Positions 1 to 33,856 of a DNA stretch of 33,856 bases are shown here, piece by piece. The notes beneath the pieces are model-generated. The model was not told the DNA's origin. It made no database searches and saw only the letters and a list, made by a program, of their open reading frames with translations. Source of the stretch: an uncultured Deferribacteraceae bacterium. GTDB taxonomy: Bacteria; Chrysiogenota; Deferribacteres; CAMZNJ01. The position numbers and the translations under genes are program-made. Each line of letters starts with the position of its first letter. Position 1 is the stretch's first letter. The stretch is taken from positions 1 to 33,856 of the forward strand of contig CAMZNS010000039.1 of NCBI GenBank assembly GCA_947313855.1, read 5' to 3'.

Positions 1-1
1 A

Positions 2-970
2 CTAGCGTTTACCCTGATCGTAAGGCTCACCAACCGCCTTAGGACCAACCGCCTTACCGCTAAACACTACAAGGGCGATAACCGTCAAAATGTAAGGAAG
101 AGCCCAGTAAACCTCTTTAGGAAGACTGCCTATCCAAGCGATACCAAGCTCCTTAGAAAGAGACGTGGAGTAAAGACTAAGTATCTGAGAAAATCCGAAA
201 AATAAACTAGCAGCCAAGATACCAAATGGACGCCACTTACCAAAGATAAGGGCCGCAAGGGCGATGAAACCAGTACCATGAATCGCCAAAACAGTATACT
301 GAGTGTTTTGAGTCAGTACCATGATACCACCTGCAAGACCAGCCAAACCACCAGAGGTCAAAACACCGATGTAACGCATCTTGTAAACACTAATTCCAAC
401 GCTGTCAACTGCCTGAGGATACTCTCCTGTAGCCGTCAAACGCAAACCGAATGACGTCTTGTAAAGCAAGTACCACGAAACCAACACAAGGAACAACGCA
501 ATGTACACAGTGAGGTAGATACCACTGAAAAAGGCATCACCAATGAACGGAATATCACGCAAAAACGGAACATCCATCTTGATAAAACCGCGAGTAAATG
601 TATCCGTACGCTCTTGACCAAAAATCGCATAAGCAATGTAGATGGTGATACCACCTGCAAAAATATTGATGACGGTACCCGAAATAATCTGATCAGCACC
701 AAGATTGATACTCAAGTAAGCATGTAGGGTCGACAAAAGGATTCCTGCCATGATGCCAAAGAGCAACGACATCCATGGAGCCCAGCCCGTGTAGGGCTCG
801 ATGAAGACAATAGTTGCGGCGGCGGTGAAGGCTCCAATGGCCATAAGACCCTCAAGACCGATATTTACCACACCAGAACGCTCCGAAAAGAGACCGCCAA
901 GGGCAGCAATAATTATAGGTGTTGAGTAGATTAGAGTTGAAGTGGTCATGGATTGTATTAATTCTATCAT
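2..970 (-). CDS. nupQ: Nucleoside ABC transporter permease (NupQ/YufQ-like, BPD_transp_2)
   Basis: A 322-residue polytopic membrane protein, one of two permeases of a BMP-type nucleoside importer in the inner membrane. It has the family's N-terminal signature GVVNIGLEGLMAIGAF (about residues 33-48), followed by roughly eight hydrophobic segments and a polar C-terminus. It is the last gene of the six-gene minus-strand operon that fits in the window. Its ATG directly abuts the TAA stop of the second permease, which implies translational coupling; AGGA lies 8 nt upstream of the ATG. The stop codon lies at positions 2-4, so the gene is complete although it touches the window edge. Family assignment is firm. 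Nucleoside rather than sugar or riboflavin specificity is inferred from the PnrA-like receptor in the same operon. Confidence 0.9.
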   Translation of the reverse strand: MIELIQSMTTSTLIYSTPIIIAALGGLFSERSGVVNIGLEGLMAIGAFTAAATIVFIEPYTGWAPWMSLLFGIMAGILLSTLHAYLSINLGADQIISGTVINIFAGGITIYIAYAIFGQERTDTFTRGFIKMDVPFLRDIPFIGDAFFSGIYLTVYIALFLVLVSWYLLYKTSFGLRLTATGEYPQAVDSVGISVYKMRYIGVLTSGGLAGLAGGIMVLTQNTQYTVLAIHGTGFIALAALIFGKWRPFGILAASLFFGFSQILSLYSTSLSKELGIAWIGSLPKEVYWALPYILTVIALVVFSGKAVGPKAVGEPYDQGKR

Positions 971-2074
971 TTAATCTGTCCTACCCATTTTTACTAAAAT
1001 TTTGGAAATATGCTTACGTGTTGCAATGAACACGATAATCGAAGCATAAATAATAATCGTAATAGATTTGGAGATACCATCCCCTTGCATGATCGGTTGG
1101 GATGCCTTTAATGCACCCAAAAGTAAGGCTCCGAGGAGCGAACCGACGGCAGTGCTACCGCCAATAAGGGCGACGGCGATACCATCGAAACCGTAGTTCT
1201 CAAAGTGGGAAAGTACGCGACCGTAGCCGAATGTTCCCGATACCAAAATAACGCCCGCAAGACCAGAAAATGCTCCCGCAATGGACATGGCTAAGGCAGC
1301 GTTACGTCGAGACTTCATCCCAGCGTATTCGGTGGCGTGGATATTGAAACCGACAGCTTTGAGCTCGTAACCAAAGGTTGTTTTGTTGATGATGAACCAG
1401 AAGATAACGATGGCAGCGATAACAACGATGAAGCCGTAGTGTAGGCGTGAGTTGCTTGTGAGCATCGCAAGGAAATCGCTACTCAAAAGGGCACCAGAGT
1501 TGAGCTTCACAGTTTTTATGCTATCTGAGCCGGGGAGCATCTTCAGGAGGAAGTTTGTGATATACATGGCGGCATAGTTGAGCATGATCGTGACAACAAC
1601 CTCGTGGACGTTGAATCGTGCCTTGAGGTAGCCGGGGATAAAACCCCAAGCCGCTCCTGCAAGGGTGCCACCCATGATAACTGTGGGAAGAAGAATATAA
1701 GTGGGGTAGTCAAGGTAGATGCCCAGGGCGGTGGCGGCGAAAGCACCCATGATTAGCTGACCCTCCGCACCGATGTTGAAAAGACCTGTGCGGAATGCGA
1801 AGGCAACTGACAGCCCTGTGAGAGTTATGGGCATGACATACACGAAGTATTCGCCAACACGACGAATACTAAAGGCGGGGCGATCGGTGCCAAGGTTGTC
1901 GAAGTTCACACCGAAAACCGATTGAATCAGAGCTTTATATAAATACCAAGGGTTCTCTTTGGAGATGAGGATGATGAGGCTACCAAGCAAAAAACCCATG
2001 ACAACAGCGATAATAGGGATAAGAATCTTGTGATTTTTGACGTCTGAAATGTACGCTCTAAGGTAGTGGATCAA
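971..2074 (-). CDS. nupP: Nucleoside ABC transporter permease (NupP/YufP-like, BPD_transp_2)
   Basis: A 367-residue membrane permease, partner of the downstream NupQ-like protein. A hydrophobic anchor near residues 18-37 precedes the conserved core, which contains GLFNIGAEGQLIMGAFAAT (about residues 91-109), the counterpart of the motif in its partner, and a later GGSTAVGSLLGALLLGAL segment. The start codon is TTG, overlapping the TGA stop of the ATPase gene as TTGA on the minus strand, with a G-rich Shine-Dalgarno (GGGGGTG) just upstream. Overlapping stop and start suggests coupled translation of ATPase and permease. The family is clear from the two signatures; the substrate is inferred from context. 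Confidence 0.9.
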   Translation of the reverse strand: MIHYLRAYISDVKNHKILIPIIAVVMGFLLGSLIILISKENPWYLYKALIQSVFGVNFDNLGTDRPAFSIRRVGEYFVYVMPITLTGLSVAFAFRTGLFNIGAEGQLIMGAFAATALGIYLDYPTYILLPTVIMGGTLAGAAWGFIPGYLKARFNVHEVVVTIMLNYAAMYITNFLLKMLPGSDSIKTVKLNSGALLSSDFLAMLTSNSRLHYGFIVVIAAIVIFWFIINKTTFGYELKAVGFNIHATEYAGMKSRRNAALAMSIAGAFSGLAGVILVSGTFGYGRVLSHFENYGFDGIAVALIGGSTAVGSLLGALLLGALKASQPIMQGDGISKSITIIIYASIIVFIATRKHISKILVKMGRTD

Positions 2075-3597
2075 AGGGCACCCCCTTCGCGAATACCTGC
2101 CATCATAAGACCCAGTTCGTTCTCATTAGTTTTGTCTGCGTCTACAATTCCCATAATTTCACCTTCGTAAATGACAGCGATTCTGTCGGAGAGATTGAGT
2201 ACTTCTTCCATTTCAAAGGATACCAGGAGCACAGCTTTGCCAGCATCACGTTCCTCAACTAAGCGTTTATGAATATATTCGATGGCACCGATATCGAGAC
2301 CACGTGTGGGCTGAGCAGCGATAAGCAGGGCGGGGGAGCGGTCTATCTCGCGTGCGATAATGGCTTTCTGTTGGTTACCGCCAGACATGGAGCGTACGAT
2401 GGTGCTACTTCGGTTGTTGCAGCGAACGTCGAATTCGTCGATTAGGCGTTCGCTCATCCGGTATCGTTCGTCGAAGTCGATGATTCCGCGTTTGGAGAGT
2501 GGTGCCTGAAAGTATGTTTGCAACGCAAGGTTTTCTTCAAGGTTAAAGTCTAGTACCAGCCCGTGTTTGTGACGATCTTCTGGGATGTAGCCGATACCTG
2601 CGAGTGTGCGTTCGCGAATAGATCTGTGTGCGAGATCTTTGCCACAGAGGCTGATGGTCCCCCCTTCGATGTTGCGTAGACCGGTGATTGCCTCTACAAG
2701 TTCCGACTGACCGTTGCCATCCACACCTGAGATGCATAGGATCTCACCGGCATGGATTTCAAGTGATAGGTTGTTGATGAGGTTAAATTTGCGGTTGTTT
2801 TTGACACTGAGGTTTTTGATGGCGAGGGTAACGTCACCGGGTTCGGAGTTTTTTTTGTCGACCTTGAAGCTGATTTCACGTCCGACCATCATCTCAGCCA
2901 TCTGTTTTTCGGTGGTGTCAATAGTTTCGACAGTGCCGACATATCGACCTTTGCGAAGGACGGAGCAGCGGTCGGAGACTTTCTTAATTTCGCTGAGTTT
3001 GTGGGTAATGAGTAGGATAGATTTGCCATGGGCGACAAGGCTTTTCATGATTTTCATGAGTTCGTCTATCTCTTGTGGGGTAATGGTGGCTGTGGGTTCG
3101 TCGAAGATGAGTATTTCGGCGTCACGGTAAAGCATTTTCAGTATTTCGACACGCTGTTGCATGCCCACTGTGATGTCCCGTATTTTTGCGTGGGGATCAA
3201 CGCTCAGCCCGTACTGCTGGCTAATCTCTTCGACACGTTTTGCTGCGGCTTGGATATCGATTCGACCCCAAGATTTTTTGGGTTCGATGCCGAGAATGAT
3301 ATTTTCGGTAACGGTGAAGCTTTCGACAAGCTTGAAGTGTTGGTGCACCATACCGATGCCGTAGGAGTTGGCAACGTTGGGGTTGGCGATGTCGACCTCT
3401 TCTCCACGAATACGGATAACACCTTCGTCGGGTCGATACAGTCCGAAAAGGATACTCATTAGTGTGGATTTGCCGGCACCATTTTCCCCTAAAAGTGCAT
3501 GAATTTCCCCTTTTCGTAGTCGCAAGGTAACATTGTCGTTGGCTTTAATGCCGGGGAACTCTTTCGTGATGTTTAGCATCTCAATAATATATTCCAT
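2071..3597 (-). CDS. nupO: Nucleoside ABC importer ATPase with two ABC domains (NupO/YufO-like)
   Basis: A 508-residue cytoplasmic ATPase with two fused ABC domains, as usual for RbsA/NupO-type importers. The first domain has Walker A GENGAGKST (about residues 38-46), a divergent signature DITVGMQQR, and Walker B ILIFDEPTATI. The second has a degenerate Walker A (GVDGNGQSE, lysine replaced), a canonical SMSGGNQQK signature, and LLIAAQPTRGLD in place of a normal Walker B glutamate. This asymmetry is typical of the family, so it is not a sign of decay. ATG is preceded by AGGG at good spacing and lies 8 nt after the yjjW stop. It should energise the two downstream permeases. Confidence 0.93.
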   Translation of the reverse strand: MEYIIEMLNITKEFPGIKANDNVTLRLRKGEIHALLGENGAGKSTLMSILFGLYRPDEGVIRIRGEEVDIANPNVANSYGIGMVHQHFKLVESFTVTENIILGIEPKKSWGRIDIQAAAKRVEEISQQYGLSVDPHAKIRDITVGMQQRVEILKMLYRDAEILIFDEPTATITPQEIDELMKIMKSLVAHGKSILLITHKLSEIKKVSDRCSVLRKGRYVGTVETIDTTEKQMAEMMVGREISFKVDKKNSEPGDVTLAIKNLSVKNNRKFNLINNLSLEIHAGEILCISGVDGNGQSELVEAITGLRNIEGGTISLCGKDLAHRSIRERTLAGIGYIPEDRHKHGLVLDFNLEENLALQTYFQAPLSKRGIIDFDERYRMSERLIDEFDVRCNNRSSTIVRSMSGGNQQKAIIAREIDRSPALLIAAQPTRGLDIGAIEYIHKRLVEERDAGKAVLLVSFEMEEVLNLSDRIAVIYEGEIMGIVDADKTNENELGLMMAGIREGGAL

Positions 3598-3605
3598 GTT
3601 CTACC

Positions 3606-4385
3606 CTATAAAATTTGTTTTATTCGTTGTATATTTTTCGATTTTGCAAATGCAACTAGTTGCGTCACCTCGTCGGCACTGGGTATTCGTCCTTCGATAA
3701 GTTTTGCCCTATCTTTGGTGAGCCCCCGTGCGTGCACTCTGATAATCTTTAGGAAGACGTTGGCATGGGGGTAGTCGCGAATTACGTCTGCGATGGTGCT
3801 TATTACCTCCTCGGCGTTATAAAATCCTTTGATGTAGACAAGGCGAATCTCCTCTACTTTGTCCATGCTTAGTAGGTGTCGCAAGTTTTCAACATGTTGG
3901 TTCAGGTTAACGAACTGATCGCCAGAAACGGGTCGAGCCCTGTTGACAGCGATTATGGTGTCTGAAAAACACAGATCACCAAGGTGGGTGCCAAGTCCTT
4001 TGATGTCGTATAAAAACTTATCGGTGGCACCTATGAGGCTGCCTATTTTTTCCAAGTCAAAAAAACCGTTGGTGTCTATGTAGCAAGTGAGTCCTAATGT
4101 GTGTGCTTCGTCAAAAAGTGCTTTGACGCTACGTGGGTAGAGGGTTGCTTCCCCCCCCGAAACGGTTATGCCCCTTATGAAGGGTGTGTTGTGGCGAATC
4201 TCGGTGATGAGTTCGTCAATGGTGTATGTTCTAGCATCAGCGTGGGTTGCAGGGATGGTTTCGGAGTTGTGGCAGTACAAGCAGTTTGCGTTGCACCCCT
4301 GCACAAAGATACTTGTTCTGTTCCCCACCCCTTCAACATTGGAGAAGGGGATGATACGATGAACAGGGAGTCTTAGCATCGCCAT
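3606..4385 (-). CDS. yjjW: Glycyl radical enzyme activase, YjjW family (radical SAM)
   Basis: A 259-residue radical SAM activase expected to install the glycyl radical on the YjjI-like enzyme encoded 2 nt upstream. The start of the protein (HRIIPFSNVEGVGNR) and the cluster motif C31-X3-C35-X2-C38 fit GRE activases; ITVSGGEAT (residues 73-81) supplies the SAM-binding GGE. E. coli YjjW, as I recall it, carries a ferredoxin-like insert with extra cysteines after the CX3CX2C motif. Here that insert is absent, making the protein about 30 residues shorter. The two glycines of GGE are encoded in an eight-G run (C run at 4151-4158 on the plus strand), a possible slippage site. ATG is preceded by AGGGAA. 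It could also be called a generic PflA/NrdG-like activase; the YjjW call rests on its neighbour and the IIPFS, ITVSGGEAT and VHARG segments. Confidence 0.85.
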   Translation of the reverse strand: MAMLRLPVHRIIPFSNVEGVGNRTSIFVQGCNANCLYCHNSETIPATHADARTYTIDELITEIRHNTPFIRGITVSGGEATLYPRSVKALFDEAHTLGLTCYIDTNGFFDLEKIGSLIGATDKFLYDIKGLGTHLGDLCFSDTIIAVNRARPVSGDQFVNLNQHVENLRHLLSMDKVEEIRLVYIKGFYNAEEVISTIADVIRDYPHANVFLKIIRVHARGLTKDRAKLIEGRIPSADEVTQLVAFAKSKNIQRIKQIL

Positions 4386-4387
4386 AC

Positions 4388-5905
4388 CTATTCCCTGAGC
4401 TTCCGATCGAAAACGTCAGCAACCTCGTTCGTACCCTTGCCAAACCAAGTGGTATCGCGTAATACCGCTTCACCATTGGTTGCACGCTCCACTTCGCTTT
4501 TCTTGACGAGGTAGCCTGTAACGCGGATGAGGTCGGTATTTTTCAAGTAGGGGGTAATGTAGCGGTAACCGCTGTCGAACGAGCCTTGGACAATATCGAG
4601 AATGGCATCGAGGTGATCAACGTAGGTTTGGTCAAAAGCGAAGAGGTCGCCAGTTCCTGAGGGGAAGTATTTGTGGAACTGTGCGGACTGTTTGAGGTGG
4701 TCAACGAGGGTGGGTTCCTGTCCAACGCGTATGCGGTGTGCAGGTGTGTTGTAGTTGTCTTCGTCGTGAAGGCTTGCACCAACCTGAGCGTGTAGCAGGT
4801 AGCGATCGTTGGTACGTTCCACGTATTTGCCGGGGTGAGCGTTGACCATTGTTTCCAGCGTTTCCATGATTTTGTGTCCGATCTCGTCACCGCGTTCGGA
4901 GGTGCCGAAGGTTTCGTCGAGCCCTTCCAAGCTGAGCATGCGATTGACAGCGTCGGCAAGACCGATGATGCCGAACATGGAGGTGAAGTTGGTGCGATGT
5001 ATGAATCCTTCTTTGACGAGGAAGCTAGTTTCGAAGAAGTTGGATTTTTCGACGATGAAGGTGTTCCGTTTGTCCATGATGGACAGCATTATATTTGCTA
5101 CCTTGGGGAGTACGTTATTGATAAGTTCGTTGGTGCTGTTGGCGGCTTTGGCAACAGTGCCTAGTCGGAGTCTGCTGAGAGTGTATCCGCCGCCGGCTAG
5201 TGGTAGTGCGTTGTAGCAGCTACAGAGGGCGTGTTCGCCGATGTCGCGGTTGTAGTATTGTACGTTGGAGAATGATGGTTTGGACACGAGCAAGCAAGAT
5301 TTTGCGGCAAGGCGAGCGAATTCCACGGATGTTTTGTCGGGGTCGTAGTGGAGTGTCATGTTGGGTGTTGGGTTTTCCAGTTCGATGACAGCTTGTAGGA
5401 TTAGTTTGCCTGCGAGGGTTTCGTATGGTCCTATGTCGGCGTGGCAGAAAGAGTCTGTGATTTTTTTGTCGATATGGTTTAGGAACCGTTTGATTTTGAT
5501 GTAGTCGGTTTCTGCATTTTCGATGAACGGATCGAGTAGTGTGTCAAGGTTGCCTATGAATACGGGGAAGGATGTGATTGACGGGACGTGTGAGTAGAGG
5601 ATGAGTAGTCCGTCGAGGCATTCGTCGAGGTTTTGTGGTGGTGGGAGTTCTAGGAATCGGCAGCCATTTTTTATGTAAACGTTGTAGTCGGGGACGATGT
5701 AGCGTGGTCGGTAGGCGGCATACCCCTCATTGAGGTCGCATATCATGTTGTTGTTGATATGTTCGAGTTCTTGAGGGGTGTAGCCTAAAATATCGATTGG
5801 GGAGAGGAGGCGTTCACTGATATTGGCTAGGGTAAATAGTTTTTGCTGATAGGTCAGCGTTTTGCTAGTTACGGTATCCATAATATCTTGTATGTTTGAT
5901 TGCAT
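4388..5905 (-). CDS. yjjI: YjjI-family glycyl radical enzyme (substrate unknown)
   Basis: A 505-residue protein with the hallmarks of a glycyl radical enzyme. The C-terminal RVTGYL motif places the radical glycine at G464, about 41 residues from the end. A CSC pair (C228, C230) in the middle supplies a candidate thiyl cysteine. Its length matches the YjjI family (about 510 residues), well below pyruvate formate-lyase or NrdD (about 700), and there is no ATP-cone, so anaerobic ribonucleotide reductase is unlikely. The activase follows immediately. ATG has a strong GGAGG 7 nt upstream. The reaction of YjjI is, to my knowledge, not firmly established. Lying between the receptor and the ATPase of a nucleoside importer, it may act on a nucleoside or deoxyribose-derived substrate; this is inference. 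Confidence 0.85.
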   Translation of the reverse strand: MQSNIQDIMDTVTSKTLTYQQKLFTLANISERLLSPIDILGYTPQELEHINNNMICDLNEGYAAYRPRYIVPDYNVYIKNGCRFLELPPPQNLDECLDGLLILYSHVPSITSFPVFIGNLDTLLDPFIENAETDYIKIKRFLNHIDKKITDSFCHADIGPYETLAGKLILQAVIELENPTPNMTLHYDPDKTSVEFARLAAKSCLLVSKPSFSNVQYYNRDIGEHALCSCYNALPLAGGGYTLSRLRLGTVAKAANSTNELINNVLPKVANIMLSIMDKRNTFIVEKSNFFETSFLVKEGFIHRTNFTSMFGIIGLADAVNRMLSLEGLDETFGTSERGDEIGHKIMETLETMVNAHPGKYVERTNDRYLLHAQVGASLHDEDNYNTPAHRIRVGQEPTLVDHLKQSAQFHKYFPSGTGDLFAFDQTYVDHLDAILDIVQGSFDSGYRYITPYLKNTDLIRVTGYLVKKSEVERATNGEAVLRDTTWFGKGTNEVADVFDRKLRE

Positions 5906-5946
5906 GAGGTGCCTCCGTTGTATTTTTGGCTATGCCACGCTACTAC

Positions 5947-6984
5947 CTACTGGCGATTGGATGGTAGGGATGGTACTTCGATTTCGCCAGCAATAATTTT
6001 AGCTTTTAGGTCGTCTACAAGTGTTAGTGTTTCAGCAGAAAGGTTGGGGTTGTTTTCGGGTAGACTAACGCCACCGTTTTCTAGTGAGAAGTAGATGGTT
6101 TGCCCACCAGGAAAGTTCCCTTCTTTTGTTTGTTTTGCAACAGTGTAGGAAGCGATGTCAACACGTTTCATCATGGAGACAAGGATGGCAGATTTGCCTT
6201 CAGCGTAGATACCGTCGTCGTATTGGTCTCTGTCCACGCCGATTGCCCAAACGTTTTGTCCGTTGATTCTGCGATCTTTTGCTTCTTTGATAACACCGTT
6301 ACCGCCACTGCCTGCTGCATGGTAAACAGCGAATGCACCTGCGTCAAACATTTTTGAGGTAATGGACTGTCCTTTGCCTGCATCAACGAAGTCGCCGATG
6401 TAGTCTGTAAGAACGACCATGTCGGGTGAAACCGCTTTGGCACCAGCTTCGAAACCGGCTTCGAACGCCCAGATGAGTGGGAATGATGCTCCGCCAACGA
6501 AACCGACAGCATTTTTGCCAGCTTTGAGAGCTTCACTTGCAGCGGCAGCACCGACGAGGAAGGAGCCCTCTTTTTCGGAGAAGAGTGCACTAGCTACGTT
6601 GGGTTTGTCGATTACGGCATCGATGAGTAGGAATTTTTGTGATGGGTAGTTGTCGGCAATTTGGGTGAGGGAGTCAACGAATAGGAAGCCGGTTGCGATA
6701 ACAAGGTCGTGTCCACTTTCGGAGAGGGTAGAGAGGTTTGGGATGTAGTCGGCGTCGGAGTTTGACTGTATGAAAGACTTGTCGGAGCCTGTTTCTTCAG
6801 CAAACCTCAATACACCTTCCCAGGTTCCTTGGTTGAAAGATTTGTCGTCAACGCCACCTGTATCGGTTACGAGTGCAACGGAGAAGGTGCGTTCGGCTGG
6901 TGTACTGCTCGTGCTGGATTTGCTACATGACACTAGCCCGAGTGCCAAAACAACGGATAGGGCTAAAAGTAAAGATTTCTTCAT
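5947..6984 (-). CDS. pnrA: PnrA/BMP-family purine nucleoside-binding lipoprotein
   Basis: A 345-residue receptor of a BMP-type ABC importer, first gene of the operon. The N-terminus MKKSLLLALSVVLALGLVSC is a lipoprotein signal with a lipobox ending at C20, followed by a Ser/Thr linker. The mature part has the ligand-pocket segment DTGGVDDKSFNQG seen in Treponema PnrA/TmpC, then GHDLVIATGF, GFVGGASFPL and AIGVDRDQYDDG, all characteristic of BMP proteins. ATG is preceded by AGGAGG. The gene lies 41 nt before yjjI, and the perfect promoter at 7032-7060 reads into it. It should be anchored to a membrane facing the periplasm and deliver purine nucleosides to the permease pair. Family certain; exact nucleoside inferred. 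Confidence 0.93.
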   Translation of the reverse strand: MKKSLLLALSVVLALGLVSCSKSSTSSTPAERTFSVALVTDTGGVDDKSFNQGTWEGVLRFAEETGSDKSFIQSNSDADYIPNLSTLSESGHDLVIATGFLFVDSLTQIADNYPSQKFLLIDAVIDKPNVASALFSEKEGSFLVGAAAASEALKAGKNAVGFVGGASFPLIWAFEAGFEAGAKAVSPDMVVLTDYIGDFVDAGKGQSITSKMFDAGAFAVYHAAGSGGNGVIKEAKDRRINGQNVWAIGVDRDQYDDGIYAEGKSAILVSMMKRVDIASYTVAKQTKEGNFPGGQTIYFSLENGGVSLPENNPNLSAETLTLVDDLKAKIIAGEIEVPSLPSNRQ

Positions 6985-7031
6985 GAATGAATGTCCTCCT
7001 AAAATTTATTGGTAAAATAATCTACCGCCTC

Positions 7032-7060
7032 ATTATAAAAAACTTGTTTATTTTTGTCAA
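7032..7060 (-). promoter_or_regulatory. Consensus sigma-70 promoter of the pnrA-yjjI-yjjW-nup operon
   Basis: On the minus strand there is TTGACA (plus-strand 7055-7060), a 17-bp A/T-rich spacer and TATAAT (7032-7037). This is a perfect match at both hexamers with optimal spacing. It lies about 48 bp upstream of the pnrA ATG, leaving a short leader that ends in AGGAGG. A perfect palindrome AAGCATGCTT (7059-7068) overlaps the upstream edge of the -35 box and could bind a regulator, but one 10-bp palindrome may be chance. Strong constitutive transcription is expected unless repressed. Confidence 0.85.
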
Positions 7061-7130
7061 GCATGCTTTTAGATTGAGGGGTATTTTTCTACAAATGGTT
7101 GAGGTGTCAAACGTGTTGGTTTCGTAGAGA

Positions 7131-9122
7131 CTAATTGCAGGGGGGTGGGGGCAGAAACCCCTCCTGGTTGTAGCTTAAAGTTAGGTGAGTGTTTTGCGGA
7201 AGGTCTTTGTATTCTAAAATATTGCAAGCGTCATGGGAATTATTGTAAATAATATAACTAACTTCAGGAACGGTATTATTTTTAATCAGGCTGTTGGAAC
7301 GGGTAACAAAATTGACACGACACGGTTGCCCTGAAATACTCAGACTGCTGAACTTGCTGTTGACGCAAATGGGGAGATCGTGGGGGAGTGCAGACTTAAT
7401 ACGCAAATAGTAGTTCGGTTCCCCGTAAATACGCACATCGCCGTAATCGAATACCTTCGTGTGAAATTTCGCTACTTCGGGGAGGAATCGGTAGCGAAAC
7501 GATGATATTGTACCGCTGTAGTAAACATAACTCTCCCCCGTTGGAGTCAGACCAGCAAACCCCTTGCTACTACCCATATTGTAGAAGACGACGCGAGGAC
7601 TGTTGGAGTACTTGCCAGCAGGGAGATGGGCAGTGTACAGCCCCCACAAGTAAGGGGTCAGGAGGAACATAACCGACAAAATACCGTAACGAGTGAAAAA
7701 TAAACCTGCGGAAACAACATAAATCAACACCAATCCCCATAAAGGGAGGAACGAAACAATAAATAACGGATAGGTGAAGTGGTATAAATAATCCATGGTG
7801 ATGCTGTTTGCACGCTCCAAAAAATACAAACCGGGGAGGATAGCAGGAACAGACAACCATGACGGAGTAAGAAGCATTAACACGCCAAGGAATATCTGAA
7901 GGGTAACAATGGGCGTCAAAGCCAAAGTGGTAAGAACGGAGGCGTAGTTGGTTGTACCAAAACTGTAGAGCTGAATGGGGGTCGTGAAAATGGTGGCGGC
8001 AAGACCAACAAGAACCATAACGTAAGTGGAATGAATCGTGCGAACCAACACGCCAGATGCATTGCGAGCATTACCCCTAGACAGAAACAAAGAGATACCA
8101 AGAACAGCCATGAACGACATCTGAAAACTAGTGTCGAAGATGGCACCCCTATTCCACAAAATGAAAATACCACCCCACAACAATGTGAACGGAACCATAT
8201 AAACACGATAACCCAACAAACGACAAAACATGTACGACAACGCAAACAGAGTCGCGCGGGTAACAGTAACCGAAAACGCACTGAGGGGAATAATCATGGG
8301 AACAAGAACAAGGGCAACAATCTCAAGAAGACGCCAATTCGTAAGACGCCTCGCCAAGAAAAATAAGGCAACCATAATACCAACATGCAAACCAGACTGT
8401 GCCAACAGATGAGACAACCCCGTAACAATGTACATGTCTCGCAAAGGCTCTGGAATGAACGAACGATAACCAAATAGATGTGACTGAGCAGTAAACACCT
8501 CACCACCAGAATCGTAGTACAAACGATTAGCAAGATCGTAACGCTTGCGTAGCAGGTGGCTAACAAGGGGGACGCCTCTGCCTACTACGGTGCTGACGGT
8601 GGTGTTGACGGTGGTGACGGTGCTGACGGTGGTGTTGACGGTGGTGTTGACGGTGGTGTTGACGGTGGTGTTGACGGTGCTGACGGTGGTGTTGACGGGG
8701 CGGAACCGACGACCACTTTTCAGGCGAGTAAACTCGGTGCGACTCCCATCATCAGCCACCATTGCCTCAACGCGAATAGCTTGCCCAACAGACGCCTGAA
8801 CATCCCAATCCCTCGGTACGCGAACCTTCCCGTTAGTGGTGGTCAAAGCGGTGTAGGTTGCTAGCTTTTTGGGTGGCTCGAGGAGGAGGGTGTAGTTGCT
8901 TGTGAGGTATCCCGTGAGGAGTATTAACACCACGACAACCCCGCCGAGACGCAGTCCGAGGGCGTACACAGCTAGGGCGATTATTAGGGGTACGACGATG
9001 GTATTGGCGAGGAGTGTGGGTGCGTGTGTGTAGTCGAGGTAGTGGTCGACGAGTGCTAGGGCAACACAGGCGGTAACCCAGAGGTAGAGTCGGATAGTTG
9101 TGGTGTGTTGGGTTTCGGTCAT
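7131..9122 (-). CDS. comEC: ComEC/Rec2-family DNA-uptake channel with Asn-Thr-Thr repeat insert
   Basis: A 663-residue polytopic protein related to ComEC, the channel that carries single-stranded DNA across the inner membrane in transformation. N-terminal membrane segments (about residues 11-76) lead into an OB-like region. Residues about 143-180 are a VNTT/VSTV repeat with six NTT triplets encoded by a 12-bp DNA repeat. The Competence domain follows, including MYIVTGLSHLLAQSGLHVGI. The C-terminal part begins like the metallo-beta-lactamase domain of longer ComEC proteins (VVFYNMGSSKG) but lacks the zinc-binding HXHXDH motif, so that domain is degenerate. ATG at 9122 lacks a visible Shine-Dalgarno and lies against a 12-bp repeat array. 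The first about 190 codons are A+C-rich and the rest G+T-rich on the coding strand. No other competence gene is in the window. Confidence 0.85.
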   Translation of the reverse strand: MTETQHTTTIRLYLWVTACVALALVDHYLDYTHAPTLLANTIVVPLIIALAVYALGLRLGGVVVVLILLTGYLTSNYTLLLEPPKKLATYTALTTTNGKVRVPRDWDVQASVGQAIRVEAMVADDGSRTEFTRLKSGRRFRPVNTTVSTVNTTVNTTVNTTVNTTVSTVTTVNTTVSTVVGRGVPLVSHLLRKRYDLANRLYYDSGGEVFTAQSHLFGYRSFIPEPLRDMYIVTGLSHLLAQSGLHVGIMVALFFLARRLTNWRLLEIVALVLVPMIIPLSAFSVTVTRATLFALSYMFCRLLGYRVYMVPFTLLWGGIFILWNRGAIFDTSFQMSFMAVLGISLFLSRGNARNASGVLVRTIHSTYVMVLVGLAATIFTTPIQLYSFGTTNYASVLTTLALTPIVTLQIFLGVLMLLTPSWLSVPAILPGLYFLERANSITMDYLYHFTYPLFIVSFLPLWGLVLIYVVSAGLFFTRYGILSVMFLLTPYLWGLYTAHLPAGKYSNSPRVVFYNMGSSKGFAGLTPTGESYVYYSGTISSFRYRFLPEVAKFHTKVFDYGDVRIYGEPNYYLRIKSALPHDLPICVNSKFSSLSISGQPCRVNFVTRSNSLIKNNTVPEVSYIIYNNSHDACNILEYKDLPQNTHLTLSYNQEGFLPPPPCN
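8588..8698 (-). repeat. In-frame 12-bp tandem repeat inside comEC (NTTV units)
   Basis: The plus strand repeats GACGGTGGTGTT with a few single-triplet losses or substitutions (GTGCTGACGG variants). Read on the coding strand the 12-bp unit gives Asn-Thr-Thr-Val, with Ser-Thr-Val variants. Unit length is a multiple of three, so gain or loss of units keeps the frame. Each NTT is also an N-X-T sequon. Confidence 0.95.
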
Positions 9123-9125
9123 ATT

Positions 9126-9363
9126 TTTGTTACGTTGTTGTTACGCTGTTGTTACGCTGTTGTTACGTTGTTGTTACGTTGTTGTTACGTTGTTGTTACG
9201 TTGTTGTTACGCTGTTGTTACGCTGTTGTTACGTTGCCACACGACTGTTGTCATGCTGTTGTTACGTTGTTGCTACGCTGTTGTTACGTTGCCACACGAC
9301 TGTTGTCATGCTGTTGTTACGTTGTTGCATGGGTGGCTACGTGGGTGGCTACGTGGGTGGCTG
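9126..9363. repeat. Composite 12-bp tandem array upstream of comEC
   Basis: From just before the comEC ATG the plus strand runs through about nine copies of GTTACGYTGTTG. It then has a roughly 50-bp segment containing CCACACGACTGTTGTCATG present twice, and ends with three copies of TACGTGGGTGGC-like 12-mers (about 9326-9363). The whole block is G+T-rich on the plus strand. It fills the position where a comEC promoter and ribosome binding site should lie. All three sub-arrays have a 12-bp period although none appears to be coding. Confidence 0.93.
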
Positions 9364-9459
9364 TCCCCTAGTTTACTATTTGTAACAGTTTTTGTAAACA
9401 CATTAGATGAGGGGGGTGCGACACACGTGTTGTTCGTTTATTATTCTTTGGTGCGGTAG

Positions 9460-9488
9460 TTGAGAAAACATTTGTGATGTGGTATAAT
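9460..9488 (+). promoter_or_regulatory. Sigma-70 promoter of the 9572-gpsA-polA-rluD operon
   Basis: TTGAGA (9460-9465), a 17-bp spacer and a perfect TATAAT (9483-9488) on the plus strand. Expected transcription start is near 9495, giving a leader of about 77 nt before the ATG at 9572. The leader contains an 8-bp tandem repeat. Downstream genes follow with gaps of 32-49 nt, so this is probably the main promoter up to 16326. Confidence 0.75.
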
Positions 9489-9517
9489 GGATTAGTTTGT
9501 CTTGCGTGCGTTGCCTA

Positions 9518-9552
9518 GTGTGAGCGTGTGAGCGTGTGAGCGTGTGAGCGTG
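9518..9552 (+). repeat. 8-bp tandem repeat in the leader of the 9572 gene
   Basis: Four perfect copies of GTGTGAGC (9518-9549) plus a partial copy lie between the predicted transcription start and the ribosome binding site. The unit is not a multiple of three and the array is not coding. Copy-number change would alter leader length. Confidence 0.9.
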
Positions 9553-9571
9553 GAGTTCTGTTGAGGTTGGT

Positions 9572-11194
9572 ATGCTGTTTTTGTGGATATTTGTTTCTTA
9601 TGCCGTGTTTGTTGTTGTTCTTCTGATGTTTTCGTTCCATATTCGTCGCAATCCGTTCACCCTGCTCAGCCCTATTAATCGGTTGAGTCATCTGCCGTTT
9701 CAGTTGTTTGTGTTGATTATTTTGGGTATGTTTGTTGTTGGTTTGCCGAGTATTTTCAGCAGTGCTAGTTTTATTCGTACCACGGATATTTTGCCTTTTG
9801 TGGGCAAGGTGTCATTCGGTTTTGATGTCATAGGTTTGCTGTTTGGTTTTGTATTTTTTGTTACTGTGTTGTTGTATGTTTCTAGGTATGTTCGTTATTC
9901 CCATGGTGTGAGTTCTTTGCGTGTTCTTGCACCCCTTATGTTTCTGACTTTTTCGGGTATGCTGCTATTTTTCTCTTTGAATGTGTATTCTTTTGCTTTG
10001 GGTGCGTTATTTTTGTCGTTATCTTTTGTGTGGCGAGCTTTCATCGGTTCGGGAGTTGTTGTTTGGTTTGTGTCCATGCTGTTTCCATTGTTGAGTGTAT
10101 CGGCGTTGTTTTTGGTGGGTACGGTTATGGGTTCGCCGAGTTTTATGTTTCAGAGCAGTTCGGTGTTGGTTGATGCTTCCTTGGTTCTTGCTGTTTCGGA
10201 CTATGTTTATGAGTTTGGTGTATCGGTTTTTGCGGTATCGGTTTTATTTGTGTTGACTCTTCATACGGTTTTATTTGTTGGTTCTTCTCCTAGGGTTGGC
10301 GGTTTTGAGTCTTTGTTTATGTTCAGGGTTCTTCAGGTTTTGCTTGTTGTGTTTGTGTTCATTCGTTTTGCGATTTTGTTGCCTTATTCGTCTTTGTCAT
10401 TGTTGTTGTTTGCTTCTGTTGTGTTTGTTTATTTGTTCTATCTTTTTGTGTCTGTTTTGGTTTATTCGGATAGGGGTTGGTTGCTTTCTGTCCCCATAGT
10501 TTCGTTGTCGTTATTTTCGTCGGTTTTGTATTCTTATGATTACAAGTATTTTATGCTTCTTCTTTTCGGTTCGGGTATTTTGCTGTTCATTTTTGTGGGC
10601 ATATTTTTTCGCACGAGCCTATTTTCTCGTTGGTACACGTTGTTGATTCGTCCGACGGTTCTTTACCTTACGAGGTTTTTGCCATCATCGTGGGTGGATC
10701 TTGTTGATGTTGTTCGGGTATTTTGGGTTAGTGTTCTTGTTTTGCTAACATTTTTCCCGTTCACCTACAGCCTTGTTAGTGTTGCCATGGGATTATTTGA
10801 TTCTGGTTCGTATGTTCTTGTGTTGTTGTGGTTTCTGTTTTATGTTACGGTTAGCGTTTCGATGATTCGTTTTGTTCGTGTTAGTATTGTTTCTGATGAA
10901 GTTGTTGTTTCTTCGGATAAGCCACGTGTTTTCCCTGTGGTTGCGAGTGTTGACGAGGTATTTTGGTGGTCAGTGTTGCCATGGGTAGTTTTTGTGTCAT
11001 CATTTTTCATAACCGATCAGTATTTTCAGGGTATATTTTCTTACGTGGAGCTTGGTAGTTATTTGGACAGCAAGATATCCTTTGGTAATGCGGTATCGTC
11101 GTTGCAGCGAGGGTTTAATGGTACGATTGTTATCTCTTTTGCCATGACTATTTTAGTGTTTTTGTTGAATAAAAAGAAGCCTGAACAGGATTAG
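9572..11194 (+). CDS. Unknown polytopic membrane protein, possibly distantly NuoN/MrpD-like
   Basis: A 540-residue, extremely hydrophobic protein with about a dozen or more predicted membrane segments spread over its whole length, a few polar loops (for example residues 445-460), and a basic tail ending KKKPEQD. I do not recognise a family. The stretch from about residue 86 (FDVIGLLFGFVFF, then a YSRYVRYS-like element and FSLNVYSFALGALF) resembles in pattern the start of the proton-pump module of complex I and Mrp antiporter subunits. The membrane glutamate expected in a functional pump subunit is not visible, so this is a weak suggestion. Coding strand is about 78% G+T where sampled, the most skewed gene here. 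ATG has a nearby TTGAGG. It is the first gene of the gpsA-polA-rluD operon. Confidence 0.8.
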   Translation: MLFLWIFVSYAVFVVVLLMFSFHIRRNPFTLLSPINRLSHLPFQLFVLIILGMFVVGLPSIFSSASFIRTTDILPFVGKVSFGFDVIGLLFGFVFFVTVLLYVSRYVRYSHGVSSLRVLAPLMFLTFSGMLLFFSLNVYSFALGALFLSLSFVWRAFIGSGVVVWFVSMLFPLLSVSALFLVGTVMGSPSFMFQSSSVLVDASLVLAVSDYVYEFGVSVFAVSVLFVLTLHTVLFVGSSPRVGGFESLFMFRVLQVLLVVFVFIRFAILLPYSSLSLLLFASVVFVYLFYLFVSVLVYSDRGWLLSVPIVSLSLFSSVLYSYDYKYFMLLLFGSGILLFIFVGIFFRTSLFSRWYTLLIRPTVLYLTRFLPSSWVDLVDVVRVFWVSVLVLLTFFPFTYSLVSVAMGLFDSGSYVLVLLWFLFYVTVSVSMIRFVRVSIVSDEVVVSSDKPRVFPVVASVDEVFWWSVLPWVVFVSSFFITDQYFQGIFSYVELGSYLDSKISFGNAVSSLQRGFNGTIVISFAMTILVFLLNKKKPEQD

Positions 11195-11226
11195 TGTATT
11201 TTAGTTATTATTTGAGGAGTGTAGTT

Positions 11227-12255
11227 ATGAAAAAAACAGATATTGGCGTAATTGGTGAGGGTAGTTTTGGTACAGCGATGTCGATGGCGTTGTCGCGGTC
11301 TTCCCATGTTGCTAGTGTTTCCATGTTTTCTTACACCGAAGACACGGTGACGCAAATCAACGACGGGGGTGAGAACAAAAACTTCCTGCCAGGGTACACG
11401 TTGCCTGATAGCATAACCGCTTACGCGTCGAAAGAGTTAGTTGCCGAAGGTAGCGACCAGCATAAACATATAGATTATTTTGTTTGGGGTGTGCCCACAC
11501 CGTTTTCCCGTGGCACTGCTCAAACCCTTGCCCCAGCCCTGCAGGGGAAGCATATCCTCTCCATAAGCAAGGGGATTGAACAGGGTACGAACATGTTTGT
11601 GAGCCAGATTTTGCGAGAGGTAATCGGCGATAGTGCGGTGTACTCAGTATTATCGGGTCCAACGTTCGCCAAGGATATTGCAAACAACTCCCACGCCATG
11701 GCAGATATTGCGTCTGCGTCTCGTAGCGACATGGAAGCATGGCAGAAGCTATTCTCCAGCGACACTTTTGGTGCACGAATTACCGACGACATTAAAGGTG
11801 TGGAGCTTGTTGGTGCGTTTAAAAACACCATCGCCCTGTTTATGGGTCTTGTGGACGGGTCAGGGTTGCCACCTACCACCAGCGGTGCACTGTTTGCACT
11901 AGGGTTTCAAGATATGATACGGTACGCCAAACATCACGATTGCCATGGAGACGCTTTCACAGGGTTCGCAGGGTTTGGCGACTTGGTAATGACTGCCAAG
12001 AGCGATCAATCTCGCAACAGAACCGTGGGGCTCGAGGTGGGTCGCGGCTCAACCTTAGAACAGGTAATGAGTAGCAAGTCATCCATCCCTGAGGGTGTGT
12101 TTACCGTGAAATCTGTTTATCAAGAGATTTATGCCGACAAATCAACTCCCGTTATTCAGTTGCCCACCATCGACGCCACTTACAAAGTGCTCTACCATGG
12201 TGCAACTGTGAAAGATGTTGTTGCAGACCTATTTCGCCACTACAGGGGCAGGTAA
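11227..12255 (+). CDS. gpsA: Glycerol-3-phosphate dehydrogenase [NAD(P)+]
   Basis: A 342-residue cytoplasmic enzyme that reduces dihydroxyacetone phosphate to sn-glycerol-3-phosphate, the backbone of membrane phospholipids. The N-terminal GEGSFGTAMS (residues 10-19) is the dinucleotide-binding loop, with Glu in the usually small second position. SKGIEQGT, SGPTFAKDI, the GAFKNTIAL segment with the catalytic lysine, GFGDL and SRNRTVG follow in the expected order. I chose ATG at 11227, which has GAGGAG 8 nt upstream. A GTG 33 nt earlier overlaps the preceding stop but lacks a good site and precedes the family's N-terminus. It lies 32 nt after the membrane-protein gene and 41 nt before polA. Confidence 0.95.
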   Translation: MKKTDIGVIGEGSFGTAMSMALSRSSHVASVSMFSYTEDTVTQINDGGENKNFLPGYTLPDSITAYASKELVAEGSDQHKHIDYFVWGVPTPFSRGTAQTLAPALQGKHILSISKGIEQGTNMFVSQILREVIGDSAVYSVLSGPTFAKDIANNSHAMADIASASRSDMEAWQKLFSSDTFGARITDDIKGVELVGAFKNTIALFMGLVDGSGLPPTTSGALFALGFQDMIRYAKHHDCHGDAFTGFAGFGDLVMTAKSDQSRNRTVGLEVGRGSTLEQVMSSKSSIPEGVFTVKSVYQEIYADKSTPVIQLPTIDATYKVLYHGATVKDVVADLFRHYRGR

Positions 12256-12296
12256 ACAGTAGCAAGCAGCAAGCAGTACGCATTGGAGGTTGATAG

Positions 12297-14969
12297 ATGG
12301 TAGTAGTTGATGGGCATTTCATAGCCTTCAGGGCGTTGCACTCAGGGGTAAGCCTAGAGGCACCAGACGGTAGCCCAACAGGGATACTACAAATATTCAT
12401 TAGTGTTATGATGAAGCTTCGAACCGAATTCCCCAACAGATCCGTGGAGATAGTATTCGACGCCAAAGGTCCAACCCATCGTCACAAACTCCTTGAGTCC
12501 TACAAATCAACACGCAAACCTACCCCCGACGAATTAATAACACAGGTGGAAATACTCAAAGAGCAGCTGCCGTTTTTTGGGTTCAACGTGTACGCCATCG
12601 AAGGGTTTGAAGCGGACGACACCATATTCACATTGGTCAATAACGCCAAAACCGGTGCCGTCATCATATCCAAAGACAAAGATCTCATGCAACTTATCGA
12701 CGATAATCCCCAAAGGCGTATTTATATGTACGACTACCAAAAAGGGGTGGAGGTCGATGAAGAGGGGGTGGAGGCGAAACTAGGGGTGCAACCTAATCAG
12801 GTGCGGGATTTCCTAGCACTAGCAGGGGATGCCTCCGATAATATCCCTGGAGTGCCATCCGTTGGACCCAAAACCGCATCCAAGTTGCTCAATGAATACG
12901 GCGATATGGATGGCATCTACCACAACATTGGCAAAATCAAGGGGAAGCTACAGTCGACTCTGCGGGACAACAGACACCTCGCATACCTATCACAAGAGCT
13001 TACTGAGCTCAAACATGTGGACAACCTACAACCCACTGCACCCATGACACCCGACAACAATCGTGCAGGGACGTTTCTGAGTAGCTACGGACTGCGAGGG
13101 TTGTTGCGTAAACACTTCCCCGAACACAACAACACGGCTACCCCCATGTCAGGTTCAGGGTCTAGCTCTGAGGGTGATGCGACGAAACTTGCCACCACAT
13201 TTGTCCACGGGGCACTGGATACTGGCGATAAACAGTATTGTGACTACCTATTCTGCATGGATGGCACGGTGTACATTGTGCAAAATAGTGTTTGCCAAAG
13301 GGTTGAGCATCCGCGTCCAGAGGGTGACGTATTCCATATGGGGGCGTTTATGGGTACGGATGACGTTCACGTCAGCAGCACCGGCAGCAGCATCGGCACC
13401 GGCACCGGCAGCAGCATCGGCATCGGCACCGGCAGCAAGCACACGGATACACCAACCATAACCGCCACACAAGCCATTACCCTTCTACGCAATGCCCCTA
13501 CTGGTCATGTTTTATTTTACAACTACAAAGGTCTGTTGCAGTCCAATCTTTTCACCGACTACCTTCGCAACCTTGCTGATTCTGGTGTTATGCTGGACAT
13601 GATGCTACTCCTTTGGATGAGCAATACTGATGGTAAGTCGCACCTGCGTTTGAAGGGTGAGTCCGATTTGGAGTTCATGGCTCGTATTGCAGATTCGTAT
13701 GGGTCGTCTAAGGGGAACATGGGCATTACGGCTGGTCTGGAGTCTTACAAAGGTGTTGACGTTAAGGTGTTACCTATCCTTGTTGCCATGGAGGGTCGTG
13801 GCATATGTGTGGACACCAACCAAATTCTCAAGGCTGCCGACGATATCTCTGCTAGGATACGCGAGCTAGAGGCTGAAATATGCGACTACGTTGGCTACAG
13901 GTTCAACATAGCCTCAACCAAACAGTTAGCTGAAGCGTTGTTCTCCTCTTTAGGTATTGTGCCCCACAAGAAAATAAAGACGGGGTTCTCCACCAATGAG
14001 GAGTCCCTACGAGCTGTTTTGCGGAACAACCCCCAACACGCCAACCTTCTCCATGGCATACTTGAGTACCGCGAGTTGTCCAAACTCCTCTCCACATACA
14101 CGCTCAAGCTACTGGATTTTGTTGACGATGGTGGACGTATGCACCCTGAGTACAACATTACGGGCACGGGCACAGGGCGAATATCCGCCAACAACCCCAA
14201 CATACAAAGCATACCTGTGCGAGGATCGTATTCCGAGCGTATTCGAGGCTCGTTTCGGGCAACAGCGGGCTACAAGCTTGTGGGCATCGATTACTCTCAG
14301 GTTGAATTGCGAATACTGGCACACCTTTGTGGCGACGAAGAGTTGGTTGAGGCGTTTACGAATGACGAAGATATTCACGCGAAAACAGCCATGAATATTT
14401 TCCACCAAGGTAACGCCGAAGCAACAATAACAGCCTCTGAGAGGCGTATTGCCAAAGAGGTCAATTTTAGCGTAATCTATGGCAAAACAGCGTTTGGACT
14501 TAGCCAATCACTGGAGATACCCATGGGGGAGGCATCCACCTTTATCAACGGATACTTCAAGCTTTATGGGGGCGTGAAACGCTACATCGACAAAACAATC
14601 GAAGAGGCGGTGCGAGATGGTTACACAACAACAATTTTGGGGCGTATCCGTACCATACACAACATCGGCGGTGCCAACAACATGCAACTAGCCCATGCCA
14701 AACGATCCGCTGTGAACGCACCTATTCAAGGGAGTGCCGCCGATATTATCAAACTTGCCATGATTCGTGCCGACGATTATATTAGGCAAAACAATATTGA
14801 GGCACACATGATAATGCAGATACACGATGAACTTGTTTTCGAGGTTGAAGAGAGTATTGCCGAAAGCTTCTTGCAGGTTATGAAGGGGATAATGGTTTCG
14901 GTGATGAGTCTTAAGGTGCCCCTCAAGGTGAACGCCTCCATTGGTGATAATTGGAGCGAACTGAAGTAG
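12297..14969 (+). CDS. polA: DNA polymerase I
   Basis: An 890-residue family A polymerase for gap filling and Okazaki fragment processing. Residues 1 to about 280 are the 5'-3' exonuclease (VDGHFIAFRA start, FEADDTIF, GDASDNIPGVPSVGPKTA helix-hairpin-helix). The polymerase domain has TGTGRISANNPNIQSIPVR, motif A DYSQVELR (D665), motif B KEVNFSVIYGKTAFGLS and motif C IHDELVFEV (H843-D844-E845). The middle region, where a 3'-5' exonuclease would sit, has no DXE or later acidic motif that I can find, so proofreading is probably lost, as in several bacteria. It holds a Gly-Ser-Thr-rich tandem repeat (about residues 361-381). ATG has GGAGG 7 nt upstream. Confidence 0.95.
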   Translation: MVVVDGHFIAFRALHSGVSLEAPDGSPTGILQIFISVMMKLRTEFPNRSVEIVFDAKGPTHRHKLLESYKSTRKPTPDELITQVEILKEQLPFFGFNVYAIEGFEADDTIFTLVNNAKTGAVIISKDKDLMQLIDDNPQRRIYMYDYQKGVEVDEEGVEAKLGVQPNQVRDFLALAGDASDNIPGVPSVGPKTASKLLNEYGDMDGIYHNIGKIKGKLQSTLRDNRHLAYLSQELTELKHVDNLQPTAPMTPDNNRAGTFLSSYGLRGLLRKHFPEHNNTATPMSGSGSSSEGDATKLATTFVHGALDTGDKQYCDYLFCMDGTVYIVQNSVCQRVEHPRPEGDVFHMGAFMGTDDVHVSSTGSSIGTGTGSSIGIGTGSKHTDTPTITATQAITLLRNAPTGHVLFYNYKGLLQSNLFTDYLRNLADSGVMLDMMLLLWMSNTDGKSHLRLKGESDLEFMARIADSYGSSKGNMGITAGLESYKGVDVKVLPILVAMEGRGICVDTNQILKAADDISARIRELEAEICDYVGYRFNIASTKQLAEALFSSLGIVPHKKIKTGFSTNEESLRAVLRNNPQHANLLHGILEYRELSKLLSTYTLKLLDFVDDGGRMHPEYNITGTGTGRISANNPNIQSIPVRGSYSERIRGSFRATAGYKLVGIDYSQVELRILAHLCGDEELVEAFTNDEDIHAKTAMNIFHQGNAEATITASERRIAKEVNFSVIYGKTAFGLSQSLEIPMGEASTFINGYFKLYGGVKRYIDKTIEEAVRDGYTTTILGRIRTIHNIGGANNMQLAHAKRSAVNAPIQGSAADIIKLAMIRADDYIRQNNIEAHMIMQIHDELVFEVEESIAESFLQVMKGIMVSVMSLKVPLKVNASIGDNWSELK
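13376..13440 (+). repeat. In-frame repeat inside polA (GSSIGTGT units)
   Basis: Imperfect repeats of GGCACCGGCAGCAGCATC encode a Ser-Ser-Ile-Gly-Thr-Gly-rich linker in the degenerate exonuclease region. All length differences between copies are multiples of three. The surrounding protein shows no disruption. Confidence 0.9.
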
Positions 14970-15018
14970 GTTAGGTATTGCTTGTGTGCGGTACATATTT
15001 TATTCGGAGTTTTGTTTT

Positions 15019-16326
15019 ATGGGTCAGGGTAGTCAGCAAGTGTTTATTGTTAAAGAGGGGGGACGCCTTGATGGGGCTTGCTCCAAGGTTCTCGGGTTGT
15101 CGCGTAAAAGCGTTACCATTCTGCTGGGGTTAGGCTCTGTTTCTGTGTCGACGTCGGCGTCTCGGTTTGGTGTTGATGTTTTGCGTGAGTTGGAGGGTGG
15201 CATTCCTGTTGCAGGCGTTCCCGGTTCCGCAGGCGTTCCCATTGCAGGCGTTCCCATCCCCTCTGAATCCACCCACCTGCTGGACTACATTGCAGATAAT
15301 GTTACGTTTGTTCCTGCCAAAAAAGCATCACAGAAGGTTGCGTTAGGGGATGTTGTGTCGGTTTACATAACCGAGTCCATGCCTGTTGAGGACTACCTTC
15401 AGGGGGCGGACGCACCATTTGACGTAATATTCGAGTGCGAACATTACGCTGTTATCAACAAGCCAGCGGGGTTGACGGTGCACCCGTCGTCACAGGGGTT
15501 GTCGCAACGTCCTAGCTCGGGCAGTGGTGGCAGTGGTGGCAGTGGTGGCAGCAACCGACCAACTTACATATCCCCCACAGGTGTTGCCGTGGAGATTACC
15601 CTCGTTAACGGCATAATCAAGCGGTTTGGACTAGATGTGGAGAAGTTTATTGCCCATGCAACCACCTCAACAGAATCGGGCAACGTGGTGGACATACCCC
15701 TCGCAACACGCATGGGTATTATCCATCGCCTCGATAGGGATACAACCGGTGTCATGCTTGTGGGGAAAACGCCCGAGGCTGTTGCCAAGTTTCAGAAGAT
15801 GTTTGCCAACAGGGAGCTGTACAAAGAATACAAACTCATCGGGTACGGCGACCCTCAGCGCACATACTACGATATCGACAACACAATGGAGCGTAGCAAA
15901 ACCGATTGGCGTAGTATGATCGTAACACCTAGTGACGAAAAGATATCCGACGAAGAGATTATCGGCTACAGCTACACTAGCTCCCTGGAAACCAACACTG
16001 AAGCAAACAGCTCTAGTAAGGCGAAGAAGCATGCCCGTACTGAGGTGAAGATAACTGCTCGCCATGGGAAGGGTTTTTGTGCCGAAGCCCTTATTCATAC
16101 AGGACGGACGCATCAAGTGCGGGTACACATGGCACACATCGGGTTCCCCATCATCGGCGACCCCCTCTACGGCTGCAACAACCCCTACAACAACATGATA
16201 CAACGACCTGCACTACATTCCAATAAACTGTCGTTTCGGGATCCCTTCACAGGCGAAGATAAAATATTTACAGCACCGGAACCGACAGACTTCACCAATC
16301 TGTGGCGAGGTATTTGTGCTAGTTAA
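15019..16326 (+). CDS. rluD: RluD-family 23S rRNA pseudouridine synthase
   Basis: A 435-residue RNA-modifying enzyme converting uridines to pseudouridine, most likely in 23S rRNA. An S4-like RNA-binding segment (RLDGACSKVLGLSRKSV) is at the N-terminus. The catalytic domain has NKPAGLTVHPS and HRLDRDTTGVMLVGKT with catalytic D239, then HTGRTHQVRVHMAHIGFPIIGDPLYG. It is longer than usual (about 320) because of two repeat inserts (GVP..AGVPIAGVPI and SGGSGGSGG) and a polar insert near residues 310-335. I place the start at ATG 15019, preceded by GGAG at 9 nt, rather than at GTG 14986. It follows polA by 49 nt. Which uridines it modifies (RluD- or RluC-type) cannot be told here. Confidence 0.9.
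   Translation: MGQGSQQVFIVKEGGRLDGACSKVLGLSRKSVTILLGLGSVSVSTSASRFGVDVLRELEGGIPVAGVPGSAGVPIAGVPIPSESTHLLDYIADNVTFVPAKKASQKVALGDVVSVYITESMPVEDYLQGADAPFDVIFECEHYAVINKPAGLTVHPSSQGLSQRPSSGSGGSGGSGGSNRPTYISPTGVAVEITLVNGIIKRFGLDVEKFIAHATTSTESGNVVDIPLATRMGIIHRLDRDTTGVMLVGKTPEAVAKFQKMFANRELYKEYKLIGYGDPQRTYYDIDNTMERSKTDWRSMIVTPSDEKISDEEIIGYSYTSSLETNTEANSSSKAKKHARTEVKITARHGKGFCAEALIHTGRTHQVRVHMAHIGFPIIGDPLYGCNNPYNNMIQRPALHSNKLSFRDPFTGEDKIFTAPEPTDFTNLWRGICAS
15202..15262 (+). repeat. In-frame 15-bp repeat inside rluD (AGVPI units)
   Basis: Three copies of a GCAGGCGTTCCCATT-like 15-mer encode Ala-Gly-Val-Pro-Ile units between the S4-like region and the catalytic domain. The frame is kept. Confidence 0.88.
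15519..15552 (+). repeat. In-frame 9-bp repeat inside rluD (GSG units)
   Basis: About three and a half copies of GGCAGTGGT encode a Gly-Ser-Gly linker shortly after the TVHPSS motif of the catalytic domain. The frame is kept. Confidence 0.92.
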
Positions 16327-16391
16327 AAATATGCTGGAGCCAACAACAATGCAACAACAATGCCAACGCTAACTTTAAAAACGTATATTCC

Positions 16392-16420
16392 TTGACTTAG
16401 GGTGGCATTGCGAGTACCAT
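16392..16420 (+). promoter_or_regulatory. Promoter of the pepA-pglB operon
   Basis: TTGACT (16392-16397), a 17-bp spacer and TACCAT (16415-16420). It lies inside the upstream open extension of the pepA frame, which supports the later start at 16498. The -10 box is overlapped by a 14-bp perfect palindrome (16416-16429), so a bound regulator would block the polymerase. Confidence 0.6.
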
Positions 16421-16451
16421 ACGTATGGTTTGCATCCCCACGTATGGGGAT
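16416..16451. promoter_or_regulatory. Two adjacent inverted repeats at the pepA transcription start
   Basis: ACCATACGTATGGT (16416-16429) is a perfect 14-bp palindrome. ATCCCCA-CGTA-TGGGGAT (16434-16451) is a 7-bp inverted repeat around CGTA. Both contain ACGTATGG, so the two sites share a sequence as operator pairs do. Alternatively the second forms a small hairpin in the 5' leader. The regulator is unknown. Confidence 0.55.
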
Positions 16452-16497
16452 TAGCCGAAGAAAAATAACCAAATATATAAAAACCTTGGAGCGAGAG

Positions 16498-18000
16498 ATG
16501 AAGATTACCTGCAGAAAGAAGATTGCCGAAACATTTAAAAAAAGTGCACTACTAATACCTGTCTACAAAGGGATAAACCTAAGCGATGAAGTAGTAGGCG
16601 AACACCTAATCAGTGCCATCGAACCCATACTAAACGGCGATGACTTCATCTTCGAAAAAGGGTACACAAGCAGTCTATTCATCGAACTAGGTAACAAAAT
16701 GCGTCGCGTCTACTTAGTCAACGTGCCCAAAGAACCGGGCGAATACCGCGAATACATGGAGATCGGATACGAATTCGCCAAACTAATCAAAAAAGACCGC
16801 GTAAGCGACTTCTCAGTAATCTCTCTCGAAGATATCTACAACGACGACAAAGACCTAATGCACTCCAAATACTTCATAGAAGGGGTGCTAGCAGGATCAT
16901 ACCAGTTCCTAAAATACAACACCAACCCACCAAGCACAACTCTGGAAGAGATCGAAATCATCACATCGCTACCCAAACAGAAAAAATTTGTGGATCAAAT
17001 CTCAAGTGAAATACTCACAACATTCGAAAACATCAACATCCTCAAAGACGCTGTCCTCACCACCTCCAACGAACTCTACCCCATGTCTTACGCCAAAATG
17101 ATGGAAGACATGCTCCCCGACAACATCTCCATGGAAGTAATCGCAAACGACGAACTACTAAACAACAAACTCGAATGCATATACACCGTGGGCAAAGGAT
17201 CGGTCAACAAACCATGCCTTGTCAAAATGCACTACCAAGGGGCACCAAATACTAAAGCCAATATCGCCATCGTCGGCAAAGGGATTACATTCGACACGGG
17301 GGGCGAAAATATCAAATCCATGGCTTCACACATGCACTTCATGAAATCAGACATGACCGGTGCCGCAACCATGTACGCCGTAATACGATCCGCAGCACAA
17401 CTCAAACTCCCCGTAAATATCTACGCATACCTACCATTAGCCGAAAACAAGGTTAGCTCAACATCCATCAACCCCGGCGACATTATCACCGCCGCTAGTG
17501 GCAAAACCATCGAAATACACAACACCGACGCCGAAGGCAGACTGGTGCTAGCCGATGCACTGTTCCTCGCAACACAAACCGAACCGGAAGTTATCATCGA
17601 CATCGCAACACTCACCGGTGGAGTAGTTGTTGCCCTAGGCGAACTCATGGCAGGCTTCTTCGCCAACAGACGTTTCCTCGCAAAATCACTGGAAGACACA
17701 TCGTTCAACATTAGCGAAGATGTTTGGGAGCTACCACTTTACGAACACTACGAAAAACACCTCAAAGGAACACACGCCGACCTACAAAATATCGGACTCC
17801 AAACACTCTCCCAAGGGGGCACAATCTTCTCCGCACTATTCCTCAAGCAGTTTGTGGACAACTACCCTTGGATACACCTTGACATAGCTGGAGTAGGGTT
17901 CACATCCAGCGAACACCCATGGTTGGGCAAAGGTGCAACAGGATTTGGCGTACGATTACTCCTTGAGTTTATCAAAAAAGACTATTTACAGAAGCAATAA
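16498..18000 (+). CDS. pepA: Leucyl/cytosol aminopeptidase, family M17
   Basis: A 500-residue two-metal aminopeptidase releasing N-terminal residues from peptides in the cytoplasm. Metal and active-site motifs are intact: GKGITFDTGG (K261, D266), the aspartate-containing KSDMTGAATM, and NTDAEGRLVLADAL (N342-D344-E346-R348), followed by TLTGGVVVALG. The N-terminal half (about residues 1-190) is divergent, as usual for this family. The frame is open from 16402, but ATG 16498 has GGAG 6 nt upstream, follows the promoter at 16392-16420 and gives the usual length. Coding strand is about 68% A+C where sampled. It lies 35 nt upstream of pglB, so the two are probably co-transcribed. Confidence 0.93.
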   Translation: MKITCRKKIAETFKKSALLIPVYKGINLSDEVVGEHLISAIEPILNGDDFIFEKGYTSSLFIELGNKMRRVYLVNVPKEPGEYREYMEIGYEFAKLIKKDRVSDFSVISLEDIYNDDKDLMHSKYFIEGVLAGSYQFLKYNTNPPSTTLEEIEIITSLPKQKKFVDQISSEILTTFENINILKDAVLTTSNELYPMSYAKMMEDMLPDNISMEVIANDELLNNKLECIYTVGKGSVNKPCLVKMHYQGAPNTKANIAIVGKGITFDTGGENIKSMASHMHFMKSDMTGAATMYAVIRSAAQLKLPVNIYAYLPLAENKVSSTSINPGDIITAASGKTIEIHNTDAEGRLVLADALFLATQTEPEVIIDIATLTGGVVVALGELMAGFFANRRFLAKSLEDTSFNISEDVWELPLYEHYEKHLKGTHADLQNIGLQTLSQGGTIFSALFLKQFVDNYPWIHLDIAGVGFTSSEHPWLGKGATGFGVRLLLEFIKKDYLQKQ

Positions 18001-18035
18001 AATAAAAATCACACTTGAGTAGGGGCCTAATTAAT

Positions 18036-20288
18036 ATGAAATGGATAGACAGCAAGCTAGACATGTTTACAGGTTATTTCTCCAAATACAGTGTTGCAAC
18101 AAGCTATTTGAAAATGCCTAGGCGATACAACATCCTCCTCGGTATCGTTGCCATCGCCATGGTATTTGCCATTGTACTACACTATCGCTGGGAGCAACTT
18201 TCACCATGGTTGGAAGACAAAAACCCAGCATTTTATGTGGACAACGACACACCTATTCTAGGCACACTAGACTCCTACAAGTGGATTCGGTACACTGAAG
18301 AGGTGCGAGACGGAACGTACGAACCTCTCACCAACGATCCGATCATGTACTACCCCGACGGCTGGGAGCGTCCTAAAGTTACCCCCCTCATCGCACACCT
18401 GAACCTAGCCTTAGCATCGGTGTTGCCAGATACAGACAACTTCCACATGCGGGACAATATCTACTTCTCTGCGTTAATCCTTACTCCCATTTTGGGTTCG
18501 ATGATAGTTGTGGTATCCATCCTTTGGGGGATGAGTATCGGCTACTTACCTTTGGGGATTTTGGCGGCGATAACAGGCTCCTACGCCCCAATGTTCTATT
18601 TGCGATCCACGTCGGGGCGTTTTGATACCGATCTGCTCAACGTATTCTTCCCCATGTTAATTGCGATTTTCATATCGTTAATCCCCATGAGTGCTCGTTA
18701 CAGGCGTGATCATGATGGCGAGGCAGTCCATGATTCGAAAGCCTCTGGTATCGGTATGGCAATGATGGGTATTTTTGGCAGACTAGAGCCCTACAGCCCC
18801 TACATATATTCTGCATTAGCAGGGTTCTCCACACACCTCCTCTACCTTTGGTACGAGCATCAGATATTCAACTTAATCTATGCTGTCATACTATTTTTGT
18901 TCCTAGTATTCTCACGCTATCACCTGAAAGAGATACTTATCAGTTTGGGGCTTTTCATACTATTTGCTAATCCGTTTGTAGTGTTTGCAGGTATTAGTTC
19001 TTTTGTGGAGCTCTCTTACATCTACCTATTCAATAAGGATCTGTCCACATCGGCATTCCCCAATGTTTACAACACAATATCCGAAGCCATCAAACAGACC
19101 ACACCTGAGGTTATGTCTGCCTACTATTTCAATGGCTTCTTTGTTGTCGTCGGTACGGCAGGGTTCTTGCTGTTCGCACTTGGCAACATGCGTTACGCAT
19201 TGCCCCTCATGCCCCTTTTGGCACTAACTGCCCTCGGATTCCTATCCTCGCCACGTTTTACAATGTACGGCGGTCCACTCATAGGTATCGGATTCGGCTA
19301 CATCATGCTGCTAGCAATCAGATACCTACCCATCGACATCGAACAACGCCTGACAAATATGTTTGGTCGACTAGGCAAGCAGGTTACCAGCGTTGTGTAT
19401 CTAGGTGCGACAACACTTGTGGGGGTGGTACTGTTTATCCCTGCTTTAGGTATGATTACCAGCGTCAAACCCACAACATCCATACCACCTGAGATATTCC
19501 AAGTGTACGAAGACATGAAAATGAAGAACATCATACCGGAGGGGAGTGCCATCTACACATGGTGGGATTACGGCTTGGTCATCGAAGAGTACCTGAAAGA
19601 CAAAAGCTTCCACGACGGCATGAGCCAAAGCTCGCCCAAAACATATTTCGTCGCACGGAGCATGGTCTCTAGCTCACAAGACGAAATGTACAACATCATC
19701 TCCTACCTCAGCAACAACGGGATGACAAACATCAACCGGTCCATTGCGTCGAAAACACCAACACAAGATATCATCGACAACGTACTCGGATACGACCAGA
19801 ACCTCAACCAAGACGACATTTACCTCATGTACACCGCCGACATGATCGGTAAATTTGGTGCCATACAGTTCATCGGCAACTACGATATCGCAAACAAACA
19901 GGCACGCTACCTGCAAGCATCACGCATACCATGCTCAACATCACCGCAAGATGGGGAATACGTATGTGCAGGCTCATCAAAACTCAGCCTCAACTCCTTC
20001 TCCATCAGCACCCCAGGGGCAGGGGTACTGCTCATCAAAGACCTGTACATCGTCAATGCCATCGACGGAACAACCAAACAGGTATCCACACCATTCAACA
20101 ACGGCGTGGGTGCCATACTCATGGAAACACCTTGGGGATCGGAACTAACAATAGCCGAAGATGGCTACATCAATAGCAACCTCATACAAATGTTCCTCTT
20201 GGGCAATTACGACCACAACCTATTCGAACTTGTGGCACACTACGGTACTGTTGCTAAAGTGTACAGGGTGCTCCCGCAACGTAAGTAG
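18036..20288 (+). CDS. pglB: STT3/PglB-type oligosaccharyltransferase
   Basis: A 750-residue membrane enzyme of the STT3 family, which transfers a lipid-linked glycan to asparagine on the outer face of the inner membrane. About a dozen membrane helices fill residues 35-475, followed by a soluble C-terminal domain. Family motifs are intact: the first acidic motif LDSYKWIRY (D79), SGRFDTDLL with D197-X-D199 closely matching SGYYDTDML of Campylobacter PglB, TISE with E350 in the external loop (TIXE in bacterial enzymes), and the WWDYG signature (W509-G513). ATG 18036 is preferred over TTG 18015. It is probably co-transcribed with pepA. No flippase, glycosyltransferase or sugar-nucleotide genes lie nearby, so the glycan must be made elsewhere. 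An O-oligosaccharyltransferase or mannosyltransferase is excluded by the WWDYG and TISE motifs. Confidence 0.93.
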   Translation: MKWIDSKLDMFTGYFSKYSVATSYLKMPRRYNILLGIVAIAMVFAIVLHYRWEQLSPWLEDKNPAFYVDNDTPILGTLDSYKWIRYTEEVRDGTYEPLTNDPIMYYPDGWERPKVTPLIAHLNLALASVLPDTDNFHMRDNIYFSALILTPILGSMIVVVSILWGMSIGYLPLGILAAITGSYAPMFYLRSTSGRFDTDLLNVFFPMLIAIFISLIPMSARYRRDHDGEAVHDSKASGIGMAMMGIFGRLEPYSPYIYSALAGFSTHLLYLWYEHQIFNLIYAVILFLFLVFSRYHLKEILISLGLFILFANPFVVFAGISSFVELSYIYLFNKDLSTSAFPNVYNTISEAIKQTTPEVMSAYYFNGFFVVVGTAGFLLFALGNMRYALPLMPLLALTALGFLSSPRFTMYGGPLIGIGFGYIMLLAIRYLPIDIEQRLTNMFGRLGKQVTSVVYLGATTLVGVVLFIPALGMITSVKPTTSIPPEIFQVYEDMKMKNIIPEGSAIYTWWDYGLVIEEYLKDKSFHDGMSQSSPKTYFVARSMVSSSQDEMYNIISYLSNNGMTNINRSIASKTPTQDIIDNVLGYDQNLNQDDIYLMYTADMIGKFGAIQFIGNYDIANKQARYLQASRIPCSTSPQDGEYVCAGSSKLSLNSFSISTPGAGVLLIKDLYIVNAIDGTTKQVSTPFNNGVGAILMETPWGSELTIAEDGYINSNLIQMFLLGNYDHNLFELVAHYGTVAKVYRVLPQRK

Positions 20289-20304
20289 GTGGCAGGGTTG
20301 GACG

Positions 20305-20347
20305 GCACCCCCACTTGCCTCGCCCATGGGCGTTTGGTCGGGGGTGC
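20305..20347. terminator. Nested inverted repeat just after pglB, possible terminator
   Basis: Outer arms GCACCCCC (20305-20312) and GGGGGTGC (20340-20347) are perfectly complementary. They enclose a perfect 12-bp palindrome CGCCCATGGGCG (20321-20332). It begins 16 bp after the pglB stop. No T tract follows, so it is not a classic intrinsic terminator; it could stabilise the 3' end of the pepA-pglB mRNA or extrude as a cruciform. Confidence 0.5.
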
Positions 20348-20348
20348 A

Positions 20349-20428
20349 CGTCATCGCCGTGCGTTCGTGTGCGTTCGTGTGCGTTCGTCATCACCGTGCG
20401 TTCGTGTGCGTTCGTCATCGCCGTACGC
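20349..20428 (+). repeat. 10-bp repeat array in the pglB-rlpA gap
   Basis: Imperfect GTGCGTTCGT 10-mers, five copies interrupted by CATCRCC spacers. The rest of this 384-bp gap (20289-20672) holds a nested inverted repeat at 20305-20347, a T-rich stretch at 20450-20466, a possible promoter at 20483-20512 and a 14-bp duplication (AACGAACAATGAAC) near 20537-20564. I see no gene in it. Confidence 0.88.
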
Positions 20429-20482
20429 TCCTATCACCCTGATTTCTCTTTTTTTCAACTTTTTTTGAATTATATTTGAATT

Positions 20483-20512
20483 TTGTAGACATACAGATAA
20501 TACTTATATAAT
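20483..20512 (+). promoter_or_regulatory. Possible rlpA promoter
   Basis: TTGTAG (20483-20488), an 18-bp spacer and a perfect TATAAT (20507-20512) within an A/T-rich stretch. It would give a leader of about 150 nt before rlpA. The -35 match is moderate, and A/T-rich DNA produces such matches by chance. Confidence 0.4.
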
Positions 20513-20672
20513 ATAAATATTAATATGCGGTGTGCAACGAACAATGAACAACGAACAATGAACACACGGACAGCAAACAGCAAAAAAGACTGCAAAACCG
20601 TGCGTTGTTCAGAAGGGATACCAATCAAACAGAACTAAACCACTGTTTAATGGTATTATTTTGGGTGTTACT

Positions 20673-22058
20673 ATGAAAAAAATTAACTTCAACATCATAC
20701 CTCTCACAGGTATGATACTTCTAACAATCACAATGGCGATCCCAACCATATCTATGGCGAAAGCAACAACCTTGCCAAAATCAGACGTGGAAGCACTATT
20801 CAAAAACGGGGTAGCACTCAAAAGCTACCAACAAGTCAAATACGGCTCAAAAGACTACTTCGTCCTAAAACAATCGAAAGCATCCTGTGCCCTAGCCACA
20901 GAAGTAGCATACGACAAACCCTACACAATCCTAGGGGGCACATACCTACGACTCAGCCATACCAAAAACTTTGTCCAAACAGGTGACGCAAGCTGGTACG
21001 GACCAGACTTCCACGGAAAACTCACCGCAAACGGCGAAACCTACAACATGTACGACATGACGGCAGCACACAAAACTCTACCCATGGGTACACGAGTGGA
21101 AGTCACAAACCTCGATAACAACAAAAAAGTTGTGGTAAGAATCAACGACAGAGGACCATTCAAAGACGGACGAATCATCGACCTAACAAAAGTCGCAGCA
21201 AACAAAATCGGAATGCTAGGATCGGGAACAGCAAACGTAATGATCAAAACCGTGGGCACACCAACATACGTCGTCAACGCATACCACCCACTACTAGCAT
21301 CCATCAACGATGCTGACGAATCGTTCTGTGCCGGCGGGATTATCGTGCCCGAATCAACCGACCTGAACAAAGGAGCCGTTACACCCAAAATCCTAACAGC
21401 AGAAAACACGATCACCAAAGAGGCTATTACGGGTACGGGGGGGGTAGTGGAATACAACCCTGCAGCGATTGTTCCCATGGTGGCGACTGCACCTGTGGCG
21501 ACTGCACCTGTGGCGACCGAGCCTGTGGCGATTGCACCTGTGGCGATTGCACCTGTGGCGACCGAGCCTGTGGCGATTGCACCTGTGGCGATTGCAGATG
21601 AGGTTTTGCCCATGTCGGAGCCCATGGCTGTTGTTGATAGTGCTGAGGCAAACAGTTCTGACACCGATGTAGCGACTGAGCCCGTGGCAACTGAGCCTGT
21701 GGCAACTGAGTCCGTAGCGACCGAGCCTGTTACGATTGCACCTGTGGCACTTGAGCCTATGGCGACTGAGGTGCCAGTTGAGCAGAGTACCAGCATTGAC
21801 GGTAGTTCCAATTGGAAGAGCTACTCTGGTGATGTGTCGGGTAAGTATGGTATTCAGTTGGGTTCGTTTAGCCAACTTTCCAATGCGATAAAGCTTGCAG
21901 ATGTTGTTGATGGTTCTAAGGTTGTTGACATTTGGGTTTCTGATTCCATCTATTCACGTGTTATTATCGATGGTTTTGCGACACGTGCTGATGCGAAGTC
22001 GAGCTTGAAGGTTATTAAGAAAGATTATCCAAAGGCTTTCATAGTTTCGTTACAATAG
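20673..22058 (+). CDS. rlpA: RlpA-like septal-ring lytic transglycosylase with DPBB and SPOR domains
   Basis: A 461-residue exported protein. A signal peptide (residues 1 to about 30, ending SMAKA) precedes a double-psi beta-barrel (about 103-195) with GDASWYGPDFHGKLTANGE and the catalytic pair H133 (AAHKTLP) and D159 (NDRGPF), so glycan-strand cleavage activity is plausible. Residues about 265-370 are a low-complexity Pro-Val-Ala-Thr/Ile-Glu/Ala linker. The last 75 residues (KYGIQLGSFSQ onward) form a SPOR domain, which binds denuded septal peptidoglycan. Some RlpA proteins are lipoproteins; I see no lipobox cysteine here. The linker contains E325-A-N327-S-S329, an extended bacterial N-glycosylation sequon, next to the pglB gene. 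An eight-G tract at 21437-21444 precedes the linker. Shine-Dalgarno is weak (GGGTG). Confidence 0.9.
   Translation: MKKINFNIIPLTGMILLTITMAIPTISMAKATTLPKSDVEALFKNGVALKSYQQVKYGSKDYFVLKQSKASCALATEVAYDKPYTILGGTYLRLSHTKNFVQTGDASWYGPDFHGKLTANGETYNMYDMTAAHKTLPMGTRVEVTNLDNNKKVVVRINDRGPFKDGRIIDLTKVAANKIGMLGSGTANVMIKTVGTPTYVVNAYHPLLASINDADESFCAGGIIVPESTDLNKGAVTPKILTAENTITKEAITGTGGVVEYNPAAIVPMVATAPVATAPVATEPVAIAPVAIAPVATEPVAIAPVAIADEVLPMSEPMAVVDSAEANSSDTDVATEPVATEPVATESVATEPVTIAPVALEPMATEVPVEQSTSIDGSSNWKSYSGDVSGKYGIQLGSFSQLSNAIKLADVVDGSKVVDIWVSDSIYSRVIIDGFATRADAKSSLKVIKKDYPKAFIVSLQ
21478..21775 (+). repeat. In-frame 15-bp repeats inside rlpA (PVATE/PVAIA units)
   Basis: Two blocks of GCACCTGTGGCGACT-like 15-mers (about eight copies in 21478-21595, about six more degenerate ones in 21670-21775) encode Pro-Val-Ala-X-X units. 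The unit length keeps the frame. They form the linker between the DPBB and SPOR domains, a place where length variation should be tolerated. Confidence 0.93.
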
Positions 22059-22111
22059 GTTGGCATATTTTTTGGCAATATTAGTTATTTGCTATGTTGT
22101 ATCCTTAAGAA

Positions 22112-22250
22112 TAGGGGTGTTGGTGGCTGTGCTATAATTGTGCAAATGTTGTTCATAAGTATTTCTCAGGGATTTTTTTAATAACAGATTGCAACGTCCA
22201 AAAATCCCTATCCCCGTGCAGTAGGGCTTTCAGCGGTCTCACAGCCACAC
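22112..22250 (-). ncRNA. Candidate structured RNA, 6S-like architecture
   Basis: The two ends are complementary: plus-strand GTGGCTGTG near 22123-22131 pairs with CACAGCCAC near 22240-22248, and flanking bases pair further with a bulge. Inside, AGGGATTTTT (about 22169-22178) and AAAAATCCCT (about 22200-22209) make a perfect 10-bp stem with a 22-nt loop. A closing stem, a wide internal region and an apical stem resemble 6S RNA, but I found no conserved 6S sequence. A minus-strand promoter with a perfect -35 sits at the right place, so I favour the minus strand. An extended -10 (TGC-TATAAT, 22130-22138) on the plus strand is the rival reading. Confidence 0.35.
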
Positions 22251-22255
22251 TCCTT

Positions 22256-22282
22256 ATTTTATCGCCCTTCCGGTGGTGTCAA
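22256..22282 (-). promoter_or_regulatory. Possible minus-strand promoter of the candidate RNA
   Basis: On the minus strand: TTGACA (22277-22282), a 15-bp spacer and TAAAAT (22256-22261). The -35 is perfect but the spacer is two bases short of optimum. Initiation would fall near 22249, at the edge of the closing stem. Confidence 0.4.
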
Positions 22283-22370
22283 GTATTTATTTGAGATATC
22301 TTTTGCAGAAGCTGTGTAAAACCCTTTCCTACCCCTTCAATAAGTCCGATTTCATAAGAATTCTGGGGGG

Positions 22371-22389
22371 GTGGTCAAAATTTGACCAC
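22371..22389. promoter_or_regulatory. 19-bp palindrome, operator-like
   Basis: GTGGTCAAA-A-TTTGACCAC: 9-bp perfect arms around one base, directly after a seven-G run (22365-22371). It lies 306 bp upstream of miaB in a 636-bp gap without genes. The size and symmetry fit a site for a dimeric regulator; no neighbouring regulator gene is present. Confidence 0.5.
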
Positions 22390-22576
22390 TGGCAACTATC
22401 TTTTTCTGGATGCAGACTTTCCGGCATTAATCCTGCTTCACCCCTTGCTTTCGTCATTATTTCCACCACTTTGATGTTAATAGTAGTTGTTAGGTTTGTC
22501 CGTATTGCGTATACTGTTGAGGTTAAGTTACTTGCGTTGCGGGGCTACTTTCGGGGCTACCCCCTTTGGGCGTGGG

Positions 22577-22645
22577 CTACGTTACGGTGTCTACGTTACG
22601 GTGTCTACGTGACGGTGTCTACGTTACGGTGTCTACGTTGCGAGG
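22577..22645 (+). repeat. 14-bp tandem repeat upstream of miaB
   Basis: Four copies of CTACGTTACGGTGT (one with a single change) plus a partial copy end about 50 bp before the miaB ATG. The frame is accidentally open through it, but 14 is not a multiple of three and the upstream peptide has no family similarity, so I treat it as leader DNA. Confidence 0.9.
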
Positions 22646-22694
22646 CAAGTTTTGTGTTAAATATTATTCAATATTATTCGAGGAATGTTTTGTC

Positions 22695-24062
22695 ATGGTA
22701 AAATCAGGAACGTACTACATTGTTACATACGGGTGCCAAATGAACGAGTACGACTCACAGCGTGCTGAGGCTGTTCTTGAGAGTTTCGGTTATATTCAGG
22801 GGGCGAGTGTTGAGGATGCTAGTTTTGTGTTGATCAACACTTGCACTGTGCGTGAGAAGCCGTTCCATAAGATGGAGAGTCTTTTGGGTCGTATCTACAA
22901 GGATAGTGGTGGTAGTAAGGGTGTTAAGGTTGGGATAATGGGTTGCATTGCTCAGCAGGAGGGTGAGAGGATTTTGTCGCGATTTTCTCAGGTAAGTTGC
23001 GTCATGGGTACTGATGCCCTTGTTCGTTTCCCCCAAATATTCCCGCGTGTAATGGCTGGCGAGCGTGTTGTTGACATCGCCATGAACCCTGCTGACTACC
23101 ATATCGACAGCTTCAAGGTAACACCTAATATATCCATGTATGTTTCGGTGATGAAGGGGTGCGACAAGTACTGCTCCTACTGTATCGTACCGTTTGTTCG
23201 TGGCAGGGAGGTTTCTCGCCCCTTGGAGGACATAATAACGGAGATTGAACGGCTGGCACTGGGTGGTACGAAGGAGGTTACCCTGCTGGGGCAAAATATT
23301 AACTCCTACGGGAAGAACCTGACCAACGGTGGCGACATTAATTTTTCGAGCCTTCTTCGGGCGGTGAATGGTGTGGATGGTATCGAGCGTATCCGCTTTA
23401 TGACCTCCAATCCGTGGGACTTCGACGAGGATATTGTGGATACCATGGCGGAGTGCGAGAAGGTGTGCGAATACCTGCACCTGCCATTGCAATCGGGTAG
23501 CAATCGGATTTTGAAAAGCATGCGTCGCAATCATACCATCGAGGAGTACATTCGCAAGGTGGAGTACGCTAAGGCGAAAATACCGGGGCTTACCCTGTCG
23601 TCCGACTTTATTGTTGGGTTCCCTGGGGAGACTGAGGAGGATTTTCAGCAAACCATGGAAGCAATGGATGTTATCGGTTATGACATGGTTTATTCGTTTA
23701 TTTACTCACCGAGACCGAATACAAAATCGTTGGCGATGGAGGATCGTGCACAAAAGGTGGGCAGAGGTATTTCGGTGCCACTCCATGAGCAGAAAAGGCG
23801 TCTTGCGACGATGATGGACGCAGCAGACGAAAGACGAGCAAAAGATAGAGCCACTTTGCAAGGCACAACTGTGGAGGTGCTTGTGACGGGAGCAAGCAAA
23901 ACCGATAGCACAACCTACACAGGACGTAGCCGGCAAAATATGGTGGTGAATTTTGTGGCACAGTCGCAAGCAGAGATACAGCCGGGGTCTTTGGTAACGG
24001 TGCGGGTTGATGCTGTGCGTCGGTATGCATTGCAAGGGACTCATGTCCATGTGGCTGTGTAG
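22695..24062 (+). CDS. miaB: tRNA-2-methylthio-N6-dimethylallyladenosine synthase
   Basis: A 455-residue radical SAM methylthiotransferase that adds a 2-methylthio group to i6A37 in tRNAs reading UNN codons. The N-terminal domain has TYGCQMNEYDSQRAE (C14), INTCTVREK and IMGCIAQQEG, giving the three cysteines of the auxiliary cluster. The radical SAM core has CDKYCSYCIVPFVRGRE. A TRAM-like domain ends the protein. The motif set fits MiaB better than RimO or MtaB. I start it at ATG 22695 with GAGGA upstream; the open frame back to 22566 runs through a 14-bp repeat and is not conserved sequence. It stands between the non-coding region and a convergent lipoprotein gene. Confidence 0.95.
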   Translation: MVKSGTYYIVTYGCQMNEYDSQRAEAVLESFGYIQGASVEDASFVLINTCTVREKPFHKMESLLGRIYKDSGGSKGVKVGIMGCIAQQEGERILSRFSQVSCVMGTDALVRFPQIFPRVMAGERVVDIAMNPADYHIDSFKVTPNISMYVSVMKGCDKYCSYCIVPFVRGREVSRPLEDIITEIERLALGGTKEVTLLGQNINSYGKNLTNGGDINFSSLLRAVNGVDGIERIRFMTSNPWDFDEDIVDTMAECEKVCEYLHLPLQSGSNRILKSMRRNHTIEEYIRKVEYAKAKIPGLTLSSDFIVGFPGETEEDFQQTMEAMDVIGYDMVYSFIYSPRPNTKSLAMEDRAQKVGRGISVPLHEQKRRLATMMDAADERRAKDRATLQGTTVEVLVTGASKTDSTTYTGRSRQNMVVNFVAQSQAEIQPGSLVTVRVDAVRRYALQGTHVHVAV

Positions 24063-24084
24063 GGTGGCTGTGTAGGGTGGTGTG

Positions 24085-24660
24085 TTAGCCGTCCGAGTTG
24101 TTCCCTTCGGTTGTGCCCTCGGTTGTGCCCTCGGTTGTGCCCTCAGTGGGTGCATCCTGCTCGACAAGTGTGTCGGTGTACAGTATGTGGTAGTTGGCAT
24201 CGATGAACGGGTGTATGTCGGGGTACAGTTGGAACAGCCAGCTGTCAAATGTTGCTTCGCCATCGAGGTATACGACAACTTTTATGGCAGGGTTAGAGAG
24301 GTTATCGCTTTTGGTGGCGATTTTGCCATCTTCGTCGATGATAAAGTCGGGGACAAAGTCTTGTACGATAAAGCTAACGTTTTCTGAGATATTTGTGGTA
24401 TTGTTGATGTTTATTTGGAAGACTTGTGAAGTTTGAGAATCTTTGTTGATTGCGACAATTTCGAAGTAGAGTTTGTCGTAGTTGTAGTTGACGGTGCTAG
24501 AGTAGTTGCCGTCAACGCTGACTTCTTGTTTGTTGCCTACCCCTTTGCGAGCGTCAGATTCTTTGTATGAGTTTTGTGAGCATCCCATTGTTGTGATTGC
24601 GATTAGCAATACAGCGGTGGTTATTAGTATTGTTGTTGCTCTGTGGTATTGAGTTGTCAT
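24085..24660 (-). CDS. Unknown lipoprotein with clustered N-glycosylation sequons and TEGT repeat tail
   Basis: A 191-residue protein I cannot assign to a family. The N-terminus (hydrophobic residues 8-26, then TMGC with C27) is a plausible though non-ideal lipoprotein signal. The mature region looks like one beta-rich domain (VDFKLYFEIVAINKD-type strands, NPAIKVVVYLDG, then DSWLFQLYPDIHPF). Residues 171-186 are TEGT repeats from a 12-bp DNA repeat. It carries seven N-X-S/T sites: N52, N86, N87, N90, N94, N120 and N187. Of these N52 (DGNYS) and N187 (EGNNS) meet the stricter D/E-X-N-X-S/T rule of Campylobacter PglB. It is convergent with miaB (22-bp gap) and divergent from the VUT gene. AGGAG lies about 11 nt before the ATG. 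Confidence 0.85.
   Translation of the reverse strand: MTTQYHRATTILITTAVLLIAITTMGCSQNSYKESDARKGVGNKQEVSVDGNYSSTVNYNYDKLYFEIVAINKDSQTSQVFQININNTTNISENVSFIVQDFVPDFIIDEDGKIATKSDNLSNPAIKVVVYLDGEATFDSWLFQLYPDIHPFIDANYHILYTDTLVEQDAPTEGTTEGTTEGTTEGNNSDG
24101..24142 (-). repeat. In-frame 12-bp repeat at the lipoprotein C-terminus
   Basis: Three full and one partial copy of GGTTGTGCCCTC on the plus strand, read on the coding strand as Glu-Gly-Thr-Thr. The array ends against the EGNNS sequon. Confidence 0.93.
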
Positions 24661-24724
24661 TTCGGAGGTTCTCCTGTGGTTGTAACGTATTAGTTACAAA
24701 TAATATTATTTCAACACTTATGTT

Positions 24725-24754
24725 ATTATAAAAAGTTGGTGTTGGCAAGTACAA
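24725..24754 (-). promoter_or_regulatory. Promoter of the lipoprotein gene
   Basis: On the minus strand: TTGTAC (24749-24754), 18-bp spacer, perfect TATAAT (24725-24730). Initiation is expected near 24718, giving a leader of about 58 nt. The intergenic region is shared with the divergent VUT gene. Confidence 0.5.
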
Positions 24755-24783
24755 CTTATTTATTACGAGTTATTGGAGTGGTT

Positions 24784-25512
24784 ATGGATAGTGTAAATAC
24801 ATTGCTTTGGATTATTGTGTTGCTGTTTACCATGGTTTCGTTGGTATTGGTACATGCTTATTTCGGTCGTGTGGGTTTGGTTGGTTGGATGGTATTGGCA
24901 CTCATCGGTGCGAATATTCAGGGTAGCAAGCAGATTGTGTTGTTTGGTATGAATGTGAGCATGGGTAATATTCTGTACTCCTCCATCTACCTTGCGACGG
25001 ATGCGTTGAACGAGTTTTATGGTAAGCGTCGTGCACAGTTGGCAGTAGTATTGTCCATGGTTTTGACCGGTGTGTTTATGTTGTCCATGATAGCTACCAC
25101 GTTTTTTGTTCCGAACGATTATGACGGTGGTGTTAGCGATAATATTAGTGCTTTGTTTGCCCCTAATTCTGCTGTGATAATGTTTACTGTTGTTGGTTTG
25201 TTGGTGTACACGATCTCTCAGCGAGTGGATATTTTTGTTTATTCGTTGTTGAAGGGTTGGGGAACACCTTTGTGGGTGCGGAACAATCTTAGCACAGTAA
25301 TTTCTCAGGTTTTGGATACAGTATTTTTCACTATTTTGGTGTTCAAGATTATTCCGTCGTTGATAATCATTGAGGGTGTGCAACCCTTGCCTTGGAGTGT
25401 TTTGGGTGGTATTATAATGTTTATGTATTTAGTGAAGGTATTTATTGCGACTATCGATACGCCGTTCCTTTATATGATGCGTCAGGCTCATGGTGGTACT
25501 AGGGCAAATTAA
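24784..25512 (+). CDS. yhhQ: VUT/YhhQ-family transporter, probable queuosine precursor uptake
   Basis: A 242-residue inner-membrane protein with six to seven helices. The family pattern is clear: GANIQGSKQI, NILYSSIYLATDALNEFYGKR (about residues 60-80), YTISQRVDIFVYSLLKGW, and RNNLSTVISQVLDTVFFT. In E. coli YhhQ imports preQ0/preQ1 for queuosine synthesis. No queuosine biosynthesis or riboswitch is visible here, so the substrate is inferred from the family. I use ATG 24784 with GGAG 5 nt upstream; an ATG at 24736 would add a non-conserved extension. The coding strand is G+T-rich. Confidence 0.88.
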   Translation: MDSVNTLLWIIVLLFTMVSLVLVHAYFGRVGLVGWMVLALIGANIQGSKQIVLFGMNVSMGNILYSSIYLATDALNEFYGKRRAQLAVVLSMVLTGVFMLSMIATTFFVPNDYDGGVSDNISALFAPNSAVIMFTVVGLLVYTISQRVDIFVYSLLKGWGTPLWVRNNLSTVISQVLDTVFFTILVFKIIPSLIIIEGVQPLPWSVLGGIIMFMYLVKVFIATIDTPFLYMMRQAHGGTRAN

Positions 25513-25553
25513 TCTGGGCTGAGGCTTGTGGCTGAGAGCTGGGGAAGGGTGTT

Positions 25554-26999
25554 ATGTCATTGGTGATTAGGGGTATTACGAAGGTGTACAAGTCGCAACG
25601 GGGGGGTGGCTCCAACCGTAACCGTGACACAAACGACCGTGACACAAACGACCGCGTTGCCGTGGAAAACTTCAACCTCGACGTTCGCGACGGGGAGCTT
25701 ATTGCCATCATGGGACCTTCAGGTTGCGGTAAATCCACCCTGTTGCGAGTCATCAGCGGTTTGGAATCCCCAACATCGGGCACAATTCATCGCCATGGCG
25801 AGGATATCACCCACCTTCCACCGCATCAAAGGGGCGTTGCCATGGTGTTTCAGGATCATGGACTCTACCCGCACATGAGTGTTGAGCAAAATATGGGTTT
25901 CGGGCTGCAATTGGCGAACAGACGTCCGTTGTTTTCGAAACGTCCGTTGTTTTCAGGCAGAAGGGGGGGTAAGGCTGAGGCAGACAGAGTGAAGAGCGAC
26001 GTTTTCAGGATGGCACATACCGTTGGCGTGGATAAGCTGATGCTTCGATACCCCAAAGAGATTTCTGGGGGGGAGCGTCAGCGGGTGGCGTTGGCGAGAG
26101 CCTTGGTGCATACGCCACAAATAGCCCTATTCGACGAACCATTATCCAACCTCGACATGGGGTTGCGTCACGATTTGCGGATGGAAATAAGCGAAATGCA
26201 CCGCAACAATACTAATAACAGCGGTGGCGTTACCATATACGTTACCCACGACCAAAGCGAAGGGTTAGCACTAGGGCACAGGGTTGTGATTATGAACAAC
26301 GGCTCTATTCAGCAGGTTGGCACCCCCGAAGAGGTCTACAACAACCCCACAAACACCTTTGTAGCAACATTCCTCGGATCGCCACCCATGAACATTATCC
26401 ATTGCACAACAGTGACCGCAGATGGAACAACCATGGTGAGCAGTGTGTCACACAAAGGGATAAACTACGACAACCATCCCCATAGTGAGCAGTATCAGTT
26501 GGGGTTGCGACTGTTTGTGGCGTCTGACATGCTCAATACGCAAAGCCAACAGTATCCCAACGAAATATACATGGGGATACGTGGGGAGAATATTACCTTA
26601 GTGGATCTGGTTCAGTGTCGCCCCAAATATGGGAGCGGGAGCATGGGTGTCCACCCTGAACATAAAGGTGAAGCCAATATTGTAGTTGATGACGGCTCTT
26701 TGGTGATCAGCATGGTCGCAACGTTGTCGTCGGTGCAGTTCCAAGGGGGCACGGCGATGCTTTACGTGGACATTAACAGCCAAAACCATGTTGCCATTAC
26801 AGTGCACCCCGCAACAGAGCTGTATCAACGTGTGAAAAGTATTGTGGAGAACCCCATCAATCATACCTACACAAGTGGGTTCTGCAAGGGGAGTATGTGG
26901 CAGCTAACATGTGTTGCAACGAGGGCTTCGGTGTTCTCCTACCCCAGCGGTGATGCTGTTGACGTCATTGACGTAACGCCTTGGGAGCAACGGTATTGA
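25554..26999 (+). CDS. MalK/UgpC/MsmX-type ABC transporter ATPase without cognate permeases
   Basis: A 481-residue ATPase of the carbohydrate-importer class. Walker A GPSGCGKST, the VFQDHGLYPHMSVEQNMGFGL Q-loop region, an unusual signature ISGGERQR in place of LSGGQ, Walker B IALFDEPLSNLD and the switch histidine VTHDQSEGL lie in order. The C-terminal 200 residues form the TOBE-type regulatory region, longer than usual. Two repeat inserts interrupt the ATPase domain: RDTNDRDTNDR before the A-type strand and RPLFSKRPLFSG after the Q loop. Three seven-G tracts (25600-25606, 25963-25969, 26067-26073) lie in the gene, the last in the signature motif. No permease or binding protein is nearby, so it may serve several importers, as MsmX does. 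The ATG follows GGGGAAGGG. Confidence 0.9.
   Translation: MSLVIRGITKVYKSQRGGGSNRNRDTNDRDTNDRVAVENFNLDVRDGELIAIMGPSGCGKSTLLRVISGLESPTSGTIHRHGEDITHLPPHQRGVAMVFQDHGLYPHMSVEQNMGFGLQLANRRPLFSKRPLFSGRRGGKAEADRVKSDVFRMAHTVGVDKLMLRYPKEISGGERQRVALARALVHTPQIALFDEPLSNLDMGLRHDLRMEISEMHRNNTNNSGGVTIYVTHDQSEGLALGHRVVIMNNGSIQQVGTPEEVYNNPTNTFVATFLGSPPMNIIHCTTVTADGTTMVSSVSHKGINYDNHPHSEQYQLGLRLFVASDMLNTQSQQYPNEIYMGIRGENITLVDLVQCRPKYGSGSMGVHPEHKGEANIVVDDGSLVISMVATLSSVQFQGGTAMLYVDINSQNHVAITVHPATELYQRVKSIVENPINHTYTSGFCKGSMWQLTCVATRASVFSYPSGDAVDVIDVTPWEQRY
25617..25646 (+). repeat. In-frame 15-bp direct repeat in the ATPase gene (RDTND units)
   Basis: Two tandem copies of a GACCGTGACACAAAC-like 15-mer encode Arg-Asp-Thr-Asn-Asp twice, between the first two strands of the ATPase domain. 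Confidence 0.9.
25922..25957 (+). repeat. In-frame 18-bp direct repeat in the ATPase gene (RPLFSX units)
   Basis: Two tandem 18-mers beginning CGTCCGTTGTTTTC encode Arg-Pro-Leu-Phe-Ser-Lys/Gly. They lie just after the Q-loop helix and are followed by the seven-G run at 25963-25969. Confidence 0.9.
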
Positions 27000-27061
27000 C
27001 ATAACGGTATTGACGCAACGGTATTAACGTCGCATTATGGCGATTAGTGAGGCGTGCGAGT

Positions 27062-27997
27062 ATGGCAGGAATACAGATAAATCAAGGTGAAGGGTATCGA
27101 TACAACGAGGACTCTATCCTACTGTCACATTTTGCCGCCACCGCCATGGGATTTTTGCCGAAGAGGGATGCTACACTGCCAAGACCACAAGCCACCATGG
27201 TTGATATGGGTGCAGGGGGTGGTGTGATTGCGATTATACTCGGTTGTGTTGCCCGCGAGTTCGCCAACACCGCCAACACCGCCAACACCGCCAACACCGC
27301 CAACACCGCCAACACCGCCAACACCGCCAACACCGCCAACACCGCCAACACTAGCGGGGGGCTACACATCCATGCCATCGAACTGCAACAAGGGCTCTAC
27401 AACACCCTAACGGAAAACATCCGCCTCAACATGGCAACAGGCACACTGCGTCATGGTAGTGTTGTGCCTATTTTGAGCGGGGTAGGGGAGTTCTCGCCAG
27501 CGAAAATCCCCAACGGAACAAACACCTCCGTGGATGCCAACGGCTGTCTCTACGATTATGCTGTATGCAATCCGCCCTACTACCCTGCAAGCAGGGGCCG
27601 CATACCCGCAAATACCACCAAGGCGATTGCATGTTTTAGTGGCGAAGGGTTCGGTATGGGCTTGAGTGATATCTTCCGATTTGGCAAAAAATATGTACGC
27701 CACAACGGAATACTATTCATGTCGTACCCCAGCGTCTACCTCCACGACGCCCTTAGCGTAGCACGCAAGTACGGCTTTGAAGTGAAAAACATTCGCTTTG
27801 TCCACGAAAACACCATGTCGGTTGCTGGTATTGTCCTCATGGAGTTTGTGAAGGGGGGTGTCACCGGATTATCTGTTATGCCCCCGCTGATAAAAATGAC
27901 GACCACTCTAGACTCGCAAACCACTGTGGACTCGCAAACAACACAAGATTTTCGCCAAATCTACACCGATATTTTTATTGAAAGTGTGCCGTTGTAG
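27062..27997 (+). CDS. TrmN6-like tRNA1(Val) adenine-N6 methyltransferase
   Basis: A 311-residue SAM-dependent methyltransferase. INQGEGYRYNEDSILLSHF matches the N-terminus of the YfiC/TrmN6 family. VDMGAGGGVIAIIL is motif I, HAIELQQGL the acidic loop, and VCNPPYYP the NPPY catalytic motif of N6-adenine methyltransferases. The E. coli enzyme modifies A37 of tRNA1(Val); related HemK/PrmC enzymes modify glutamine, so the exact substrate is inferred. Ten Ala-Asn-Thr units are inserted between motif I and the next strand. I choose ATG 27062 (GAGG upstream) over GTG 27047. The gene follows the ATPase gene after a 62-bp gap with a three-copy AACGGTATTGACG-like repeat (about 26990-27030). Confidence 0.85.
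   Translation: MAGIQINQGEGYRYNEDSILLSHFAATAMGFLPKRDATLPRPQATMVDMGAGGGVIAIILGCVAREFANTANTANTANTANTANTANTANTANTANTSGGLHIHAIELQQGLYNTLTENIRLNMATGTLRHGSVVPILSGVGEFSPAKIPNGTNTSVDANGCLYDYAVCNPPYYPASRGRIPANTTKAIACFSGEGFGMGLSDIFRFGKKYVRHNGILFMSYPSVYLHDALSVARKYGFEVKNIRFVHENTMSVAGIVLMEFVKGGVTGLSVMPPLIKMTTTLDSQTTVDSQTTQDFRQIYTDIFIESVPL
27263..27352 (+). repeat. Ten-copy 9-bp repeat inside the methyltransferase gene
   Basis: Ten tandem copies of GCCAACACC, nearly perfect (only the last base of the last unit differs), encode (Ala-Asn-Thr)x10. Because the unit is nine bases the frame survives changes in copy number. It sits in the loop after motif I, where the insert should project from the fold. Confidence 0.97.
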
Positions 27998-28072
27998 TGG
28001 TACTATTGTGTTGGTTGTACAAATTATGCACAACGAATACTAGCACCACAAATTAGCAGGGGGTAGTTTCCC

Positions 28073-28387
28073 ATGAACTACGACAACATTCAACTAGTGA
28101 AGATTGTTACAGGCGAGATGGTAATCGGAGTACGTGAGGGGGACAAACTCGAAGGTGTAGCAATGGTTCAAATTGTACCCGTCTCTAGCAACGATATGCA
28201 GATAGCAATCCTACCATACGGGTTCCCTTTCGAAGAAACCGTGGAGGGGGTAATCAGTGCTAATCATATTGTTTACACCTTTGAAAACGTGTCTGAAGAC
28301 CTCGTCAACAAATATATCGAAACACGTAGCAACATCACAATACAAAAAACACCCCTATCTGGTGGGAACTCAGGGATAATCCTATGA
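28073..28387 (+). CDS. Small conserved-looking protein of unknown function
   Basis: A 104-residue acidic, soluble protein without signal peptide. I do not recognise a family. The first half (IQLVKIVTGEMVIGVREGDKL, then VAMVQIVPV) has the alternating pattern of a small beta-barrel, loosely reminiscent of Sm-like proteins, but that is only an impression. Its stop overlaps the start of the Nudix gene (ATGA), which implies translational coupling. AGGGGG lies 10 nt before the ATG. It is the first gene of the run that continues to 33233. Confidence 0.8.
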   Translation: MNYDNIQLVKIVTGEMVIGVREGDKLEGVAMVQIVPVSSNDMQIAILPYGFPFEETVEGVISANHIVYTFENVSEDLVNKYIETRSNITIQKTPLSGGNSGIIL

Positions 28388-28929
28388 GTGCAAACTGGAT
28401 CTTCAAAGGGAGAAAAAAAGTTGCATTCGCACGAATACTGTCCATATTCGAAGACACTTACCTCTATCGCAACAACCGTGAAGCATCTTTCGTCACAGTG
28501 GACACAAGCGACTGGGCAACAATACTCCCCATAACTGACGACGGCAAATTTATCATGGTGGAACAGTACCGATTCGGGAGCAAAAGCGTGTCCCTCGAAT
28601 TCCCCGGCGGTGCCATCGACGCAAACGAAGACCCCGCACAAGCAGCCGCAAGGGAACTGGAAGAGGAAACAGGGTACACCCCCAATCATGTACAAACAAT
28701 CTCTGTGCAGAACCCCAACCCCGCATTCATGACAAATACATTCAACATCGTACTCGCAACAGGGTGCACACCTGCAGGTGAAACAAAATTTGACGAGTTC
28801 GAAGACATATCAGCCATCAAACTACTAACATACGACGAGGTTGTAAACTATTTTGCAACAAACAAGATTACACACTCATTAATGTACTCAGTGTTTTTGG
28901 CTTATCTTTTGCACACCAAACAAACCTAG
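28384..28929 (+). CDS. Nudix hydrolase, ADP-ribose pyrophosphatase type
   Basis: A 181-residue cytoplasmic hydrolase of nucleoside diphosphate derivatives. The complete Nudix box G-X5-E-X7-REL-X-EE-X-GY is seen from about residue 76 (GAIDANE, then RELEEETGY). The upstream MVEQYRFGSKSVSLEFPGG fits the ADP-ribose pyrophosphatase subgroup (NudF-like), as does NPNPAFMTNT downstream. Substrate choice within Nudix enzymes cannot be settled from sequence alone. It overlaps the preceding gene by 4 nt and precedes pepV by 66 nt. Confidence 0.92.
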   Translation: MSANWIFKGRKKVAFARILSIFEDTYLYRNNREASFVTVDTSDWATILPITDDGKFIMVEQYRFGSKSVSLEFPGGAIDANEDPAQAAARELEEETGYTPNHVQTISVQNPNPAFMTNTFNIVLATGCTPAGETKFDEFEDISAIKLLTYDEVVNYFATNKITHSLMYSVFLAYLLHTKQT

Positions 28930-28995
28930 TGGCTATCAAAAATAAAAAACAAAAACAAAAACTACGACACCGAACTGTATGGAGAAAATAAATAG

Positions 28996-30654
28996 ATGAA
29001 AAATACGGAACTGAACAGAGTACTGAGCAAAATAGACGAATGGCGTGACGAAATCATCGCCGACTTACAAGCACTCGTGAAGTTCGAGTCGTATCAGCAA
29101 CAAGGCACCGAAACAGAACCGTACGGCAAACAGGTCACCCTCGCACTCAACTACATGCTGGAGCGTGGTGTGCGATTCGGACTGCATACCCACAACTACG
29201 ACAACCGTATCGGTCATGTGGAAATTGGCGGATCGGGGCGTGTTTATGGCTCCACAGAGTCTGACGGGGAGCTCATCGCCCTGCTCGCACACTTGGACGT
29301 TGTCCCCGAAGGGAACGGATGGACACAACCACCTTACGAAGGGAAGATTATCACCGACAACAACGGTGCCATGCGTATGTACGGACGAGGCACTGAAGAC
29401 GACAAAGGCCCAGCCGTAGCCTCCCTTTACGCACTTCGTGCACTCGCCGAAACCGGCACACCCCTGAACAACAAGCGGGTACGACTCCTACTAGGTTGCG
29501 ACGAAGAGGTCGGAATGAGCGACATGGCGTACTACCGTGAAGTGGGGGAGATGCCAACCATAGGGTTTACCCCCGACGGTGGTTATCCCGCCATTTTTGC
29601 CGAAAAAGGTATTGTTACAAGTGTTGTGGAGGGGGCAGGGATTGTTGATCCTGATGCCACACACAACACTAGCGACGCACACGACGTACACGATGTTAGC
29701 GATGCACACCTGCCCGCCATCACCATTATGACCATTGAGGGTGGCGACAAAGACAATAAAGTGCCCGAAAACTGTCACAGCCACATCCTACTCGGGAGCA
29801 GCGAAGTTGTTGCACGTATGAAGGCCGTGTTCAATGGTGTGGTTGCTGAGCTACCTAAGGGGGCGGAGTTGTCGTGGGTTATAACGTCCATGGATGCTAA
29901 CAACACCAACACAGGTGCCTATCAGTACCCATACCAAGCAACCATCAGTGCCAGAGGATTCGCCGCCCACGCCATGGCACCTGAGAAGGGGATAAACGCC
30001 ATTGCCATCATGATGAACACCCTCACACGAGTATTCGCCGCTGTGGGGGAAACGAACACACTCCTCGACTACTTCCAAACATACTACATTGGGGATGCTC
30101 ACCGTATCGAAGGGTGCGATACCCGTGGCAGGTGCGTTGAGGCAAACCATCGGGACGAACCGAGTGGCGAACTAACATGGAACACAGCCATTATCCAATA
30201 CAAAGGGGCACACCCCGCAACCGCAACCAAAAACAGCACCAACTTCACATTCTCCATCACCCATAACATTCGCTACTGCGTAACACTCAGTTGGGACAAG
30301 CTCGGTAAAGAGATTGCGAGTAGGTTGTCGCAGTACGATGTTTGCGGATTCACCGTTACGGTTCGCGATAGAAACCACCTCCCACCACTCTACGTTGAGC
30401 GGGACACACGCCTGATAAACGCTGTTTCCCATGCGTACAAAAATGTCACAGGGGACACGAACGCCGTACCACAGTCGTCTGGCGGTGGGACGTATGCACG
30501 CGGGTTCCACAATTTCGTTGCCGTAGGGTTCGCCATCCGCAACAAAGAAGCGGTAGCACATCAGGCTGACGAATATATTTACATCGACGACCTCATGGAT
30601 TCCACAAAAATATACGCAACCGCTATCTACAACCTAATCAACTCTGAAGAGTAG
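28996..30654 (+). CDS. pepV: PepV-like M20 family dipeptidase
   Basis: A 552-residue zinc dipeptidase of the M20 family. The metal-site motifs are LLAHLDVVPEG (His and Asp), RGTEDDKGP (bridging Asp), LLGCDEEVGMSD (catalytic Glu pair) and FTPDGGYPAIFAEKG. A lid domain lies between about residues 210 and 420, and SSGGGTYARGFHNFVAVG near the end carries further active-site residues. PepV of lactobacilli is about 470 residues; this one is longer, partly from a DAHDVHDVSDAH-type repeat at residues about 224-238. GGAG is 11 nt before the ATG. It would hydrolyse imported dipeptides, complementing the M17 peptidase at 16498. Confidence 0.92.
   Translation: MKNTELNRVLSKIDEWRDEIIADLQALVKFESYQQQGTETEPYGKQVTLALNYMLERGVRFGLHTHNYDNRIGHVEIGGSGRVYGSTESDGELIALLAHLDVVPEGNGWTQPPYEGKIITDNNGAMRMYGRGTEDDKGPAVASLYALRALAETGTPLNNKRVRLLLGCDEEVGMSDMAYYREVGEMPTIGFTPDGGYPAIFAEKGIVTSVVEGAGIVDPDATHNTSDAHDVHDVSDAHLPAITIMTIEGGDKDNKVPENCHSHILLGSSEVVARMKAVFNGVVAELPKGAELSWVITSMDANNTNTGAYQYPYQATISARGFAAHAMAPEKGINAIAIMMNTLTRVFAAVGETNTLLDYFQTYYIGDAHRIEGCDTRGRCVEANHRDEPSGELTWNTAIIQYKGAHPATATKNSTNFTFSITHNIRYCVTLSWDKLGKEIASRLSQYDVCGFTVTVRDRNHLPPLYVERDTRLINAVSHAYKNVTGDTNAVPQSSGGGTYARGFHNFVAVGFAIRNKEAVAHQADEYIYIDDLMDSTKIYATAIYNLINSEE
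29657..29712 (+). repeat. Imperfect in-frame repeat inside pepV
   Basis: Degenerate units of the type GAYGYACACGAY encode Asp-Ala-His/Asp-Val-His/Asp-Val-Ser. The repeats are more diverged than the others in the window, suggesting an older expansion. Confidence 0.65.
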
Positions 30655-30662
30655 GGGGGAAC

Positions 30663-31217
30663 ATGTTCAACATCTTGAAAGGGAGTAGCAAAGCCATACG
30701 TGTTGTTGTGTTGTCCGACACACACATTTGGCGAAACGCCGCCGCATCCATGCCCAAAAGCTTCTGCGACGATGCTTACGGAGCGGACATGATTATTCAT
30801 GCTGGAGACTTGACATCCGGTAGCGTTATCGATAGCCTAAAGGAGCTATCCAACACGGTGTTTGCCGTTCGTGGCAACAACGATATGGGCAGTGTAAAAC
30901 TTGCTGACAAAAGTCTTTACGAGCTCCCCGACGACCTAGATATCACCGTTGGAGGCATTCATATCGGCGTCAATCATGGCTCAGGATCGTACTACGATAT
31001 TCCGCAAAGGCTGGCACGACGATACAAAAACCACGCCTTCGACATCATCATATTCGGACACAGCCACAGGGTGCACATCAAAAAAGAACAACTTAACGGC
31101 AAAGAAACACTATTCCTCAACCCCGGCTCACTAATCGAACCACGAACAGGGCTAGCAACATACGCCGTCTTAGACATACTCGACAACGAATACACATGCC
31201 AACACAAATATATTTAA
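30663..31217 (+). CDS. YfcE/MJ0936-type metallophosphoesterase
   Basis: A 184-residue calcineurin-like phosphodiesterase with the full set of metal ligands: VLSDTHIW, HAGDLTSG, RGNNDMG, VNHGSG, FGHSHR and a terminal LNPGS. Small stand-alone enzymes of this type hydrolyse phosphodiesters in vitro; the cellular substrate is not established. The ATG lies 8 nt after the pepV stop and is preceded by a G-rich ribosome binding site (AGGGGGGAAC), so it is certainly in the same operon. Confidence 0.92.
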   Translation: MFNILKGSSKAIRVVVLSDTHIWRNAAASMPKSFCDDAYGADMIIHAGDLTSGSVIDSLKELSNTVFAVRGNNDMGSVKLADKSLYELPDDLDITVGGIHIGVNHGSGSYYDIPQRLARRYKNHAFDIIIFGHSHRVHIKKEQLNGKETLFLNPGSLIEPRTGLATYAVLDILDNEYTCQHKYI

Positions 31218-31307
31218 ACAACAAAACGAAAACAAACTGAAACCATACAAAACCCCGAACAATACCTCCAAAACCTCACCCTGGGAATGTATGCACAGGA
31301 GAAACAT

Positions 31308-32264
31308 ATGAGTTATTACGACTTGACATCCATCGAAGCGGAATACGACATGGTTATCATCGGCGGTGGACCAGCAGGGTGTACGGCCGCTATTTACGGG
31401 AAAAGGGACGATCTGAGCGTACTCATTCTAGAAAAACAGTTCATGGGTGGGGCTCTCATAACAACATACGAAGTGGAAAACTACCCCGGAATACCCGAAA
31501 CAATTAGCGGCGTGGATCTTGCAAAAAGATTCTACCAACACGCCGAAAACCTAGGGGCACACATCCGAAATGGAACATGCACCAATATCGAAATGGACGG
31601 CAATATCAAACTTGTGCACGTTGACGGCATGGACAAACCTATTCGTGCAAAAACAATCATCCTATGCACCGGTGCCTCACCACGACTCCCTGGAGCCACC
31701 AACGAAGACAAATTCTTCGGCAAAGGGTTATCGGTCTGTGCAACATGTGACGGAACATTCTACAAAGGCAAAACCGTTGCCGTTATCGGCGGAGGCGATG
31801 CCGCTGTGGAGGAGGGGGAATACCTAACTCGACATGTGGACAAAATATTCCTCATACACAGACGTGTCGGCTTCAGAGCCGCAAAAGTTGCCCTGGATAG
31901 ATTCCTAGGATCACCAAAAGTCGAAACAATACTCGACACTGTTGTGAAATCCATGGAGGGGGATCCCTACCTCGAAACACTCATCCTAGAAAATACCAAA
32001 ACAGGGGAAACAACAGAACTCAAAGTTGACGGACTCTTCGTATTCGTCGGATCAACCGCCAACAGTCAAGGATTCGAAAACATGGCAACAGAGATAGACG
32101 CCAATGGCTACTTTATCACTGACAACCTCATGAACACAGGAGTCGAAGGGGTGTTTGCCGCCGGAGACTGTCGCAAAAAAGAGGTCTACCAAATCACTAC
32201 AGCAACAAACGACGGCACCTTAGCCGCCAAAGGTGCAACGAAGTTTATCATCGAAAACTTTTAA
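31308..32264 (+). CDS. trxB: Thioredoxin reductase
   Basis: A 318-residue flavoprotein that passes electrons from NADPH through FAD to thioredoxin. It has the FAD loop IIGGGPAGCTAA, the redox pair CATC (C144, C147), the second nucleotide loop IGGGDAAVEEGEYL, and FAAGDCR near the C-terminus. The HRRVGFRA segment fits the NADPH ribose-phosphate site. I use ATG 31308 with AGGAG 6 nt upstream; an ATG at 31287 would add seven residues before the conserved start. No thioredoxin gene is in the window. It follows the phosphoesterase after a 90-bp A/C-rich gap without visible features. Confidence 0.93.
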   Translation: MSYYDLTSIEAEYDMVIIGGGPAGCTAAIYGKRDDLSVLILEKQFMGGALITTYEVENYPGIPETISGVDLAKRFYQHAENLGAHIRNGTCTNIEMDGNIKLVHVDGMDKPIRAKTIILCTGASPRLPGATNEDKFFGKGLSVCATCDGTFYKGKTVAVIGGGDAAVEEGEYLTRHVDKIFLIHRRVGFRAAKVALDRFLGSPKVETILDTVVKSMEGDPYLETLILENTKTGETTELKVDGLFVFVGSTANSQGFENMATEIDANGYFITDNLMNTGVEGVFAAGDCRKKEVYQITTATNDGTLAAKGATKFIIENF

Positions 32265-32276
32265 GTGGGTATCACA

Positions 32277-33233
32277 ATGCTTGATGGACAAGGGAACAAA
32301 CTCAACACATCTAGCATAACCATACCAAAACTAGACCCTGCTAGGGTGGTGAAGGTTATGGCTACTGTCGCAACTACTATTGCAACTACTATGCCGATGC
32401 TGATGTCGATGCTGGTGCCGATGCTGATGTCGATGCTGGTGCCAGTAATGATGCTAGTAATTGTGCCGCTAGCAATAAACCTCACACACCCTAGCACCCT
32501 CTATGCTCAAGGGGGAAACGCTGGGTACGCCATAAACAACTCACCCGGCGGGGGAACAGCCATCCACCTATCCACAATACTGAGCTCCGTATACATCGTA
32601 AAGGAAGCACTCGCCTGTCTGAGCGACGCGGAGAGTGACCGAGTTGCAACGGTAACGGTGTGCAACCGCAAGAGCACCGTGTGGAGTAGCACAAGCATCG
32701 GGCACATCGGTATTTACGCCAAGCTAGCAGCACAACAGGAAAACCTAACACATGGCGATGAGTTGCCACTAATTAGCATCACGCAGTTCGACATCGCCCT
32801 AAGGGTGAAAAACCTGAAACCGTCGGGTATCGGTCGGAACTTCACCATCCCAAGTGGGGAGCAATCGATCACCCTGTACGCCTTCTCCGATATCCAAACA
32901 GCAATCTACCCCACCAACATACTGCACGTATGGGTGTACAAGGGGATGGTTGCCGCAGAGATACCACTCAACGTTGGCAGTGCAAGTTGGCGGACGTACT
33001 CATCCAAAATTATCGAAGGCACCGAAAGGGGGGGCTGGAGCGTGTACATCTACCATATCAAAGACGGGGGGGGAGCACAGGATGCCACAATGAAATCGCT
33101 GTTCGGGTTTTACACCACCGATACGAGATCGCTAAACAACGACGGGAGTATCCTGTCGCAAGGGGCAAATATTGTGCGGAACAACGCAAAAACAGCGACG
33201 CTACTGGGCACATACTCGTTTACGGTGAACTAG
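32277..33233 (+). CDS. Exported protein with DUF2914-like C-terminus and repeat-built signal peptide
   Basis: A 318-residue protein. The N-terminus carries an unusually long hydrophobic stretch (about residues 28-66) rich in Met, Leu and Val, built partly from a 24-bp DNA repeat. A likely signal peptidase site (TLYA before QGG) follows. The C-terminal part (YAFSDIQTA, HVWVYKGMVAAEIPLNVG, WRTYSSK, GGWSVYI) matches what I remember of the DUF2914 domain; function unknown. The ATG is only 12 nt after the trxB stop with a weak ribosome binding site (GTGGGT). Seven-G (33028-33034) and eight-G (33066-33073) tracts occur in the last third, where slippage would truncate or extend the protein. The stop is followed directly by the terminal repeat array. 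Confidence 0.75.
   Translation: MLDGQGNKLNTSSITIPKLDPARVVKVMATVATTIATTMPMLMSMLVPMLMSMLVPVMMLVIVPLAINLTHPSTLYAQGGNAGYAINNSPGGGTAIHLSTILSSVYIVKEALACLSDAESDRVATVTVCNRKSTVWSSTSIGHIGIYAKLAAQQENLTHGDELPLISITQFDIALRVKNLKPSGIGRNFTIPSGEQSITLYAFSDIQTAIYPTNILHVWVYKGMVAAEIPLNVGSASWRTYSSKIIEGTERGGWSVYIYHIKDGGGAQDATMKSLFGFYTTDTRSLNNDGSILSQGANIVRNNAKTATLLGTYSFTVN
32366..32456 (+). repeat. In-frame repeats building the signal peptide core
   Basis: A 12-bp repeat (GCAACTACTATT-like, 32366-32391) is followed by two full copies and a partial copy of the 24-mer starting CCGATGCTGATGTCG. They encode ATTIATTM and then MLMSMLVP twice, so hydrophobic core length depends on copy number. Confidence 0.93.
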
Positions 33234-33236
33234 GGA

Positions 33237-33856
33237 CGCAGTGGCGTTGGGACGTCACGCAGTCACGTCACGCCACGCCACACCACGTAGTCACGTCACG
33301 TCACGCCACGCCACGCAGTCACGCCACGCCACGCCACGCCACGCCACGCCACGCCACGCAGTCACGTCACGCCACGCAGTCACGCCACACAGTCACGCCA
33401 CGCCACGCCACGCAGTCACGCCACACAGTCACGCCACGCCACGCAGTCACGTCACGCCACGCCACGCAGTCACATCACGCCACGCCACGCAGTCACGTCA
33501 CGCCACGCCACGCAGTCACGCCACGCCACGCAGTCACGTCACGCCACGCAGTCACGCCACGCAGTCACGCCACGCAGTCACGTCACGCCACGCCACGCCA
33601 CACAGTCACGTCACGCCACGCCACGCAGTCACGCCACGCCACACAGTCACGTCACGCCACACAGTCACATCACGCCACACAGTCACGCCACGCCACGCAG
33701 TCACGTCACGCAGTCACGCCACGCCACACAGTCACGCCACGCCACGCAGTCACGCCACGCCACACAGTCACATCACGCCACACAGCGACGCCACGCCACA
33801 CCACGCCACGCCGGCCCGCCACGCCCCCCCGCCACGCCCCCCCACCCCCCCCCCCC
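33237..33856. repeat. Terminal CACGY / CACGCAGT tandem array running to the window end
   Basis: About 600 bp made almost entirely of the pentamers CACGC and CACGT (occasionally CACAC) and the octamer CACGCAGT (or CACACAGT), in irregular order with local higher-order duplications. G is nearly confined to the CACG and CAGT contexts, so the plus strand is strongly C+A-rich. There is no spacer/repeat alternation as in CRISPR and no open frame I would believe. The last 40 bases degrade into C runs and end in 12 C, which looks like an assembly edge. Confidence 0.93.

Follow-up and report, generated by a model that had tools for sequence, protein, structure and literature searches.

An oligosaccharyltransferase gene standing alone among housekeeping genes raises the question of whether its product still N-glycosylates proteins and, if so, where its glycan comes from. 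The gene in question lies on a 33,856-nucleotide stretch of DNA, analysed here as a whole and called the window, which the sequence-only reading had tentatively ascribed to a spirochaete. That origin is rejected: the bacterium belongs to the Deferribacterota and lives as a symbiont in the midgut of the vent shrimp Rimicaris (PMC9636832, PMC12887300). As to the exact strain, we infer that the genome is that of Candidatus Rimicarispirillum atlantis (PMC12887300) or of a strain of it. The genome is reduced (1,343,155 bp in 49 contigs), and its closest named relative, M_SnakePit_MAG_00002, whose STT3 is 92% identical, has been named Candidatus R. nautilei in a study that describes the symbionts of Rimicaris shrimps as long cells among the midgut microvilli (PMC9636832). 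Two MAGs of the genus Rimicarispirillum were available, this genome (90.7% complete) and that of a sister species (86% complete); beyond the window, this genome was covered by searches and by selected regions.

The STT3 gene occupies positions 18036..20288 of the plus strand, starts with the ATG at 18036 and runs stop-free over 750 amino acids, with no comparable frame found on the opposite strand of the locus. The motifs SGRFDTDLL, TISE and WWDYG, on which the gene had been called an oligosaccharyltransferase, were read directly in the translation, and Pfam, phmmer and an alignment of 26 STT3s agree with them. The motif set comprises the catalytic aspartate D79 in TLDSY of the first external loop (18270..18272), the DxD motif D197-T-D199 in SGRFDTD (18624..18632), TISE with E350 in external loop 5 (19074..19085), the sequon-binding WWDYG at residues 509-513 (19560..19574) and M603-xx-K606-xxx-I610 at the place of the MI/DK motif (19842..19865), all on the plus strand, as well as R407. 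Most motif residues were invariant or nearly so among the 26 homologues, T77, D79, R190, G194, D199, E350, R407, W509, W510 and M603 being strictly invariant. The protein scored above the Pfam cut-offs for both the STT3 N-terminal domain (PF02516, 53.3 bits, cut-off 24.5) and the STT3-PglB core (PF21436, 28 bits, cut-off 23), and residues 147-745 matched C. lari PglB (3rce) by phmmer (E 5e-15).

An AlphaFold2 model, built with an alignment of Deferribacteres homologues (pLDDT 85, pTM 0.84), showed a GT-C membrane domain and a periplasmic domain with the PglB fold. Its top PDB matches by Foldseek were three PglB structures (E 8.9e-28), followed by eukaryotic and archaeal oligosaccharyltransferases, and VIA aligned nearly the whole chain with PglB 6gxc (Z 30.8, rmsd 4.1, 637 aligned). 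Profile scores and predicted fold confirm membership of the STT3/PglB/AglB family, and the earlier assignment to the catalytic subunits of N-oligosaccharyltransferases is upheld by domains over cut-off, a full motif set and a predicted PglB fold. Cys633 and Cys644 in the periplasmic domain, a nearly invariant pair in Deferribacteres STT3s with no counterpart in the aligned stretch of C. lari PglB, may form a lineage-specific disulfide.

Between the two sister species, the dN/dS of STT3 was 0.072, in the same range as that of pepA (0.064) and rluA (0.077), and the gene is under strong purifying selection. This bears on whether STT3 could be a relic without substrate, heading for loss as the genome shrinks. 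The reduced genome and the failure of our MAG searches to find a full lipid-linked oligosaccharide pathway would fit such a fate, but the frame is intact, the catalytic residues are invariant and the dN/dS is that of housekeeping neighbours, which speaks against a relic and makes this reading highly improbable.

The gene had been described as lying outside any glycosylation gene cluster and tied to a peptidase gene, and both statements hold: its neighbours in the window are polA, rluA, pepA, rlpA and miaB, and pepA, encoding an M17 leucyl aminopeptidase (16498..18000, longest ORF from 16402, plus strand), is directly upstream and co-directional. In 21 of the 30 nearest genomes, belonging to four families (f1, f2, f7 and f8), pepA is likewise followed on the same strand by an adjacent STT3, with gaps between the ORFs of -20 to +45 bp. 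Nine further genomes showed the pair by coordinates (G030, G032, G033, G034, G035, G040, G041, G044 and G045), so that it is present in at least 30 of 47 Deferribacteres genomes; an STT3 off-cluster beside a peptidase is thus normal here, and the arrangement suggests co-transcription of the two genes. Families f3-f6 have STT3 away from pepA, and in G005, G008 and G017 it is clustered with PglC and PglF, joined in G017 by a PglE-like aminotransferase. A search of 147 genomes gave no pepA-STT3 pair outside the class among the matches listed, including those in G060 and G146, two non-class genomes with an STT3 match. A literature search on a link between pepA and oligosaccharyltransferases found nothing relevant. 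Short tandem repeats that keep the reading frame (NTTVNTTV, VAIAPVAT, NTANTA, VADGVADG) are carried by many coding genes, at 7131-9122, 20673-22058 and 27047-27997 of the window and at L072:16343-17527, and may make these genes vary in length from strain to strain.

The pepA locus of some relatives holds a different kind of STT3. Seven f2 genomes have a short form there, of 530-582 amino acids by ORF (L090:6391-7983 in G014, L105:6881-8506 in G018, L102 in G012, L099 in G003, L106 in G019, L100 in G007 and L112 in G026), and it is the sole STT3 found in each of them except G018. The sequon motif of these proteins is degenerate (HWNYG, QWDNG, GWDHG, VWDNG, LWDNG) and the C-terminal domain is shrunken, with the DxD, the first aspartate and the glutamate retained. 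A Pfam scan of three of them gave no match, and a model of the G014 protein (pLDDT 75) aligned with PglB at Z 25.7.

These short forms raise the possibility that an STT3-fold enzyme at this locus has had its acceptor or job moved from general N-X-S/T glycosylation toward the peptidase and cell-wall neighbourhood. The coupling to pepA is kept while the sequon pocket degenerates in one branch; moreover, rlpA, in the window a gene for an RlpA-family septal lytic transglycosylase with a SPOR domain (20673..22058, plus strand), lies a few genes downstream of the pair in several relatives, and relatives have a PBP gene nearby as well. Against this, the window STT3 retains WWDYG, TIxE and a full C-terminal domain, and STT3 sits away from pepA in families f3-f6. 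M17 aminopeptidases are, in addition, cytosolic, so that the coupling may be mere co-transcription. We consider such a shift of function very unlikely for the window protein.

STT3 was encoded in all 30 nearest genomes, and an oligosaccharyltransferase is thus a normal component of Deferribacterota. In a maximum-likelihood tree the Deferribacteres STT3s all grouped apart from the two Campylobacterota sequences included, with uncertainty over the deep branching order and the long branches. The statement that characterised bacterial enzymes come mostly from Campylobacterota, with some from Desulfovibrio, was incomplete, since Deferribacterota enzymes have already been studied (PMC6025236, PMC11164674): that of Deferribacter desulfuricans is cited as characterised (PMC6025236, citing Mills 2016), and in a cell-free assay the enzymes of Mucispirillum schaedleri and Flexistipes sinusarabici failed to transfer any of the glycans on offer (PMC11164674). 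Bacterial N-oligosaccharyltransferases are therefore a class-wide trait of Deferribacterota, one that has persisted here although the genome has contracted to 1.34 Mb. The cluster-free placement of most of them hides them from searches based on pgl clusters. A Flexistipes-like genome (G017) also contains STT3 fragments about 9.6 kb apart with inserted genes between them (L116, C1:2042001-2062000), a broken second oligosaccharyltransferase.

The proposal that the glycan genes lie elsewhere in the genome stood in part: GT2 glycosyltransferases, a weak Wzx-like flippase candidate and sugar-nucleotide genes are present, whereas an initiating phosphoglycosyltransferase, a GT4 enzyme and a dehydratase of PglF length were found in neither Rimicarispirillum MAG. 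A lipid-linked oligosaccharide pathway was thus only half recovered, from MAGs that are 86-91% complete. Contigs C25 and C40 each end in tandem GT2s of 415 amino acids, and a 558-bp stretch shared by the two ends at 94.6% identity marks them as repeated copies or strain variants of a single locus; tandem GT2s are kept in both Rimicarispirillum genomes. The Wzx-like protein (419 amino acids) is the last gene of contig C17 and matched at 20-22 bits, below the Pfam cut-off. No GT4 glycosyltransferase of PglA/H/J type was found in the Rimicarispirillum genomes other than GlgA, the single PF00534/PF13692 match, which was rejected as a pgl enzyme for that reason. The PF02719 protein, considered as PglF, proved to be PseB in a pse cluster; the genome holds PseB and PseC equivalogs and a PseG-like protein, and in place of a PglF-length dehydratase (about 600 amino acids) only the PseB-type protein of 339 amino acids and a distant epimerase were found. 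The Pse proteins more likely work toward a different glycan, for instance pseudaminic acid on flagellin.

A cluster on contig C9 with an ABC exporter and two GT2s was also considered as a pgl cluster and assigned instead to lipid A/core LPS, consisting of MsbA, two GT2-GT9 fusions and LpxK. The exporter, the only one of PglK type, scored higher as MsbA (477 bits) than as PglK (236 bits) and adjoins lpxK; the fusions are adjacent proteins of 810 and 699 amino acids that join a GT2 to a GT9 (heptosyltransferase) between msbA and lpxK (L072:11819-16350). Directly upstream of this msbA/LPS cluster are SU10-like phage genes for portal and major capsid proteins (L072:5102-9789), a prophage remnant or an integrated phage. 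No WaaL/O-antigen ligase was found in the genome.

The most conspicuous gap concerns the first step of glycan assembly. A PglC-type transferase (PF02397) was present in 21 of 30 genomes, and profile searches found none in the two Rimicarispirillum MAGs, each of which has a single PF00953 protein. The copy in this genome, considered as WecA, was rejected as such: it is MraY (386.8 bits to mraY), and its neighbours, judged by eye, look like mur genes. All 28 other Deferribacteres have an initiator besides MraY, a second PF00953 protein being counted as non-MraY by number alone (G015, whose PF02397 match is a fragment, has such a second protein), and these two MAGs are the only ones of the 30 in which none was found. 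The absence is only suggestive, since contigs break off at candidate glycan genes and neither MAG is complete (90.7% and 86%). For two incomplete MAGs, the simplest and most likely explanation is that the assemblies missed the stretch encoding the initiator.

The alternative is that the symbiont truly lost every known initiating phosphoglycosyltransferase and that its oligosaccharyltransferase relies on an atypical donor, such as a polyprenyl-linked glycan begun by a GT2-type or unrecognised enzyme, a reading that we find unlikely as a whole. It draws on the agreement of both genus MAGs, which lack PF02397 and whose PF00953 protein is MraY only, against a further enzyme in 28 of 28 others; on the GT2s being the sole candidate glycan builders apart from the GT2-GT9 fusions; on the strong selection that still acts on STT3; and on the low chance, about 1.3% if gaps fall independently at 90.7% and 86% completeness, of missing the gene in both assemblies. 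Such gaps are not independent, however: contigs of this genome end at candidate glycan genes, and near-identical tandem GT2 copies there break assembly, so that an adjoining initiator gene could be missing from both MAGs. We would accordingly give little credence to the fuller proposal that the symbiont N-glycosylates without a known initiator or GT4, from a minimal GT2-built or unknown lipid-linked donor, with a pepA-coupled oligosaccharyltransferase as the indispensable core in Deferribacterota. If the lack were real, it would pose a testable question, that of the enzyme's lipid-linked donor at an animal gut interface.

Sequence and model together point, with good probability, to an intact and selected single-subunit N-oligosaccharyltransferase of a Deferribacterota lineage, whose initiating sugar-phosphate transferase is most likely encoded in unassembled sequence. 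The enzyme would act at the periplasmic face of the inner membrane, where D79, D199 and E350 would bind the metal and activate the acceptor asparagine, the WWDYG pocket would hold the +2 Ser/Thr of an N-X-S/T sequon, and an oligosaccharide would be moved from a polyprenyl-diphosphate carrier to envelope proteins. In pairwise alignment Tyr363 takes the place of C. lari Arg331, which is one determinant of the -2 acidic rule and not the sole one (PMC4894442), making a relaxed sequon plausible. The tandem GT2s at the C25 and C40 ends probably assemble a short glycan, which the Wzx-like protein at the C17 end may flip. Two features stand out, the conservation of the pepA-STT3 pair and, in a symbiont with a reduced genome, the puzzle of the donor.

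Among known systems, the short archaeal AglB (AfAglB-S2, 3vu0) has a C-terminal domain like that of the short STT3s of relatives (Z 14.1), and the window protein differs from both in its full PglB-size C-terminal domain. The enzymes of D. desulfuricans, F. sinusarabici and M. schaedleri resemble it in lineage and motifs, at about 30% identity; the genomes that correspond to those species (G016, G017 and G013), however, have STT3 away from pepA and possess a PglC-type and/or second PF00953 transferase, in contrast to the Rimicarispirillum MAGs. Compared with the Campylobacter pgl system, the window STT3 lies outside a pgl cluster, and neither PglC or a non-MraY initiator, nor PglF, nor GT4 was found in this 90.7% complete genome. 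Identity to Campylobacter PglB is about 20%, Tyr363 aligns with C. lari Arg331, K606 stands where the MI motif has Ile, and the score to the NCBIfam PglB equivalog NF050801 (68.6 bits against a cut-off of 1300) marks a distant homologue rather than a Campylobacter-type PglB. Nevertheless, the predicted fold is shared over nearly the full length with C. lari and C. jejuni PglB (5ogl, 6gxc, 3rce; Z about 31), and both are single-subunit enzymes with the same catalytic aspartate, DxD, glutamate and WWDYG.
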